DNA from: Psychrobacter luti
GTDB taxonomy: Bacteria; Pseudomonadota; Gammaproteobacteria; Pseudomonadales; Moraxellaceae
Direction: 5' to 3'
DNA: 64,000 nucleotides
Assembly (NCBI RefSeq): GCF_014192115.1
Contig: NZ_JACHXL010000001.1
Coordinates: 310,001 to 374,000, forward strand
Of the stretch, positions 1 to 64,000 are shown in pieces (the first letter of the stretch is position 1; every line of letters starts with the position of its first letter). Made by a program: the position numbers and the translations under genes. The notes beneath the pieces are model-generated. The model worked only from the letters and a program-made list of their open reading frames with translations, was not told the DNA's origin and made no database searches.

Positions 1-1
1 A

Positions 2-3000
2 AGCAATCTTGGTGTTGCTTTAGGTATTCAAGCAAAATCTGAGAATGTAGCAGCTCTTGCTATTGGGCCAGCAGCTTTAGCAAAGGGAAATACGTCACTT
101 GCTTTAGGTCGTCAATCTGCAGCGACAGCTGACTTTGCACAAGCAATTGGTAACGTAGCTTCTGCTACTGGTAAGGGTTCCTTAGCAGTGGGTCATTCTG
201 CTAGAGCAGAAGGGTACCGTTCGATTGCTATTGGCTCTGCAGATATTAATGGCGCGAGCGCTACAGGCACACAGTCTGGTGTTGTATACCAAACTAACCA
301 GCAGACTTTGTCTAAAGGTTTGGACAGCATTGCAATTGGCTCAGGCGCTATCGCAGATGCTACGTTCGGGATTGGTGCTAGTGGAACTGCTTCTACTGCA
401 ATAGGTAAAACAGCAAAGGCTCAAGGACCTAATACGCTAGCTTTGGGTGCTAACTCTGACGCGAAAAACGGTACTGCAGTCGGGTCAGGTTCTATTGTTC
501 GCAACGGTGGATTAGCAGTTGGGATGCATGCTGATGCTGGGCCAGGTTTAAGCTTCTTACCGACCAGTAACGTCGCTTTAGGTGATGACTCAAAAGTAAC
601 GGGCGGTGGATTTAACGTTGCTTTGGGTGCAATGGCTGTCGCAGGCGACAGTGATTTAAGTGCGCAGGCATTTAGACCTACAGGTAGTGCTGTTGCAGGC
701 GAGAATGCAGTTGGTGAAGTTTCGATAGGTGGTGATAGTTCCGGACAGTATATAGGTGGATCTGTATATCGTCGTATTACTAACCTTGCTGCAGGTGCTG
801 CTGACACAGACGGAGTGAACGTTAGCCAGTTAAAGACTGTAGCAGCAGCTGCAGAAGCAAGCAAAATTAAATATGTCAGTATCCACTCTACAGGTGGCAC
901 TAACGAAGACAACTTAGGTGCTAGCGGTGAGGACAGTATTGCGATTGGTAAGAATGCCTCTGCAACTGGTATGACAACAGTAGCCATAGGTTTAAACGCT
1001 GGTGTTGGTTCAACTCAGTCGGAAGGAGTCTCAGTTGGTAATCGATCTGGCCAAAACGTACTTTCTGACGGTAACACCGCCTTAGGAGTCGATGCCGGTT
1101 CAAATGTAGGCTCTACGCCAAGAGCTACATTCGATGGCAAGCCTGCATATAGCCCCTTTACAATCGTGGGGCAAAACACTGGGGTAGGTGCAGCGGCTGG
1201 TAAAAATGTCTATGGAAACTCTAACTCAGCATTGGGTGAGCGTGCAGGTCGTGAAGTTGATGGTCACGCCAATACATCTGTTGGTGCTTTCTCAGGTAAC
1301 AACGTAATTGGTAGTGCTAACGTTGCAATGGGCGCTAATGCCGGTGTCATTGTTAAGGGCGACAGAAATACGGCGATTGGTAACTTCGCTGGAGCCTACG
1401 TTGACGGTAAAGTCAACTCAGCATTTGGTAACGGTGCTGGTTCAAATATTAAAGGTGAGTATAACCTTGCTCTAGGTTCTGGTGCAGGCGCTGGCATCAC
1501 TAATGATTTGACAGTAGCCATTGGTAATAATGCCGGCAATATCCAGAACGGACAGATCGGTAAAAACAGCATATCAGTAGGTACTAACTCTTCAGCTCAA
1601 GGCCACAGCAGCATAGCACTTGGACGTGGATCTGTTTCTGCTGGCAAAAATGCCACAGGTATCGGCGTTCTAGCTAAGGCTGGTGGTGAATCGAGCGTGG
1701 CCATCGGTGACGGCGCTGAGGCAAGCGGTAAAGATAGCATCGCTATCGGTACTGGAAACAAAGTAATTGGTAATAATTCAGGCGCATTTGGTGATCCTAA
1801 TATTGTCAGTGGTACGAGTAGTTATGTAGTTGGTAATAACAATACGATTAGTAATAACAATACCTTTGTTTTAGGTAATGATGTTGTTACAACTCAAGAT
1901 AACAGTATTGTATTGGGTAACTTATCTACTGATCGTGCTGCTACGACTGAGACTGGCATTACTATTAATACAATACACTATACTTATGCAGGGCAAGGGT
2001 CTGCTGGGAAAGGTGTAGTTAGTGTTGGTAAAGTGGGCAGCGAACGTCAGATAATCAATGTAGCAGCTGGTAAAGTCAGTGCAGTCAGTACTGATGCGAT
2101 TAATGGTAGCCAGTTGCATGCCACCAATGAGTCTGTTAAAGATTTAAGCACTACGGTTATAACAAACAAAACCAAGTACTACAGTGTCAACTCAAGTGGC
2201 GGTACCAACGATGACAACCAAGGCGCCAGTGGGCAAAACGCAATGGCTATGGGACGCAACGCTGTTGCATCAGGCAGTCAAGCCATTTCGATTGGTAGTG
2301 GTGCAAGTGGTCAGGACACCACTGCTAGTGGGGAACAATCTATCGCTATTGGTGCGAACATTGTCTCATCAGGGGCGTCATCTATTGCCATTGGCGGTGA
2401 TGATTTAGACACCGCCTCTAAGACCAACTTCGATGGCAGTATATCTACAGGTGCATTGAATAGTGGTGAAGTCAATACGACTTTTAATGAATATGCTGGT
2501 CGAGACCTATTAGAGTCATGGGATGCATATGGCGGACATACTGAAGCGAGTGGAGCTGCCTCTATTGCTATGGGTGCCAAAGCGCGGTCTGCTGGTAATT
2601 TAGCAACAGCGATTGGCATACATTCGAGCGCATCTGGTATAGCTTCATCAGCATTCGGCATAGCATCATCAGCTACCGGAAAAGGTGCACTAGCATTAGG
2701 TGCAGGTGCTCAGTCTATAATAGATGATGGTGTGGCTCTAGGTTCAAGATCAGTGGCTAACGTTGCAGGTGGTGCACTAGGCTTTGCGCCAACAAATGCC
2801 AGTGTCGCAGACAAAGCTGCTATTACAGCGACTAACAGCACAAGCCTTGGTGCTGTCTCTCTTGGTAATGCTAAAGACGGCAATCGTCAGATCGTCAATC
2901 TAGCCGCTGGTATCAAAGACAGTGATGCGGTGAACGTGGCGCAACTAAAAAGTGTATCGAACACAGTTATCGCTAACAAAACCAAGTACTATAGTGTGAA

Positions 3001-6000
3001 TTCAGGTGCAGTTGGTAATGCTGACAACTTGGGTGCAACCAAACCAAACGCCATGGCTATGGGTGGCAATGCATCAGCGACTGGTGGACAAGCAATTGCC
3101 ATTGGTAGCGGAGAGAGTGGTCAAAACACCACAGCAAGTGGAGAGCAATCTATCGCCATTGGTGCAAACGTTGAATCAAGCGGCAACTCTTCCATAGCTA
3201 TCGGTGGTGATGATTTAGATGACGCCTCAAAGGTGAATGGGGTTAATGCACTATTCAACACTTATACAGGCAGCACAGACGGTCTTGTTACAGTAGGTGA
3301 TTACAGTAATCACACTGAATCTGGTGGTGCGGCCTCTGTTGCCATTGGTGTCAAAGCGCATTCTAAAGGCGATCTCTCTACCGCTGTCGGCGTCCGTTCA
3401 AGCTCATCAGGTGATGCCTCTTCTGCCTTTGGTATGGGTTCTTCAGCGAGTAAGAATGGCTCGGTAGCACTAGGTGCAGGGTCAACCACACTCACTGATG
3501 CGACTTACCAAGACAAGCTTACTATTGGTAATAAGGATTATTTATACGCTGGTGCAACGAATGATAAAGGGGCACAGGTCTCTGTTGGTTCATCCGGACG
3601 TGAGCGTCAAATTAAGCATGTCGCTAGTGGTGAGGTAAGTGCAGCTAGTACTGATGCGATTAATGGTAGCCAGTTATTTGCTACTAATGAAGCGATTGGT
3701 GATTTGGGTAGCACGGTTAGCGATGGTTTAAACTTCGCTGGTGATAGAGGAGCAGTTATCAATCGTCAGCTTGGTGATACTCTTAATATCAAGGGCGGTG
3801 CAGCCGCAACAACAACTCTAACCAATAAGAATATCGGTATACGTAACGATGGTAACAATGGTCTGATCGTAGAGCTCGCCGAAAAAGTCAATTTAGGTAC
3901 AAATGGTAGCGTTAATATAGGTAATACCCAAGTAAAAAACACTGGTATTACTATTGCGGGCTCTACTTTAAGTAACACTGTTGTTTTAAACAACAATGGG
4001 CTTAACAACGGCGGTTTTAAAGTCGTTAATATAGACAAAGGCAATGTAAACGCTACTTCAACTGATGCCATCAATGGTAGCCAGCTATTTGGTACTGCGC
4101 AATCTATTGCTGATAACTTCGGTGGTGGTTCAATAGTAAATACTGATGGTACGGTCAGTACCTCAGTCTATCAAATTAATGGTAATAACCAGACTGGCGT
4201 TGCAGGCGCTATCGAAGAGTTAGATAAAGGCTTTAACTTAGAGACTAATGGTGCCAACACTAGCACTGTGAAAGCTGGTGACACAATTGATATAGGTACT
4301 TCTACTGGCGAAACCAATATTGAAGTAGCTAAGACTGGAAATGACATCAAATTTAAACTGGCTGATAATATTGACCTCAATAGTGTCAAGACTGGTAATA
4401 GTGTACTCAACAATAACGGTCTGACTATTAATAATGGCCCGAGCTTTACCGCTACTGGCATCAATGCTGGTAATCAGCAGATCACAAAAGTATCAAGTGG
4501 TGGTAACCTTACTGATATAAATAACCAGCTAAATGCCGCAAATATCGGTGATGTGAAGAATGCCATTGGCGACGTTACTACTTTAGGCTTTGGCATCAAA
4601 GCAGCCGATAATAATACTGTCCAAAAAAATCTGGGTGAAGTAGTTCAGATTGTTGGCTCTAATAGCAACATCACAACCAAAGTTGTCAATGGTAAAGTTG
4701 CAGTTGATTTAAATAACAACCTTAATTTGGGAAATACAGGCAGTGTAACTACAGGTAATACTTTAATAGGTACGACCACTATTACTGGTTTAGGTATTGC
4801 TTTAACCTCTCCTCCTAGTCTATTTCCTTTTACCCTTCCTTCTGTAACTACTATAAATGGGAAAGGCCTTAGTATTTTGGGTGGCCCGAGTATAACGACT
4901 GCTGGTATTGATGCTGGTAACAAAAAAGTTATCAATGTTAAAGCGGGTTCAAATCCGTTAGATGCCGTTAATTATAGTCAACTAGAAACTACCAATGAGG
5001 CAGTGAACCGAGGCTTGGATTTCACTGGTGATAATACTGGCCCCACCTCTGTAATTACTCGTAAATCTGGTCAAGTATTGAAAACTACGGGTGGTAATAC
5101 TGACCTAACTAATTTATCTGATGACAATATTGGTGTTATTGCTGATAATATTACCAATACTCTAACAGTCAAATTAGCTAAAGACTTAACTGGTCTCAAT
5201 AGTGCAAGCTTTGGTAGTGACGTTATGATCTCATCCACTGGTTTAAGAGCAGGAGCTACCGTAATAAATACTGGTGGCGTCAGCTTCAGTGGTAGTACAG
5301 TAGGCTTAAGTAGCAGCGGCCTTAACAATGGTGGTAAGGTAATTACCAATGTTGCAAGAGGCGAAGAAACCACTGACGCTGTTAATGTTGGACAGTTAAA
5401 CGAAGTCAAACAAAGTGCAGCTGATGCTAACAAAGGTTGGAATGTCAGTGCCCAAGGAGCAAATACCAGTACAGTGAAACCAAGCGATACAGTCGACTTA
5501 AACAACACAGATAACAATATTACGGTCTCTAAAACAGCAGAGAGTAATAATGTTAGCTTTAATTTAAGTAAAGACATCGCGGTAGATAGCGTAAAAACTG
5601 GTAATGCTATGATGAATAGCAGTGGTCTAACTATCGCAGGTGGTCCTAAGTTCACTAAAACTAGTGTTGATGCTGGTGGGAACAAGATTACCAACGTCGC
5701 TAAGGGTGACATCGAGGTTGATAGCAATGATGCTGTCAACGGTAGCCAATTATTTGAGTTTCTCTCTCTTGTCAATACACAGACAACTGTGATTGCTGAG
5801 ATGGGGGCTGGACTCAACTTCGATGCAGATAGTGGTCCTGTTATCAACAAAAAAGCAGGTTCTGCTCCACTTACATTTAAAGGTGGCGATAATATCACCA
5901 CGACAACGGAAGGCAGTAGCATCAAGTTTGACTTGAACGGTAATATCAACGTAGAGAGCGTGACGACTGGCAATACGACGGTTAATAATAGTGGTGTTAC

Positions 6001-6463
6001 TATTATTAACGGCCCAAGTATGACAGCCGCTGGTATCTATGCAGGCAATGCCGAAACGGCTCCTAGCATGACGGCTGCCGGTATCAATGCCGCTGGTACT
6101 AAGGTGACGAATGTTGCAGATGGCATGGCGCCTAGAGACGCTGTGAACTTCGGGCAATTAGACGCTGTTAGCAGAGGTTTGGGTAACAGCATTAATGAGC
6201 TTGGCTATAAAATTGGCGAAGTCGAAGATGACGCCAACGCAGGTATCTCAGCAGCGATGGCCATGTCTTCATTGCCACAAGCGTTCATCAGCGGTAAACC
6301 CATGATAGGGGGCGGTATCGCGACGTACAATGGTGAAAGTGCCGTCGCGATTGGCTTCTCTAAAATGTCTAATGATGGACGTTGGGTGATGAAGCTAAAT
6401 GGTACAGCGGACACCCAAGGAAACGTAGGTGCTGCAATCGGCGCAGGTTTCCACTTTGACTAG
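2..6463 (+). CDS. Trimeric autotransporter adhesin (YadA/Hag-like), 5' truncated by window
   Basis: Outer-membrane adhesin of the type Vc secretion family, which trimerises to form a surface stalk and heads. The frame is open from the first codon in the window, so the start, signal peptide and part of the head lie upstream; about 2,150 residues are visible. The head holds many YadA-type repeats ending in AIG, ALG or SVG. At least nine neck motifs follow the pattern NxAxG...DAVNxxQL or DAINGSQL (near 772, 2047, 2884, 3604, 4018, 4924, 5336, 5683 and 6100). Between them are stalk domains with GLNFAGD- or GWNVSAQG-like starts. The last ~70 residues (from 6239) match the YadA membrane anchor and end in GAGFHFD with a terminal aromatic-acid pair. 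It resembles Moraxella Hag/MID in build. Long antisense frames here are by-products of the repeat composition. Confidence 0.95.
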   Translation, partial: SNLGVALGIQAKSENVAALAIGPAALAKGNTSLALGRQSAATADFAQAIGNVASATGKGSLAVGHSARAEGYRSIAIGSADINGASATGTQSGVVYQTNQQTLSKGLDSIAIGSGAIADATFGIGASGTASTAIGKTAKAQGPNTLALGANSDAKNGTAVGSGSIVRNGGLAVGMHADAGPGLSFLPTSNVALGDDSKVTGGGFNVALGAMAVAGDSDLSAQAFRPTGSAVAGENAVGEVSIGGDSSGQYIGGSVYRRITNLAAGAADTDGVNVSQLKTVAAAAEASKIKYVSIHSTGGTNEDNLGASGEDSIAIGKNASATGMTTVAIGLNAGVGSTQSEGVSVGNRSGQNVLSDGNTALGVDAGSNVGSTPRATFDGKPAYSPFTIVGQNTGVGAAAGKNVYGNSNSALGERAGREVDGHANTSVGAFSGNNVIGSANVAMGANAGVIVKGDRNTAIGNFAGAYVDGKVNSAFGNGAGSNIKGEYNLALGSGAGAGITNDLTVAIGNNAGNIQNGQIGKNSISVGTNSSAQGHSSIALGRGSVSAGKNATGIGVLAKAGGESSVAIGDGAEASGKDSIAIGTGNKVIGNNSGAFGDPNIVSGTSSYVVGNNNTISNNNTFVLGNDVVTTQDNSIVLGNLSTDRAATTETGITINTIHYTYAGQGSAGKGVVSVGKVGSERQIINVAAGKVSAVSTDAINGSQLHATNESVKDLSTTVITNKTKYYSVNSSGGTNDDNQGASGQNAMAMGRNAVASGSQAISIGSGASGQDTTASGEQSIAIGANIVSSGASSIAIGGDDLDTASKTNFDGSISTGALNSGEVNTTFNEYAGRDLLESWDAYGGHTEASGAASIAMGAKARSAGNLATAIGIHSSASGIASSAFGIASSATGKGALALGAGAQSIIDDGVALGSRSVANVAGGALGFAPTNASVADKAAITATNSTSLGAVSLGNAKDGNRQIVNLAAGIKDSDAVNVAQLKSVSNTVIANKTKYYSVNSGAVGNADNLGATKPNAMAMGGNASATGGQAIAIGSGESGQNTTASGEQSIAIGANVESSGNSSIAIGGDDLDDASKVNGVNALFNTYTGSTDGLVTVGDYSNHTESGGAASVAIGVKAHSKGDLSTAVGVRSSSSGDASSAFGMGSSASKNGSVALGAGSTTLTDATYQDKLTIGNKDYLYAGATNDKGAQVSVGSSGRERQIKHVASGEVSAASTDAINGSQLFATNEAIGDLGSTVSDGLNFAGDRGAVINRQLGDTLNIKGGAAATTTLTNKNIGIRNDGNNGLIVELAEKVNLGTNGSVNIGNTQVKNTGITIAGSTLSNTVVLNNNGLNNGGFKVVNIDKGNVNATSTDAINGSQLFGTAQSIADNFGGGSIVNTDGTVSTSVYQINGNNQTGVAGAIEELDKGFNLETNGANTSTVKAGDTIDIGTSTGETNIEVAKTGNDIKFKLADNIDLNSVKTGNSVLNNNGLTINNGPSFTATGINAGNQQITKVSSGGNLTDINNQLNAANIGDVKNAIGDVTTLGFGIKAADNNTVQKNLGEVVQIVGSNSNITTKVVNGKVAVDLNNNLNLGNTGSVTTGNTLIGTTTITGLGIALTSPPSLFPFTLPSVTTINGKGLSILGGPSITTAGIDAGNKKVINVKAGSNPLDAVNYSQLETTNEAVNRGLDFTGDNTGPTSVITRKSGQVLKTTGGNTDLTNLSDDNIGVIADNITNTLTVKLAKDLTGLNSASFGSDVMISSTGLRAGATVINTGGVSFSGSTVGLSSSGLNNGGKVITNVARGEETTDAVNVGQLNEVKQSAADANKGWNVSAQGANTSTVKPSDTVDLNNTDNNITVSKTAESNNVSFNLSKDIAVDSVKTGNAMMNSSGLTIAGGPKFTKTSVDAGGNKITNVAKGDIEVDSNDAVNGSQLFEFLSLVNTQTTVIAEMGAGLNFDADSGPVINKKAGSAPLTFKGGDNITTTTEGSSIKFDLNGNINVESVTTGNTTVNNSGVTIINGPSMTAAGIYAGNAETAPSMTAAGINAAGTKVTNVADGMAPRDAVNFGQLDAVSRGLGNSINELGYKIGEVEDDANAGISAAMAMSSLPQAFISGKPMIGGGIATYNGESAVAIGFSKMSNDGRWVMKLNGTADTQGNVGAAIGAGFHFD
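1190..1525 (+). repeat. Seven 48-bp (16-residue) head repeats in the adhesin
   Basis: Seven consecutive units of exactly 16 residues, from AAAGKNVYGNSNSALG to SGAGAGITNDLTVAIG, follow the pattern xxAGxxVxGxxNxAxG. The register has no gaps over 336 bp. Looser units flank it. They differ from the 14-15-residue AIG-type units elsewhere in the head, so the head is built from two repeat types. Confidence 0.85.
2156..3260 (+). repeat. Large tandem duplication inside the adhesin gene (period ~810 bp)
   Basis: A block that begins NKTKYYSVNS and runs through QSIAIGAN and SSIAIGGDDLD starts near 2156 and again near 2966. The copies are still close in protein sequence but differ at many bases, so this is an old or actively diversifying duplication. 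A weaker third relative (KIKYVSIHSTGGTNEDN) lies near 870. Confidence 0.7.
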
Positions 6464-6528
6464 TTGGCTATTCAGATAGTTAAGCTGAACCAAGCTGAAT
6501 AGTCATTGAATCGCTAGGTAAAGTAAAA

Positions 6529-6560
6529 AAAAGCAAGGCATCAGATGCCTTGCTTTTTTA
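6529..6560. terminator. Bidirectional rho-independent terminator
   Basis: The perfect 10-bp stem AAGCAAGGCA/TGCCTTGCTT (6531-6540 and 6546-6555) has a 5-nt loop. A-rich sequence lies before it and a T run after it. It sits between the convergent adhesin and UspA genes and can serve both. Confidence 0.85.
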
Positions 6561-6683
6561 TGGATGTAAGTTATCTAATACAATATAGGGTGCTAATAAA
6601 ATACAAGATGTTAAATTAACTCAATAAAAATTAACGTTGTGATATTAAAGTTTAATGATATTAAAGTCTATATTATCAACTAT

Positions 6684-7547
6684 TTAACGTACTAAAATAA
6701 CAGGCGATAGGGTGCTGGCGATAATCTCTGTCGTGGTACTACCCAAAAATAAATGCTGGAGCTTGGAGCGTCCATAAGCCCCAACCACGATGATATCAAT
6801 ATTATTTTCAAGCTGAAAACTAAGTAGGCCATTAACCGCATCAAGCTGTGGTAGGTGATGGGACTCTACGCTAAAACTTGCTGTCCTTAGTCGGGTTATA
6901 GCCTCTATAAGGCTTTTTTTAGACGCTTCATTATCATGACCAATCATCACGATATGACCTTGCAAGCCTTGTAAAAGGTTACTCTCTGCAAGCATCCGTA
7001 TGGCTTTAATAGCCGTTTTACTGCCATCAAACGCCACCATATATGATTGAGGTTCTTTAAATTTCTCTGAGCAAATCAACACAGGTACGTTTGAGGCGCG
7101 GGCAACCGTTTCGATTTGGCTACCGATATTGATGCGGCTGTTCTTATGGTCTTCACCGCGGCGACCCATGACGATGGCACGGTTTTTTGCTTGAAAATGC
7201 TCAATCGCTGGCAGCAGCTTACCGCGGCGTTGATAGATACAAACGGTCACACCTGCAAAGTTACTTTGGATATGGCTTTTTGCATCTTGTACCAACGCAT
7301 TACTGTAGCTGTTTACGACCTTTGCCCTTTGTTCATCGAGTTTCGATAACTCATCGAGCAAAGATTGGCGGCTATTTATACCAATGGCCCCTGATAAGTC
7401 GCGTCTAACCGATGCTGCTACATCGCTGACGTGCAACAATCCTACCGCTAAGTTGAGCTTTTTTGCATACCACGCCGCATAATCGCACACTGATCCAGTC
7501 ACTGCTGAGCCATCGATACAAGCCAAAACGTGCTCTTCCGTTATCAT
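6684..7547 (-). CDS. Universal stress protein, tandem UspA domains
   Basis: Cytoplasmic stress protein of 287 residues with two fused Usp domains (about 1-155 and 160-287). The C-terminal domain has the ATP-binding pattern G-2x-G-9x-GS in GAYGRSKLQHLFLGS. The first domain has a similar GRRG...IGS stretch with one extra residue. Tandem Usp proteins usually bind ATP and help survival under starvation or redox stress; the specific role here is unknown. It converges with the adhesin gene and shares its terminator. The upstream side is a long AT-rich gap, so it is probably transcribed alone. Confidence 0.9.
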   Translation of the reverse strand: MITEEHVLACIDGSAVTGSVCDYAAWYAKKLNLAVGLLHVSDVAASVRRDLSGAIGINSRQSLLDELSKLDEQRAKVVNSYSNALVQDAKSHIQSNFAGVTVCIYQRRGKLLPAIEHFQAKNRAIVMGRRGEDHKNSRINIGSQIETVARASNVPVLICSEKFKEPQSYMVAFDGSKTAIKAIRMLAESNLLQGLQGHIVMIGHDNEASKKSLIEAITRLRTASFSVESHHLPQLDAVNGLLSFQLENNIDIIVVGAYGRSKLQHLFLGSTTTEIIASTLSPVILVR

Positions 7548-8670
7548 AATCTGTCCTTAGATTTGCATCTATACTTTGAGAAACAGGTTTATTGATAGAA
7601 TGCTTTTTTAAGATATGGTAAGCATCTACTTTTCAATTAAATCACCAATCATTCACCTTTGGCTACCATCTTACCTCAAATCGTATCATTGCAGAATCAT
7701 AGAAAATATCTTAAATGGTACTGTGCAGCCATAGATTTTCAGCTTACCGTGTACTTTGTATTCTAAGCGTATAGAGGAAATCATTTCAGCTGCAAAGTAC
7801 ATGCTCAAGGCGTAGTATATATATCGTAGAGACTTCTTATCAACGTTCAATTAAAGGTATAGATTGTAAATGATAAAAAATTTAAAGCTAAATAAAAAAT
7901 TTAAAGATAGAACAATATTCCATTATGTGTCATTTGTTAAATAACAATAAATTTTAGTATCTAATCAATAAAAGGCTGTTTTAGTAGTTTCGAATATTCA
8001 TTTATTATTAATTAAAAACGCGATATCTATAATTTTTTCAATGGCTTTTTTATTTAAAAACAGTATGTAATGAGATTAAAGGTATTCATTACTGATAATA
8101 AACAGTTATATGGTTCTTTGAAAATGAGTCTGTTTTTATGCGCTCTGTCATTTTTTTAAAGATATAGCTATATGATAAATTATTTTTATTCGTTAAATGT
8201 TTTAGTTTGCTATAAAAATTAGCTTTATCAATCAGGTTATCATCGGATATCTTGCCATACAGAGTTATTAATAAAGCTAAAATCAAGTCTAATTTTTGCA
8301 TGACAAAACTTGTTTGCATTGCAATTTCAACGATAAATAAATAAGACGTTTTAACATGAAGTAGTTATTTGATTTCATTATCAACAATAAGGAACAAAAA
8401 ATAAGCAGCTTCTATGATAAAAAATTAATGCTTTATTCAAAGTCATTAAAAAAGATAAATACGAATGATTATTTTAATAGTGAACGATTGTCAATTAATA
8501 TGGGAAAATTTTTAAGTGATAATATTAAAACCTTAGACAATCAACTTGTTTTTTATCCTAAAGTTGTTAATATGCTCTATTGTATTTTATCGTTAGTTCG
8601 GTATCAAACGTCTCATTATTTATTATTCTGAGGGTTTGGTGTTAATAGGGAAGTTACTAGGAAAAAAGGT
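7548..8670. other. AT-rich 1.1-kb gap without a convincing gene
   Basis: This stretch is visibly richer in A and T than its neighbours, with many poly-A and poly-T runs. Two short open frames occur, 8089-8319 on the minus strand (76 codons) and 8428-8631 on the plus strand (67 codons). Neither has a clear ribosome-binding site, and their composition (Lys, Asn, Ile, Leu, Tyr) is what AT-rich random sequence gives. It could be a decayed gene, a region bound by a nucleoid silencer, or the long control region of the CoA-transferase gene. Confidence 0.5.
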
Positions 8671-10218
8671 ATGAGTGCAATTAATCACGAAGAGCGCGTC
8701 CGTCATGAAGGTTTACGTGAAAAAATCATGACTGCGGAGCAAGCAGCGACATTTATCTCACATGACATGAATGTTGGAATGAGTGGTTTTACGGGAGCAG
8801 GCTATCCAAAAGCCATCCCAGCTGCATTAGCAGAGCGTATGAAAGCTGCTCAAGCCCGCGGTGAAGAATTCAAAATCGGTTTATTAACCGGCGCATCAAC
8901 TGCTGCAGAATGTGATGGTGTATTGGCTGAAGCCAATGGTATCAAAATGCGCACGCCTTATCAGTCAGAAGCTGCCCTCCGTAAGCAAATTAACGCCGGC
9001 GAAACTCATTATTTTGATATGCACTTATCGCATGTCGCTCAGCAAAGTACCTTTGGTTTCTACGGTGACATGCATGTGGCAGTGGTTGAAGTGGCCGGTA
9101 TTTTGCCGGACGGTCGCCTTATTCCTTCTACCTCTATCGGTACCAATAATGCATGGTTGAATAATGCTGACAAGATTATTCTTGAAGTAAACAGCCGCCA
9201 AAGCCTGTTATTAGAAGGCATGCATGATATATTCGATGATATTGGTGTACCGCCATATCGTAAGCCAATTCCAATCACCACGCCAGGTGAGCGTGTTGGC
9301 TCGCCTTACCTGACCTGTGATTTGGATAAAGTCGTTGCCGTGGTCTTAACAGATTCACCGGACCGTAATAGCAAATTTGCTGATCCTGATGAATGCTCGA
9401 ATAAAATAGCCAGCTATATTATTGACTTTTTCCATGAAGAAGTGAAAAAAGGTCGCATGCCAGCCAACTTATTGCCTATCCAATCAGGTGTGGGTAACGT
9501 TGCTAATGCGGTATTGGCAGGATTGCAAGCCAGTCCGTTTGAGAATTTAACTGGCTATACCGAAGTATTGCAAGACGGTATGTTAGATTTGATTATGTCA
9601 GGCAAAATGACCCAAGCTTCTGCAACCGCCATGTCGTTAAGCCCAGATGCATTAGACCGTTTTAACGCCAATATCGAAGAATTGCGCAAACGCATTATCC
9701 TGCGCCCACAAGAAATCACTAACCATCCTGAAGTCTCGCGTCGTCTCGGCGTGTTGGCTATCAATGCGATGATTGAATGTGACCTTTATGGTAACGTCAA
9801 CTCAACCCACGTCATGGGCACCAACATGATGAATGGTTTGGGCGGCTCTGGCGATTTTGCTCGTAACGCCTTTACCTCTATGTTTGTGAGTCCATCGGTT
9901 GCCAAAGGTGGCGCTATTTCGTGCATCACGCCTATGGTGTCACACGTTGACCATACCGAACATGATGTGATGGTAATCGTCACTGAGCAAGGTTTGGCTG
10001 ATTTGCGTGGTTTATCACCGCGTCAACGCGCGCAAAAAATCATTGATAACTGTGCGCATCCAGACTATCGTCCTATGCTGCAAGATTACTATGATCGCGC
10101 TGCACAGACCGCTGGTATGCAAACGCCTCATATTCTGAGTGAAGCATTGTCTTGGCATCAACGTTATGTTGAAACCGGCGATATGCGCGTCAAAAAAGGT
10201 TTGGCTTTGGCGGTTTAA
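8671..10218 (+). CDS. Acetyl-CoA hydrolase/transferase family protein (succinyl-CoA:acetate CoA-transferase type)
   Basis: Cytoplasmic class I CoA-transferase of 515 residues, the usual length for the AarC/ScpC/Cat1 group, which moves CoA between succinyl- or acetyl-CoA and a carboxylate. The N-terminal half has a SGFTGAGYPKAIP segment. The stretch SGVGNVANAVLAGL leads to TEV with a glutamate at residue 298, which by family comparison should be the catalytic residue that carries the acyl/CoA adduct. A glycine-rich loop NGLGGSGDFARN lies near residue 386. The start is supported by a purine-rich site (GGAAAAAAGG) just upstream. It is likely monocistronic, with a terminator at 10288. Whether it acts as an acetate-detoxifying transferase, a propionate pathway enzyme or a hydrolase cannot be told from sequence alone. 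Confidence 0.88.
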   Translation: MSAINHEERVRHEGLREKIMTAEQAATFISHDMNVGMSGFTGAGYPKAIPAALAERMKAAQARGEEFKIGLLTGASTAAECDGVLAEANGIKMRTPYQSEAALRKQINAGETHYFDMHLSHVAQQSTFGFYGDMHVAVVEVAGILPDGRLIPSTSIGTNNAWLNNADKIILEVNSRQSLLLEGMHDIFDDIGVPPYRKPIPITTPGERVGSPYLTCDLDKVVAVVLTDSPDRNSKFADPDECSNKIASYIIDFFHEEVKKGRMPANLLPIQSGVGNVANAVLAGLQASPFENLTGYTEVLQDGMLDLIMSGKMTQASATAMSLSPDALDRFNANIEELRKRIILRPQEITNHPEVSRRLGVLAINAMIECDLYGNVNSTHVMGTNMMNGLGGSGDFARNAFTSMFVSPSVAKGGAISCITPMVSHVDHTEHDVMVIVTEQGLADLRGLSPRQRAQKIIDNCAHPDYRPMLQDYYDRAAQTAGMQTPHILSEALSWHQRYVETGDMRVKKGLALAV

Positions 10219-10287
10219 ACGCTTAATTAAATGCCTAATTAGAGGTTTAACGCCAGAATCAGCGACAGAGCTGATGACACCATTAAA

Positions 10288-10324
10288 AACACCGCTTGTC
10301 TATTCAGATAAGCGATGTTTTTTT
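10288..10324 (+). terminator. Rho-independent terminator after the CoA-transferase gene
   Basis: A 14-bp stem (AACACCGCTTGTCT with AGATAAGCGATGTT, two G-U pairs) has a 4-nt loop and runs straight into an 8-base T tract. Confidence 0.85.
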
Positions 10325-10414
10325 ATGCTTTTATAATATCTAAATAGAAATTTAAAGCAAAAGTCAAAATGATAGCTTTAACAACCTCACTTGAGAGGAA
10401 TGGATTTTAAGTGC

Positions 10415-11212
10415 TTAGCTGTCACTATTTAAATACTCAATCAATGGCTTAATACCAGAGTCTGCAACACCGACGCCTTGGGCGACTAAGCGGCCTTCTT
10501 TATCTAACACAGAAATCAGGTTAGAGTGGTTGATATCACCATTATCGGCAAATTGATACTTGATATTTAAGGTATTGGTAAGTATACGAGTACTAGCTTC
10601 ATCACTACGAATCAGGCGCCAGTTATCGCCAAGATTATTATGCTCAACAAAGCTTTTCATCACCTCAACGCTATCGCGCTCAGTGTCTAATGTCGCCAGT
10701 AAAAACTCCGTTTGCGCACGCGCTTCAGGCGTCATCTCCTTATACATTTGTTTCATCGATTGCACTAATATAGGGCAGGTGTGCTGGCAGCTGGTATAAG
10801 CCATCACCACTACTTGATTTTTACCCTTAAGATTATCAAGCTCAAAGGTATTGCCACGATGGTCTGTCCAGTCGCCGCCTGCTTGATAGATAGAATAATC
10901 TTGTCCCAATGCTTCTGCCGGTTCTTGCGCATTCATATCGGCATGATTCATGTGTTTATGGTCCATGTCCTTCATATCGTTATGATTATCTTTCGCTACT
11001 TTAGACTCAGAAGTAGTATCAGGTTGACTGTCTTGTGTCGTCGCCGAGTTAGGCGCGTCAGGGTTGCTACAAGCGAGTAAGCCAATACATAGTCCAGCAG
11101 TCAAAGTTAGTTTGATAGCATGAGACACATGAGACACATGAGACACATGAGATAATGAGTGAGTCGCTGTATTTTGCAATCTTGTATTTTGAATGGTTTT
11201 TATTGTTTTCAT
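10415..11212 (-). CDS. SCO1/SenC-type copper chaperone lipoprotein
   Basis: Thioredoxin-fold protein that carries copper to periplasmic or membrane copper enzymes. The start at 11212 gives 265 residues and has an AAGGA site; an upstream in-frame start would add 10 residues. The protein has a hydrophobic segment ending in the lipobox LLAC and a His/Met-rich linker (KDMDHKHMNHADM) that could bind copper. The SCO core carries Cys142-x3-Cys146 (CQHTCP) and His229 (NHSNL), the family's copper ligands. It lies downstream of nirV and nirK on the same strand. I infer that it helps load copper into NirK, although delivery to cytochrome oxidase is equally known for the family. The signal region carries an in-frame 9-bp tandem repeat. 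Confidence 0.9.
   Translation of the reverse strand: MKTIKTIQNTRLQNTATHSLSHVSHVSHVSHAIKLTLTAGLCIGLLACSNPDAPNSATTQDSQPDTTSESKVAKDNHNDMKDMDHKHMNHADMNAQEPAEALGQDYSIYQAGGDWTDHRGNTFELDNLKGKNQVVVMAYTSCQHTCPILVQSMKQMYKEMTPEARAQTEFLLATLDTERDSVEVMKSFVEHNNLGDNWRLIRSDEASTRILTNTLNIKYQFADNGDINHSNLISVLDKEGRLVAQGVGVADSGIKPLIEYLNSDS
11121..11152. repeat. 9-bp tandem repeat in the SCO signal region
   Basis: TGAGACACA occurs three times in a row, followed by a partial fourth copy. It encodes SHVSHVSHVSH just before the hydrophobic core of the signal peptide. The unit is a multiple of three, so slippage would change length but not reading frame. Confidence 0.9.
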
Positions 11213-11258
11213 AAGACAATCCTTAGAGGCCATTAAATTCAATTGAGAATAAAAAGTA

Positions 11259-11338
11259 GGGCGCTATATTAAAAGGGCGCTATGTTAAAACGGCAATATG
11301 TTAAAAGGGTGCTAGGTTGAAATAGAGCGCTGTATCGA
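11259..11338. repeat. Degenerate 16-bp tandem repeat between nirV and the SCO gene
   Basis: Five units start every 16 bp from 11259. The first four are of the form GGGCGCTATGTTAAAA and the fifth is weaker (TAGAGCGCTGTATCGA). The array fills most of the spacer between the two genes. No promoter or hairpin is evident. Confidence 0.8.
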
Positions 11339-11344
11339 GACAAA

Positions 11345-12247
11345 TTAATTACTAGCACAGCGAAAACCAAGGCTGCTAACCGTATATTTGGCTTCTAAGC
11401 TTGAGCGAAAACCATAACGCATAAAGGCCGCATAATCACTTGGATCAACCGCACCTGCTGCGCCCGAGCCACAAAACATCTGTTGATTTAGGTTGCTGTC
11501 GGCACGTGATTCGCCAGTCACTAAGCTATTGTTAAAATTCTCTGTCCATTCCCAAATCAAACCGTGCATGTCTTTGACGCCCCAATAGTTGGCAGGGCTT
11601 TGTCCGACATCGGCAAGTTGGTCTTTACTACCAGACGATTTGCCATACCAATCAAGGATGCGTTGGTTGTAGCCGGCCTCTAAGCTACCATTTTTATTGG
11701 TGGTAGAAGCCTGTGCGACATATTCCCACTGTTCAACGGTTGGCAAGCGCTTGTTTTGAGCGCGGCAATATTGATTGGCGGCATACCATGACACATTGAC
11801 CACGGGCTTTCGAAAATCCGCCTTTTTAGGGACAGAGATATCTTTGGTATTGATCCAGTGCTTTAAATAACCGGCATCGGCAAAAATTGGCGCAATTGCT
11901 CGTTGGCGAAATTTGGGGTTTTCTTTTAAAAACTGATAAAACTGTATATTAGTAACTGGCAGCTCATCAATTTTGAATGTATCAACTGCCACTAACGGTG
12001 AATTTTTACTCAAATATAACGGACGATAAGTGCCCGGCTGAATGGTCAGCTCTTTTGCTTGCGCTTGCGTGCTTATAAACCCAAAGTCCGTTGTTAGGGT
12101 TAGTGCACTGACCAACAATAGCAGTACTAGCGGGCGAGCAGTCGTATTCAGAATCTTTTGGGTGGTAATTTTTACAGTCTTGTTTTTTTGAGTTTTAATG
12201 CTGCGAGTGTTGCTTTTGCGAGTGTTAGTGATGTAAGTCCATAACAT
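11345..12247 (-). CDS. nirV: NirV-like protein with formylglycine-generating-enzyme (SUMF1) fold
   Basis: Exported protein of the FGE-sulfatase/SUMF1 superfamily, 300 residues. The start at 12247 is chosen because AGGAG lies 7 nt upstream; the longer frame would begin without a site. After a basic N-terminus and a hydrophobic stretch (RPLVLLLLVSALTLTT) comes the SUMF1 domain. It has the usual blocks: ELPVTNIQFYQFL, PVVNVSWYAANQYC, RLPTVEQWEYVAQA, GVKDMHGLIWEWTENF and the C-terminal LGFRCASN. Genes of this kind are often beside copper nitrite reductase genes and are named nirV; their role is unproven. The placement between nirK and the SCO gene supports the name. The cysteine pair used by true formylglycine-generating enzymes is not obvious, so enzymatic formylglycine formation should not be assumed. 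Confidence 0.82.
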   Translation of the reverse strand: MLWTYITNTRKSNTRSIKTQKNKTVKITTQKILNTTARPLVLLLLVSALTLTTDFGFISTQAQAKELTIQPGTYRPLYLSKNSPLVAVDTFKIDELPVTNIQFYQFLKENPKFRQRAIAPIFADAGYLKHWINTKDISVPKKADFRKPVVNVSWYAANQYCRAQNKRLPTVEQWEYVAQASTTNKNGSLEAGYNQRILDWYGKSSGSKDQLADVGQSPANYWGVKDMHGLIWEWTENFNNSLVTGESRADSNLNQQMFCGSGAAGAVDPSDYAAFMRYGFRSSLEAKYTVSSLGFRCASN

Positions 12248-12374
12248 AACTAATCTCCTAGTAGTCCCAAAAAAGGGCGGGGCGTATAGCAATCAATCAA
12301 GCCGTTTAGTTAATGAGCCATTTAGTGAATTAACCACTATAAAAATTTCTATTTTTAACGCTTTATTTATCGTG

Positions 12375-12407
12375 ACGGTGCCAAACTCAAATTGAGTAAG
12401 GCACCGT
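12375..12407. other. Interrupted hairpin in the nirK-nirV spacer
   Basis: ACGGTGCC (12375-12382) pairs with GGCACCGT (12400-12407), and inside it ACTCAA pairs with TTGAGT across a symmetric AA/AA internal loop. A T4 run follows only on the plus strand. On the transcribed minus strand it looks like an mRNA-stabilising or attenuating hairpin rather than a strong terminator. Confidence 0.55.
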
Positions 12408-12461
12408 TTTGACGTAACGATAGAATATTTGGTTATTTGACTAAAGTGGTTGTTGAATAAA

Positions 12462-12508
12462 GACTGTCCGATAACAATGTTTTTTAACAGTATCTTTATC
12501 GAACAGTC
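12462..12508 (-). terminator. Hairpin just after nirK
   Basis: A 13-bp inverted repeat (GACTGTCCGATAA and TTATCGAACAGTC, one mismatch that is a wobble pair in RNA) with a 21-nt loop lies about 22 nt past the nirK stop. It is followed on the minus strand by TTTATT. It is a weak terminator or 3'-end protecting stem. Confidence 0.4.
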
Positions 12509-12530
12509 CATAGTATCTGTCTAAACCCTA

Positions 12531-14057
12531 TTATTTACGAGCGGCTTTGACATCTGCTGGCGTGACTTCACCACCTTTATTACCCCAACTATTGATGATA
12601 TAAGTGACGACGTTAGCGACTTTTTCATCATCTAAAGCTACAGCTGGCATGACACTGTTGTATTCTTCACCGTTAACCGTAATTTTGCCAGTTAAGCCAT
12701 GCAAGATAGCATTGATGGCACGTTTGGGGTCTTGGTTGAGATAGTCTGATTTGGCCAATGGTGGAAAGGCTTTTGGTATCCCAGCGCCATTCAATTGGTG
12801 ACAAGCTGCACAGTTACTGGCGTAAACAGATTTACCCATTTTAATTCTTTCTTGCTTGTTGGCAGCGGTGATTACGGGAGCTGGTGTGTTGGTGTTGCCG
12901 AGGCTTTGCGCCGCTGAACCTTCAGGTAAATAGACTTCTTCACGCACTTTTCCGGAGTAAATTTTTGCATTTTCAGGACCTTGGACATCGATGATACCAA
13001 GGGCTCCTTTGTTAAATGCACGGAAAATAGAGTGGTCGACCATTACAAGCTCGCCTGGAACATCTACTTTAAACTGGGTAATAGCAGCGCCACCTGCAGG
13101 AATAAGCGTGGTTTGAACATTATGGTTTTCAGCAGAGCCACCTTCCACATTGACTTTGTCAAAAATCTCACCGATAACGTGGAATGATGAAACTAAGTTA
13201 GGACCACCGTTACCAACAAACAGACGAACCGTTTCACCGACTTTCGCTTTTAGTGAGTTTTCGCCCGTTAGTGCTCCTACTGACCCGTTAAATAACACGT
13301 AGTCTGCTTGTTCTTTCACCGCTTTTTCCATATCAAAAGGTTGGAGCCCTTTATCACCATAGCTACCTTTGGTATAAAAATCGCCTTGCATCACATAGAA
13401 TTCACGATCAACTTTTGGTAAGCCTTCTTCTGGTTCAACCAAAATCAAACCATACATACCGTTTGCGATGTGCATACCAACGGGCGCAACCGCACAGTGA
13501 TAAACGTATAAGCCCGGTTTTAACGCTTTAAAGTTAAACTCTGAAGTATAACCAGGAGAAGTAAAAGAGGAAGCGGCACCGCCCCCTGGACCAGTCACGG
13601 CGTGTAAGTCAATATTGTGCGGCATTTTAGAGTCAGGATGGTTTGACAGATGAAACTCAATTTCATCACCTTGACGTACGCGAATAAACTGTCCTGGCAC
13701 CTGACCGCCAAATGTCCAAAAATTATATTCAACGCCATCCGCTAAACGCATGGTTTTTTCCACAGTTTCCATTTTTACGATGACTTTTGCTGCATAGTCA
13801 CGATCGATGGGTGGTGGCACGTCAGGTGCATGGGTGATAATAGCGTCAATCACTGGTAACTCATCATTTTTAGTATTTGGCGCCTTGCTATCTTTGGTAG
13901 CTTGAGTGGTTTCTGCTTTGGTTGTGCTAGCTTCATCAGGGGTTGATTTATCACAACCAGCCATCCCTGCTGTGCTAAGAGCGAGTAGACATGCTAGAGC
14001 AAGCTTGGAGTAGCTAAGTGATTGATGATGAAAAGGTGTTGAATTAAAAAGGCGCAT
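12531..14057 (-). CDS. nirK: Copper nitrite reductase with C-terminal cytochrome c domain
   Basis: Reduces nitrite to nitric oxide in the periplasm or at the outer membrane. The start at 14057 (508 residues) has GGAG upstream. The signal peptide ends in the lipobox GMAGC, so the protein is a lipoprotein like AniA. Two cupredoxin domains carry every expected ligand: type 1 copper His147, Cys188, His196 and Met201; type 2 copper His152, His187 and His342; catalytic Asp150 and His293. A third domain at the C-terminus has a c-type heme site CAACH (Cys416, Cys419, His420) with Met470 as likely sixth ligand. This makes it a three-domain cytochrome-fused NirK as in Ralstonia pickettii and some Moraxellaceae, able to take electrons through its own heme. 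nirV and the SCO gene follow. An NsrR-like operator lies upstream. Confidence 0.96.
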
Positions 14058-14213
14058 AAGGCTCTCCAAAAATTGAAAATAAGTGGTTCATTTAATAAAG
14101 CTCGATTTTTATTTTTCTAATCATCCCAATGCTAATTGTGATGAAAAGCAAACATCACTATCAAAACAAAAAATCAAATAATAAAAGTTGTGTGCTTCTC
14201 AATTGGCTTATAT

Positions 14214-14238
14214 AAGATTCATTTTAAATGAATGTTTT
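14214..14238. promoter_or_regulatory. NsrR-like operator upstream of nirK
   Basis: ATTCATTT-T-AAATGAAT (14217-14233) is a perfect palindrome around one central base, flanked by AAG on the left and GTT on the right. It is close in form to the known NsrR site AAGATGCATTT-N-AAATGCATCTT. It lies about 157 bp before the nirK start, within the 362-bp spacer. NsrR is an iron-sulfur repressor relieved by nitric oxide and often controls nirK/aniA. No good FNR box was seen in this spacer. Confidence 0.6.
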
Positions 14239-14419
14239 AAAATAAGCGAATCATTCTTGTAATATTTATTCACGATTTTTGTACTGGTGAGTTATGAATT
14301 TAGCTAGGTATGTTTGTAATTGAGTGCGCTAGAAGGGAATGTTTTGGACAGTTTAAACGTTGAGAATGTTTGACATCTTAATCAAACGCAATTATTGGTT
14401 CGAGAGTGAGAGAAGGTTT

Positions 14420-15064
14420 TTAATGCTCATCGTTATTGTTATCATCCGGACTTTGTTGACTGGATAAACAACGTTTAATAAGTAAGCTGATTACGGCGAT
14501 CACTATCAAGATGCCGATTGCTTTAGAATAAGGCGCTAACATGCCTGCAACAGCGTCATAGTTTTGACCTAAGTAATAGCCTGCTAAAGACAATATCGCT
14601 GTCCAAATACTAGCCCCTAAAGCGGTCAATGCTAAAAAGGGTAATAGCGCCATTTTATTCATGCCAGCTGGGATAGAAATCAGTGAGCGCACCCCAGGCA
14701 CCATACGTCCAAAAAACACTGCCATCTTGCCATGTTTATCAAACCATGCATTTGCCGCCGTGATATCCGCAGGCTTCACAAACAGATATTTACCATACTT
14801 TTTAGTAAATGCAACCAAACGCGGCTCATCAAAGATACAACCTAAATAGTATAAAGGCAGCGCTCCTAGCACCGCCCCAAGCGTACCGGCTAATATTACC
14901 AAAATAATATTCAAATCACCTTTAGCAGCGGCAAAGCCTGCGGCTGGCATAATCACCTCAGAAGGGATAGGCGGGAAGATATTTTCAGCAAACATGGCAA
15001 AGATAATACCAAAGTAACCGAATTTTGCCATGATACCGAGTACCCATGCACTCATTTGATCCAT
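14420..15064 (-). CDS. DedA-family membrane protein
   Basis: Inner-membrane protein of 214 residues with several hydrophobic helices. It has the DedA signatures ENIFPPIPSEVIMPAAGF near residue 28 and FFGRMVPGVRSLISIPAGMN near residue 118, with the conserved Glu, the prolines and the Arg residues intact. DedA proteins are linked to membrane potential and to flipping of undecaprenyl phosphate or phospholipids. The C-terminus is a short polar Asp/Asn tail. It is upstream of and on the same strand as nirK, but 362 bp separate them and the NsrR-like site lies in between, so they are probably separate units. Confidence 0.92.
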   Translation of the reverse strand: MDQMSAWVLGIMAKFGYFGIIFAMFAENIFPPIPSEVIMPAAGFAAAKGDLNIILVILAGTLGAVLGALPLYYLGCIFDEPRLVAFTKKYGKYLFVKPADITAANAWFDKHGKMAVFFGRMVPGVRSLISIPAGMNKMALLPFLALTALGASIWTAILSLAGYYLGQNYDAVAGMLAPYSKAIGILIVIAVISLLIKRCLSSQQSPDDNNNDEH

Positions 15065-15422
15065 CGTAAAAACTCGCTCAAGGTTGGAATAAAGAAATAA
15101 TAAATCATACGAGCATTTACCAAAATTATTTTTACCAAATTAAGTGCTTAGTGTGTATTAAATATTGCTAAAAATATGTTGTTCAATACGTTTGTTTGAG
15201 AGCGGTCTGAGAATAGGGGCGCAATCGGTACAGGCTTAATGCTTTATTTATCTTAATAAATAGTTAATAAAAACACACAAGAAGCTTCTATTTACTGTCA
15301 AGTTTATGGCATAAGGTCCTCTTAATCGTGCTTATTTTAGACTATCCATATTTCTTAAAGGTTTTTTAGCACAAAAGCTTCATTAGGCACTTATTATTTA
15401 GATAGCTATCAAGGAGATTAAG
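15065..15422. other. 358-bp divergent spacer
   Basis: It lies between the divergent DedA and small lipoprotein genes. It is AT-rich and should hold both promoters. I see no operator palindrome, repeat or RNA gene in it. Confidence 0.5.
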
Positions 15423-15728
15423 ATGAAAAGGGTAACAGCAAATGTAGGATTAATAAAAGCGCGACAGGCGTTATGGATCGCATTGTTTGCCAGTATTGTT
15501 GGCGTCACTGCTTGTAGTAATGAAAGAGAAGATGTGGTGGCAGATTCGACCGAAGTGACAGACGAGGCAAGTGAGCAAGGTACTGCAGAAGGTACTGAAG
15601 TTGTCGAAACTGGTATGACTGCAGATGGAATGGGAGGTAATGAAGGTGAACAGAAAGCCGATGACACTGTGACTGTTAATGAGAGTAATGCAAATTTGGA
15701 TCAAACTCCAGCAGATGGTGTGCAGTAA
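15423..15728 (+). CDS. Small acidic lipoprotein of unknown function
   Basis: 101 residues. The start is well supported by AAGGAG 7 nt upstream. A basic N-terminus and hydrophobic segment end in the lipobox GVTAC. The mature part is low-complexity and strongly acidic (Glu, Asp, Thr, Gly, Ala), with no fold I recognise. It is probably an envelope lipoprotein with a disordered chain. It is followed by a strong terminator shared with the convergent gene. Confidence 0.75.
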   Translation: MKRVTANVGLIKARQALWIALFASIVGVTACSNEREDVVADSTEVTDEASEQGTAEGTEVVETGMTADGMGGNEGEQKADDTVTVNESNANLDQTPADGVQ

Positions 15729-15796
15729 ATACTTAGATAATTTAAGCTTTTGACGGGCAAGTTTTTAATGTTCAGGTTTTTGATGAGAGTAAATTG

Positions 15797-15843
15797 CTGA
15801 AATAGAAAGAGCTGCAAATTGTTTGCAGCTCTTTCTATTTCAG
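15797..15843. terminator. Perfect 22-bp inverted repeat, bidirectional terminator
   Basis: CTGAAATAGAAAGAGCTGCAAA (15797-15818) pairs perfectly with 15822-15843 across a 3-nt loop. It sits between convergent genes, with U-rich pairs at both ends. The stem is longer than a usual terminator. Confidence 0.8.
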
Positions 15844-15892
15844 TTTATTTCAGTTTCCGTAAAATTATAGCCCTTTACAGCTAATATGATGA

Positions 15893-16594
15893 CTATTTGC
15901 TAGTAAAGGTAATCGTTTTAGCGCCGTTATTAGATGGCTGACTGATGGTTACTTTACTGTCTAAAATATCGCCGCGCGCATTGATTTTATAGCATTCTGA
16001 TGAGCTGCCATTAGGGTCGTTATTGATCAGCAGATTGCCCGAAGTTTCTATACAGAACCATGCGGTATTATTACTGTCTCTTGTCAAAGACCAATCTTGG
16101 TTATAAGTGCCTATTTTTTTACGCATACTTCTATCGGCATAGACGTCTTCAGTAATCAATTTGCTTGATGAGCCAACCGTTGCCATTTTGGGAATGGTTG
16201 TGGTCTGATTCGACAGCGAATACTTACCTGAGCTGTCAGTGAAACCATGGAATACCAATGGATTGAGAGTAAAATAGTTAATGGCGACTGATTGATCAGT
16301 GACTTGATTGTTAACTTTGTTAATAGTATTTACTTCAGCACCTTGTACTTGTTTATTATTAAAGACCATGCTGCCTTTGGGCGTAACTTTGATATCCGCA
16401 GATGCCGTTTGATTGCCGATGTTCGCCACTAAGCTCTGGCTACGGGCTTTGGTATAAACATTGAGCATGGCTGCTTCAACGGGATATTGAGTGACAATGT
16501 TGTTTTGGTTGCCCGGTGTAGTGCCACCGTTCATACCGCCCGCACAAGCGCTTAATCCTACTGATACAGCGACAATTAATCCTAATTTTTTCAT
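15893..16594 (-). CDS. Putative lipoprotein of unknown function
   Basis: 233 residues from the start at 16594 (MKKLGLIV), chosen because GAGGG precedes it and a lipoprotein signal ending in LSAC follows at once; the longer frame has no site. A Gly/Asn-rich linker follows the lipid cysteine. The mature chain is rich in Ser, Thr and Asn, with alternating hydrophobic residues that suggest beta structure. Two cysteines (WFCIETSG and SSECYKIN) could form a disulfide. I do not recognise the family. It converges with the small acidic lipoprotein gene and diverges from the bestrophin gene. Confidence 0.75.
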   Translation of the reverse strand: MKKLGLIVAVSVGLSACAGGMNGGTTPGNQNNIVTQYPVEAAMLNVYTKARSQSLVANIGNQTASADIKVTPKGSMVFNNKQVQGAEVNTINKVNNQVTDQSVAINYFTLNPLVFHGFTDSSGKYSLSNQTTTIPKMATVGSSSKLITEDVYADRSMRKKIGTYNQDWSLTRDSNNTAWFCIETSGNLLINNDPNGSSSECYKINARGDILDSKVTISQPSNNGAKTITFTSK

Positions 16595-16892
16595 GGTATA
16601 TTCCCTCGATTTATTTAACTGCAATTTATTAATGAGTTATAGACCTATCTACTATAATCGAATTTTTAAGCGATAACATCTGCTGTGTATCCTTGCGCCT
16701 GCCATCCTTACATCATTATAACAACCGATTATTTTGTAGAAATTTATTTAATAAAGGAGCGGTAAAAACCGCTAGCCAATTAAAACATGATAGACAGGCT
16801 TTTTTGCTGCTCATACTTCCTTAGTCTGTTATCATTTCGACCTGCAAAAATGACAGTTATCTTCTATAAGAACCATTCGTTAGGACGCTAAA

Positions 16893-17837
16893 ATGATCGT
16901 CAAGCAAAAGCCAAGCGCTATCAAACTGCTTTTTACCTTACGTGGCTCCATTCTGCCAAAGGTCTATCCACAGATTTTGCTGATTAGTCTGATTAGTGCC
17001 TTTATCACCAATATCCAGCACGGATTTCCCAGTTCCTTTTCTTCTTATAGCGTTGCGCCGTTTACCTTACTTGGGATTGCGTTGTCGTTATTTTTGGGCT
17101 TTCGTAACAATGCCAGTTATCAGCGCTGGTGGGAAGCTCGAGGGCTGTGGGGTCAATTGGTCTATGATACGCGCAGCTTTACACGCCAAGTGCTGTCTTA
17201 TATAGATGATGAGAGTAAGGACGGGCGAGAAAGTGAGAAAGGGCGCGATAGCCAGCGCCGACTGGTTTATTTGAGCATTGCCTTTACCCATGCTCTACGC
17301 CATCGATTGCGTGACAGCTCGCCTTGGCAAGATGTAGAGCGTTTTGTGGAGCCTATCCATCATGCCGGCATGAAGCAGTCGCAAAATTTGCCGGATTATC
17401 TGTTGCGTCTGCTAGGTAAGGAGCTTGGCTACTGTCGGCGGCAGCGCCTGACGTCAGATCATATGCTGCAAAATATGGATGAGCGCCTAAATTCGATGAC
17501 GGTGGTTTTATCGGCTTGCGAGCGTATCCATAGCACACCATTGCCGTTTGCTTATACGCTATTGGTGCATCGCACGACTTATCTATATTGCTTTATGTTG
17601 CCTTTTGGTTTGGTTTCTTCTTTAGGTTGGGTAACGCCATTAATTTGCGGCGTCATTGCTTATACCTTTTTTGGTTTGGATGCGCTAAGTGAAGAGCTGG
17701 AAGAGCCTTTTGGTTTGGCTGCCAACCAATTACCGCTAACAGCCTTATCTCGTACTATCGAGATTAATTTGCTGGAAGCGTTAGGCGAAACTGAGATGCC
17801 ACCCAATATCACCGCTAAAAACGGCTATTTGCAATAA
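16893..17837 (+). CDS. Bestrophin-family (UPF0187/YneE-like) membrane protein
   Basis: 314 residues, the usual length of bacterial bestrophins, which are homopentameric ion channels (the Klebsiella protein conducts cations). Seen here are an early hydrophobic pair (LLISLISAFI, PFTLLGIALSLFLGFRNNASYQRWWEAR), the strongly conserved FRNNxxYxRWWEAR block and the late PFGL...GLDALSEELEEPFG segment near the C-terminus. Bacterial members are inner-membrane proteins; the physiological ion is unknown. It stands alone between a divergent lipoprotein gene and the terminator at 17898. Confidence 0.92.
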   Translation: MIVKQKPSAIKLLFTLRGSILPKVYPQILLISLISAFITNIQHGFPSSFSSYSVAPFTLLGIALSLFLGFRNNASYQRWWEARGLWGQLVYDTRSFTRQVLSYIDDESKDGRESEKGRDSQRRLVYLSIAFTHALRHRLRDSSPWQDVERFVEPIHHAGMKQSQNLPDYLLRLLGKELGYCRRQRLTSDHMLQNMDERLNSMTVVLSACERIHSTPLPFAYTLLVHRTTYLYCFMLPFGLVSSLGWVTPLICGVIAYTFFGLDALSEELEEPFGLAANQLPLTALSRTIEINLLEALGETEMPPNITAKNGYLQ

Positions 17838-17897
17838 GCTGTTTGCGTCCAGTTATCTGTCATAAATAGCGGCTGCGGTAGCAGAATATATGCCATG

Positions 17898-17930
17898 AAA
17901 AAGACCACTCAGTTTGAGCGGTCTTTTTTA
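17898..17930. terminator. Rho-independent terminator after the bestrophin gene
   Basis: AAAGACCACTCA pairs with TGAGCGGTCTTT (one mismatch, a wobble on the other strand) across GTT and runs into TTTTT. Confidence 0.8.
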
Positions 17931-18086
17931 TTTTACATTGTCATAATTACTATTAAATGCTGTTTAAAAAGGTTAATAGCGTTTGTTGTTGCGTGACAGG
18001 TAATTGCTTAAAGCGTATGCAGGCTTGAGTTAATCGTCTTCCAGCCAAAGCAAATAAAGACCTTAATAAGCCCTCAATTCAGTCGA

Positions 18087-18128
18087 CAGTCAGAGTAAAT
18101 AGCGTAAGAAAGCTATTTACTCTGACTG
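18087..18128. other. 17-bp inverted repeat spanning the end of phoU
   Basis: GCTATTTACTCTGACTG (18112-18128) covers the last codons and stop of phoU. Its exact inverse lies just past the gene at 18087-18103, with an 8-nt loop. No T run follows, so it is a stable 3' hairpin rather than a classic terminator. Confidence 0.75.
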
Positions 18129-18853
18129 CTCATGCTAGCATCAGTTGTTTGTTGGACGATTTGTTCGACTTGCATAAAATCCGTATGCCGCACATCTTTA
18201 CCGCTGGTGCAAAAGATAACCAGCTCAGCAATATTGCGAGCATGATCGCCCACCCGTTCTAGGGCGCGTAATACCCACAGTATATTAATCACTTTAGACA
18301 CATGGCGGCTGTCTTCCATGATATAGGTCATCAAGGCACGCGTGGCAGATTGATACTCTTCATTGACCGCGGTATCACTTTGCAATACCGAAAATGCCTG
18401 CTGCGGATTCATATTTGAGAAGGCGTCAATCGCATCAAGCAGCATCAAGCGTACCTGATTGGATAAATGCTGAACCTCTGAATAGCCTCTTGGAGAGGCG
18501 CCATCTTCAATCAATTGGCAGGCCATACGAGCGATTTTTTCTGCTTCGTCGCCGACACGTTCAAAATCGACAATGCCTTTACTCAGCGCCATGACTAAGC
18601 GCAAATCATTGGCAGCTGGTTGACGCTTAGCGACTAACAAAATGATTTGCTCATCGATTTTAATCTCTAGCTGATTGATCAGATGATCATCTTCAATCAC
18701 TTTTTTTGCGGTCGCCTCATCGGCAGCTATCAAGGCACGTGTCGCAACCATGACTTGCTCTGCTGCCATGTGACCCATTTGCATAAACAGCTCAATAACT
18801 TCATCTAAGTCATTATCAAAACTCTTTGATAAGTGCTTTGTCGTTATCGCCAT
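18113..18853 (-). CDS. phoU: Phosphate signalling and transport regulator PhoU
   Basis: 246 residues from the start at 18853, which has AAGGA upstream; an earlier in-frame start has none. Two PhoU three-helix repeats are visible, each with the acidic metal-binding pattern: RVGDEAEKIARM in the first and RALERVGDHARNIAEL in the second. PhoU sits between the Pst transporter and the PhoR kinase, keeps the kinase in its phosphatase state when phosphate is plentiful, and limits Pst activity. It is the last gene of pstSCAB-phoU, 142 bp after pstB. Confidence 0.95.
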   Translation of the reverse strand: MAITTKHLSKSFDNDLDEVIELFMQMGHMAAEQVMVATRALIAADEATAKKVIEDDHLINQLEIKIDEQIILLVAKRQPAANDLRLVMALSKGIVDFERVGDEAEKIARMACQLIEDGASPRGYSEVQHLSNQVRLMLLDAIDAFSNMNPQQAFSVLQSDTAVNEEYQSATRALMTYIMEDSRHVSKVINILWVLRALERVGDHARNIAELVIFCTSGKDVRHTDFMQVEQIVQQTTDASMSSQSK

Positions 18854-18915
18854 GCTTGCTTCCTTAATCGTATTGGTGTTGCTCATAAAAATATTGCCAA
18901 AATGAGTAGCGTGAT

Positions 18916-18993
18916 AAATGACTGCTAGAAATAATTGCTTTAAATATCATCGTTAAATAATAGCTGTAAATAACGCTTCTAAATAAAACAGCA
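18916..18993. repeat. Degenerate 13-bp tandem repeat between pstB and phoU
   Basis: AAAT recurs at 18916, 18929, 18942, 18955, 18968 and 18981, an exact 13-bp period over six units. Several units also share a GCT-type centre (CTGCT, TTGCT, TAGCT, CGCTT). Confidence 0.8.
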
Positions 18994-18995
18994 AT

Positions 18996-19910
18996 TTAGC
19001 CATAACGACCAGTAATATAATCTTCAGTCGCTTTTTGTGCTGGGTTGGTGAATATTTGATCCGTTTCGCCCATTTCCACCATGTCTCCCAAATACATGTA
19101 AGCGGTATAGTCGGAGACTCGCGCAGCCTGCTGCATATTGTGCGTGACGATAGCAATGGTATAGTCGTTTTTTAAATCGGTAATCAAATCCTCAATTGCG
19201 CCGGTAGAGATAGGGTCAAGCGCTGACGTTGGCTCATCTAATAGCAAGACTTCAGGCTTCGTTGCTACTCCGCGAGCGATACACAGTCGCTGCTGTTGAC
19301 CGCCAGATAGTGACAGTCCTGATGCTTTAAGTTTGTCTTTGACTTCTAGCCATAACGCCGCCTTTTTCAATGCCCACTCGACACGCTCATCCATCTCTGC
19401 TTTGCTGAGTTTTTCATAAAGACGAACGCCAAATGCGACGTTGTCATAAATGGACATCGGGAAGGGTGTGGGCTTTTGAAATACCATGCCGACACGCGCA
19501 CGCAGCAAATTAACATCCATGTCTTTTGCCAGAATATTTTGGCCATCAAGGGTGATTTGACCTTCAGCGTGCATACTTGGATACAAATCATACATACGGT
19601 TAAAGGTACGTAGCAGCGTTGATTTACCGCAGCCTGATGGACCAATAAAAGCGGTGACCTTTTTTTCTGGAATGTCGATATTGATGTTTTTTAACGCTTT
19701 AAAATCACCATAATAAAAGTCCAAATCGCGAATGGTAATCTTAGCAGGCGGCATGTTGTCTGGCATGTCCGCCATGGTTTGCTTGATAAGATGGGCGATA
19801 TCTGGCTGTTTATGCTGACCATTGTTAAACATAGCGTCATCCAGTAAATGGCGTTTGCTGCTGGTATCTGTCATCGGCTTAGTCGCTTTTCTCTCTAATA
19901 AATCAGTCAT
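18996..19910 (-). CDS. pstB: Phosphate ABC transporter ATP-binding protein PstB
   Basis: Cytoplasmic ATPase of the high-affinity phosphate importer, 304 residues from the preferred start at 19910 (GGA 7 nt upstream); a start 12 bp earlier is possible. Walker [10 protein letters not shown], signature [14 protein letters not shown], Walker [12 protein letters not shown] and the switch His in IVTHN are all intact. The N-terminus is about 55 residues longer than in E. coli PstB and polar, which is an odd feature but common in Moraxellaceae. It follows pstA by 78 bp. Confidence 0.97.
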
Positions 19911-19988
19911 AATGGTATCCATCTCTTTTAAAGTCTTATTAAATGGGAGTGCTTGTTTGCTGTTAGCTGTGTGTCTGTTAGCCTTGAA

Positions 19989-20903
19989 TTATCTGCTATG
20001 GTCTTTGCCACCGATAACGCGCGCCGCAATATTTAAGAATAATACTGTCGCGGTAATGAGTAGCGCCGCCGCCCAAGCCAGTGCATGCCAGTTGTCATAA
20101 GGACTCATAGCAAACTGATAAATCGTATTGGGTAAGTTGGCCATCGGTTGGCTCATATCGGTACTAAAGTATTGGTTGTTTAGCGCAGTAAATAGCAAGG
20201 GCGCGGTCTCACCGGTAATACGAGCAAAAGCGAGCAGCACACCGGTAGTCAGACCAGCTTTGGCAGCTTTAAGCGTCACCGTACTTACCAGCTTCCATTT
20301 TGGTGTGCCCAGTGCATAAGCAGCTTCACGCAGTGTATTAGGCACAAGGTTTAGCATGTTTTCCGTTGTACGCACGACGATAGGAATTACAATCAGCGCC
20401 AATGCCAATGCACCGGCCCAACCTGAAAAGCTCTGTCCTTTGACCATCAAGGCATAAATAAACAGACCAATGACGATAGATGGGGCCGACAATAAAATAT
20501 CGTTTAAAAATCGGGTGACTTTACCTAGCATACTGCCATGTGAAAACTCTGCTAAATAAATACCAGCCATCATGCCTATCGGCGCACCAATCGCCAAGCC
20601 CGAAAAAGCCAACATCACTGAACCAACAATAGCGTTGCGTAGACCACCTTCGCCCATCGGTGGCGGGGTATCTGCCATAAAGACAGGCATCTCGATTAGA
20701 CCTTGAAAGCCTTCAATAAACAGCGTAATCAAAATCCAAATCAGCCAAAACAAACCAAATACAATCGCTGATAAGGCGAAACCAAGTCCCAGTCTATTAA
20801 TAAAACGGCGCTTGTTATAAAGACGCTTGTTATAACGGTCTTCAAAGCTTGCAGAAAGCTGGCTTGACTGGGTCGTTTGAGTAGTGACTGGTGCTAAAGT
20901 CAT
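19989..20903 (-). CDS. pstA: Phosphate ABC transporter permease PstA
   Basis: Inner-membrane permease of 304 residues with about six transmembrane helices. It has the PstA-type binding-protein-dependent transport block near TLREAAYALGTPKWKLVSTVTL, the EAA loop that contacts PstB, and the LLFTALNNQYFSTDM segment typical of PstA. The start has AAGGA about 10 nt upstream. It is the middle gene of the pst operon, 83 bp after pstC. Confidence 0.96.
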   Translation of the reverse strand: MTLAPVTTQTTQSSQLSASFEDRYNKRLYNKRRFINRLGLGFALSAIVFGLFWLIWILITLFIEGFQGLIEMPVFMADTPPPMGEGGLRNAIVGSVMLAFSGLAIGAPIGMMAGIYLAEFSHGSMLGKVTRFLNDILLSAPSIVIGLFIYALMVKGQSFSGWAGALALALIVIPIVVRTTENMLNLVPNTLREAAYALGTPKWKLVSTVTLKAAKAGLTTGVLLAFARITGETAPLLFTALNNQYFSTDMSQPMANLPNTIYQFAMSPYDNWHALAWAAALLITATVLFLNIAARVIGGKDHSR

Positions 20904-20986
20904 GAACTTTTTGTCCTTCTTGGGTCAAATAATGGCGGCAAATAGCGTGTTTCAGTTTGTTTTGTTGTCTATTTAAAATAGTGCGT

Positions 20987-21937
20987 TTAATTGCCTGCTT
21001 TTTGGTCAATACGCATGAGCATGAGTTTAGATATTGATAGAACGATAAAGGTAATGACAAACAGTATTAACCCTAAATGTAATAATGACGCTAAGTGCAG
21101 CTCACTTGACGCTTCGGCAAACTCATTGGCCAGCGCTGAAGTAATGGTCACCCCAGATGTGAATAGACTTGGGCTAATATTAAAGGCATTACCAATCAAG
21201 AAGGTAACAGCCATCGTCTCGCCAAGCGCTCGTCCGAGCCCCAAAATTACGCCACCAACCACACCTGCTTTGGTATAAGGCAAGATGATTTTGAACATGA
21301 CTTCCCACGTGGTTGCGCCCATGCCGTATGCCGATTCTTTTAGCAAGTCTGGTACCACAGAGAAAACATCGCGCATGGTGGCGGCAATAAAGGGAATAAT
21401 CATAATCGCCAGTATTAACGAGGCGGTAAACATCCCCAATCCCATCGGCGCACCGGTAAAAACCTTGCCAATAATAGGTAGGGGACCAATATTTTCAATA
21501 AACCAAGGCTGAATATGATCGCCAAAAAATGGTGCAAAGACAAACAAGCCCCACATGCCGTAGATGATAGAAGGAATACCTGCCAGCAGCTCGATAGCAA
21601 TACCCAGTGGCTTTTTCAAAAAATTGGGGCAAAGTTCCGTTAGGAAGATAGCAATCCCAAAGCTGACTGGCACGGCAATACAGATAGCGATGAGCGAGGT
21701 GACCACCGTCCCGTAAATGGGGGCAAGTGCACCGTATTGATCGTTCACCGTATCCCAGTTATTGCTGGTATAAAATCCTAAGCCAAACTTAGTGATACTT
21801 GGCCACGCACCGACAATTAATGACAGCATGATGCCGCCAAGCGACAAAAGCACCAATATTGCAAATGCTTTGGTGGCATTGACAAAAACTGCATCGTAGC
21901 GTTTTTGTTTTGCCAGTTGGGATTTTAGGTCTGCCAT
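20987..21937 (-). CDS. pstC: Phosphate ABC transporter permease PstC
   Basis: Inner-membrane permease of 316 residues that pairs with PstA. Visible are the N-terminal helix, the [21 protein letters not shown] block, the EAA loop [21 protein letters not shown] and the [19 protein letters not shown] segment that is diagnostic for PstC. About six helices. It lies 265 bp downstream of pstS, in a spacer with a hairpin and a 16-bp repeat array. Confidence 0.96.
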
Positions 21938-21966
21938 AAAAGCCTCTGTTGTTTATCGCTCTAACT

Positions 21967-22046
21967 TTTAATTGTGTTAATGATCAATGGTGTTAACGCT
22001 TGATTGTGTGAAAGCTTAATTATGTGAAAGCTTAGAAATTTTAGCT
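21967..22046. repeat. Degenerate 16-bp tandem repeat between pstS and pstC
   Basis: Units start at 21967, 21983, 21999, 22015 and (weak) 22031. The best pair is CTTGATTGTGTGAAAG and CTTAATTATGTGAAAG; the earlier two share TxAxTxGTGTTAA-like bases. Confidence 0.7.
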
Positions 22047-22115
22047 TTAGCGTCTTACCGTAATAAACTATGTTATCTAACAACCATCTATTAAGTTCAC
22101 TACGGCTAAGACGTC

Positions 22116-22148
22116 ACCAAGCAAACACGCTTTTAGTATTTGCTTGGT
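22116..22148. terminator. Hairpin after pstS
   Basis: ACCAAGCAAA (22116-22125) pairs with TTTGCTTGGT (22139-22148). A second imperfect stem (AATTCGC...GCGAATT, about 22170-22204) abuts the pstS stop. Stems here would let pstS mRNA accumulate above pstCAB, as is known for binding-protein genes. Neither has a strong T run, so read-through is expected. Confidence 0.5.
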
Positions 22149-22202
22149 AACATTGGTTAGCTTGTTCTCAATTCGCTTCTTTTCGAATTACGAAGTTGCG
22201 AA

Positions 22203-23363
22203 TTACTGTGCTGAGGTATAAACAGGCTTACCTTCGCTATCTACCACCTCGTTCCATTTCGCTTTAAATAAAGCCACGGCCGTATCTGAAAAAGGTACGT
22301 AATCAAGACTCATCGCGTCATCATCGCCTTGAGCATAAGCCCAGTCAAAGAAGTTAAGGACACCTGCCACTTGTTTGGCATCTTGCGGTTGTTTATGAAC
22401 TAAGATAAAGGTCGCAGCAGCGATAGGCCATGCTTGATCGGTCTCAGAGTTGGTGATGACTTTATAAAAGCCTTCTTGCTTTGACCAATCGATGTCACCA
22501 GCGGCGGCGAATGTTTGCGCGGATGGTTGGACGACATTGCCAGCGGCATTTTTGAGAGCAACGTGTGACATGCCATTTTGCTTAGCATAGGCGTATTCAA
22601 CGTAGCCGATAGAGTTCTTCATACGCGTCACATAGCTTGAAACGCCTTCGTTACCTTTACCACCAGCACCCGTTGCCGAGGTTGGCCATTTCACGGTTTT
22701 ATCGACACCAACGCTGTCTTTCCAGTCGTTTGAAACTTTGGCTAGATAATCAGTAAAGTTAAAGGTTGTGCCCGAGCCGTCTGAACGGAACACCGTGGTA
22801 ATGGCCGCATCAGGAAGGGTTAAATCAGGGTTCATGGCTGCGATGGCAGGGTCATTCCATTTGCTGATTTTGCCAAGATAGATGTCAGCTAGCATTTTTC
22901 CATCTAGCTTTAATTGACCAGGCGCAACGCCATCGATGTTGACGATAGGTACTACGCCACCGATAACGGTTGGGAATTGAATCAGACCGGCTTCGTTTAA
23001 TTCAGCTGGCGTCATTGGCGCATCAGACGCACCGAAATCAACGGTTTTTGCGACGATTTGTTTGATACCACCCGATGAACCAATCGACTGATAGTTCACT
23101 TGACCGCCTGTTGCTTTATTATAGGCATCTGACCATTTAGCATAGATAGGCTGCGGGAAAGAGGCGCCAGCGCCGGTGATGTTCATCGATATATTGTCTG
23201 TTGATTGGGCGTCTGTTGGTTGAACCTTTGCGGTGTCGGTAGACGCGGTGGTTGATTGCGCCGAAGTAGCTGGCTCATTGCTTTCATTACTATTGGGGGT
23301 TTGATTACAAGCAGCTAAGGTAAAGGTACTCGCGACTGCTAAAGCCATTAATGAATAACGCAT
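22203..23363 (-). CDS. pstS: Phosphate-binding protein PstS (lipoprotein)
   Basis: Binds phosphate outside the inner membrane and delivers it to PstCAB. 386 residues. The signal peptide ends in LAAC, so it is predicted to be lipid-anchored. A 40-residue Ser/Thr/Gln linker leads to the PBP-like domain that begins ITGAGASFPQPIYAKW. Phosphate-contact blocks are present: GASFP, YQSIGSSGGIKQI, FGASDAPMT and VFRSDGSGTTFNFTDYL. First gene of pstSCAB-phoU. A likely Pho box lies 159 bp upstream. Confidence 0.97.
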   Translation of the reverse strand: MRYSLMALAVASTFTLAACNQTPNSNESNEPATSAQSTTASTDTAKVQPTDAQSTDNISMNITGAGASFPQPIYAKWSDAYNKATGGQVNYQSIGSSGGIKQIVAKTVDFGASDAPMTPAELNEAGLIQFPTVIGGVVPIVNIDGVAPGQLKLDGKMLADIYLGKISKWNDPAIAAMNPDLTLPDAAITTVFRSDGSGTTFNFTDYLAKVSNDWKDSVGVDKTVKWPTSATGAGGKGNEGVSSYVTRMKNSIGYVEYAYAKQNGMSHVALKNAAGNVVQPSAQTFAAAGDIDWSKQEGFYKVITNSETDQAWPIAAATFILVHKQPQDAKQVAGVLNFFDWAYAQGDDDAMSLDYVPFSDTAVALFKAKWNEVVDSEGKPVYTSAQ

Positions 23364-23521
23364 TATTTCTCCTAAAAAGTAATCAGATTTAAGTATGGGG
23401 CGTTTATGAATAACAATGTCGATGCCCAGGTTTTTAGTAATGTATTGCTAACGATGTTTGGTTAGCAACGTTTTGCTGCAAAGACGCTCGGTGGTCAATG
23501 AGCATATTGTGCCGAGCAAAT

Positions 23522-23539
23522 ATGACAGTTTGATGAAAT
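23522..23539 (-). promoter_or_regulatory. Putative Pho box upstream of pstS
   Basis: On the minus strand ATTTCAT-CAAA-CTGTCAT matches the PhoB site form CTGTCAT-N4-CTGTCAT in 12 of 14 repeat positions. Confidence 0.6.
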
Positions 23540-23670
23540 AAGACATTTTTATGAAAAAAGTCGGTCAATTAAAGAAACAGCCTAATAGAGCGGTCATTTA
23601 AGCGGATTGCAGCTGATATCTAGAGCAAAATTCGTTATGATGAGCCGTTGGTTTTTCTAGGGCGTAAGTG

Positions 23671-23795
23671 TTTAAGGCTAAGTCTTTAAAGTGACATTTT
23701 TAAAGTGCAATGATTAAAAAGCCCTGTTTGAAGTGGAATATTTAAAGTACAGTGCTTGAGGCGCAGTGTTAAGGCATAGCATTTAAAGTATCAAA
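23671..23795. repeat. Degenerate 14-bp tandem repeat in the pstS-phoB spacer
   Basis: Nine units begin every 14 bp from 23671 to 23769, then at 23782. The best are TTTAAAGTGACATT, TTTAAAGTGCAATG and TTTAAAGTACAGTG. The array ends 6 bp before the phoB Pho box. The rest of this 541-bp divergent spacer holds the pstS Pho box and AT-rich promoter sequence. Confidence 0.8.
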
Positions 23796-23800
23796 TCACC

Positions 23801-23818
23801 GTGTCATCAAACTGTCAT
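23801..23818 (+). promoter_or_regulatory. Pho box upstream of phoB
   Basis: GTGTCAT-CAAA-CTGTCAT, two 7-bp PhoB half-sites with the correct 4-bp gap and 13 of 14 positions matching. It lies 87 bp before the phoB start and implies autoregulation. Confidence 0.8.
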
Positions 23819-23904
23819 AATTAAGCCGTTTAATGGGCAGGCGTTGATAAGTGCTTAGTATTTTTATTTTCTAATTTTTTGTCTTTCAATAATGAGGCGA
23901 TAGT

Positions 23905-24603
23905 ATGCGCAATGAGCAGATTTTGATTGTCGAAGATGAACCTGCAATTCGTGAGATGGTGGTAATGACGCTAGAGATGGCGGGCTTTGAGAGTTTACAA
24001 GCGGCTGACGTCGCAGAGGCGCATCAGCAAGTGGTTGACCACAGACCTGCTTTAATTTTGCTAGATTGGATGTTACCAGGTGATAAAAGCGGTATTGATT
24101 TTTGCCGCATGCTCAAAAGCGATGAGATGCTGGCTGAGATACCGGTCATTATGCTGACGGCCAAGAGTGAAGAGGACAGTAAGGTTCATGGGCTTGATGC
24201 GGGCGCTGATGACTATATGACCAAACCCTTTTCAACGCGTGAATTAATCTCCAGAATCAAAGCCGTGTTGCGTCGTAGTCGTGCACTCAGTAGCGATAAG
24301 CCAATTGAAATAGGCAAGCTTAGTCTCGATCCTAAAAGCCAACGCATCACTGCTGATAATCAAGTCATTGATATTGGTCCGACAGAATATCGATTGTTGG
24401 CGTTTTTTATGAGTCATCCAGAACGTGCTTATACGCGTACCCAGCTGCTAGATCAGGTCTGGGGCGGTAATGTCTATATCGAAGATCGCACGATTGATGT
24501 GCATATCCGGCGTTTACGCAAATTACTACAGCCTTATGATTGCAGTGCCTTGATTCAAACAGTTCGCGGTACAGGCTATCGTTTTTCTAGTCTGGTCGAA
24601 TAA
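23905..24603 (+). CDS. phoB: Phosphate regulon response regulator PhoB
   Basis: Transcription factor of 232 residues. The receiver domain has the acidic pair Glu10/Asp11, phosphoacceptor Asp54 (LILLDWMLPG), a switch Thr (VIMLTAKSE) and Lys in MTKPF. A winged-helix OmpR-type domain follows, with the recognition region RTIDVHIRRLRKLL and the terminal TVRGTGYRF hairpin. When phosphorylated it activates Pho-box promoters, here its own, pstS and probably the phoX-like gene at 56898. phoR follows 168 bp downstream. Confidence 0.97.
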   Translation: MRNEQILIVEDEPAIREMVVMTLEMAGFESLQAADVAEAHQQVVDHRPALILLDWMLPGDKSGIDFCRMLKSDEMLAEIPVIMLTAKSEEDSKVHGLDAGADDYMTKPFSTRELISRIKAVLRRSRALSSDKPIEIGKLSLDPKSQRITADNQVIDIGPTEYRLLAFFMSHPERAYTRTQLLDQVWGGNVYIEDRTIDVHIRRLRKLLQPYDCSALIQTVRGTGYRFSSLVE

Positions 24604-24653
24604 TGCTATCGATTTTGGAAAATAGCCCATTATTCACAATGCAGCGAAACAGC

Positions 24654-24749
24654 GCTAAGAACAATCAGTGCTAAGAATCATAAATATTTACAACTATAAG
24701 AACTAAGAACCATAAGAGCTAAGAGTGATAATTGCTAAGCATTATACTG
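24654..24749. repeat. Degenerate 16-bp tandem repeat between phoB and phoR
   Basis: Six units start every 16 bp (24654, 24670, 24686, 24702, 24718, 24734), five of them with CTAAG or a close variant at the same place, for example GCTAAGAACAATCAGT and GCTAAGAATCATAAAT. They fill most of the 168-bp spacer. Confidence 0.8.
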
Positions 24750-24771
24750 GTAATAAAGAAGAGAGAAAGAC

Positions 24772-25842
24772 ATGATAACGCCTAAGGACATTGAGCAACA
24801 AGACATCGAGCAATACTCCACCGATCAGCTTAAAAAAATCAGAAGTGCCTTACGCGCACTGCGAGATGCAGTTGTCTTGCTAAATGACGATGATGGTTTG
24901 GAGTGGTGGAATCAGGCCGCCGAAGATTTATTATTGTTGCAGTCAGCGGATCATGGCAAAAATGTTTTTGACTTTATTAACGTCCCTGAATTTCGCCAGT
25001 ACTATGAGAACAAGGTTACACCCAATGAAGGTGTGCATATGAAATCATGGCAAGATCCTAACCGTTACCTCAAATGTGAGCTCACGCCTTTTGGCGATGA
25101 GAAGCTGCTGATTATTTATGATGTGACCCGCTTACAACACTTAGAGCAAATGCGCCGCGACTTTGTGGCAAATGTCTCTCATGAGTTACGAACCCCGTTG
25201 ACCGTATTAATGGGCTATCTGGAGAATTTCTCAGATCAGGAAGATATGCCGCGGCAATGGCGACGTGGGTTTGAATTAATGACGCAGCAGACCGCGCGCA
25301 TGAATAGAGTGGTTAATGACTTGCTGCTGCTGTCTCGGATTGAAATTGAAGAGACGCATGAGCTGCACTATATTGATATGACCAAGCTGCTCACGCATGT
25401 CTATGATGACGCACAGGCTTACAACCAAGGATATGGCCATACGCTGCATTTACAGATAGATACCTATGATGGTCTCTACGGCTCGGAGATGTATTTAAAC
25501 AGTGCGTTATCCAATTTGGTGATTAATGCTATTAAATATACGCCAAAAGCAGGTAATATTGTCATTAGTTGGGCAAAAACTGCAGAAGGTTGTCGGTTTG
25601 CCGTCACCGATGATGGTATTGGAATTGCGCCGGAGCATGTTGCACGATTGACCGAACGTTTTTATCGGGTAGATAGCGGGCGCAGTCGTGCAACAGGTGG
25701 CACAGGGCTAGGGCTGGCAATTGTAAAGCATGTGTTATATCAATATGATACGACCTTACAAATTGAATCGTCAGAAGGCAAAGGCTCGACATTTAGTGCC
25801 GTTTTCCCAGCCACTCATATTCGATCTGCTCCTATAGGCTAA
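24772..25842 (+). CDS. phoR: Phosphate regulon sensor kinase PhoR, without transmembrane segments
   Basis: 356-residue histidine kinase. Residues ~20-120 form a PAS-like domain (VVLLNDDDGLEWWNQAAEDL). The dimerisation helix has His137 in VANVSHELRTPLTVL. The ATPase domain shows the N box (NLVINAIKYTP), DDGIGIAPEH and GGTGLGLAIVKH. The match to PhoR is good from the PAS domain onward and the gene follows phoB. Unlike E. coli PhoR, there is no hydrophobic N-terminus, and an in-frame stop at 24754 rules out a longer start in this frame. The kinase may be soluble, or reach the membrane through PhoU and PstB contacts. Confidence 0.92.
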   Translation: MITPKDIEQQDIEQYSTDQLKKIRSALRALRDAVVLLNDDDGLEWWNQAAEDLLLLQSADHGKNVFDFINVPEFRQYYENKVTPNEGVHMKSWQDPNRYLKCELTPFGDEKLLIIYDVTRLQHLEQMRRDFVANVSHELRTPLTVLMGYLENFSDQEDMPRQWRRGFELMTQQTARMNRVVNDLLLLSRIEIEETHELHYIDMTKLLTHVYDDAQAYNQGYGHTLHLQIDTYDGLYGSEMYLNSALSNLVINAIKYTPKAGNIVISWAKTAEGCRFAVTDDGIGIAPEHVARLTERFYRVDSGRSRATGGTGLGLAIVKHVLYQYDTTLQIESSEGKGSTFSAVFPATHIRSAPIG

Positions 25843-25886
25843 CTGCTAAACTCGTAGCCGTTAGCAGGATTTTTTTAAAAACACTG

Positions 25887-26564
25887 TCAGTTATTAGTTT
25901 CTAAATTGGCTAAAAACGCCGCAAAACCTTTTGCTGTTCGAGCTTGCAAACGGCTGCTAGTAATAACCCGAACACGATTGCTCCAAGTGATGGCATAGCC
26001 TTTACTCTCAAACCTTTTTACCAAATCAGCATCTTCGTGACACTCTAATGGCGCAAAACCATCAACTGCAAGATAAGCCTCAGCGCTAAAACTTAAATTT
26101 GCCCCATGAATATGGTGATGTCCCATCCTATCTTGATAATGAGCCATATAATCCTCGCGCGTCTGCAGCGTCAAATGCGCCCAACTATCAATGCTCACGA
26201 CGCCGCATATCATATCAGTAGGTTGGTCTTTGACATGGGCGATTTGCTGTATCAGCCAATCTGGGGTAACGACTGAATCAGCGTCTGTACAGGCAAGCCA
26301 TGTTGCGCCAGAGGCGATAGCATGCCGAATGCCTAAATCCCGTACTTGTCCCACACATTGATAGTCACAGCATAGATAATCCACGTCAACGCTCTCTACC
26401 AATTCAAGCGTATCATCGCGACAGCTATCAAGCACGACAAGTACAGACGCTGTAATAGTGGAAGGCAGCTGCTCAATGGCTGCTTGTACTGATGCTAAGC
26501 ACTTAGTAATAGTCATTGCTTCATTATGAGCAGGAATGACAATGCCAATTTTTATATCATCCAT
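25887..26564 (-). CDS. Family 2 glycosyltransferase
   Basis: 225 residues with a GT-A fold. It opens IGIVIPAHNEAMTITKCL, has a nucleotide-sugar binding block with the acidic DxD-like motif CTDADSVVTPDWL near residue 90, and ends with an acceptor-side block (FAPLECHEDADLVKRFES) that is common in GT2 enzymes. No membrane segment, so it acts in the cytoplasm or at the inner face of the membrane. Last gene of the otsBA-linked operon, 34 bp after the methyltransferase. Donor and acceptor are unknown. Confidence 0.88.
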   Translation of the reverse strand: MDDIKIGIVIPAHNEAMTITKCLASVQAAIEQLPSTITASVLVVLDSCRDDTLELVESVDVDYLCCDYQCVGQVRDLGIRHAIASGATWLACTDADSVVTPDWLIQQIAHVKDQPTDMICGVVSIDSWAHLTLQTREDYMAHYQDRMGHHHIHGANLSFSAEAYLAVDGFAPLECHEDADLVKRFESKGYAITWSNRVRVITSSRLQARTAKGFAAFLANLETNN

Positions 26565-26598
26565 ATATCTGCCTTGTTTTGCTGATTGCCATATCCTC

Positions 26599-27366
26599 TT
26601 ATACCAAGTTTTCTTGCATAGCGACTGATTTGGGCGAGTACTGCCAAACGTCTAATAAAAAATCGCTATCGATAATTTCACTTTGATGAGTAAAGGCTGA
26701 ATTTTTAGTATCGACTTTCTGTCCCTGCTTAGGTTCTAGCTCATTACTTACTTTGTCAAAAGCTTGGTTGAGACGCTGATGTACCGTTTCACCGGTCATC
26801 GTAAAGCCATCAATGGCATAGCGCCAATGACAGCATAATAAGGTGCCACCCACAGCAAGATTTTGTTTAATCCAAGTGATAACCGTATTAATATCATTAG
26901 GTGATAAATAATATAAAATTTCACTAATAACGATTAAATCAAAAGTTGGTTTAGTAGTCGGTAATGCATCAGGAATTACCCCTTGTATCACGCTGACATG
27001 AGAGGACTCTGTCAAGCGTTGTTTGGCAAGCTGCACAGCCTGCGTATTACCATCAATGCTTATCAAAGCCTGACAACGAGACGAAAGTAACGCACTAAAT
27101 ACGCCATTACCGCAGCCTAATTCAACGGCATTGTTATATTGTGTTTTTGGTAATACCGCTAGACACATATCGCGTTTACGCTTTTCGTACCAGCGGGTCT
27201 GATACTGCCATGGGTCGCTGTTATCATTGTATAAAGTATCAAAATAGCTTTCTGCATAGTTGGTATCTTGCGTATCAATATGGGAGCGGTCAGCCGTCTC
27301 ATTTTTACAAACCATTGGACGGTTTGTAAAATCTATTTCCAGCGTAACTTTAGGGTGTTGGCTCAT
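26599..27366 (-). CDS. SAM-dependent methyltransferase (NodS-like)
   Basis: 255 residues from the start at 27366, chosen because GGGAGG lies 9 nt upstream; a longer frame would overlap the previous gene by over 100 bp. The class I fold shows motif I in AVELGCGNGVFSALL, acidic residues in LISIDGNTQAV, and a motif IV-like LIVISEILYYLSP. The N-terminal DPWQYQTRWYEKRKRD block resembles the NodS-type group, which N-methylates amino sugars. Given the PIG-L deacetylase directly upstream (17-bp overlap), methylation of a freed amine is an attractive inference, not shown. Confidence 0.85.
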   Translation of the reverse strand: MSQHPKVTLEIDFTNRPMVCKNETADRSHIDTQDTNYAESYFDTLYNDNSDPWQYQTRWYEKRKRDMCLAVLPKTQYNNAVELGCGNGVFSALLSSRCQALISIDGNTQAVQLAKQRLTESSHVSVIQGVIPDALPTTKPTFDLIVISEILYYLSPNDINTVITWIKQNLAVGGTLLCCHWRYAIDGFTMTGETVHQRLNQAFDKVSNELEPKQGQKVDTKNSAFTHQSEIIDSDFLLDVWQYSPKSVAMQENLV

Positions 27367-28171
27367 ATAAATAAACCTCCCATGGTTGGCTAATTCTGGC
27401 AATAGTTTGAGCTGATAAAATGGGCGGATTGCCCGTACTTTCATCAACGGTAATCTGACTGGTAAAGCAAGCAATGGCTTGGGATTTACGCTGTAACTGC
27501 TCAGGGCTTAAGTCTACTCTGTGAGCACAGTGCCAAGGAATACGGATATCAGCAGGCTTTGCCCAATGCCATGCCCAAATTAAAACTTGATAACAGGCTA
27601 AATGCTGCTGCTTAGCAAATGCAGCGACCACTTGCCCCGTTGCCTCATGGTCAGGATGCCCATCATGTACAAACGGCGTTACCAAAATATCATCAGGTTG
27701 GATAATTGCTGCTAATTTTTGGTGAAACTGTGCCTGCTCAGCAAACACGTCGCCATCGGTTAAATGCATAGAAATAACCTTCACTTGATGAGATATACTC
27801 AATGCCTCTAACGCTGCAACACTTTCTTCCGGACGGATAATATCAAGCGCTTTTGGAGGATAAATCTGCGAGTCAGGATGGCTTTGCGTGCCATTGGTCA
27901 CATGAACCAGTAAGATAGGATTGCCGTTAGCTGCTAGCTGTTGTAGCAGTCCGCCGCAGCCCAATACTTCATCGTCAGGATGCGGCGCAAAAATACAAAC
28001 CTGCTGCTGCGCCGGAAAGCTTGTCGCTACATTTAAGCGTGGCATGTTTTGCAGCCCTGACCAATTTTGCCAAGCGTCGTAACTGGTACCATCACCTTCA
28101 ATAATACGATCACCAACAATCGGATGGTCTTTTCTTATGGATTCATCCTTACTAGGAATTACAGTTGCCAT
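27350..28171 (-). CDS. PIG-L/LmbE-family deacetylase
   Basis: 273 residues. It has the zinc motif FAPHPDDEVLGCGG near residue 58 and the second metal block HDGHPDHEATG, both complete. Family members remove acetyl groups from N-acetylglucosamine-linked small molecules or lipids (PIG-L, MshB, BshB, LmbE). No signal peptide is evident. It overlaps the upstream acyl-CoA dehydrogenase-like gene by 13 bp and the downstream methyltransferase by 17 bp, so the three are translationally linked. The substrate is unknown. Confidence 0.9.
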   Translation of the reverse strand: MATVIPSKDESIRKDHPIVGDRIIEGDGTSYDAWQNWSGLQNMPRLNVATSFPAQQQVCIFAPHPDDEVLGCGGLLQQLAANGNPILLVHVTNGTQSHPDSQIYPPKALDIIRPEESVAALEALSISHQVKVISMHLTDGDVFAEQAQFHQKLAAIIQPDDILVTPFVHDGHPDHEATGQVVAAFAKQQHLACYQVLIWAWHWAKPADIRIPWHCAHRVDLSPEQLQRKSQAIACFTSQITVDESTGNPPILSAQTIARISQPWEVYLYEPTP

Positions 28172-29307
28172 ATATTTCCCTGCCTATTTATAAAGTCACT
28201 GGTCTTCTTGCTAGTATGTTTGCTAGCGGCTTCACGGGCTAACATACTAGACAGCTCACCGATTTTATGTAAATCAAAAGCGCCATGACTTTGGCGAATA
28301 AATACGGTCAAATCCGCTGATAATCTGGCGAAATGGGCGTTATTGCAAAAGGGCGCGGCGCCCAATGCTTGCCCGACGACCTCTATAACCTCGCGAGCTA
28401 ATTGTTCAACGTTTGACCTTAATTGGCGGATAGCAAGCTCATGACTTTGTGTTGGCTCAGTATCTATTAGGTCAGCAATATGATGAAAATATTGCTGAGT
28501 GACAGCCAGTGCCGTGCTAATTTGTCCCAAATACATCGCTTTATAATCGTTTGATTTTTGCTGATAAGCGGTGATTAAATAACTGGCTAGACAAGCTGCC
28601 GCGCCATACCAACAAGCAGCAACGCCTGCCGCGCCATGCCAAAATCCCACACGTTCTAGATACGCATTTGGGGCGCCAACGTTACTGGCTGTTACCTGAT
28701 CGAAATATATGGTTGCCGTATCAGTAGCCTGCATGCCGACTGCTTGCCATGCACTATTATCAATCCTAATCCCATCTTGCTGCATATCTACGGTGAGCAA
28801 TTGCGCCTGACCATGCTCATTGCGATAGGTCATTAGGCCATAATCAACGATATTTGCTCCTGAACACCATGCTTTTGTACCGCTGATTTTGCCATTTTGA
28901 TAGGTTAAATGACGACCCTCTGCTGCCCAGACTGCCCATAATCCTGCTGCTGTTTCATCATATTCCAGTTCATGTAAAATACTTAAAGCGTCTAAATGCG
29001 ATTCAAACCATTTGGCAATCGTTAAATCTATGCTGGCCACATACGCTAAGATTTGCCAACGAATCAAAGTGTTTGAGTTAGTTTGAGTATTATCTCCTTT
29101 GGTACTTTTCATACCGCTGGCAGGATGAGGGATTTTATCGCTATAGCTGACTAATATTTTTAAGATCTCATGGCGCATCTTATCGGTTATACAGAAAATA
29201 TTTGTGCTAACCACACTGCCGTTGGTTGAATTAATAGTAAATATGATATTTTCTATGACAGATTTTATGTCTGACAATAAAGGATTTTCTGCCTCGAACG
29301 CGAGCAT
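28159..29307 (-). CDS. Acyl-CoA dehydrogenase-like flavoprotein
   Basis: 382 residues. The middle domain has the typical blocks LWAVWAAEGRHLTYQNGKISG, TKAWCSGANIVDYGLMTYR and the beta-domain ending DQVTASNVGAPNAYL. A helical C-terminal domain follows, with REVIEVVGQALGAAPFC. The N-terminal helix domain is short and weakly conserved, and I cannot place the catalytic glutamate of classical fatty acyl-CoA dehydrogenases. It could be an oxidase, an N-hydroxylase-like member or a desaturating enzyme on a carrier-bound substrate. The start has GGAGA upstream and lies 19 bp after otsA. Confidence 0.8.
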   Translation of the reverse strand: MLAFEAENPLLSDIKSVIENIIFTINSTNGSVVSTNIFCITDKMRHEILKILVSYSDKIPHPASGMKSTKGDNTQTNSNTLIRWQILAYVASIDLTIAKWFESHLDALSILHELEYDETAAGLWAVWAAEGRHLTYQNGKISGTKAWCSGANIVDYGLMTYRNEHGQAQLLTVDMQQDGIRIDNSAWQAVGMQATDTATIYFDQVTASNVGAPNAYLERVGFWHGAAGVAACWYGAAACLASYLITAYQQKSNDYKAMYLGQISTALAVTQQYFHHIADLIDTEPTQSHELAIRQLRSNVEQLAREVIEVVGQALGAAPFCNNAHFARLSADLTVFIRQSHGAFDLHKIGELSSMLAREAASKHTSKKTSDFINRQGNIWQL

Positions 29308-29326
29308 AAGGGTCTCCTAATTATTT

Positions 29327-30925
29327 TTATGAGCCAGACATTTGAACGGCTTCTGGGGAGTTGTTGTTTGTTTGATATTTTGTACTATCATATAAGTTAT
29401 TTAAATATAGGTCGTCTAAAAAACTTTGCTGCCAAGCATGTAGATTATCTTGCTGCAATCCTTGTAATAATGCCTGATAGCGAGATTTTCGCTCTCCTAG
29501 TGGTATTATTAAGGCAGCTTTTAAACCCTCTATTATGCTTTTTGGCTCGTGCGGATCGATAATGACTGCGGCTTGCATCTGCTCGGCGGCTCCTGCATAA
29601 CGTGAAAGCATCAGCACCCCAGGATTATCAGGATTTTGCGCAGCAATATATTCTTTGGCAACTAAATTCATGCCGTCTTGTAGCGAATTTACCCAGCCAA
29701 TATCACTACTGTAAAACGCCGTCATCACTGTCTCATGGCTCAATATTTCTTCGCTATAATTAATAGCTTGCCAAGAATCTGTATTAGGCGAAAATTGCTG
29801 ATTAACATTATGAACTGCTTGTTTAACCTCTTCATAAAGTCGTTGATAAGTCGGTAAATCTAAACGGCTAGGACAGGCGATTTGTAATAATTGCAGCTGA
29901 TTTTGGTAGGCTGGATATTGCTGTAAAAAGTTGCGATAGCCCGAAAAACGCTCTAATAAACCTTTGGAGTAATCAATCCTATCTACCGCAATAATACGCT
30001 GTGAGATAGGCTTTACCGTATCGTTATTCTGAGGGTGCTTAATAGATGATAAGGATAAAGGCGAGAATAAATGGCTAACCTGTTGTTGGATTTTTGAGAC
30101 ATTGACGCCGATAGGATAGGCATTAATTATTAAAGCATGCTGGGGTTTTAACTCTAAATGAAGTTTTAACTGTATGCTAGATGCAGTATGCGCTCTAGCA
30201 ACAGGCTGTTTGGAGTATAAAACGTTGAGTGGTAAAAGATCTAAAAGACTGTTGTTTATCAAGCTATCTTTGACACGGCTTTCTTCTAAAAGGCTATCTT
30301 TTAAGTAATGCTGAAAAACCGCAAGACAATGGGCTTTATCTTGCTGAGTTTGGGTTCCAAGCACATCATAATGTGCAAGATGCTTAATCAGCTCACAGCT
30401 TTGAGCAAGCTGTTGCCAAAATATTAATGGCGCAAACGGGATATGTAAAAAAAAGCCGATACGATTTTTTATCCCAAAAGCTCTGCAATGATAGGCCACA
30501 CTTAAAAAATGATAATCATGCACCCAAATCACATCGTCAGGCTGAATAATGCTCTTTAATTGGTTGGCAAATAGGCGGTTTACCGCTTGATAACCGGCAT
30601 AGTCCTCTGGTGCCTGGTCAATCAACGCGGGTTGCTCATGTAATAATGGCCAGAGCACGTTATTGGCAAAGCCGCAGTAAAAACGTTGATATTGTCGGGT
30701 GGTAAGGGCAGTGGTCATATAAGTGACTTCTGTCCCAGCTTGTTTACGGTTACTAAATGTATTGATTTCACTAAAATCAGAGCTATCAAGAATGTCACCA
30801 TTCCAGCCTATCCAAATGACTGAGTTGCCCGTCAAGATGTCTTGTAACGCTACTGCTAGCCCGCCTGCCATAGGATTATTATCGGGCATCTTTACTCGGT
30901 TAGATAAGACGATTAAACGGCTCAT
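29327..30925 (-). CDS. otsA: Trehalose-6-phosphate synthase
   Basis: GT20 enzyme that joins UDP-glucose and glucose-6-phosphate to trehalose-6-phosphate in the cytoplasm. 532 residues. It begins MSRLIVLSNRV and has the N-terminal glycine loop MAGGLAVALQDI, the WVHDYHFL block, the sugar-phosphate site AVDRIDYSKGLLERF and the donor site DGMNLVAKEYIAAQ. It is about 55 residues longer than E. coli OtsA; the surplus is mainly a Leu/Ser-rich insert near residues 205-280. Its ATG overlaps the otsB stop (ATGA), so the two are coupled. Confidence 0.95.
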   Translation of the reverse strand: MSRLIVLSNRVKMPDNNPMAGGLAVALQDILTGNSVIWIGWNGDILDSSDFSEINTFSNRKQAGTEVTYMTTALTTRQYQRFYCGFANNVLWPLLHEQPALIDQAPEDYAGYQAVNRLFANQLKSIIQPDDVIWVHDYHFLSVAYHCRAFGIKNRIGFFLHIPFAPLIFWQQLAQSCELIKHLAHYDVLGTQTQQDKAHCLAVFQHYLKDSLLEESRVKDSLINNSLLDLLPLNVLYSKQPVARAHTASSIQLKLHLELKPQHALIINAYPIGVNVSKIQQQVSHLFSPLSLSSIKHPQNNDTVKPISQRIIAVDRIDYSKGLLERFSGYRNFLQQYPAYQNQLQLLQIACPSRLDLPTYQRLYEEVKQAVHNVNQQFSPNTDSWQAINYSEEILSHETVMTAFYSSDIGWVNSLQDGMNLVAKEYIAAQNPDNPGVLMLSRYAGAAEQMQAAVIIDPHEPKSIIEGLKAALIIPLGERKSRYQALLQGLQQDNLHAWQQSFLDDLYLNNLYDSTKYQTNNNSPEAVQMSGS

Positions 30926-31842
30926 ATCAGTTGCCTCGTATGTTTGTCGACCGCCGGAACATTTATCGGTACATTCATATTGGCTAGGTCAGGCAGTAGA
31001 GTGCTGCGTTTTTGACAAAAATCTAAAAAGCCCTCAAGTAAAACTGTTACCTCATGAATATCATTGACATAATAATGGGCGCAAGTCAGTTGCTGGCATT
31101 CATTTCCTACCTTGATGCCCATACCTTTGGTTAAATGGCTTTTTTCTACAGATCGCTTACTATCTTGTACGGCAATAAACCCTTCTTCATCGGTTATATC
31201 ATCACCGATAAAAATAGGGCAAAGAGTATCATTGGTGTGCATTTGTTTTAATAAGATTAAAATCGCAACGCCTTTATCGGCTGCTTTGGGCGCTATCTCC
31301 CACACATACTTGCCCTGTTTTAATAGCCAATCAGGGTGGTTTTTTGACGTGGTTGACATAATGGCGTACGCCACATCAGCTAACGCAGGATTTTGCCGAT
31401 AATGCAGGGCAATAGAATAAGGTTTATCTTCTATCAACAAATCATCATAAGGCGTACAAGATTGACGAATAGCCTGCTTGATAGCGGTCAGTTCAGCGAA
31501 GTTAATCTGCGTAAGACTTGCGCTGATACCATCAAATGCCATTTCTAATCCATGCGTTGCGGCAATTGGCAGTTTTATAGGAGACAGCATTTGCCTTGCT
31601 TCAGCTAGACTGCGTCCGGTGACAATCGCGATGTTGACGCTATGACTTTGTATTTTTTCTAAAAGTGTTAGGGTGGTAGTAGGAATGAAGCTGTCTTTCG
31701 GATTCAAGGTAAAGTCTGCAAGCGTACCATCTATATCTAAAAACAGGCAATAGTCTTGCTGCGGCGATAAGTAATCGGCAAAGTGCTTGGGTGAAATGCA
31801 TATAGGTGCGCTATGCACGCTGGTGCTTCTTCCTGAAGTCAC
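30922..31842 (-). CDS. otsB: Trehalose-6-phosphate phosphatase
   Basis: HAD-family phosphatase that finishes trehalose synthesis. I choose the GTG start at 31842 (306 residues) because AAAGGA lies 6 nt upstream; an earlier GTG at 31899 has no site. The nucleophile motif is FLDIDGTLADF, followed by IVTGRSLAEARQML, ATHGLEMAFDG and the IFIGDDITDEEGF Mg site. First gene of the six-gene operon. Trehalose would serve as a compatible solute in salt or cold stress, but the downstream genes raise the chance that trehalose-6-phosphate or trehalose is further modified. Confidence 0.93.
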   Translation of the reverse strand: MTSGRSTSVHSAPICISPKHFADYLSPQQDYCLFLDIDGTLADFTLNPKDSFIPTTTLTLLEKIQSHSVNIAIVTGRSLAEARQMLSPIKLPIAATHGLEMAFDGISASLTQINFAELTAIKQAIRQSCTPYDDLLIEDKPYSIALHYRQNPALADVAYAIMSTTSKNHPDWLLKQGKYVWEIAPKAADKGVAILILLKQMHTNDTLCPIFIGDDITDEEGFIAVQDSKRSVEKSHLTKGMGIKVGNECQQLTCAHYYVNDIHEVTVLLEGFLDFCQKRSTLLPDLANMNVPINVPAVDKHTRQLI

Positions 31843-31997
31843 ATATATTCCTTTATTTATCTTTGGTAGTAGAGCAGCAGATTTTGCTCTAAGACGCACG
31901 AATTTTGAAATAAACTGTCTACTAAAAGCTAATATGTGTTTGATATAAAAGAATGAGTGTGTTGGCAGTGTTCTCTTAATTTCTAGTTATACGCAAT

Positions 31998-32045
31998 CCA
32001 AGAATCAAACCAAGAATCAAGCTAATAATAAAGAAACAAGCGCTA
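31998..32045. repeat. Short 12-bp tandem repeat upstream of otsB
   Basis: CCAAGAATCAAA and CCAAGAATCAAG are adjacent, followed by looser 12-bp units (CTAATAATAAAG). They lie in the 334-bp divergent spacer between otsB and the carboxypeptidase gene, which otherwise shows only AT-rich promoter-like sequence. Confidence 0.55.
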
Positions 32046-32176
32046 TAATAAGCAACCAAACTTGATCACGAGTGTGCCATAAACTCCGTTACACTATGAT
32101 GGACAACCTATTGAGTTTAGTATAAGTTTTTTTAACATAAGTCTTTAAATTTACAAAAAACCATTAAGGAAAGATT

Positions 32177-33316
32177 ATGCATATCACTGCAAATTTTGAC
32201 GCAGGTAATATTGACGTTATTAGCCTAGAAGATAAAAAAGATATCCAATTAGCGATTTGTCCAGACGTTGGTGACGAGTTTTTCCAGTGGTTTAACTTTC
32301 GTCTATCAGGTGAGATTGGCGAGCAATATGTGCTCAATATTGTCAATGCAGGGGAGGCGTCATACCTTGAGGGCTGGGAGAATTACCAAGCGGTTGCTTC
32401 CTATGATCGGGAGTACTGGTTCCGTCTGCCGACTTCTTATCAAGATGGCACGTTAACCATAGTGGCAGAGCTTGAGTGCGATACCATTCAAATTGCGTAT
32501 TTTGCCCCTTACAGTTATGAGCGTCATCAAGACTTATTGGCTGCCGTACAAACGCACCCATTAGTGAGTTTAGAGCATTTAGGAGATACCCTTGATAAGC
32601 GCGACTTAATCTTAGTAAAAATTGCTGATGGTGATAGTAATAGTGATGTGAATAAACGCAATATTTGGATTACGGCGCGCCAGCATCCGGGTGAGACGAT
32701 GGCTGAGTGGTTGGTTGAGGGATTGTTATATAGCTTATTAGATAGTGATAACGCCACTGCTAAGTTGTTATTAGAAAAGGCTAACTTCTATATTGTGCCA
32801 AATATGAACCCTGATGGCAGTGTGCGCGGACATCTACGTACTAATGCTGTCGGAACGAATTTAAACCGTGAATGGTTGAATCCAAGCTTAGAGAAAAGCC
32901 CTGAAGTATTCCATGTGATTAATAAGATGGAAGCAACGGGTGTGGACTTATTTTATGATGTACATGGTGACGAAGCGCTGCCTTATGTGTTCTTAGCCGG
33001 CTCGCAAGGGACGCCAAGTTATAACGACCGCCTTGCACATTTACGTGATAAGTTTTCAGACGTATTAAAGCTCGCCAGTGCTGATTTTCAGTCTGAGTTT
33101 GGCTATGAGGTTGATGCACCGGGCACCGCGAACATGACCGTCGCCACCCACTGGGTAGCGGAACGGTTTGATTGTCTGGCCAATACCTTAGAGATGCCAT
33201 TTAAAGATAATGATAATGTACCTGATGTAGACACAGGCTGGTCACCAGAGCGTTCAATTAAGCTAGGTGAAGCCTCGTTGGTTGCCATGCTGGCGGTCGT
33301 GGATGAATTGCGTTAA
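32177..33316 (+). CDS. M14-type cytosolic carboxypeptidase
   Basis: 379 residues with an N-terminal beta domain typical of cytosolic carboxypeptidases (CCP/AGBL-like) and a C-terminal zinc peptidase domain. Zinc ligands His170 and Glu173 lie in ARQHPGETMAEW, and the third His is in YDVHGDEALP. NMNPDGSVRGHLRTNAVGTNLNR, quoted in part here as NPDGSVRGHLR and GTNLNR, forms the substrate-arginine block. The catalytic Glu is likely in TLEMPFKDND near the C-terminus. No signal peptide. Bacterial members probably trim C-terminal residues from peptides or proteins; natural substrates are not known. It stands alone, divergent from the otsB operon. Confidence 0.9.
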   Translation: MHITANFDAGNIDVISLEDKKDIQLAICPDVGDEFFQWFNFRLSGEIGEQYVLNIVNAGEASYLEGWENYQAVASYDREYWFRLPTSYQDGTLTIVAELECDTIQIAYFAPYSYERHQDLLAAVQTHPLVSLEHLGDTLDKRDLILVKIADGDSNSDVNKRNIWITARQHPGETMAEWLVEGLLYSLLDSDNATAKLLLEKANFYIVPNMNPDGSVRGHLRTNAVGTNLNREWLNPSLEKSPEVFHVINKMEATGVDLFYDVHGDEALPYVFLAGSQGTPSYNDRLAHLRDKFSDVLKLASADFQSEFGYEVDAPGTANMTVATHWVAERFDCLANTLEMPFKDNDNVPDVDTGWSPERSIKLGEASLVAMLAVVDELR

Positions 33317-33747
33317 TTATTGATGTGTCATATTTAAATCATATATTTTATTAAACTTCTTGCATAAGTCGTCGGAAGTCTTTGAGAATGTGTTATTAGA
33401 AATCAATAGAATGGGGCTTTTGCAAGAGATCTATTATCTATAAATTTAAAGGATTGGGAGGGAGGTGCAAATGGGGTAAGTCTCTACTTATTGTCGTGAT
33501 ATAAGATGCAGCACCCTAGTGAGGACTTGAACCTTTGGCTGTAGGCTAATGATGGTAACGAATTTAGTTATCTAAATAGTTGCAGTGTAATTTCTGAACA
33601 GTTTAAAGCCGTATCTACAGTAAAGTACTTATTATAAAGAGTGTGCGGAATTTCATTTAAGCATTAACACAAGTCAGCGATAGGGACACCTTTTATAAGT
33701 GTTCTTATTTATCGTGGGAGATTACCGCTTGCGACTATTCTACAAGC
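33317..33747. other. 431-bp gap with one arm of an inverted repeat
   Basis: No gene is supported. The segment 33514-33592 is the left arm of a diverged inverted repeat whose partner is at 35912-35993. The rest is AT-rich with no clear signal. Confidence 0.5.
33514..33592 (-). repeat. Left arm of a ~80-bp diverged inverted repeat
   Basis: Read on the minus strand it ends in CAAAGGTTCAAGTCCTCACTAGGG. It aligns with 35912-35993 on the plus strand: the inner ~40 bp share ATTAGCCTACAGC and AAGGTTCAAGTCCTCAC, and weaker identity goes on through ACTG/CACTG and AAAT-rich sequence. Confidence 0.7.
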
Positions 33748-34068
33748 TCAATCATACTTCATAAAATTTGACTGCTTTTTAAGGTCAAATTTATGCTTAC
33801 GCTCATTAATGGAATTTGAGGATGTTGCTCTCTCACTGAAAGCAATAATCCTATGATTTTCAATTGTTATACTATTTTCGGTAGAAAAAATATCATCAGC
33901 CGTTAGGTTTTTTTCATCATTAAACGCAGTGAAAGATGACTCAGATTGAAAAATTTCCGATGCCATGGGCAGGATGGCAAAAGTAGAGGTGACGGGCACC
34001 ATGGCTAAAATGAATAATGTTAAGCTAAATAATATTTGGGATTTTATACGAACCAAATTATTCTTCAT
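33748..34068 (-). CDS. Small exported protein of unknown function
   Basis: 106 residues. AAAGGA lies 8 nt upstream of the ATG. A clear Sec signal peptide (KSQILFSLTLFILAMVPVTSTFA) is followed by a polar, Ser/Asn-rich mature chain of about 75 residues with a basic end. No cysteine and no motif that I recognise. It is one of three small exported proteins between the inverted repeats. Confidence 0.6.
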   Translation of the reverse strand: MKNNLVRIKSQILFSLTLFILAMVPVTSTFAILPMASEIFQSESSFTAFNDEKNLTADDIFSTENSITIENHRIIAFSERATSSNSINERKHKFDLKKQSNFMKYD

Positions 34069-34193
34069 GAGCGCGATCCTTTATATATACCATTGCTCAT
34101 CATAATGCTGATAAAACAATATTTTAAGCCAAACCTGTCTTTTTTTAATTAACGATGACGGTTCTGATTATACTTACCTTGGTTGTGACCATT

Positions 34194-34514
34194 TTATTGA
34201 CCACGTTTTGCTCTATTTCCAGCTCTCATTTTTTCTAACTGATTACGCTGTGATACGGTCAGTACTTTTGAGATTGCCGCATGTTTATTTTTATAACCGT
34301 TTTTACCATTGTTATGATTTGATTTTTGAATCGCTTGAATTTGGCTTTTTTGTTTTTTGGTTAGGTTCAGTTTAGACAATGGACCATTATTTACATTCAT
34401 TCCATAGTGAGTAGGGTTATACGGTGTCGCGTTTGCCTGACCAACCATAGCTAGGCAGGTAGAGATTGCTAATACTGAGCCTACGGCGATTTTTTTAAAC
34501 ATAATAATTTTCAT
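34194..34514 (-). CDS. Small exported protein with LTxxQ motifs (Spy/CpxP-like)
   Basis: 106 residues from the start at 34514, which has AAAAGGA 7 nt upstream. The signal peptide (KKIAVGSVLAISTCLAMVGQANA) is followed by a very basic, Asn/Lys-rich chain with two LTxxQ-like motifs, NLTKKQKSQIQ and VLTVSQRNQLEKM. That spacing recalls the Spy/CpxP periplasmic chaperone family, but the chain is much shorter and more basic, so the link is tentative. Its signal peptide and upstream DNA resemble those of the gene at 35283, which marks them as relatives. Confidence 0.7.
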   Translation of the reverse strand: MKIIMFKKIAVGSVLAISTCLAMVGQANATPYNPTHYGMNVNNGPLSKLNLTKKQKSQIQAIQKSNHNNGKNGYKNKHAAISKVLTVSQRNQLEKMRAGNRAKRGQ

Positions 34515-34613
34515 CGTTATTTCCTTTTTAATTGACACTGGCTATGAATCTTAGTTTTTATTATCCATCTTTTTTTGAGAAAAAGACGCTCAAACAGTAT
34601 GATCAAACTTCGT

Positions 34614-34669
34614 TCTGTCGACAAAGGAAATGATAACGGATTATGGTGTTGCGTAGATTTATGAAAGTT
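34614..34669 (-). promoter_or_regulatory. Conserved leader or promoter block, copy 1
   Basis: 56 bp that match 35607-35662 at about 48 positions, 100 bp before the start at 34514. The gene-to-block spacing is nearly the same in both copies while the sequence between is not conserved, so the block itself is under selection. It could be a promoter with operator, or an RNA leader. Confidence 0.5.
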
Positions 34670-35219
34670 AAAGAAGAGTAACGACTGTGGCTGAATAGCG
34701 CGTACTTATTACCTGTCTGATAATGTCTCGTTAAATATAGGTAATAGGTAAATGAGGGTTTGGCTTTGTAATGATAAAAGAGGGATGCGGCTTCATAATA
34801 TGGCACTTATATACCATACATAATACTAATAATACGGCGATAACCGACACGGAATTCACTTGTACCATTTTTGCCGCATAGCGACCAAACCAAATATCGA
34901 AGTGATTGGGACTAATAATATGGACAAGATCGAAGGTAACTAAAAGTATGCTTTTCCATCTCATTACAAAATTAAGTGTGCCACCAATAATTATTACTAT
35001 ACTGAGAATGATACATATTTTTTAAGAAGCTTAGGCATTGAACTATCCGTACTAGATGCAAAGCAGGTATTCTGAGCTTATTTTTTCGATAATAGCAGTC
35101 TTGTTCTTCAAGGTTTTTTCTGTACAAATAACACAAACGAGTAGATCAGGACATAAGACAAACACAAGCACTGAACCTAGAGATTTAATGATAACTTTCC
35201 TATTAACATAACCTGCGAT

Positions 35220-35255
35220 ACAAAAAACAGCTCCTAATTAGGAGCTGTTTTTTGT
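35220..35255. terminator. Perfect 36-bp palindrome, bidirectional terminator
   Basis: ACAAAAAACAGCTCCTAA followed at once by its exact inverse, with the A and T tracts needed on both strands. It lies 28 bp after the gene at 35283. Confidence 0.9.
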
Positions 35256-35282
35256 CAGATAACACGATTAAAATTACGTCAA

Positions 35283-35516
35283 CTAACGGCGGTTTTGAAC
35301 ATACACCACTTTCTGAGGGGCTTTCTTAACGACTACTTTCTTAACGACCACTTTCTGAGGGGCTTTCTTAACGACCACTTTCTGAGGAGCTTTATGTTGC
35401 TGTCCATGGGAGACTTTATGTTTTACAAAATTCGGTGCAGGTGCGGCACTTGCTTGACCAATCATCGCAAAACAAGCAGTAGCAGCTAGAATAGAACTCA
35501 TCATTATTTTTTTCAT
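35283..35516 (-). CDS. Very small exported basic repeat protein
   Basis: 77 residues from the start at 35516, which has GGAAGGA upstream. The signal peptide (IMMSSILAATACFAMIGQASA) is followed by about 50 residues made almost wholly of repeats of KAPQKVVVKK, extremely basic with no acidic residue. The signal peptide and upstream block resemble those of the gene at 34194. A positively charged exported peptide like this could bind lipopolysaccharide, nucleic acid or acidic polymers; that is inference. Function unknown. Confidence 0.7.
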   Translation of the reverse strand: MKKIMMSSILAATACFAMIGQASAAPAPNFVKHKVSHGQQHKAPQKVVVKKAPQKVVVKKVVVKKAPQKVVYVQNRR

Positions 35517-35606
35517 TATCATTTCCTTCCAAATGCTTATCAAGCATGAATTATTAATTAAGATGTATCGCTTACCATCAGACAAAATGTCTTGATGTAG
35601 CCTTAC

Positions 35607-35662
35607 TCTGTCGATAAAGGAAATGATAAAGGATTATGGCTTTGCAAAGCTTTATGAAACTT
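35607..35662 (-). promoter_or_regulatory. Conserved leader or promoter block, copy 2
   Basis: Partner of 34614-34669, 91 bp before the start at 35516. The shared core includes AAAGGAAATGATAA and GGATTATGG as read on the plus strand. Confidence 0.5.
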
Positions 35663-35911
35663 GACGAAAGGTTACAACTGTTACTAACTGCTCTAATCTT
35701 CTTTAGAAGTATGATGTTCTTGTATTTTGGCTAGTACTGGTAACGCTCACTAGGGGGGGGTATAAAACTCTATCAATACCAATTTTTTTGGAAAAGCATA
35801 GCCTTGAGCCGTGCTGTCGATTTTATAGTTATTAAATTCATATCTAAAACAAGTAGTGTGATGCCTGTATAGCGCATCAATCACGATTAGAATATGTATG
35901 CTAAGTACACC

Positions 35912-35993
35912 ATAAAGTACACTGTGACTATTTCAGTAAGTCAAAACATTGATACCATTAGCCTACAGCTTAAGGTTCAAGTCCTCACTAGGG
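35912..35993 (+). repeat. Right arm of the diverged inverted repeat
   Basis: Partner of 33514-33592 in opposite orientation, ending in TAAGGTTCAAGTCCTCACTAGGG. The two arms enclose about 2.3 kb with three small exported protein genes and no recombinase. The end looks like a tRNA T-arm (GGTTCAAGTCC), but no cloverleaf can be drawn. Confidence 0.7.
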
Positions 35994-36040
35994 AGCCACT
36001 CTTATCGCTATAAGAGAGGTTACAGTATAGATGGCAGAGG

Positions 36041-36739
36041 TTAAACGGCGACACCAAAAAACCCGCCGATAAACGAAGTTGCCAGCATAGCTAGTACACC
36101 CCATATTACTACCCGAGCAGTAGCAGGAATGATAGAGGCACCGCCCAAGCGTGCAGATACCACACCAAGTAAAATCAAGCCAACCACCGTTAACGAAGCC
36201 AACGACCATACCAATGTCTCTGCTGGCAATAGTAGAATGCCCATAACAGGAACGATGGCGCCCACTATGAATGATAAAGCAGAGGCAATGGAGGCTTGAA
36301 GCGGCTTGGCGGTACTTATGTCAGTTAAGCCAATCTCATCACGCGCATGGGCTTCAAGAGCGTCGTGCTCAGTCAAAGCCACGGCAACTTGATGGGCTAA
36401 ATCGTGATCAAGTCCACGCTGCTCATAAATTTTCGTCAGCTCAAGAAGCTCGCGCTCAGAGTTATGCGTTAGTTCATGTTGCTCTTTTGCCAAGTCCGCT
36501 TTTTCAGTATCTGCCTGTGATGACACGGAAATATACTCACCCGCCGCCATTGATAAAGCACCTGCAGTCAATGACGCAAGCCCCGTCAGTAGTAAGGTTT
36601 GGCTATTGGCGTTTGCCGCAGCAATACCAACCAATAAACTGGCGGTAGAAATCAATCCATCATTTGCACCCAGCACTGCTGCTCTGAGCCACTGACTACG
36701 GTTGCTTAAATGCAGTTCATCATGAATAGAAAGGGACAT
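36041..36739 (-). CDS. VIT1/CCC1-family iron/manganese transporter
   Basis: 232 residues from the start at 36739 (GAGG upstream). It begins with the family's first helix block WLRAAVLGANDGLISTASLL, followed by SMAAGEYISVSSQADTEKAD. A long acidic cytosolic loop rich in Glu and His follows (metal-binding domain), then three C-terminal helices. Members move Fe2+ or Mn2+ out of the cytosol (into vacuoles in eukaryotes). It lies 80 bp after the ferric-reductase-like gene on the same strand, so the redox operon may end with this metal transporter. Confidence 0.9.
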   Translation of the reverse strand: MSLSIHDELHLSNRSQWLRAAVLGANDGLISTASLLVGIAAANANSQTLLLTGLASLTAGALSMAAGEYISVSSQADTEKADLAKEQHELTHNSERELLELTKIYEQRGLDHDLAHQVAVALTEHDALEAHARDEIGLTDISTAKPLQASIASALSFIVGAIVPVMGILLLPAETLVWSLASLTVVGLILLGVVSARLGGASIIPATARVVIWGVLAMLATSFIGGFFGVAV

Positions 36740-36819
36740 AAATAACCTCAAAAATAACTAAGCAAGAATAATAAACCAAAGATACTGTAGTACAGTTTAC
36801 CCTGTAACTTGCTCAGAGA

Positions 36820-37512
36820 TTAGCTAACTTGCCTTAATGCATATAAGCGATAGGCAATCAGTACAAAGACTACTGTCTGACTACCGGCATAAAATAATAA
36901 TAGCGCTAGCAGTCGGCTATCAGAGCCCACCATAAACACATGAATACTAATGCCCATATAAGCTAAAAAGGTTAAAAAATGCAACCATCGCCATGCTGAT
37001 TGACCTATGTATTTTTTAAGGTAGAAGCTAAACGCGCTGATGAACAAAAACCAAAATCCCAATTGTCCTAATGCGACACCGATACGGTCAGTCTGAAACC
37101 CAAGCGGTAATAATATCTGCCAAATATTCAGATTCATATAGTTGTCAGCCAATAGAATGACCGCATGAAAAGTAGCAAAACCTACTGCGAGCAAGCTTAA
37201 ATATTGATGTAATGCAAATACTTTTGCCGCATTAAAATACCGACAGAGGCGCGTACTGAGCAACAAACCAAAAACAACGGCCAACCAAAATAAAGCATAG
37301 GCAATCACACCACTTGCACGTGACAAATACCAAAAGTGCTTATCTGTGGTCATAAGGATTTGCGATAGGCTTTCACCCCACAACGAAAAGGCATAAACGC
37401 CGCCGACTATGCCCGTACTTAAAACGAATACCGTCCATAGCGCCTGAAAGACTGTCTTAGTTAATTTAAATATAAAGTGATTGCTAGAATTAGGATGAGA
37501 GTCAGGATGCAT
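36820..37512 (-). CDS. Ferric-reductase-like transmembrane heme protein
   Basis: 230 residues with about six helices. Two pairs of histidines have the spacing of the bis-heme ferric reductase/YedZ superfamily: HQYLSLLAVGFATFH (13 residues between) and HFLTFLAYMGISIH (12 between). There is no C-terminal FAD/NAD domain, so electrons must come from another component or from quinol. It is the gene after apbE, 75 bp away. It could pass electrons across the membrane to a flavinylated or metal-binding partner; MsrQ-like activity is an alternative, but no msrP is nearby. Confidence 0.85.
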   Translation of the reverse strand: MHPDSHPNSSNHFIFKLTKTVFQALWTVFVLSTGIVGGVYAFSLWGESLSQILMTTDKHFWYLSRASGVIAYALFWLAVVFGLLLSTRLCRYFNAAKVFALHQYLSLLAVGFATFHAVILLADNYMNLNIWQILLPLGFQTDRIGVALGQLGFWFLFISAFSFYLKKYIGQSAWRWLHFLTFLAYMGISIHVFMVGSDSRLLALLLFYAGSQTVVFVLIAYRLYALRQVS

Positions 37513-37587
37513 GGCTATTCTCCAATCAAGGTAACAACTTAAGATAGTAAAACCTTAAATAGAAACGACTTAAATATGTTTTATGGA

Positions 37588-38691
37588 TTAAATGGCAATT
37601 AAGTTTGGATGAATGGCAGGTGAAGCCATAACCTTATGATTGGTATCGACTAATACAGCGGCAATATGCTGTTCGGACAGCCATTGCAGCGCTTTTTTCG
37701 CGCCTAAGATGACACAGTATTTGGCATAGACCTCTGCGGTCAACGTATTATCAGCAAGTATAGTGGCACTTAAAACGTCACTTTTTGCAGGGCAAGCGTG
37801 ATAAGGGTGTATCAAGTGATGTTGCCAATGGCCTTTATGCCACCAACGGCGATAGTCTTGACCTGATGTTGCAACAGCGCCAGCACTGATATGAATAATG
37901 GCGATATTTTCTTCATCTTGAAGCTGCTGGCTATCAGCAGTATAGGGTTTGGCGATAGCAATGGCCCATGTGATAGGCTTGGTAGATTCTTGCTTATTTG
38001 GCACACCAATCGCTATGTCGCCTCCCATATCAATTAAACAAGGAAATTGCCAGTCAGAACGTTGACTGATGTATTCAGCCAATTGCATCGCGCACCATCC
38101 TTTGACATAACCATTTAAATCGAGAGCTGTGCCAGTCGGGAGAAATACTTGATGCTGTCCATGAGCTAACGTGCGAAGCTTGATATTTTTTATGGATTGA
38201 TTGCCAATGTTGTTTTTAGAACTATCAGAAGTATCTTGCAAAGTCGGCTGAGTAGTTTGCACAGACGGCGTCGGTTGTTTTGCTAAGGTCCCAAATGAGT
38301 GTTTATAGCCAATATCCCACAGGGTATTTAGTAATGTTGGGGTGACTAAGCCTTGGGTTTTTGGCACAAAAGCAATGGCTATTTCTAAAACAGTAAACAA
38401 TTCTAGGCTGATGTCAGTCCATTGATTGGTATGCCTATTTAGTATCATCAGCTCGCTGGTATTATCAAAACGACTGAATATATGCTCACACTGCAGCAGT
38501 TTTTCTTTTACATAGCTCTTAACTGAAGCGAATTTTTGGTCTATTTCTTGGACTATCTCTTGGTCTGTGTTGCCTGGCGTTTGCTGCAAGTTTAATTGCG
38601 TAATATTTAAACTGATTTGGATCTGACAACCCATCGCCGGCAATATAAAGGTCAGCAGTTGTGGCGTGCTACTGTTGGTGTTTGCTTTCAT
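37588..38691 (-). CDS. ApbE-family FAD:protein FMN transferase, no signal peptide
   Basis: 367 residues. ApbE enzymes attach FMN covalently to Thr/Ser of flavoproteins. The family blocks are PAMGCQIQISL at the start, CEHIFSRFDNTSELMILN, LDLNGYVKGWCAMQL, CLIDMGGDIAIG and HISAGAVATSGQDYRRWW, followed by LSATILADNTLTAEVYAKYC. Most bacterial ApbE proteins are exported lipoproteins; this one starts only ~20 residues before the catalytic domain and has no signal, so it should be cytoplasmic. No FMN_bind-domain target is encoded nearby. It lies between a small membrane protein and the ferric-reductase-like protein. Confidence 0.88.
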   Translation of the reverse strand: MKANTNSSTPQLLTFILPAMGCQIQISLNITQLNLQQTPGNTDQEIVQEIDQKFASVKSYVKEKLLQCEHIFSRFDNTSELMILNRHTNQWTDISLELFTVLEIAIAFVPKTQGLVTPTLLNTLWDIGYKHSFGTLAKQPTPSVQTTQPTLQDTSDSSKNNIGNQSIKNIKLRTLAHGQHQVFLPTGTALDLNGYVKGWCAMQLAEYISQRSDWQFPCLIDMGGDIAIGVPNKQESTKPITWAIAIAKPYTADSQQLQDEENIAIIHISAGAVATSGQDYRRWWHKGHWQHHLIHPYHACPAKSDVLSATILADNTLTAEVYAKYCVILGAKKALQWLSEQHIAAVLVDTNHKVMASPAIHPNLIAI

Positions 38692-38744
38692 AAGAAGTCC
38701 TTAGTTGCACCATTGGTCATCATTTTAAGCGCCGTGATTTTTAT

Positions 38745-39065
38745 TTATCGAGAAGAACGGGTACGAGCGACAACTGCTATCGCTTCAACCGCTGGGCTTT
38801 CTACTTCATTCACTTGTCTTAATTGCGTGATATCAACGCTACTTGGGGTTTGAGCCGCTATGACGTTAGGATTAGGAGAGCTCGTGCTGACAGGAATAGC
38901 GGTGCTGACAGGTAAGCTATCGGCTTCTTGATCGAGTAATATGAGCCAACCTGCCATGGTGCCAACGACTGAGATGATGAGAATGCTATTTTTAAACGTC
39001 GCAATAGGATCGGCTTTTTTCAGGTTTTTATGAGCGGCTGTAGTAGCAGCTACTTTAGAATTAAT
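38745..39065 (-). CDS. Small single-pass membrane protein
   Basis: 106 residues from the start at 39065, which overlaps the end of the PepSY gene in ATGATTAA. One transmembrane helix (NSILIISVVGTMAGWLILL) near residue 28 splits a short basic N-terminus from a Ser/Pro/Val-rich tail of about 60 residues, which should lie in the periplasm. No family recognised. The tight overlap with the PepSY gene and the position before apbE suggest that it belongs to the same complex. Confidence 0.65.
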   Translation of the reverse strand: MNSKVAATTAAHKNLKKADPIATFKNSILIISVVGTMAGWLILLDQEADSLPVSTAIPVSTSSPNPNVIAAQTPSSVDITQLRQVNEVESPAVEAIAVVARTRSSR

Positions 39066-39672
39066 CATCATAGTCATCCTCATCGTTATCATGCTTATAG
39101 CTTGTAGCAATCAGACGCTCGCTCTCTTTATCGTATTTATCCTTATGCTTTTTCTTATGGTGTTTCGCCTCATCATTATCGTGGTCTTCATATTTATTGT
39201 CATCGTCGTCATCATAATTAGAATAGTCGCTATCAATAAGAGCGCCACTGGTACTAACAGGGTTCAAGATAGAGCCGAGACTGGCATCAATATAAGTGGT
39301 GTTGGTATCTAAGTGCACCTCATAGGCGACAGTACCGTTGTAGTTAACCAGCTCTGGAGTCGCTTGTAGGGTTGCATTAGGAAGGTTCTGCCTAGCTAAG
39401 GCGATTGCTTGGTCGCTTGTGAGCATCGCAGCAGATAGCGGCTCAAAAGCAGTGTTCTGTTTCACAGAATTAGTCTGCGCTTGAGGGGATAATAAGGTAG
39501 CAGCAGGCGATGCAGAAGGGTTTGCATCAGTCAGCTGATTGGTGATATTTGCCATGGATAACCTATCAGCAGAATCTGATGATGCTGTCGTTAATGCAAT
39601 GACACCACCAAAGAAGACCAGTGAAGAAGCGCCGATAGTCAATAGCAGAGGTTTTAATAATGGCATGCTCAT
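39061..39672 (-). CDS. PepSY-domain exported protein with Asp/His/Lys-rich tail
   Basis: 203 residues from the start at 39672 (GGAG 8 nt upstream). An N-terminal signal or anchor helix (LLLTIGASSLVFFGGVIALTT) is followed by a low-complexity linker. One PepSY domain (LTSDQAIALARQNLP...VAYEVHLDTNTTYIDASLGSIL) comes next, then a ~60-residue tail with DDDDDNKYEDHDNDEAKHHK-type composition. Such a tail can bind divalent metal. PepSY proteins often accompany membrane reductases and two-component systems. A PmrA/QseB-like repeat sits 55 bp upstream. Confidence 0.82.
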   Translation of the reverse strand: MSMPLLKPLLLTIGASSLVFFGGVIALTTASSDSADRLSMANITNQLTDANPSASPAATLLSPQAQTNSVKQNTAFEPLSAAMLTSDQAIALARQNLPNATLQATPELVNYNGTVAYEVHLDTNTTYIDASLGSILNPVSTSGALIDSDYSNYDDDDDNKYEDHDNDEAKHHKKKHKDKYDKESERLIATSYKHDNDEDDYDD

Positions 39673-39726
39673 AAGTTGTACTCCGTATAAAATCATGAGG
39701 GAATACAAGTAGCATACGCGGTGAAG

Positions 39727-39743
39727 ATTAACTCAAGCTTAAG
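39727..39743 (-). promoter_or_regulatory. PmrA/QseB-like box upstream of the PepSY gene
   Basis: On the minus strand CTTAAG-CTTGA-GTTAAT, two TTAA-type hexamers with a 5-bp gap, the form bound by PmrA/BasR/QseB regulators. It lies 55 bp before the start at 39672 and downstream of the kinase gene. Confidence 0.6.
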
Positions 39744-39754
39744 ACAAGACGGCT

Positions 39755-41209
39755 TTATTTACTGATAGTGACCATAAAGCCGGTTTCTGGAGAGGGGCGA
39801 TTGGCAAATGCTAAGTTCAGGTTATGCAGCTCGACAATCCGATTAGCAATAGATAGACCTAAGCCGCTGCCCATTTGGCTTTGACCGGCTGGTCGATAAA
39901 AGCGTTCGCTTAGCCTTGCTAACTGCTCAGGCGCGACGCCAGTGCCATTATCAAGCACTCGGATAGCATTTATATCTAGCTGTAATTCTACCGAAGCGCC
40001 TTCTGGGCAGTAATGAATGGCATTCTCTAAGAGGTTACGAAGTAATAATTTGAATAAAGTTGGGTTTACCAGAATAGGTAAAATATTGGTAGGATGGTCA
40101 CACAGCACCGTGCGTTTGAGTTGGATATGTTTTTCCCGTGCCAGCCGATTAACCTCACTAAGCACTTCGTCGGTTAAAGCCAACCAGTCAGGTTTTTCTA
40201 ATTGTTCAGCTGGCAGATGCTGCTGCGGCTCTATTTTTGCTAACGTCAAAAGTTGCTCAACCAAGTGATTGGCGCGCTCAATACCCTCACTGATTTTTTG
40301 AGTGTGATAGAACAGTTGGCTATCGTCTTCTATCTCTGACAATTGCAGTAATTGCTGTTGTAATAAATCCGCTTGTAACTTTAAGGCGGCAAGCGGACTT
40401 CGTAGCTCATGTGACGCATCAGCCGTAAAGCGTTGCTCACGCGCTAAAGTGTCAGCTACTTTCACAAATAACACATTTAATGCGTTCACCAAAGGCTGAA
40501 TCTCTTTAGGGACATCTGCGGTGATGGGGCTGTCATCTTGTGGCTGACGCTGTTCAAGCTCGGCGCTGACCTCTGTTAAAGGTTTAAAGCCACGGCGAAT
40601 GAGTAAAACGACGAGACCCATGAATGCCAGTAACCCAATCAGCATAGGCAGTAGCTGCACCGACATCGTATCAACAATCATTTTTTGGCGAGAATCAAGG
40701 TTTTGACCGACCGCAATCACGCGGCTTTCGTGCTTATCAGAATGCTCATCGTGAATATAAAACAAGCGCCATTGATGGTTAAAAGGGTTTAAGCGCTGAT
40801 AGGCATGATGATCGTCTTCTAAAAAGCCATGTTGATTGGGGAGAAATTTAAATGACTGCCCATTTTCGTCCGCCATGAGTAGCCGACCGTCTTTATTCCA
40901 GATGGCAAACCCCATGTAATCATCTTCAGCCTCACCAAGATCACCGGATAGTTGCTTACTTTTCAGATGATATATTTTTGGAGAGTGTGACTTTTCTTTG
41001 TGTTCATCATTACTATTGTAATTGTCGTCATCATGTTCCTCGTCAGCAGATACCCCGATTAAGTAACGGGCGACTTGCGTGATTTGGGTGTCATTCATCT
41101 CATTGATTTCATGCCACAGTCGCCAAGCGATAAAGCTAGAGGTGAGTAACCAAAGCAAAGGCAGTCCAATCAATAAGGACGTCAGTAGTCGTTGTTGGAT
41201 ACTTTTCAT
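39755..41209 (-). CDS. Sensor histidine kinase, QseC/PmrB type
   Basis: 484 residues from the ATG at 41209. Two helices (LLTSLLIGLPLLWLLTSSFI and LLPMLIGLLAFMGLVVLLI) bracket a periplasmic domain rich in Asp, Glu and His (DEEHDDDNYNSNDEHKEKSH), which may sense metal or cationic compounds. A HAMP-like linker, the phosphoacceptor His in DASHELRSPLAAL, the N box (NLLENAIHYCP) and GSGLGLSIANRIVELH follow. It pairs with the response regulator just upstream. The acidic/His sensor loop resembles the tail of the neighbouring PepSY protein in composition. Confidence 0.92.
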   Translation of the reverse strand: MKSIQQRLLTSLLIGLPLLWLLTSSFIAWRLWHEINEMNDTQITQVARYLIGVSADEEHDDDNYNSNDEHKEKSHSPKIYHLKSKQLSGDLGEAEDDYMGFAIWNKDGRLLMADENGQSFKFLPNQHGFLEDDHHAYQRLNPFNHQWRLFYIHDEHSDKHESRVIAVGQNLDSRQKMIVDTMSVQLLPMLIGLLAFMGLVVLLIRRGFKPLTEVSAELEQRQPQDDSPITADVPKEIQPLVNALNVLFVKVADTLAREQRFTADASHELRSPLAALKLQADLLQQQLLQLSEIEDDSQLFYHTQKISEGIERANHLVEQLLTLAKIEPQQHLPAEQLEKPDWLALTDEVLSEVNRLAREKHIQLKRTVLCDHPTNILPILVNPTLFKLLLRNLLENAIHYCPEGASVELQLDINAIRVLDNGTGVAPEQLARLSERFYRPAGQSQMGSGLGLSIANRIVELHNLNLAFANRPSPETGFMVTISK

Positions 41210-41276
41210 AGGCTCACAGGGCAAAAGGGGATGGAGGATTTTATGATTGTAAGCTTAAGTTTAAGCTTTTAAATCA

Positions 41277-41951
41277 CTATGGATGATTATAGGTAGGATT
41301 TAAATAATAGCCCACACCGCGTTTGGTTAAAATAAAGTCATTACCAAGCTTTTTGCGTAAATGATGAATATGTACTTCAATGGCATTACTTTCGATATCT
41401 TGTTGCCACCCATAGAGCTTGTCCTCTAAGCTTGCCCGACTGTGAATCTGCTTAGGATGCGTCAGCATTTGCTCTAGTATCGCCACCTCTTTAATCGTAA
41501 GCTCAATAAGATTGCCTTGATGGTAGAGTTGTTGGCTATGCGGCTGATAAGTCACGTTACCGTAGCGAATTTCAGGTTGGCTACGTCCTTGGCTTCGCCG
41601 CATCAGTGCTTGGAGACGAGCGATAACTTCATCCAAGGCAAAAGGTTTAATCAAATAGTCATCAGCCCCTGCATTGAGTCCGGCCACGCGATTGGCAATG
41701 GCATCGCGAGCAGTGATAATCAATACAGGGGTGTCTATCTGTTTGGCACGCCAGTTTTTTAATACCGTCATACCGTCGCCTTGCGGCAGGCTTAAATCTA
41801 ACAGAACCGCATCAAACATATTATCTTGTAATGCCAGCTCACCTTGCTTTGCATTATCGAACCAATCGACCATCATGCCATGACTTTTTAAACCCAGAAT
41901 AATACCGTCGGCGATAGTGTTATCGTCTTCTATGAGTAATATACGTGCCAT
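41277..41951 (-). CDS. OmpR-family response regulator, QseB/PmrA type
   Basis: 224 residues from the start at 41951 (GGAG 8 nt upstream, MARILLIEDD). The receiver domain has AVLLDLSLPQGDG with the phosphoacceptor Asp, a switch Thr (LIITARD) and Lys in LIKPFAL. The winged helix ends EVHIHHLRKKLG and TKRGVGYYL. The gene lies 22 bp after cytochrome b561 and 67 bp before its kinase. PmrA/QseB-like repeats before the b561 and PepSY genes are its likely targets. Confidence 0.94.
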   Translation of the reverse strand: MARILLIEDDNTIADGIILGLKSHGMMVDWFDNAKQGELALQDNMFDAVLLDLSLPQGDGMTVLKNWRAKQIDTPVLIITARDAIANRVAGLNAGADDYLIKPFALDEVIARLQALMRRSQGRSQPEIRYGNVTYQPHSQQLYHQGNLIELTIKEVAILEQMLTHPKQIHSRASLEDKLYGWQQDIESNAIEVHIHHLRKKLGNDFILTKRGVGYYLNPTYNHP

Positions 41952-41973
41952 ATGCCATGCTCCATCATTTTTC

Positions 41974-42585
41974 TTATTCTGATTTAGAGGGTTCATCTAC
42001 TATGGTTTTATTACCAGTAATCATGGCTTTAATCAGATTCTGTCGTTGCCAGTAACTCATGACTATCGCCGCGATAACGTGTAGAGGAACCAATAGATAC
42101 AAGCTATTTGCGAATAACTCATGCACCTCTTCAAGGAAATCTTCATTACCCATCATTCCTGATTCCATCAGATAGCCTGTGATTCCAAGTCCTATAATCG
42201 CAGCCCATAATGATAGCATCATAAGAGCGGCCAATGGATTATGACCAAGATGCTGTTTATCGGTACGACGGACGCTTAGGGCTGATAAATGGCGTTTGAT
42301 ACGTAAAGGAGTAGGAAAGAAATTGCTAAATCGGGCATAGCGTGTCCCTACAAAGCCCCATAATAAACGTATGACAACTAACCCTACGACAGTATATCCA
42401 ACGTATGCGTGCAGGTTGCTACCGTCCTCTGTAAAAAATAGGTTTGCAATAACACCAATAGCGACTGCCCAATGGGTGATTCTGACAAGGATATCCCAAA
42501 CTCTTACTTGCTTCGTTTTAGACAGTTGTAAAAAGGCTTCACTTGCATCCTTAGATATAACACCATGATTGTTTTGGCCCATCAT
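41974..42585 (-). CDS. Cytochrome b561-type membrane protein
   Basis: 203 residues from the start at 42585 (GAGG upstream; a second ATG follows at once). Four helices carry heme-ligand histidines in VRITHWAVAIG, NLHAYVGYTVVG, FLEEVHELFAN and LLVPLHVIAAIV, as in the diheme b-type cytochromes linked to hydrogenases and soluble c-type partners. It is the first gene of the two-component/PepSY/ApbE operon. It may feed electrons from quinol into this system. A PmrA/QseB-like repeat lies 125 bp upstream. Confidence 0.9.
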   Translation of the reverse strand: MMGQNNHGVISKDASEAFLQLSKTKQVRVWDILVRITHWAVAIGVIANLFFTEDGSNLHAYVGYTVVGLVVIRLLWGFVGTRYARFSNFFPTPLRIKRHLSALSVRRTDKQHLGHNPLAALMMLSLWAAIIGLGITGYLMESGMMGNEDFLEEVHELFANSLYLLVPLHVIAAIVMSYWQRQNLIKAMITGNKTIVDEPSKSE

Positions 42586-42709
42586 TGTACCTCGCTTAAT
42601 AGTCAGTTTGTTTGCTGGCGATAACACGCTATTAAGATAAACGTGTGTATCGCGATGAGGCTGGATTTATTGTAAATAGCCTGTGTTGTAACTATTAAAA
42701 CAAACCAAC

Positions 42710-42726
42710 CTTAAGCTGAGCTTAGA
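42710..42726. promoter_or_regulatory. PmrA/QseB-like box upstream of the cytochrome b561 gene
   Basis: CTTAAG-CTGAG-CTTAGA, two hexamers 5 bp apart. It lies in the spacer between the b561 gene (start 42585) and the convergently oriented end of the PAP2 gene. Confidence 0.5.
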
Positions 42727-42852
42727 GGGCAATAAAAATTTGAATCATAAAAGATAGTGTTTGAAGGGAGTATTCAATGGAAGGTATAAGGAGTAAAAAT
42801 TTGCGTCGCCAAAATCTGTTAATTTGAATTGAATGAGATTTAAAAATTATCT

Positions 42853-43611
42853 TTATCTAAGTATTAATGAATTAGTAGTTCTTTTAAAAAATATGCAGGC
42901 AAGCGCACAGGCTATGGTTAATGACAGCAACATCGACACCAAAGTATGGCTAAAAAAATGGTCACCAAAGAGCATTTTATAAAGTCCCATTGTCCAGCCT
43001 AAAACTGTGACAGCTGCAAATATTTTATAGCGATACTTATGCAGAGTAGGTAAAAATGCTAATCCATATAAAGAAAACCCTGCGCTAGCGTGAGCCGCTG
43101 GGAAACACTTAGCTGGCGTGTTAGCAACCATATTTTGCCAAAGGTTGAGATAGGGCAGCTCACCACCAAACAGCGTCAAATGATTGGGGCAGCTAACATG
43201 GGTGACGCCTTTTAGTAAGGCAATGCTGGTAGGTGCTAGGATAATAATGGTCAGGAGATAACAGATTTCCCGAGCTGATAGGGGAATCATCAGTCTATTA
43301 GGTTTTAAGGTGTTTAGTGAAAGGTTTGCATCGACAGGTTGTTTATATCTAATGATTAACACAATCAGCAAATAAATCGACAATATAATTAACAGGGCTT
43401 TAGGTCCATCGTAGAATATAAGGGCATAAGGCTGTGCGCCTTTTTCTAAAAGCCAATGTCCGTTTACATAGAAAATCTCGCTAATACGCACATCTAAGGC
43501 GCTATGCTCAAATGTCAGTGTTGCAATAATGGTTAAACAGAGTAGCTTTAACCAGACCCAATTAGCTGAATATGATTTCAAAGTACCGCACTCATTAGTG
43601 CCATTGACCAT
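42853..43611 (-). CDS. PAP2-family membrane phosphatase with altered first motif
   Basis: 252 residues, about six helices. The phosphatase motifs are recognisable but atypical: K-x6-CP (KGVTHVSCP) where K-x6-RP is usual, then CFPAAHASAGF for PSGH, and GDHFFSHTLVSM for the last His motif. This variant, with LFGGELPY between, matches a subgroup of bacterial membrane PAP2 proteins thought to act on lipid phosphates. It overlaps dgkA by 34 bp, which suggests coupled work on phosphatidate, undecaprenyl phosphate or lipid A. Confidence 0.85.
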   Translation of the reverse strand: MVNGTNECGTLKSYSANWVWLKLLCLTIIATLTFEHSALDVRISEIFYVNGHWLLEKGAQPYALIFYDGPKALLIILSIYLLIVLIIRYKQPVDANLSLNTLKPNRLMIPLSAREICYLLTIIILAPTSIALLKGVTHVSCPNHLTLFGGELPYLNLWQNMVANTPAKCFPAAHASAGFSLYGLAFLPTLHKYRYKIFAAVTVLGWTMGLYKMLFGDHFFSHTLVSMLLSLTIACALACIFFKRTTNSLILR

Positions 43612-44051
43612 AAGACAAACAGTAGTAATAATGCCAAAAATTGTGCCGCCGAACCAACATCTTTGGCTATTTTAGCTAAAGGATGCTTTGCCGTTGAAGT
43701 ATGGTCAACACTGGCTTCGATACCTGTATTAATGAGCTCGACAATCAAAGATAAAAACGAGGCTATGACTAGCATCATCTTGATGCTGACTCCAAAAGGC
43801 ATAAATATAATGACAGTGAATAAGATGAGATTAAGCCATAGCACTTGTCTAAACGCTGCTTCAAACTTATAAGCCGCTTTGAATCCATCTAGGGAGTACC
43901 CTGCAGCGTTAACGATACGAGCAAGTCCTTTTTTACCTTTTGCATGACTGGCAAAGTTATCTGCCACAATGAAAGCATTAGGCATTTCAGGGTTTTTAGA
44001 ATGGGAGTTTGTTTGATCGTTGTTGATATGAATAGGGTTGACTTGGTTCAT
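43578..44051 (-). CDS. dgkA: Diacylglycerol kinase
   Basis: Inner-membrane kinase that recycles diacylglycerol left by phosphoethanolamine or membrane-derived oligosaccharide transfer. 157 residues. The DgkA core has ARIVNAAGYSLDGF, AFRQVLWLNL and the catalytic block VELINTGIEASVDH with HPLAKIAKDVGSAA. A polar N-terminus about 35 residues longer than in E. coli precedes it. EptA releases diacylglycerol, so its presence downstream of the eptA two-component genes makes metabolic sense. A PmrA-like box lies 104 bp upstream. Confidence 0.95.
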   Translation of the reverse strand: MNQVNPIHINNDQTNSHSKNPEMPNAFIVADNFASHAKGKKGLARIVNAAGYSLDGFKAAYKFEAAFRQVLWLNLILFTVIIFMPFGVSIKMMLVIASFLSLIVELINTGIEASVDHTSTAKHPLAKIAKDVGSAAQFLALLLLFVLWSMALMSAVL

Positions 44052-44154
44052 ATTGGATTCTTAATAGTCTATTAAAATCAGTGTATGCGGTAGATTTTGA
44101 ACCATTTAAAAAGAGTAAATGGAACCAGTAAGCACTGAGTATAAAATAGGGCGT

Positions 44155-44171
44155 ATTAAGAAAGCGTTAAG
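44155..44171 (-). promoter_or_regulatory. PmrA-like box upstream of dgkA
   Basis: On the minus strand CTTAAC-GCTTT-CTTAAT, a close match to the PmrA form CTTAAk-N5-CTTAAk. It lies between the kinase gene and dgkA. Confidence 0.65.
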
Positions 44172-44183
44172 CTTCTCATAAAA

Positions 44184-45530
44184 CTATTGATAATAAATAC
44201 TAAAGGTGCTGCCCCCTGTAGTATTGGCTTGATGGGTTAGCTTCCAGTCCATATGCGTCATGATGCGCTGCACGATGCTAAGACCCAACCCTGTGCCTTC
44301 AACCTTATAACTAGAGTAACCAGTCGACAATACCTCTGTATCGAACTGCGTGTCATTATGCTGTTGCTCTAGACGCTCAAATCTCTCATATAGCAGCGGC
44401 ATTAAAGCTTCAGGAATACCCAAACCTGTATCGGTGACGGTAATTTTTTCAGCATCAATACTGATAATAACTTCCCCTTCATCGGTGTATTGAAAGGCGT
44501 TTTTTATCAAGTTCCCTAATGCCATTTTTAGTAGCTCAGGTCGTACGTAGGCGAAATATTCTTGTTCAGCCACGACGGTGCAAGTGACTGACTTGTAGCG
44601 TAATAAATACTTTAAACGCTCAGCTTCATTAACCGCAATGTTATTGATAGACGTCTGCGGTGTGTCCAGTTTTTCAGGCGCACGAGAGAGTAATAGTAAG
44701 GCGGTGATAATCTCAGAAGTTTCTTTGGCCGTATTGCTAATACGATTGGTAAATTCGCTCAAGTGACTGTCGTCAGCCAATTGTGATGCCAGCACTTCTG
44801 ATGCGCCCATAATAATGGTTAGAGGCGTACGTAATTCGTGGCTGACATCGCCGGTAAATAATTGCTCACGCTTTAAGTACTGTTCAAGCTTTTGGTTTTT
44901 CTCATCAATGGCTCGTGCCAAAACGCCAACCTCTGATGGCAGATGCGTGAGTTGGGTTAGGTTTTGATGATTGGTTTCTACGGCATTTTTTAGGTCTAAT
45001 AAAGGTTTAGTAATTTGCCTAGAGGACAGCTGAGAAAATATTGCGGCAATGAGTAAGCTTAAAATAACGGCAACTGTTAATGCATTGACAAATATGTCTT
45101 CTAATTGCTCAAATATCGCTAAAACAGGATAGCTTTTCATCACCATTGCACTGTCTTCTAAGTAGGTTAGAATATAGCTTTGATTATTTTGTTGATAGAG
45201 AAAAAAGTGCAGGTTGGTCCTGATATTGCCTTCTTCAGTATTCACAGTGACAGGCGTTTCTTGCACGGTATCGGTTGCCATGGCTTTTAAATTATCAGGA
45301 GCACTATCATAGTCATATATTTTGATACCGGGATTGGCAATATAAACCGGCTGCTTACCTTCTTTTTCTTGACTGAGCGCCAATTGTTGAATCAAGCGTG
45401 CTTTGACCAGCTCTTGCTCAAGCCTCATTTCAGCATACATAAAAATACTGACGAAAGTGGCGCAAAGCAATAGAGCAAATAGAAAGTATGAGATTCGAAA
45501 TTTATTGGCAATGGAGTCGATGCTAAACAT
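44184..45530 (-). CDS. Sensor histidine kinase beside eptA (PmrB-like position)
   Basis: 448 residues. Two helices (ISYFLFALLLCATFVSIFMYA and ALTVAVILSLLIAAIFSQL) flank a ~110-residue periplasmic domain. HAMP linker, His in GDVSHELRTPLTI, N box (NLIKNAFQYTD), DTGLGIPEAL and EGTGLGLSIVQRIM follow. It forms a pair with the regulator at 45645 and sits between eptA and dgkA. By position it should control lipid A phosphoethanolamine addition, as PmrB does; the sensed signal is unknown. Confidence 0.92.
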   Translation of the reverse strand: MFSIDSIANKFRISYFLFALLLCATFVSIFMYAEMRLEQELVKARLIQQLALSQEKEGKQPVYIANPGIKIYDYDSAPDNLKAMATDTVQETPVTVNTEEGNIRTNLHFFLYQQNNQSYILTYLEDSAMVMKSYPVLAIFEQLEDIFVNALTVAVILSLLIAAIFSQLSSRQITKPLLDLKNAVETNHQNLTQLTHLPSEVGVLARAIDEKNQKLEQYLKREQLFTGDVSHELRTPLTIIMGASEVLASQLADDSHLSEFTNRISNTAKETSEIITALLLLSRAPEKLDTPQTSINNIAVNEAERLKYLLRYKSVTCTVVAEQEYFAYVRPELLKMALGNLIKNAFQYTDEGEVIISIDAEKITVTDTGLGIPEALMPLLYERFERLEQQHNDTQFDTEVLSTGYSSYKVEGTGLGLSIVQRIMTHMDWKLTHQANTTGGSTFSIYYQ

Positions 45531-45644
45531 TGTATTTACTAACCTGGTATGTACTTCTTAATGAAAAGCAGTAGGCAAAACGAAATGAAAGTGTAGTAAG
45601 CGCATTCATAATAGTGCTGAGTTGCTCAATATTATTATTGTCTT

Positions 45645-46331
45645 TTATTCTTTGTCTGGATCAATAATTTGATAACCAATTCCAGGCACAGTCACTATCA
45701 TCGTTTTATCAAATGGTTTATCGACTTGTGCCCGTACGCCATGCACATGGGTTCGCAGCGCATCACTACTTGGAATATCATCACCCCATACTTTTTCTTC
45801 TAATTCATTTTTATTGACCACTCGCGGCGCAGCGCTCATCAGTGTCTGTAATATCTTAAACCCAGTTGGCGTTAGCTTTATTGGTTTACCTTCACGCACA
45901 ATCGTGTGTGCTTCTGTATTTAAAGACAGCTTGCCGACTGTGATACTGTGCTCAAAGTGACTGTCTTGATGGCGGCGTATCAGGGCTTTTATCCGCGATT
46001 CCAATTCAACCAATGAGAAAGGTTTGACCAGATAATCATCCGCGCCACTATCGAAGCCTGCCACTTTATCCGAAATAGTATCGCGAGCGGTCAGCATCAA
46101 TACGGGCGTTTTATTATGTAGCTCCTCTCTGAGCTTTTTGCACAGTTTGGTGCCATCCATACCCGGTAGCATGACATCTAATAATATAACGTCATAACGA
46201 TTGTTTGAGGCTAGGGTCAGACCGCTAATCCCGTTATGAGCATTGTCCAGCTCAAAGCCCTTGGGCTCAAAAAAAGCGTAAATATTGGCAACAATATCAG
46301 GATTGTCTTCAATAACGAGTATCTTGTACAT
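45645..46331 (-). CDS. OmpR-family response regulator beside eptA (PmrA-like position)
   Basis: 228 residues from the start at 46331 (MYKILVIEDN). The receiver domain has VILLDVMLPGMDG with the phosphoacceptor Asp, a switch Thr (LMLTARD) and Lys in LVKPFSL. The DNA-binding domain ends THVHGVRAQVDKPFDK and TVPGIGYQI. It is 51 bp from the eptA end and 114 bp before the kinase. The PmrA-like boxes at 44155 and 48182 are its likely targets. Confidence 0.93.
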   Translation of the reverse strand: MYKILVIEDNPDIVANIYAFFEPKGFELDNAHNGISGLTLASNNRYDVILLDVMLPGMDGTKLCKKLREELHNKTPVLMLTARDTISDKVAGFDSGADDYLVKPFSLVELESRIKALIRRHQDSHFEHSITVGKLSLNTEAHTIVREGKPIKLTPTGFKILQTLMSAAPRVVNKNELEEKVWGDDIPSSDALRTHVHGVRAQVDKPFDKTMIVTVPGIGYQIIDPDKE

Positions 46332-46405
46332 ACATGTCTCGTGCATAAATGCCAACAGGGCGCTAAGAAAATAGATTTAAAACTCTTAAAATAGCCTACA
46401 AAACT

Positions 46406-48124
46406 TTAAGTGGTAGCTTTAAAGAAAGTCGGTGCAGCAGCTACCTCATCGGTCGTGATACCAAAAAAGCCAAGTAGGGTGGGTGTAATAAAATCATGGG
46501 ATACTGGCTGCTTAATCATGTTAGCAAGGCTGGTTTTATTGCTGCTAGTGCTGTCGATGCCATTACTCGCAGGCGACCAGACAATCACAGGTACTTGCTT
46601 TTGAGTATCTGGCGCCATACTGTACGGCAGACCATGCAGGTAGATATTGTTTTCACCCAAACTTTCTCCATGATCGCTGATATATACCATCACCACATCA
46701 TAATCCTGCTCATAAGCTTTTAGCGTATTGATAACGTTATTCAAGAAGTAATCAGTATAACGAATCGCATTATCATAGCCATTGATAATCGACTGGCCAT
46801 CACATTTAGACAGCTCATTGGTCTTACAAACGGGTTTAAAAACTTCAAAGGTTTTAGGATAGCGTTTGTAATATTCAGGACCGTGATTGCCCATTTGATG
46901 CAATAGAATAAGCGTATCTTTTGGCAATGCATTCGAATTTACTGTATCTGATTTTACCAGTTTATCAAAGCCATTAAGCATGCCAATATCACGGCATTCG
47001 CCATCACAGTCAGGATTAAGTTTAGGCGTTTTATAATCCTCAAAAGTCACTCTATCAGCAACCCCTTTAGAGCTAGAATTATTATCGCGCCAAATAACGT
47101 TGACGCCTTGTTTATGCAAGGTGTCAAGCACGTTTTCATTATAGTCTGCACTACTGGCATCATAATCCTTTCTATCAGCATAGCTGAACATGCAAGGAAC
47201 GGAATAAGCGGTAGATGTGCCACAAGAGGTCGCATTTTTAAAGCTATAAATATCTGGCTGGCTAGCAAGTAGTGGCATAGTCTCGCGCTCATAACCGTTT
47301 AAGCTAACATGGTCAGCGCGAACCGTTTCACCCACGACAAATACCATCAATTTAGGTTTTGCCTTAGCTGTACTATTGCTAGCGACGGGCATGGTGCGTT
47401 TGGCATCTGTTGCATGTGGGATTAAGGTGTCAGGACGGCGCAATTCATCGACATAATCGGTGCCCAGTTTGATGACAGAATAAATAGGGGTAATAGGGTT
47501 GGTATAACTACGTACTACTTTATGTTGGCGAAAAAAAGTGGCGTATTGGTCGCCAAATGGCAGTAGGCAGACTGCTATTAATACGATAGATAGTATCAAA
47601 GTAAGCGCTCGTTGCCATAATGCGCGGCGTAAAGGCGTACGCTTGATACGAACTTTAGCAATGATAACAGCTGGCAATATACCCAATAAAAAAAGGCGAA
47701 TGAAAAAACTCGGAGCTATCAAGCCCATCGCTTCTGCTTGGTCGGTTTGCATGCTATTCACCAGCATATTATGGTCAAATATCGTCCCATAGCTATCGGT
47801 AAAATAACCGCATACTGCAGCTATTAATACCATCACGATCAGCACTAACTTTGCAATTGGTCGATAACACAATAGCTGCAGCACTAGCCATATCAATCCA
47901 AACAGTAAGCAGGTGATAGAAATTATAAATCCAATATTGCTACTAAAAGGATAAATACTTAATACTTGCTCAAAAAAGCTCATATTGGCAGTAGCAACCA
48001 AATATAGCACAACGATAATAATCAGATAATTAAGATGAATCTCACGATTAAAAGATCTACTTATGATATCTTTCTTGGTATCAGCTTTAGTGGCATTAGT
48101 GCTAAGTGCTTGAAGTGTCAACAT
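46406..48124 (-). CDS. eptA: Lipid A phosphoethanolamine transferase
   Basis: 572 residues, EptA/PmrC/MCR family. Five N-terminal helices are followed by a periplasmic sulfatase-fold domain. Zinc and catalytic blocks are complete: VVGETVRADHVSLNGYERE, the nucleophile Thr in ATSCGTSTAYSVPCMF, HQMGNHGPEYYKRYP and VYISDHGESLGEN. It adds phosphoethanolamine to lipid A phosphates, which lowers negative charge and polymyxin binding. First gene of the operon with its own two-component system; dgkA downstream recycles the diacylglycerol made. Confidence 0.95.
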   Translation of the reverse strand: MLTLQALSTNATKADTKKDIISRSFNREIHLNYLIIIVVLYLVATANMSFFEQVLSIYPFSSNIGFIISITCLLFGLIWLVLQLLCYRPIAKLVLIVMVLIAAVCGYFTDSYGTIFDHNMLVNSMQTDQAEAMGLIAPSFFIRLFLLGILPAVIIAKVRIKRTPLRRALWQRALTLILSIVLIAVCLLPFGDQYATFFRQHKVVRSYTNPITPIYSVIKLGTDYVDELRRPDTLIPHATDAKRTMPVASNSTAKAKPKLMVFVVGETVRADHVSLNGYERETMPLLASQPDIYSFKNATSCGTSTAYSVPCMFSYADRKDYDASSADYNENVLDTLHKQGVNVIWRDNNSSSKGVADRVTFEDYKTPKLNPDCDGECRDIGMLNGFDKLVKSDTVNSNALPKDTLILLHQMGNHGPEYYKRYPKTFEVFKPVCKTNELSKCDGQSIINGYDNAIRYTDYFLNNVINTLKAYEQDYDVVMVYISDHGESLGENNIYLHGLPYSMAPDTQKQVPVIVWSPASNGIDSTSSNKTSLANMIKQPVSHDFITPTLLGFFGITTDEVAAAPTFFKATT

Positions 48125-48181
48125 ACACAGACTTCTTAATAAAGTGGGATAGATTTCATGTTTTAAGGTAGCAATTATCCT

Positions 48182-48198
48182 GTTAAGAAGATGTTAAG
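48182..48198. promoter_or_regulatory. PmrA-like box between eptA and the PAP2 gene
   Basis: GTTAAG-AAGAT-GTTAAG (minus strand CTTAAC-ATCTT-CTTAAC), exact hexamer copies with a 5-bp gap. It lies 57 bp before the eptA start and 107 bp before the divergent PAP2 start, so it could act on both. Confidence 0.7.
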
Positions 48199-48305
48199 AA
48201 GCCTAGATTAAATGCATAATAGATAATGAATGTCAGGTTGTATCCGATACTCTCAAAATTCATAAATCATCTATAAAAATAGTTGTAAAAAGAGACCTCT
48301 TACTC

Positions 48306-49301
48306 ATGATTACGCTCATTGAAAAAAATCAGCAGTTGTTTCTTTTAGGAATGCTTATTCTGTTAGTGATAGTTGTTTTATGGGCTTTACAGTATGCGGT
48401 AATTCGCTATGGTCAGACAGTACTGAATCAGGGGCTGAGATATTGGATGGTGCTCAAACAATATTTTGGGACAAGCAAGCGACTCATTTGCTTAAAAAAT
48501 AACTATCCAAAACTGTATTATGCTTCGTTGCAAAGGCTTACTGTACAGCACTTTTATGGATTGCCTCTGACAGTTTTATTTTTAGTCATGGGTTATATAT
48601 TAGCTTTGTTTTTTGGTTTGGTTGAAGATGTCGTTACTTCAGATACTATTGTAGCAACTGACTTTTTTGTGTCACAGCAGATGAGTGTGCTGAGTGAGTC
48701 GCCTGTAGTGACGTTCTTCATTTTCATTACTAGCTTTGCCTCTACTGCAACGACCTGCTTAATCGTATTGCTAGTCTGTATCCTATGCTGGATGATTCGC
48801 CAACACTATATATTAATAGGGTTATTGATAGCCACTTTAGGAAGCACGGTATTTACCTTCCTCAGTAAACTGTTATTTCATCGAACGCGACCAGTAGATA
48901 TTTTACTGTTTGAGCGGACAGATTCCTTCCCAAGTGGACATGCGACGATTACGGTTGCGTTATATGGATTTCTGGCTTACATGGCCATTCGTTTTAGTCG
49001 CAACTTTGTCATGCAAGTTCGGATAGCTGTGATTACTATCTTTTTTTCTTTATTAATAGGATTAAGCAGAATTTTGCTGAATGAGCATTATTTGAGTGAT
49101 GTACTGGGAGGTTACTTGGTAGGAGCATTATGGCTAACGGCAGCGATTAGTGTGACAGAATGGCTAAAGACGCGTAACAACATTGATTGGCAGATAGGTT
49201 GGTCAGTTACTCAGGTTCGTCTGGTCTGGCTCAGTGTTATATGTGTACTGATTGGCACCTCGATCTATGCTAAGTTTTATCAGTTTCCGTTGTTACTCTA
49301 A
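48306..49301 (+). CDS. PAP2-family membrane phosphatase, canonical motifs
   Basis: 331 residues with about seven helices. All three phosphatase motifs are standard: KLLFHRTRP, FPSGHAT and SRILLNEHYLSDVLGG. Likely substrates are undecaprenyl pyrophosphate, phosphatidate or lipid A phosphate. It is divergent from eptA and shares the spacer with the PmrA-like box, which suggests a link to lipid A or isoprenoid phosphate recycling. The N-terminal ~90 residues before the first conserved helix are longer than in PgpB-like proteins. Confidence 0.9.
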   Translation: MITLIEKNQQLFLLGMLILLVIVVLWALQYAVIRYGQTVLNQGLRYWMVLKQYFGTSKRLICLKNNYPKLYYASLQRLTVQHFYGLPLTVLFLVMGYILALFFGLVEDVVTSDTIVATDFFVSQQMSVLSESPVVTFFIFITSFASTATTCLIVLLVCILCWMIRQHYILIGLLIATLGSTVFTFLSKLLFHRTRPVDILLFERTDSFPSGHATITVALYGFLAYMAIRFSRNFVMQVRIAVITIFFSLLIGLSRILLNEHYLSDVLGGYLVGALWLTAAISVTEWLKTRNNIDWQIGWSVTQVRLVWLSVICVLIGTSIYAKFYQFPLLL

Positions 49302-49537
49302 GTAAATTCAAGGTATTAACGCCAAAAAAATATCTCTTACACTTCCATGGGCGTCTGCCAGATGCATTGTACGGATGTGTTGTCAGCGCCAATCAAAAGG
49401 CACCGATTCTCATCCAAAGAGTAGCGCCTGTGTAGATAATGACTTTTGATGAAGTAGTGCATGCAAGTGAGGTTAGTAACCAAAGTGAGTAGTGGTATAA
49501 TGCCCTGATAATCGATATTTCATGAAGGGTTTACATT

Positions 49538-49816
49538 ATGGCTCGTACAGCTAGCGCATTACACATTTTAGTAAAAGACAAAGAACTGGCTGACGACATT
49601 ATTGCCAAGCTCAAAAAAGGTGCCCAGTTTGATGTGCTGGCTAAGAAACACTCAACCTGCCCATCAGGTAAAAAGGGCGGCAGCTTAGGTGAGTTTACAA
49701 AAGGTCAGATGGTACCGGCATTTGATAAAGTCTGCTTCAACGGTGAACTCTTCACCCCTCATTTAGTGAAAACTAAATTTGGCTGGCATGTGGTCAAAGT
49801 ACTTTACAGGACGTAA
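49538..49816 (+). CDS. ppiC: Parvulin-type peptidyl-prolyl isomerase
   Basis: 92 residues, one rotamase domain with nothing else, as in E. coli PpiC. Typical blocks are [48 protein letters not shown] and [11 protein letters not shown]. No signal peptide, so it is a cytoplasmic folding helper. The spacer before it (236 bp) shows nothing notable. Confidence 0.95.
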
Positions 49817-50012
49817 GCGTTAGAATCGGAGCTTTGATGGTTAGGTGGTTGAGACTTTAGCACCACATCCGTTGAATTGAAATTTGAATCAGCGTATCTG
49901 ACTTTACTATACCAAATAAACTTTAATGGCTATTCTGTGACGTTCGAAAGAAGTGAATTTAAAAGCTATGGTGTAGACAAGAAACATCAGCGCAAGTAAG
50001 GGCATTAAAAAC

Positions 50013-50783
50013 ATGAATATCGAAAGCGGCACCGCCAATCAAATCGCTAATCAAATAGAAATAATCTATGAAGATGAATATCTGGTGGCGATCAACAAAG
50101 AAGCGGGTCTATTGGTGCATCGCAGTTGGCTGGATAAAGGCGAGACGCGTTTTGCCATGCAACTCACTCGTGATGCAGTAGGTTGCCATGTCTTTCCGGT
50201 GCATAGGTTAGATAAGCCGACGTCAGGCGTGTTGTTGTTTGCTAAGAGCTCAGCCGTGGCGCGCAGCCTTACCGAGGCTTTTACTGAGCGCAAAGTTACT
50301 AAGCAATATTTAGCCGTGGTGCGCGGCTTTATGCCTGAGCATGGCACCGTTGATTATGCGTTGAGTTTTAAGCCCGATGCCATAGCCGATAAATTTGCTG
50401 ACTTGGACAAACCCGCTCAAGATGCGGTGACGCATTGGCAGAGTTTGGCACAAATTGAGCTGCCATTTGCGGTATCAAAAAAGCATAACACCAGCCGCTA
50501 TAGTCTGATGCGCTTAACACCGGAAACTGGGCGTAAACATCAGCTGCGCCGTCACATGAGACATTTATTTCATCACATAGTGGGTGATACTAGCCACGGC
50601 GATATACGTCACACACGATTTTTTCGTACTCACTATGACTGTACGCGCATGCTGCTGCATGCTCAGGCTTTAGCGCTCAGCCACCCCGTCACTGGTGAGC
50701 CATTATTGCTAAAAGCGGGATTAGACGATCAATGGATGCGCATCATGGAAGAGTTTTCTTGGGTAGATAGCGCTAAAGGTTAG
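50013..50783 (+). CDS. truC: tRNA pseudouridine(65) synthase TruC
   Basis: 256 residues, RluA family. The catalytic Asp is in HRLDKPTSGVLLFAKS, and the conserved EDEYLVAINKEAGLLVHRS and TPETGRKHQLRRHMRH blocks match TruC, including its extra histidine-rich segment HIVGDTSHGD. The usual length of TruC is about 260 residues. There is no S4 domain, as expected for TruC. It modifies U65 of some tRNAs. It appears to be transcribed alone. Confidence 0.9.
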   Translation: MNIESGTANQIANQIEIIYEDEYLVAINKEAGLLVHRSWLDKGETRFAMQLTRDAVGCHVFPVHRLDKPTSGVLLFAKSSAVARSLTEAFTERKVTKQYLAVVRGFMPEHGTVDYALSFKPDAIADKFADLDKPAQDAVTHWQSLAQIELPFAVSKKHNTSRYSLMRLTPETGRKHQLRRHMRHLFHHIVGDTSHGDIRHTRFFRTHYDCTRMLLHAQALALSHPVTGEPLLLKAGLDDQWMRIMEEFSWVDSAKG

Positions 50784-50922
50784 ACAGTGTCAAATTTAGG
50801 CGTTATTTGAGGAGATTGTATCATTTACAGGGCAAACTCACATACTGCACAAAACCAACTATCTTTCGCGCACATATAAGAGAGATCAGTTGGTATCTCG
50901 GTATACGGACAATAAAAACCCC

Positions 50923-51035
50923 TTAGCCACTGAGGACTTGGACGGCTGTCCATGTAGAAGGTAGTTGTTTGCTGCTTCAATCAGCATATGAATGGCTCGC
51001 TCTTTAATTTCAAGTTTGTAGTTTCGTGCTTTCAT
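50923..51035 (-). pseudogene. Remnant of an IS3-family transposase OrfA
   Basis: KARNYKLEIKERAIHMLIEA resembles the N-terminus of IS3-type OrfA proteins. After EAANNY the frame is lost by an apparent one-base deletion, and the -1 frame reads PSTWTAVQVLSG and a stop, which continues the family pattern (YPSxWxAV). No OrfB or terminal inverted repeats are seen. The rest of the 50784-51224 spacer is unremarkable. Confidence 0.6.
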
Positions 51036-51224
51036 CGTTGTGTTCTTTAATAAAGTTAAGTCTCCGATAATCCCGGGGCGATTCACTTTTTTAAGCTTTT
51101 TAGCGCGCATAAGGTTGTCTAACCTTTGTTTTTTTCATTGAAGTGTCATATCTGCTAGATACACTGCTGACCTACGCAAGATAAGTAAGTAAATGGATAA
51201 TTATAAGCGATTAGGTGAGTGGCT

Positions 51225-52112
51225 ATGTTAGAGCTAAGACAGGTTACAAAGAGATATGATGACAAGGTGATATTCGAGGATCTTTCACTCAAAATTAACA
51301 AGGGTGAGATAGTTTCAATCTTAGGACCATCCGGCTGTGGTAAGACCACTTTGTTGCACATGATTTTGGGGTTAACCGACATCAGCGGCGGCCGAATTGC
51401 TTATGACGGCGAAGATATTACCCGCGTCTCTATGAGACAAAAAGGCTTTAATTCCATTGCCCAGGATTATGCTATATTCCCCAATCTTAATGTCAAACAA
51501 AACATCGAATACGGTCTGCGTAACAATCCTAATGTGAGTACACAACAAGAAGTCGATGAACTGATCGACTTACTCGATATTAAGGCCCATCTCAATAAGT
51601 ACATTCATCAGCTATCAGGCCATCAAAATCAACGTGTCATGCTGGCACGTACTTTAGTCATGAAACCTAAAATACTATTATTGGATGAGCCTTTGTCTGC
51701 ACTAGATGGGGTGAATAAGGAAACCGTCAAAGAGCGCATCCGTGAGATTGCCGTGCGCTATCAGCTGACTACTCTAATTGTCACCCATGACCCAGAAGAG
51801 GCGATGACGCTATCTGATCGTATCCTACTGCTATCGGATGGCAAAATAGCACAATTCGCTGAACCCGCTGAAATCATACATAATCCTGCCAGTGATTTCA
51901 TCACCAACGCCATTTTAAATCAGCTTAATATCAAACGTCGCAATATCTTAAGCTTGTTTGCCGACGGTATATCTGAAGCTGATCCGCTAAGTAAATATAC
52001 TCAAAACCAAAACTATGGGCAGTATGAGTCTGATATTTGCCCTCATCATGCTGATTCTAAAACTATCGCTGTCAATGATAAGAAAAAGTCAAAAGATACT
52101 GTGAAAGGCTAG
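51225..52112 (+). CDS. Orphan ABC transporter ATP-binding protein with altered signature
   Basis: 295 residues from the ATG at 51225 (AGGTGAG upstream; a GTG 6 bp earlier is possible). Walker A is GPSGCGKTT, Walker B LLLDEPLSALD and the switch His is in IVTHDPEEAMTL. The fold and the PxEIxxxP region resemble the FbpC/PotA importer ATPases. The signature reads LSGHQNQR instead of LSGGQxxR, with His in place of the second Gly. No permease or binding protein gene is adjacent. The ~60-residue polar C-terminal tail is not typical of the family. Confidence 0.85.
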   Translation: MLELRQVTKRYDDKVIFEDLSLKINKGEIVSILGPSGCGKTTLLHMILGLTDISGGRIAYDGEDITRVSMRQKGFNSIAQDYAIFPNLNVKQNIEYGLRNNPNVSTQQEVDELIDLLDIKAHLNKYIHQLSGHQNQRVMLARTLVMKPKILLLDEPLSALDGVNKETVKERIREIAVRYQLTTLIVTHDPEEAMTLSDRILLLSDGKIAQFAEPAEIIHNPASDFITNAILNQLNIKRRNILSLFADGISEADPLSKYTQNQNYGQYESDICPHHADSKTIAVNDKKKSKDTVKG

Positions 52113-52648
52113 TCTTCTAGAGGCTTACAGTGACTGAATCGGCAAATGACATACTATAGATGTTATTCAGTAAAAACCCTTTTCTTATAACTGGGCTTAT
52201 GACAAGATTTTCCCGATATCTTATTTTGATTATGAAAAACATAAAGCCATTATTGTATAAGTCGACTAAGCATTAATTAAGTATATCTGATATTGATCAC
52301 TGTTATAAAGAATCGCTGTAAACAAGTGCTTTAAATAAGTACTCAAAAAGCTTTCAAGCTATATCTTTTATAGCTTGAAAGCTTTTTTGTTTTTATAGCT
52401 GAGCACGCCTATGTAAAGCCTGTACTTGATATATCTTTTTAAGATGTAAGTGATTTTATTTAGTCAACATATATTATCAATCTGTGCAAAATAATTGCAT
52501 TGATAATAAATGCTGCGAGGTTAAATGTTGAATAAAAGACAAGCCTAAAAGACGTCATAACTGGTTACGATTATTTAAAAACAGTCTTAGTGGATGGCGA
52601 AAAAAAGGCGTATAAGTATTATCGTTACTCCTTTCATGGAATTAGGCT
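52113..52648. other. 536-bp gap
   Basis: It holds the terminator at 52345 and AT-rich sequence before the trkH-like gene. No gene or other repeat is supported. Confidence 0.5.
52345..52390. terminator. Rho-independent terminator, 19-bp perfect stem
   Basis: 52345-52363 pairs exactly with 52369-52387 across TCTTT, with A and T runs on both sides. It lies 233 bp after the ABC ATPase gene. Confidence 0.85.
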
Positions 52649-54409
52649 ATGCATCCAGCCCTACCGTATCGGCTGTTGAATAAGTTTACTATTGTTATTG
52701 GCGCCATTGGCATTGGAGTTGCCTTAGTCGATAGTGGTTTTACGCTCACGACATGGCTACAGCATATTTTTCATATTTTTTATTTAACGATTATTTTATT
52801 GGGTTTTGTGGCGACGGTAGGGCGCTATATGCGCTCAAAGTCGCGCTTATCGGTCAATAAAGTCGCGGTTTTCGATTTACTAACCAGTGTCGCTATTGTT
52901 GTGCTATTGGCGGTGCATTTCTTTGAGCTGGCGCGCTCTGGATTATCGATGCCGGTAGATGGTTTTATTGCGATTAAGATTGCCGTTTTCGTCACTTTTA
53001 TCCGTGAGATATCGGACAATAATTTTAGTCTTAATCGGGCTTTTTTGAATCCAGGTCAATTTTTTATCTTAAGTTTTTTGTCCGTGGTATTGGTCGGAGC
53101 TTTATTGCTTATGATGCCCAATGCCACCACTGAGCCGATATCCTTTGTCGATGCGCTGTTTACGGCCACCAGTGCAGTCTGTGTGACAGGGCTGATTGTG
53201 GTGGATACGGCGACCCGTTTTACGACGTTTGGGCAGCTGATTATCATCGGGCTAATTCAAATTGGCGGTTTGGGTATTCTGACCTTCGTAACGTACTTCA
53301 GCTATTTTTTTAAAGGCGGTGTCAGTTATGAGACGCAGCTCAGTATCAGTGAAATGAACGTTTCACGAAGGATGGGCGATATGATATCCACCCTTAAGTC
53401 TATTTTGTATGTGACTTTTGGGGTTGAAGCGTTGGCTGCTATTTTAATTTACATAAGTATCTATGATTTACCAGAAATGAGCTTTACACAAAGGCTGTTT
53501 TTCGCGATATTTCATGCCATCTCCGCTTTTTGTAATGCAGGGTTTTCTACCTTTAGTGCCGGCTTATACGATGAGTCACTGCGCTTTAATTATCCTTTAC
53601 AGCTTATCATTAGTACCACTTTCTTATTTGGCGGTATGGGTTTTATTATTGTCGTCAATCTATTGCGCTATCTGCGTCACCGTACTCAAAGGGCGATTTT
53701 CCAAAATGATCCACGTTACGGTTATCAGCCGTGGCTGTTGAGTATCAATAGCCGTATCACGTTAATTACCTCTGGCGCTTTATTGTTAATTGGTCTGCTT
53801 GGAGTAATGCTGTTTGAATACAATGGCATACTTGCTGAGCATCAGAGTTTTTCCGCTAAGCTAATTACAGGGCTGTTTACGGCAGCCACACCGCGTACTG
53901 CAGGCTTTAATATTGCCGATATGGATGCGCTCGCGTTCCCGACCATTATGCTGACGATTTTTTTGATGTGGATTGGTGCTTCGCCAAACTCTACCGGCGG
54001 TGGTATAAAAACCAGCACTTTTGCCATTGCGGTATTAAATACCTTGAGCTTAGCCCGTGGTCAGACCAAGGTTGAAGTGTTTCAGCGCGAGATTGCTGAC
54101 ATCTCTATTCGTCGGGCATTTTCTATTATGTGGCTGTCGTTATTTGTCATTGGCATGGGCGTCACCCTTATCAGCTACGATCAGCCCGAGCTTGATTTGA
54201 TTAAAGTGATTTTTGAATGCTTTTCTGCCTATAGTACGGTTGGTTTGAGTTTAAATTTGACCGCTGAGCTATCGACCTTTAATAAGCTTGTCGTCTCGGT
54301 AATTATGTTTGTTGGGCGGGTGGGAATGTTGACAATATTTATTGCGCTACTGAAGAATAGATATCAGCGTAACTATCGTTATCCGACTGAAGAGATTACT
54401 ATCAATTAA
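52649..54409 (+). CDS. TrkH/KtrB-type potassium uptake channel subunit
   Basis: Inner-membrane K+ translocating subunit of 586 residues. All four pore-loop filters are visible: ATSAVCVTGLIVVDT, SAFCNAGFSTF, TPRTAGFNIADM and SAYSTVGLSLNL. The N-terminus carries about 130 extra residues with four helices before the first M1-P-M2 unit. The regulatory NAD-binding partner follows 91 bp downstream. Overall it is nearer to KtrB/TrkG in the pore region. It should support turgor and salt adaptation. Confidence 0.92.
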   Translation: MHPALPYRLLNKFTIVIGAIGIGVALVDSGFTLTTWLQHIFHIFYLTIILLGFVATVGRYMRSKSRLSVNKVAVFDLLTSVAIVVLLAVHFFELARSGLSMPVDGFIAIKIAVFVTFIREISDNNFSLNRAFLNPGQFFILSFLSVVLVGALLLMMPNATTEPISFVDALFTATSAVCVTGLIVVDTATRFTTFGQLIIIGLIQIGGLGILTFVTYFSYFFKGGVSYETQLSISEMNVSRRMGDMISTLKSILYVTFGVEALAAILIYISIYDLPEMSFTQRLFFAIFHAISAFCNAGFSTFSAGLYDESLRFNYPLQLIISTTFLFGGMGFIIVVNLLRYLRHRTQRAIFQNDPRYGYQPWLLSINSRITLITSGALLLIGLLGVMLFEYNGILAEHQSFSAKLITGLFTAATPRTAGFNIADMDALAFPTIMLTIFLMWIGASPNSTGGGIKTSTFAIAVLNTLSLARGQTKVEVFQREIADISIRRAFSIMWLSLFVIGMGVTLISYDQPELDLIKVIFECFSAYSTVGLSLNLTAELSTFNKLVVSVIMFVGRVGMLTIFIALLKNRYQRNYRYPTEEITIN

Positions 54410-54500
54410 CTTAATGTTAATTAAAAAAATAACTTATTAGGCATTAACTAAATACGTCGCGATTGCTGCTTTTACGGTGGCATGAGTGACAAGGAATATT

Positions 54501-55202
54501 ATGAAATACATCATTGCAGGTTTGGGCAGTTTTGGTTCCTCATTAGGCATGGCGCTCACGAGCCAAGGTCATGAAGTCATCGCCATTGATAGCAGCATGC
54601 AAAAAGTTGAAGCGTATAAAGAAGCTATTACTCATACTATCTGCATGGATGCCACCGACGAATATACTGTCAATGGCTTGCCTATTATGGATACCGATAT
54701 AGTGGTAGTAGCGATTGGGGAAAACGAAGGGGCCAATATTATGGCAACGGCGCTGTTTAAAACCCTAAAAGCCAAGCGTCTAATCAGTCGTAGTATCAAT
54801 CCCTTACATGAAAAAGTACTACAAGCGATTGGGGTCGACGATATTTTTCATCCTGAAAAAGAATCGGCCATGCGCTGGGCAAAACGGCTGTCATTGCGTT
54901 ATTTCGTTGACTCTTTCGAATTGACGGACAACTTTAGTATTGTCGAGATTGCTATTCCTACTCCTTTAATTGGCAAACAAATAGCGACATTACAGCTAGA
55001 AAATAGGTTTAATATTAAGCTATTGAGTACCATGCACTATGAGCATTACGAAGACAGCTTTGGCCGTCAGCAGAGCAAACCTAGCATTCAGGGATTGGCT
55101 ACACCAGAGCAAGTACTGCAAGAAAATGATGTATTGGTGGTTTATGGCGCTAACAAACATATCAATAATTTTTTACGTAGTGTAGGGGTTAAAGTACACT
55201 AA
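54501..55202 (+). CDS. TrkA/KtrA-type potassium channel regulatory subunit
   Basis: 233 residues from the ATG at 54501 (AAGGA upstream; a GTG 15 bp earlier lacks a site). One RCK_N domain with the Rossmann loop IAGLGSFGSSLG and one RCK_C domain (SIVEIAIPTPLIGKQIATLQL), so it has the single-RCK build of KtrA rather than the doubled TrkA. It binds nucleotide and gates the neighbouring channel from the cytoplasmic side. Confidence 0.93.
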   Translation: MKYIIAGLGSFGSSLGMALTSQGHEVIAIDSSMQKVEAYKEAITHTICMDATDEYTVNGLPIMDTDIVVVAIGENEGANIMATALFKTLKAKRLISRSINPLHEKVLQAIGVDDIFHPEKESAMRWAKRLSLRYFVDSFELTDNFSIVEIAIPTPLIGKQIATLQLENRFNIKLLSTMHYEHYEDSFGRQQSKPSIQGLATPEQVLQENDVLVVYGANKHINNFLRSVGVKVH

Positions 55203-55219
55203 TCGCTAGGGATAACGTT

Positions 55220-55762
55220 ATGAATAAGTGCTGCATATCCGTGCTATGTCTTGCCAGTCTCATGCTGTTCAGCGGCTGTGATGAGTCGAAACAAAACCCG
55301 AATGTCATGTTTTCAGAGAAGCACCAAGACCCGATTCAAGAGCTTGAGAAGCACTCTAAAAAAGTCGATCACAGCCAGTTTGGTTATAAACAAACCTTTT
55401 ATGTGCCAATTTACTCAGATATTTATACCGATAGGGATAATCGTAAGGTTTTACTATCAGCGACCTTAAGCGTGCGCAATACCACCTTAAAAAAATCACT
55501 CTATATTAATAAGATAGATTATTACAGTACCGATGGCGATCTTGTAAAGTCATATTTAACAGAGACTATTGAGCTGCCCGCCATGGCGACATTAAATTAT
55601 ATCGTCGAAAAAGAAGAGGATAAAGGGGGCTCTGGGGCAAAATTTATCATTGAAGTCGAAGGCATAGATGAAACCGTCAAGCCCATTATTGAGGCGGTGA
55701 TGATTGGTAATTTTAGCAATAAAGGCTTTGCTTTTAGCACGCAGGGTACGCCGGTTTTGTAA
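55220..55762 (+). CDS. DUF3124-family lipoprotein
   Basis: 180 residues. The signal peptide ends in the lipobox FSGC. The mature part shows FYVPIYSDIYTD and LSATLSVRNTTLKKSLYI, which I recognise as the DUF3124 pattern, a beta-sandwich-like family of unknown role. It starts 17 bp after the K+ regulator gene, so it is probably in the same transcript. Envelope location is clear; function is not. Confidence 0.8.
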   Translation: MNKCCISVLCLASLMLFSGCDESKQNPNVMFSEKHQDPIQELEKHSKKVDHSQFGYKQTFYVPIYSDIYTDRDNRKVLLSATLSVRNTTLKKSLYINKIDYYSTDGDLVKSYLTETIELPAMATLNYIVEKEEDKGGSGAKFIIEVEGIDETVKPIIEAVMIGNFSNKGFAFSTQGTPVL

Positions 55763-55816
55763 TGATGGTTATCTACGCTTTATTAATATGGATAATCCAA
55801 ATTTAGGAGAATTGCC

Positions 55817-56680
55817 ATGTTAGTTTTTACCCAAGGCTCATCTTTACCAACCATTAAAACAGTACTATTTACTATTGTATTACTCGGTACGGCGCAACTG
55901 ATAGTAGGTTGTGACTCGCAGTATTCCTCTTCAAATAATATAACGGCGCAAACGGATAATATAGGTGAAAATACGGCTGAGACAGATAACGTGCATATCA
56001 AGCCGGCGCCTATAAATTCTGCTGCTGCGAATAGAGCACAGGCTAACGAAATAGTAGCGCCGTCTAATGATAAAACTGTCAATCCATCAGGCTACCAAAA
56101 GCTAAGTTTTGGGCAGGTTATCACTCCTGAGTTACTAAATAAGTTAGGACTAATCAAGGAAGAAACTGACAACGAGCAGTGCTATTACGTCAATAATCCA
56201 GCACTGAGCTATATGGATAAAGAGTACGGTAAACGTGCCTCGGTGCTATATCAGATCATTGATAATAAAGTTGCTCTTATTGCTATTCAAGCTCCAAACA
56301 TACCTTTTTATACAGACATCAATGTTGGCCATGCAGTGACAGAGGTGATGAAAGAGCATAATAACAAGCTGACTTATGAAGTCGATAAATATGCGGTTAA
56401 TGGCGACTACTATAGTCTGATTGCTAACGTTAACTTCGAGGTGATAAAAGAGCCCCAACTCGGAGAGTCGTTAAAAGACGAAAATATTAAAATGAATGAT
56501 AAAAAAGACGAGTTGCCCATACAAATTGAATATCATATCAAGGGCGGTCAAAAGCTTAATAATTATAGAATTAACTCAACAGAGTGGACGGCAGATAATC
56601 GGAGCTTATTAAAGGGGGAGGTAGAAAGCATTGATATCGGTATACCAGATGCTATCTATTCGGTCGAAGGTTGCTCTTAA
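55817..56680 (+). CDS. Putative lipoprotein of unknown function
   Basis: 287 residues. The hydrophobic N-terminus ends in IVGC, a likely lipobox, and GGAG lies 7 nt before the ATG. A ~60-residue disordered Asn/Ala/Thr linker precedes a mixed alpha/beta region with two cysteines (NEQCYYVNN near residue 118 and EGCS at the end) that could bridge. No family recognised. It is 54 bp after the DUF3124 gene, so the two may be cotranscribed with the K+ genes. Confidence 0.72.
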   Translation: MLVFTQGSSLPTIKTVLFTIVLLGTAQLIVGCDSQYSSSNNITAQTDNIGENTAETDNVHIKPAPINSAAANRAQANEIVAPSNDKTVNPSGYQKLSFGQVITPELLNKLGLIKEETDNEQCYYVNNPALSYMDKEYGKRASVLYQIIDNKVALIAIQAPNIPFYTDINVGHAVTEVMKEHNNKLTYEVDKYAVNGDYYSLIANVNFEVIKEPQLGESLKDENIKMNDKKDELPIQIEYHIKGGQKLNNYRINSTEWTADNRSLLKGEVESIDIGIPDAIYSVEGCS

Positions 56681-56767
56681 GGCGTAAATATAAATAACGT
56701 AGCGCTTTATATTCTTAGATTAACATATCAAAAACAGCGTGGTTTTTATAGGTCATTATCTAAAATT

Positions 56768-56785
56768 TTGTCATCAAGTTGTCAT
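56768..56785 (+). promoter_or_regulatory. Pho box upstream of the PhoX-like gene
   Basis: TTGTCAT-CAAG-TTGTCAT, two identical 7-bp half-sites with the 4-bp gap, matching the PhoB form in 12 of 14 positions. It lies 113 bp before the start, in the 217-bp spacer. Confidence 0.8.
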
Positions 56786-56897
56786 GGAGTTTCAGTAGAC
56801 TCAAACATAAATCGTATCTTGGTCGTTACAACGATAACGCCGCGATATTTTTTATACCAACTCAGCCTACTAAATCCAGCCTAAAAGGTGACTGAAC

Positions 56898-59123
56898 ATG
56901 ACCTCATTGAATAACAAGCAAACGCTTGCGCATGAAGTAGTTGAAGACTCTAACCCGACTGATAATATCGACTTTCAAACCATTATCAATCGCCGTATGA
57001 ACCGCCGCAGTATTCTAAAAGGTGGCACAGGATTGACGGCGGCGGCGTTTTTTGGGGCGCTACCTTTGGTTGGCTGTAGTGACGACGATGATAGCAGCTT
57101 GCCTGTTAATCCTAGTAACGATAATAGCGCTGCTATTCCTGCACAAGGTGACTTAAAACGTCCTGAAACTTTGAGGTTTACGGCAGTACCGCATTCAACG
57201 GCCGACACGATGAGCGTGGCAGCAGGCTATAAAGCCGAGATGATATTACCACTAGGCATGCCGCTGATATCTGGTATCGAGGATTGGAAAGACAGTCGTG
57301 AGCAATCCGCTGAGTCGTTTGAGTGGCGTATGGGTGACAACCATGATGGCATGTGGTTCTTTGGTAAAAAAGGCAATGCGTACGACGCCAAAGCATCAGA
57401 AAATGGTTTGCTAGTCATGAACCACGAATATGTAAACAGTAGTGAGCTTAGCCCGTTTGGTTACCATGTCATCCAAGATAGTAACGCTGCACCAATCTTT
57501 CAAAACCGTCGCCTCGCAAGCGACGTGCGCCGTGAGGTCAATTGTCATGGGGTTGCCGTGGTTGAGATGCGCCGCCGCTCTGATGGTATGGGTTATGAGA
57601 TGGTACCCAATTCGAAATACAATCGCCGCATTACCAGCAGTACGACTGCCCAATTAACAGGTCCTGTTGCGGGATCTGACTTGGTGAAGACCAAGTTTGA
57701 TCCGACAGGCTTTCAGACTCGTGGCATTAATAATAACTGCGGTGCAGGTCTCTCACCTTGGGGCACTTATCTGACCACAGAAGAGAATTTTTTAGGCGTA
57801 TTTGGCCGCGGGCGAGATGCTGATCAATTGAATGCTGGACACAACTATGGTCGTGAGCGCTACGGGGCGATAGAGGACTTCCCTGGTTGGGAATATCTGT
57901 GGCATACACCTGACGCCAAAGATGCGGCTATTCCTGACGAGTTTTCACGTTGGGATATGACTGCCGTCGGTGCCGGTGCTGCCGATGACTACCGTCATGC
58001 ATTCAATACCTTTGGTTATATCACCGAAATTGACCCTTTTGACCAACATTCTATACCGCAAAAACGCACGGCATTGGGTCGTTTTGCCCATGAAAACTGT
58101 GCCTATGCGCCTGTTGAACAAGGCAAGCCAGTGGTATTCTATATGGGCGACGATGCCCGCGGTGAATATATTTATAAATTCGTCTCAAAAGCGACGTGGT
58201 CAAATGCTGATATCGGCGGTGGCTTAAAAGTGGGCAATAAATATCTGGACGATGGCACGCTATATGTTGCTATTTTTAATGAAGATGGCAGTGGGGTGTG
58301 GAAAGCACTTGTCCATGGTCAAAATGGACTGGATACCTCTAATAATGTCTTGCCGTTTCATGGACAAGATGAGGTGTTGGTCTTTGCCCGTGCCGCCGCT
58401 GATGTCGTCGGCGCGACCAAGATGGATCGACCTGAATGGGTATCGGTCAGCCCAATAACGGGTGAGGTATATGTGACCTTGACCAATAATAAATATCGCG
58501 GCGTAAGTGATGATCAACCGCTCTCAGCATCGAATCCACGCAGCTATCAAGTTGGCGACAAAGCACGCGGTAATGATAATGGTCATATCATTCGCTGGGC
58601 AGAAGCAGGCGGCGATCATGCGGCAACAAGTTTTGAATGGGATATCTACCTGTTTGCCTCGCCAAGTGATTTGTCAGCGGAGAACTTATCGCAGCTAAAT
58701 GACAGCAACGATTTATCATCGCCAGACGGACTGTATTTTGATCCACGCGGGGTGCTATGGATTCAGACAGATGATGGCGCTTATACGGATACCAGTAGTT
58801 GTATGTTGCTCGCGGCACTACCGGGCAAAGTCAGCGATGGTTCGCTTATGACCACTTCAGCAGGGCAGCAAACCCGAGTCGGCATGCCTGCCAGTAATGA
58901 TAATATCAAACGCTTTTTCGTCGGCCCTGAGGGCTGTGAGGTCACCGGTATTACCATGACACCAGATTTTAAAACTCTTTTTATTAACATTCAGCATCCA
59001 GGCAATAGCTGGGGTGCCGTCGCAGGTGGCAGTACCCCGCGCTCAGCGACGGTCATGATTACGCGAGAAGATGGCGATGTGATATTGGCTGAGTCATTTG
59101 ATACCGTAACTACTAGTACTTAA
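56898..59123 (+). CDS. phoX: PhoX-type alkaline phosphatase (DUF839), Tat lipoprotein
   Basis: Exported phosphatase of 741 residues that frees phosphate from organic esters using iron and calcium. The N-terminus has a twin-arginine signal (NRRSILKGGTGLTAAAFFGA) that ends in a lipobox (PLVGC), so it should be exported folded and lipid-anchored. The DUF839 body is seen in LLVMNHEYVN, NNCGAGLSPWGTYLTTEENF, LGRFAHENCAYAPV, FYMGDDARGEYIYKFVS, SPDGLYFDPRGVLWIQTD and FFVGPEGCEVTGI, which match PhoX. The N-terminal stretch before the Tat motif (35 residues) is unusually long. A Pho box upstream ties it to PhoB. Confidence 0.92.
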   Translation: MTSLNNKQTLAHEVVEDSNPTDNIDFQTIINRRMNRRSILKGGTGLTAAAFFGALPLVGCSDDDDSSLPVNPSNDNSAAIPAQGDLKRPETLRFTAVPHSTADTMSVAAGYKAEMILPLGMPLISGIEDWKDSREQSAESFEWRMGDNHDGMWFFGKKGNAYDAKASENGLLVMNHEYVNSSELSPFGYHVIQDSNAAPIFQNRRLASDVRREVNCHGVAVVEMRRRSDGMGYEMVPNSKYNRRITSSTTAQLTGPVAGSDLVKTKFDPTGFQTRGINNNCGAGLSPWGTYLTTEENFLGVFGRGRDADQLNAGHNYGRERYGAIEDFPGWEYLWHTPDAKDAAIPDEFSRWDMTAVGAGAADDYRHAFNTFGYITEIDPFDQHSIPQKRTALGRFAHENCAYAPVEQGKPVVFYMGDDARGEYIYKFVSKATWSNADIGGGLKVGNKYLDDGTLYVAIFNEDGSGVWKALVHGQNGLDTSNNVLPFHGQDEVLVFARAAADVVGATKMDRPEWVSVSPITGEVYVTLTNNKYRGVSDDQPLSASNPRSYQVGDKARGNDNGHIIRWAEAGGDHAATSFEWDIYLFASPSDLSAENLSQLNDSNDLSSPDGLYFDPRGVLWIQTDDGAYTDTSSCMLLAALPGKVSDGSLMTTSAGQQTRVGMPASNDNIKRFFVGPEGCEVTGITMTPDFKTLFINIQHPGNSWGAVAGGSTPRSATVMITREDGDVILAESFDTVTTST

Positions 59124-59162
59124 CAGTAGTAGCACTTAAGAACCTTCTTAATCGTTAACGAA

Positions 59163-59224
59163 AAACCAATATGCTTGATTTCCTTTTCTCCGTTTATAGA
59201 GAATAAGAATGCAAGTATATTGGT
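59163..59224. terminator. Long hairpin between phoX and hutI
   Basis: AACCAATATGCTTG (59163-59176) pairs with CAAGTATATTGGTT (59211-59224, one wobble). Weaker inner pairing follows, and the plus strand continues ATTGTATTTTT. It probably ends both convergent genes. Confidence 0.65.
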
Positions 59225-59282
59225 TATTGTATTTTTAAACGACGGTTTTAAGAATATATTATGCGTTCAGTTATTACTTTGC

Positions 59283-60638
59283 TTATGTATTCCATTGCCC
59301 TTGAAGCATAATACCTGCAATAGGATTTAGCCCCATTTGATAAGCAAGGTCAGCAGGGCGGGCTATATCCCATAACGCTAAATCAGCATCGTAACCCACT
59401 TCTATTTTGCCTTTCTTGGCTAGACCTAACGCTTGTGCCGCATGAACGGTTGCGCCTGCCAATACTTCTTCAGGGGTTAAATAAAATAGTGTGCAGCCCA
59501 TATTCATCGCTAATAATAGCGACGTTAACGGTGAGGTGCCGGGGTTGCAATCTGTTGAAACGGCAATCGGAACTTGGTGTTGACGCAATGCTTCAATCGG
59601 TGGCAACTTGGTATCACGTAGGGTATAAAACGCGCCCGGCAACAGCACAGCAACCGTATTACTTGCTGCCATTTTTTTGATATCGTCTTCTACTAAATGT
59701 TCAAGATGGTCGCTTGATAATCCTTGATAATCAGCAACTAAGGCGCTAGCGCCTATATTTGATAGTTGTTCAGAATGCAGTTTCACCGGTAAGTTTAATG
59801 AGCGTGCGACTTCAAAGACGCGCTTAATCTGCTCAGCAGTAAAGGCAATGTTTTCACAGAAGCCATCGACCGCATCGACTAAGCCCTCGCTATGCAAGAT
59901 TGGTAACCACTGGCAAACTTGCTCAATATAATCATCCGAGCGGTCCTGCATGTGGGACTTGTACTCAGGTGGCAGGGCATGGGCGGCTAAATAAGTGGTG
60001 CTAACATGAATGCTGTGTTTGTCACCGAGCGCACGGGCAACTTTTAGCATTTTACGTTCAGTGTCTAAATCCAGTCCATAGCCAGATTTGATTTCAATAC
60101 TGGTCACGCCTTCTTTGATGAGCGCGAGCAGACGTTTTTCACTTTGCGCAAACAATTCTTCCTCATTCGCTGCGCGGGTAGAGCTAACGGTTGAGACAAT
60201 GCCACCACCTTGCGCCGCGATATCTTGATAACTGGCACCTTGCAATCGTGCTTCGAACTCATTGCTGCGGTTACCGCCATAAACGATATGAGTATGACAA
60301 TCGATGAGTCCAGGCGTGACCCAGTTGCTATCAACGTCTTTGATTTGATCGATTTTATAATGGGTAAGGTGCGGCTTTATTTGTTCATGCGTGCCAACCC
60401 ATGCAATTTTGCCATCTTTGATACCGATAGCGGCGTTTTCTAATTGACCGTAAGGGGTGCTTTGATTTTCATTACTGTTTTGATCATTGCTTTGATTGGC
60501 GCTTTGGTTGGCGCTATAAATATCAAACCCGTATTGCGCTGAAAAGGTGGCGAGATTGGCATTGATAATGATGTGGTCAAACGATGTCAGGGTATCCATA
60601 GCATTGTTGTCGCGTATCTGTGCGCTAGAGTTGTTCAT
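59283..60638 (-). CDS. hutI: Imidazolonepropionase
   Basis: Third enzyme of histidine breakdown: opens imidazolone propionate to formiminoglutamate in the cytoplasm. 451 residues. Metal-site and substrate blocks are [22 protein letters not shown], here in the first third, then [44 protein letters not shown] and [10 protein letters not shown]. The N-terminus is about 30 residues longer than usual, with a Gln/Asn/Ser-rich insert ([20 protein letters not shown]). AGGAG lies 7 nt upstream. It is 24 bp after hutG. Confidence 0.96.
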
Positions 60639-60662
60639 AATCTGCTCCTGCTTATTTTGAAG

Positions 60663-61733
60663 CTAGTGCGTTTCGGTGATAAGTAAGTGCTGCTCGATAA
60701 TAGTTGCTAGTAAGCGAGCGGCGACTTTACAGCTGCGTCCATCAACATCAAAAGTCGGGTTAATCTCGGCAATATCAGCTACTTTTACCTTGCCAGAGGA
60801 CAAGATAAGTTTGACTGCACGCTCAACGAACGCCAAGCTAATACCATAAGCCGCTGGCGCACTGACACCAGGTACGACGCTAGATGGCAAGCAATCCATA
60901 TCAATCGTTAAATATATAATATCAACGTCATCGATGAAACTTGCTATTTGAGCAGCAATTTTTTTCCATTTCTTATTGGTACACTCTTCATCACTGATGA
61001 TATGCACGCCCAATTGCTCAGCACGGTCAAAGAGCGCGGCAGTGTTGGAAAACCGACTGACGCCAATACAGCAATAGTTAAATGGCTGACCTTGTTCACC
61101 AAGGTGCTCGGCAATCTGGCGAAATGGCGTGCCAGACGTTGCGACATCAGACTGACGAATATCAAGATGCGCATCAAAATTGATAATGCCGATACGCGGC
61201 AGCGCGTCTGTATCATTGGTAGTATCTGTCTGCTGTAGCGCCTGCCATAATCCTAAAAAGCTGCCATAAGCGATGGCATGACCACCACCAAGCCCGATAG
61301 GTAGACCGCCTTGCTGGATAATATGGCTAACTTTGTCAGCATATTTTAGTTGAGCTTCCTCAAGGGCACGCTCGGCGAAACCATCATTATCATGACAATG
61401 AATATCACCGGCATCACCTAATAAAGCTGGCAATTGACCATCAAAGCGTTGTTGTAACTCAGCGATGACTGGTAGCGCGGCAAATACCTGACGAATCAAT
61501 GGTGGGGCTGCTCTTGCACCCACGCGTCCTTGATTACGTCTGACACCTTGATCACAAGCGAAACCGATTAGCCCAATGTGCTGGCTTGTTTTATCAAAGG
61601 TATAAGGCTGAGCTAGTTGATACCAGTAGCAAGCGCGAGCTGTCTCAAACGGCTCTGCACGCCCTGCCCACCGACTCATATCAGCTGCGGTGTGGCTAAC
61701 GGTTGTGCCAGTCCCAGTCATTGACATGCTCAT
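60663..61733 (-). CDS. hutG: Formimidoylglutamase
   Basis: Ureohydrolase-family manganese enzyme that splits formiminoglutamate into glutamate and formamide. 356 residues. Mn ligands are seen in GLGGGHAIAYG, INFDAHLDIRQSD and TIDMDCLPSSVVPG. The start has AAAGGAGGT, the strongest site in the window. It lies 47 bp after hutH. Its presence means the pathway ends in formamide rather than through formylglutamate. Confidence 0.94.
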   Translation of the reverse strand: MSMSMTGTGTTVSHTAADMSRWAGRAEPFETARACYWYQLAQPYTFDKTSQHIGLIGFACDQGVRRNQGRVGARAAPPLIRQVFAALPVIAELQQRFDGQLPALLGDAGDIHCHDNDGFAERALEEAQLKYADKVSHIIQQGGLPIGLGGGHAIAYGSFLGLWQALQQTDTTNDTDALPRIGIINFDAHLDIRQSDVATSGTPFRQIAEHLGEQGQPFNYCCIGVSRFSNTAALFDRAEQLGVHIISDEECTNKKWKKIAAQIASFIDDVDIIYLTIDMDCLPSSVVPGVSAPAAYGISLAFVERAVKLILSSGKVKVADIAEINPTFDVDGRSCKVAARLLATIIEQHLLITETH

Positions 61734-61780
61734 TGCCGACCTCCTTTAATACATAGAGCGTTTATTTAGAGTGATGCTTT

Positions 61781-63343
61781 TTACTTAGACTCATACCAAT
61801 CGCCACGCAGTGACTGCCAATATTCAGTAAGTGTGCCATCTAATACCAGCTGTTTGGCTGCTTCGATATCAGGGGCTAGGTAGCGGTCTTTATCATAAAA
61901 AGTAACTTGCTCGCGTAGTTTCTGATGCGCTGTCTGTAACGGCTCTGAGGTCTCTAATTCGCGATGGAAGTCGATACCTTGACCCGCAGCCAATAGCTCA
62001 ATACCGATAATGGTAGCGGTGTTTTGTGCCATCTCATATAGTCGGCGTGCGCAATAGGTTGCCATCGACACATGGTCTTCTTGGTTAGCAGAAGTTGGAA
62101 TGCTGTCGACACTACCGGGATGGGCGATAGATTTATTTTCTGAGGCGAGCGCCGCTGCGGTCACATGAGCAATCATAAAGCCTGAATTCACCCCAGCATT
62201 ATCTACCAAGAATGGCGGCAAACCGCCTGATAGAGTCGCATCGATTAGCAAAGCGATACGTCGCTCAGACATAGAGCCAATCTCGGCAATGGCTAAGGCC
62301 AAAATATCGGCAGCAAAAGCCACTGGCTCAGCATGGAAGTTGCCACCTGAGATGGCAACTGGACCGTCTTCATTGTTAAAGATAAGCGGATTATCGGTCA
62401 CTGCATTCGATTCAATTAATAAGGTTTTGCCTGCTTGATTAATAATATCAAGGCAAGCACCCATGACTTGTGGCTGACAACGCAAGCAATAAGGGTCTTG
62501 TACTCTATCGTCTTGCTCACCATCATGGGAGGCGCGAATAGCACTGCCTTTAATTAGCTGACGATGCGCTTTAGCGATTTCGATTTGACCATGATGACCA
62601 CGTACTTCGTGGATACGCGCATCAAATGGCGCATCCGAGCCTTTGGCCGCATCAATAGACATGGAGCCGACGATGGTTGCGGTCTCCAGTAAATCTCGCG
62701 CTAAAAAATAACCCCGTAAAGCCAATGCTGTTGAGACCTGCGTGCCATTGATAAGGGCAAGACCTTCTTTGGCCGCTAGGGTAATGGGCTCAAGACCATG
62801 CTGCTCCAATGCATCAGCGGCGGGTACTTTTTTGCCGCCAACATAAACATGACCTTCGCCCATCATCGCCAGTGTCATATGCGATAAAGGTGCGAGGTCT
62901 CCTGAAGCACCCACTGAGCCTTTGGCAGGGATATTTGGGGTTATTTGATTGTTAATTAAGCCCAGTAAGCTATCGACCACGGCGCGGCGTACGCCAGAAA
63001 CACCTTGTGCCAAACTAGTCACCTTCATCACCATAATCAGTCGAACCACGTTGGCTGGTAACGCTTCACCAGTACCAACTGAGTGAGACACGATAAGGTT
63101 ACGCTGTAGCAGTTCTAATTGGTCATCACTGATACGGGTTTTTGCCAATAGACCAAAACCGGTATTGATACCATAAGCGCTTTTATCACGGCGAATAATC
63201 GTTTGTACATCTTCATGTGAGGCATCTATCGCCTCATAGGCGCTATCAGGCAGGGTCAATATAACAGGCTGCTCATAGATATCGCGTAGTATCTCAAAGC
63301 TAAGTTGACGCGGCTGTAGCGTTAATTGTTTGATAGCAGTCAT
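61781..63343 (-). CDS. hutH: Histidine ammonia-lyase
   Basis: First step of histidine use: histidine to urocanate and ammonia. 520 residues. The MIO prosthetic group forms from Ala-Ser-Gly in [15 protein letters not shown] near residue 145. Other family blocks are [27 protein letters not shown] and [11 protein letters not shown]. hutU (urocanase) is not in the window between hutH and hutI, so it must be elsewhere, perhaps just past the right edge. Confidence 0.97.
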
Positions 63344-63433
63344 GGTGGTAATCCTAGTGTTAAATGTTATTAGCTGTATTTATTATATGGTGGGGTATTG
63401 ATGTTGTGCTTATATTGTTAGGGGCAATTTATC

Positions 63434-64000
63434 TTAACTTATCCAGCCCAGATATATCGCTAAATGTCCAAAAGGCGCGGCGATTAGAATGCTAAGCACC
63501 ACTCGCTCAAACCAAATGATGACCATCTTAGGCACTGATAACGGAATTTCAGTTGCCAATACACAAGGAATCATCGCTGAAAAGAATAGCACGCTACTAA
63601 TAGAGACGACTCCTGCCACATAGCGGGTCAAGACCTCAGCTTCCGTTAGCAGGAGTGCAGGCAAGAACATCTCAGCCAGTCCCGCTGACATACCTTTTGC
63701 AGCCTCTAATGGCTCAGGCATACCGGTTATCCAAGTGAATGGATACAAGAGCAAACCTAAGGCATCAAACACTGGCGTATATTTGGCCAGTAATAAACCA
63801 GTCAACCCTACCGCGATAATAGAAGGCACAATCGCAGCTGCCATCGTCAGACCATCTCGAAAGTTTGACCACATAATTTGTTTGAGGTCAGTCGCACGGC
63901 GTGAAGTGGCTAGTCCTAAATGGTAAGCTGCTGCTAAGCGATTGCCTTGTTGGTTGTCCAAGTCTAGACGCTCAACGCTATCATCAAAACCTCGAATAGG
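63434..64000 (-). CDS. YjiH/nucleoside-recognition (Gate) membrane protein, 5' end outside window
   Basis: The C-terminal ~189 residues are visible; the frame stays open to the window edge, so the start is further right. Four or five helices with the Gate-domain pattern, including LTMAAAIVPSIIAVGLTGLL, GMSAGLAEMFLPALLLTEAE and VVSISSVLFFSAMIPCVLAT. Such proteins are found in some hut loci and are presumed to help transport, but no substrate is proven. It lies 90 bp before hutH on the same strand and is probably cotranscribed. Confidence 0.8.
   Translation of the reverse strand, partial: PIRGFDDSVERLDLDNQQGNRLAAAYHLGLATSRRATDLKQIMWSNFRDGLTMAAAIVPSIIAVGLTGLLLAKYTPVFDALGLLLYPFTWITGMPEPLEAAKGMSAGLAEMFLPALLLTEAEVLTRYVAGVVSISSVLFFSAMIPCVLATEIPLSVPKMVIIWFERVVLSILIAAPFGHLAIYLGWIS

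What the first reader, a model, noticed from the sequence alone, without database searches (positions are those of the whole stretch)
25887..31842. otsBA fused into one operon with a four-gene modification cassette (ACAD-like, PIG-L, methyltransferase, GT2)
Six genes in one direction overlap or nearly touch: otsB/otsA share ATGA, PIG-L overlaps its neighbours by 13 and 17 bp, and other gaps are 19-34 bp. The last four form a plausible small-molecule pathway: a flavoprotein that oxidises, a deacetylase that frees an amine, a NodS-like methyltransferase and a glycosyltransferase. I know of no described pathway with this set behind trehalose synthesis. It could make a modified trehalose or amino-sugar glycoside for cold or salt stress.
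Basis: partly seen in the sequence, partly recalled or inferred. Interest (0 to 1): 0.7.

Follow-up and report, generated by a model that had tools for sequence, protein, structure and literature searches.

The report
Trehalose genes joined to modification cassette
In a Psychrobacter-type genome the two trehalose-making genes are packed tightly in one row with four genes predicted to build and decorate an amino sugar, and because the same four genes also sit directly behind a quite different trehalose pathway in most of the Pseudomonas carriers sampled, they likely make an undescribed trehalose-linked stress compound.

Summary
In detail: otsB-otsA-ACAD-PIGL-MT-GT2 lie on one strand with overlaps or 19-34 nt gaps. 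All 34 Psychrobacter loci examined keep this order; 32 show all six genes, two end with their contig. In 100 genomes of the genus 43 have both ACAD and otsA, 55 neither; the two exceptions are cut-off loci. The four-gene cassette is scattered over Proteobacteria and one actinobacterial plasmid, and is not tied to otsBA: in 28 of 40 sampled Pseudomonas loci it follows treZ-malQ-treY-glgX on the same strand; elsewhere it sits behind, between or near otsA/otsB in Moraxellaceae, Comamonas and a Delftia-type genome. Two unrelated trehalose pathways beside one cassette point to trehalose as substrate or partner. The 'ACAD' profile matches DszC/TdsC-type flavin monooxygenases best, the MT is NodS-like, and the PIG-L keeps its motifs. 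In published A. baumannii RNA-seq, genes of the same names and order fall together with otsA/otsB. Nine literature searches found no product. Best guess: GT2 puts an N-acetylhexosamine on trehalose, which is then deacetylated, N-methylated and oxidised. Nearly as likely: co-regulation of chemically separate stress products.

The parts
30922..31842 (-). otsB, trehalose-6-phosphate phosphatase (GTG start)
   Evidence: PF02358 93.8 bits, TIGR00685 128 bits over its 68 cut-off; DIDGTL and GDDITDE motifs present
29327..30925 (-). otsA, trehalose-6-phosphate synthase
   Evidence: PF00982 308 bits; TIGR02400 445 bits, below its 565 cut-off, but SNR, GGL, VHDYH, FFLH, VDRIDYSKG, SR and DGMN motifs present (that these are the site motifs is recalled)
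28159..29307 (-). ACAD-fold flavoprotein, predicted group D flavin monooxygenase
   Evidence: profile A5 best matches TdsC, DszC, MsuC; model pLDDT 90.4; Foldseek top hits TdsC, MsuC, DszC
27350..28171 (-). PIG-L/LmbE-type de-N-acetylase
   Evidence: PF02585 88.7 bits; APHPDDE and DGHPDHE present; profile nearest diacetylchitobiose deacetylase, also BshB/MshB
26599..27366 (-). NodS-like SAM methyltransferase, predicted N-methyltransferase
   Evidence: PF05401 NodS 59 bits; profile A3 matches PDB 4isc (E 1.9e-63) and NodS 3ofj (E 3.5e-29)
25887..26564 (-). small family 2 glycosyltransferase
   Evidence: PF00535 57.5 bits; TDAD and ED motifs invariant in 20 aligned sequences; model pLDDT 92.5, matches to family 2 type transferases
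32071..32083 (-). conserved upstream element TTTATGGCACACT, likely part of the operon's control region
   Evidence: AGTTTATGGCAAACT-like site with 3 or fewer mismatches in 25 of 35 upstream regions (34 loci plus window) against 6 of 700 shuffles; the pattern was read from these same related regions, so the contrast is inflated. 4 exact sites of the relaxed pattern in the genome, 2 for the reversed control

Best explanation
The six genes form one conserved unit in which OtsA and OtsB are predicted to make trehalose and the four-gene cassette behind them likely turns part of it into an amino-sugar derivative. Proposed order, all inferred: GT2 transfers an N-acetylhexosamine (probably from UDP-GlcNAc) to trehalose; the PIG-L enzyme removes the acetyl group; the NodS-like enzyme N-methylates the freed amine; and the ACAD-fold protein, fed reduced flavin by a reductase encoded elsewhere, oxygenates the product, most likely at nitrogen as KijD3 and DnmZ do. 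The result would be an N-methylated, oxidised aminoglycosyl-trehalose serving as a stress solute. Shown: gene order, catalytic motifs, co-occurrence and repeated linkage to two kinds of trehalose pathway. Not shown: any substrate, product, reaction order or transcript in this organism.
For: Order kept in 34 of 34 Psychrobacter loci. ACAD in 45 and otsA in 44 of 100 genus genomes; 43 hold both clearly, 55 neither; the two discordant ones are G195, where the ACAD match starts at residue 75 and no otsBA match is found in the 19.9 kb around it, and G252, where the ACAD match stops at a contig end and otsA is a 22-bit remnant. Cassette directly behind treZ-malQ-treY-glgX, same strand, in 28 of 40 sampled Pseudomonas loci (NCBIfam identities on L096; its ACAD is 96% identical to named Pseudomonas proteins); behind otsBA in 3 and near convergent otsBA in 5 of 20 other Moraxellaceae; between otsA and otsB in Comamonas L087; behind otsBA in L100 (ACAD identical to Delftia). 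None of these trehalose genes in 20 control stretches from 16 of the Pseudomonas and 4 of the Moraxellaceae genomes. ACAD tree: at least 10 changes of linkage state, Ots-linked and Tre-linked loci in separate places. 50 of 52 carriers outside the tight operons encode OtsA, TreY or TreS over cut-off. A. baumannii: ACICU_02432-02435 (glycosyltransferase, methyltransferase, LmbE, ACAD-related), listed as one operon, fall 31-62-fold together with otsA/otsB, 12-50-fold (PMC5660220 Table 2).
Against: Many carriers have no trehalose gene in the stretch examined, usually about 9 kb each side and sometimes less at contig ends: 12 of 40 Pseudomonas, 12 of 20 other Moraxellaceae, 27 of 36 in the order/class/phylum samples, 4 of 7 plasmid-collection loci. 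G060 and G825 pass the cut-off for none of OtsA, TreY, TreS; their cassettes are divergent (G060 without a PIG-L hit). Without the 8 Psychrobacter non-carriers, carriers do not exceed non-carriers in having a trehalose pathway (50 of 52 against 16 of 19, p 0.12). Nothing identifies the GT2 donor or acceptor. VIA-align ranks acyl-CoA dehydrogenases level with the monooxygenases, so the ACAD activity rests on sequence profile and Foldseek order. Related genomes are not independent counts. The A. baumannii genes fall with many others, so that result fits co-regulation equally well.
Confidence: 0.45

Rival explanations
1. The cassette makes a stress metabolite that is chemically independent of trehalose, and it clusters with trehalose genes only because both belong to the same stress regulon.
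For: Other stress genes lie near some cassettes: of the 103 loci L078-L180, katE in 9 (4 of these also have otsBA), Mn-catalase in 3, ferritin-like DUF892 in 2, DUF2171 in 13; none of these in the 20 controls. In A. baumannii the genes of the same names fall with a catalase and many others as well as with otsBA. The cassette occurs in alphaproteobacteria-like genomes and a Kitasatospora plasmid without nearby trehalose genes.
Against: Co-regulation alone does not easily explain integration into the same gene row with both OtsBA and TreZ-MalQ-TreY-GlgX, the cassette nested between otsA and otsB, or the joint presence and absence in Psychrobacter.
Confidence: 0.4
2. The cassette modifies a glycolipid or cell-surface glycan, with the ACAD acting as a true acyl dehydrogenase.
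For: The fold alone does not separate dehydrogenases from monooxygenases; GT2 resembles the transferases TarS/TarP and polysaccharide synthases; a deacetylase and a NodS-like methyltransferase recall lipochito-oligosaccharide assembly (recalled).
Against: No acyltransferase or polymerase in the cassette; the sequence profile prefers DszC, TdsC and MsuC to dehydrogenases; GT2 is 225 residues, modelled as one compact domain; membrane segments were not searched for.
Confidence: 0.1
3. The neighbourhood is accidental packing with no joint function.
For: Glycosyltransferase, methyltransferase, PIG-L and ACAD families are each common on their own (general knowledge).
Against: 34 of 34 order conservation with changing flanks, overlaps of 13 and 17 nt repeated in many loci, recurrence in other families.
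Confidence: 0.02

Closest known systems
Nod factor tailoring (NodB deacetylase, NodS N-methyltransferase, NodC family 2 glycosyltransferase)
   Same: A GT2, a de-N-acetylase and a NodS-type methyltransferase in one gene row; the MT profile matches NodS 3ofj at E 3.5e-29
   Different: Deacetylase is PIG-L type; GT2 is small, not a processive chitin synthase; no NodA acyltransferase; an ACAD-fold protein is added; found beside trehalose genes (NodA/NodB/NodC facts recalled)
Bacillithiol and mycothiol assembly (GT plus BshB/MshB deacetylase)
   Same: Glycosylation followed by PIG-L deacetylation (recalled); A2 profile matches BshB and MshB structures
   Different: No cysteine ligase in the gene row, GT2 instead of GT4 (recalled), plus a methyltransferase and a flavoprotein; below the BshB equivalog cut-offs
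Group D flavin monooxygenases (DszC, TdsC, MsuC; sugar N-oxygenases KijD3, DnmZ)
   Same: ACAD fold and best profile match to TdsC/DszC/MsuC; shared CSG motif; Foldseek order; KijD3 named as an N-oxygenase of sugar biosynthesis (PMC5481743 passages)
   Different: about 12-17% identity in structure alignments; no flavin reductase in the gene row; the residues recalled as catalytic in DszC (His92, Tyr96) are not kept in the alignment
Trehalose operons otsBA and treZ-malQ-treY-glgX
   Same: Standard trehalose genes
   Different: Four extra genes follow in the same direction; no description of that extension was found in our searches

Membership tests
OtsA/OtsB trehalose synthesis | GT20 synthase and HAD-type T6P phosphatase with their motifs | tested here: met
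   OtsA scores below the TIGR02400 equivalog cut-off (445 against 565)
PIG-L/LmbE zinc deacetylase | (A)HPDDE and HxDH metal and catalytic motifs | tested here: met
PIG-L/LmbE zinc deacetylase | de-N-acetylase activity on a GlcNAc compound | not testable with these tools
   needs enzyme assay
NodS N-methyltransferase | NodS equivalog model over its cut-off | tested here: not met
   NF041650 74.6 bits against 300, although Pfam NodS passes (59.1 against 24): NodS-like, not NodS
Group D flavin monooxygenase | ACAD fold with sequence nearer to DszC/TdsC/MsuC than to acyl-CoA dehydrogenases | tested here: met
   profile E 9.5e-16 to 3.3e-13 for TdsC/DszC/MsuC; first dehydrogenase-named chain 1.3e-10; Foldseek order
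Group D flavin monooxygenase | partner NAD(P)H flavin reductase supplying reduced flavin | tested here: inconclusive
   none among the six genes; no genome-wide search made
Group D flavin monooxygenase | oxygenation activity | not testable with these tools
   needs enzyme assay
Acyl-CoA dehydrogenase | catalytic glutamate of the CoA dehydrogenases | tested here: inconclusive
   the C-terminal stretch of A1 (consensus ADLxVFIRQSHAERDL) has no obvious EGT motif, but no residue-level superposition was made; the motif is recalled
Nod factor cluster | NodA, NodB and NodC homologues together | tested here: not met
   no NodA, NodB-type or NodC model among the Pfam and NCBIfam matches of the six genes

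The most novel reading that the evidence does not exclude
Pseudomonas, Acinetobacter, Psychrobacter and other bacteria make a new class of stress solute, an N-methylated and oxidised aminosugar built on trehalose, so that 'trehalose' operons in much of these groups are really operons for decorated trehalose.
Probability: 0.35. Interest if true: 0.85.

Novelty: new variant of a known kind. Interest (0 to 1): 0.62.

Why it matters
Trehalose is usually treated as the end product of otsBA and treYZ operons. If a four-gene extension, whose ACAD is found in 77 of 119 sampled genomes of the Pseudomonas genus group and 45 of 100 of Psychrobacter, modifies it, then phenotypes of trehalose mutants in drying, salt and survival may partly belong to an unseen compound. 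The prediction is directly testable by single-gene deletions and LC-MS.

Tried and rejected
Literature: ten searches; nine aimed at the cassette, one at DszC. Searches returned nothing. None listed a paper that describes the cassette as a pathway, but only open-licence PMC papers are held, and I opened only some of those listed. Papers seen: PMC5660220 (passages, and section 8 whole), PMC6240043, PMC2848557, PMC5481743, PMC9832474, PMC6181384 (passages), PMC8084333 (term search, no hits); the rest as search listings. PMC6240043 names GT, MT, LmbE-like and ACAD genes beside blsA in A. baumannii, and PMC5660220 lists them as one operon; neither passage gives a function.

A terminator or promoter separating otsA from the cassette: promoter-like sites were near shuffle level (21 against 18.9); terminator-like sites were 11 against 6.6. 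None lies in the 19 nt otsA-ACAD gap, but promoter-like minus-strand sites lie inside otsA and ACAD, so an internal start is not excluded. No transcript data exist here.

A wider regulon from the upstream element: 4 exact sites in the genome against 2 for the control; two of the other three lie inside predicted reading frames and the third about 90 nt before a long one whose family was not tested, so no regulon is claimed.

An obligatory trehalose background: consistent (50 of 52) but weak, since 16 of 19 non-carriers outside Psychrobacter have a pathway too. The carriers and 27 non-carriers were picked by hand from listed handles. The 52 leave out G315, G457 and G894 (divergent or partial) and the tightly linked genomes, but include four with trehalose genes near or convergent (G968, G910, G824, G372).

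The Fisher table for Psychrobacter had a wrong cell (1, 54); corrected to 0, 55.

GT2 fold search: many UDP-HexNAc users (TarS, TarP, GalNAc-T, chondroitin and hyaluronan synthases) but also fucosyl- and rhamnosyltransferases; no donor claim rests on it. VIA-align does not separate dehydrogenases from monooxygenases.
Full report
What is there. The window lies in a 2.97 Mb genome whose named relatives by this locus are all Psychrobacter (34 of 34 loci). Six genes run on the minus strand: otsB 30922-31842 (GTG), otsA 29327-30925, an ACAD-fold gene 28159-29307, PIG-L 27350-28171, a methyltransferase from ATG 27366 to 26599 and a GT2 25887-26564. Pfam and NCBIfam support each name, with the ACAD only just over the middle-domain cut-off and OtsA below its equivalog cut-off.

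Conservation as a unit. In 34 of 34 Psychrobacter loci the genes present keep the order otsB-otsA-ACAD-PIGL-MT-GT2; two loci end at PIG-L with their contig. The M14 gene beside the window's otsB is directly next to the operon in only L044, L045 and L046 of the 34, and the kinase and regulator beside GT2 only in L044 and L045, so the surroundings change while the unit stays. In 100 genus genomes the ACAD is found in 45 and otsA in 44. 43 have both clearly and 55 neither. In G195 the cassette is present but the ACAD match starts at residue 75 and no otsBA match was found in the stretch; in G252 the ACAD match stops at a contig end and otsA is only a 22-bit remnant. Corrected Fisher p is 3e-26, but the genomes are related and this is not an independent-sample probability. 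The upstream region of otsB holds a shared element resembling AGTTTATGGCAAACT, in 25 of 35 regions at 3 mismatches or fewer against 6 of 700 shuffles; the pattern was taken from these same regions, so this is description, not a test.

The cassette outside Psychrobacter. The ACAD family was found in 14 of 194 genomes of the order at E 1e-3 (7 of the 14 are weak, E 1e-5 or worse), in 7 of 369 of the class and 34 of 398 of the phylum at 1e-20, in 77 of 119 genomes of genus group g55 at 1e-40 and in 41 of 149 of the family. Group g55 is called Pseudomonas here because the ACAD of its member G902 is 96% identical to named Pseudomonas proteins; L100 (G814) is called Delftia-type because its ACAD is identical to a Delftia protein; g557 is called Acinetobacter because four of its loci are 89-91% identical to the ACAD of named Acinetobacter records. 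Other group names are inference. I examined 137 neighbourhoods (34 + 40 + 20 + 36 + 7). A trehalose gene lies in the stretch in 82: 34 of 34 Psychrobacter, 28 of 40 Pseudomonas, 8 of 20 other Moraxellaceae, 9 of 36 in wider samples and 3 of 7 plasmid-collection loci. The 40 Pseudomonas loci are the 37 even ranks plus three others out of 74 full-length hits. Not every cassette is complete: all four genes were detected in 35 of 40, 20 of 20, 24 of 36 and 7 of 7 of the last four sets. TreS was not looked for in neighbourhoods.

Two different trehalose pathways. In all 28 linked Pseudomonas loci treZ, malQ, treY and glgX are on the same strand as the cassette, and glgX is followed by the ACAD (in 27 the profile-defined gap is 10-61 nt, in L127 a split ACAD match hid the gap). 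NCBIfam gives GlgX, TreY, MalQ and TreZ over cut-off on L096. In Comamonas L087 the order is otsA-ACAD-PIGL-MT-GT2-otsB. In L100 it is otsB-otsA-cassette. In L083, L084, L165, L166, L170, L171 and L172 (Acinetobacter or its family) the cassette, an MFS transporter and convergent otsBA lie together. OtsBA and TreYZ are unrelated routes that share trehalose as product (established knowledge). Twenty control stretches from the same genomes had none of these trehalose genes. On an 84-row ACAD tree the linkage label needs at least 10 changes, with Ots-linked loci in the Moraxellaceae clade and again at L100 and L105 in another part, and Tre-linked loci in one Pseudomonas clade plus L099, L090 and L101 (quick method, several long branches, Comamonas placement unsure). 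Linkage was therefore gained or lost repeatedly.

Expression. In PMC5660220 Table 2 (section read whole) the A. baumannii genes for glycosyltransferase, SAM methyltransferase, LmbE and acyl-CoA dehydrogenase-related protein are listed as one operon, and fall 31- to 62-fold in two colistin-dependent mutants, together with otsA/otsB, whose locus numbers lie far away (12- to 50-fold), a catalase and others. This fits both joint function and the rival of a shared regulon. That these four genes are the cassette is inferred from names and order; their sequences were not compared.

Reading. The simplest account of one cassette beside two trehalose pathways is that it needs trehalose. The reaction order in Best explanation is inference. 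The rival, co-regulation, is nearly as likely. Against my reading: many unlinked carriers, two carriers (G060, G825) without a recognised trehalose pathway, and no test of any substrate. Excluding Psychrobacter, carriers do not have trehalose pathways more often than non-carriers (50 of 52 against 16 of 19, p 0.12).

Noticed in passing
L096:6020-6787 (-) and 22 other Pseudomonas loci: A second PIG-L paralogue follows the cassette in 19 of 28 trehalose-linked and 0 of 12 unlinked loci of the 40 sampled, and in L095-L098; its metal motif reads APHPGDE in 23 of 23, so its active site looks altered.
   Followed up: partly
L052 and L059 (Psychrobacter immobilis A352); G279 C15 and C29: Two copies of the six-gene unit in one genome, their ACADs 72% and 68% identical to the window's; the whole-genome search counts two stop codons in the second match.
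   Followed up: no
L083, L084, L085, L167, L168, L173-L180: A DUF2171 gene stands just before the ACAD, in opposite direction, in 13 Acinetobacter-type loci; the hypothetical gene next to the same-named genes in A. baumannii (ACICU_02436) is very highly expressed.
   Followed up: partly
NZ_CP077849.1, NZ_CP064203.1, NZ_CP104448.1: A. baumannii records of 3.7-4.1 Mb in the plasmid collection look like mislabelled chromosomes.
   Followed up: no
window 22203-25842: Phosphate-binding-type protein (PBP_like_2) and a response regulator/histidine kinase pair resembling PhoB/PhoR lie next to the cassette; the kinase gene converges on GT2 with 44 nt between.
   Followed up: no
L082, L111, L112, L118: Variant cassettes have further glycosyltransferase-like genes nearby, one (L082) without a PIG-L hit; the 'GTlong' protein of L112 has no Pfam or NCBIfam match at the thresholds used.
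   Followed up: partly
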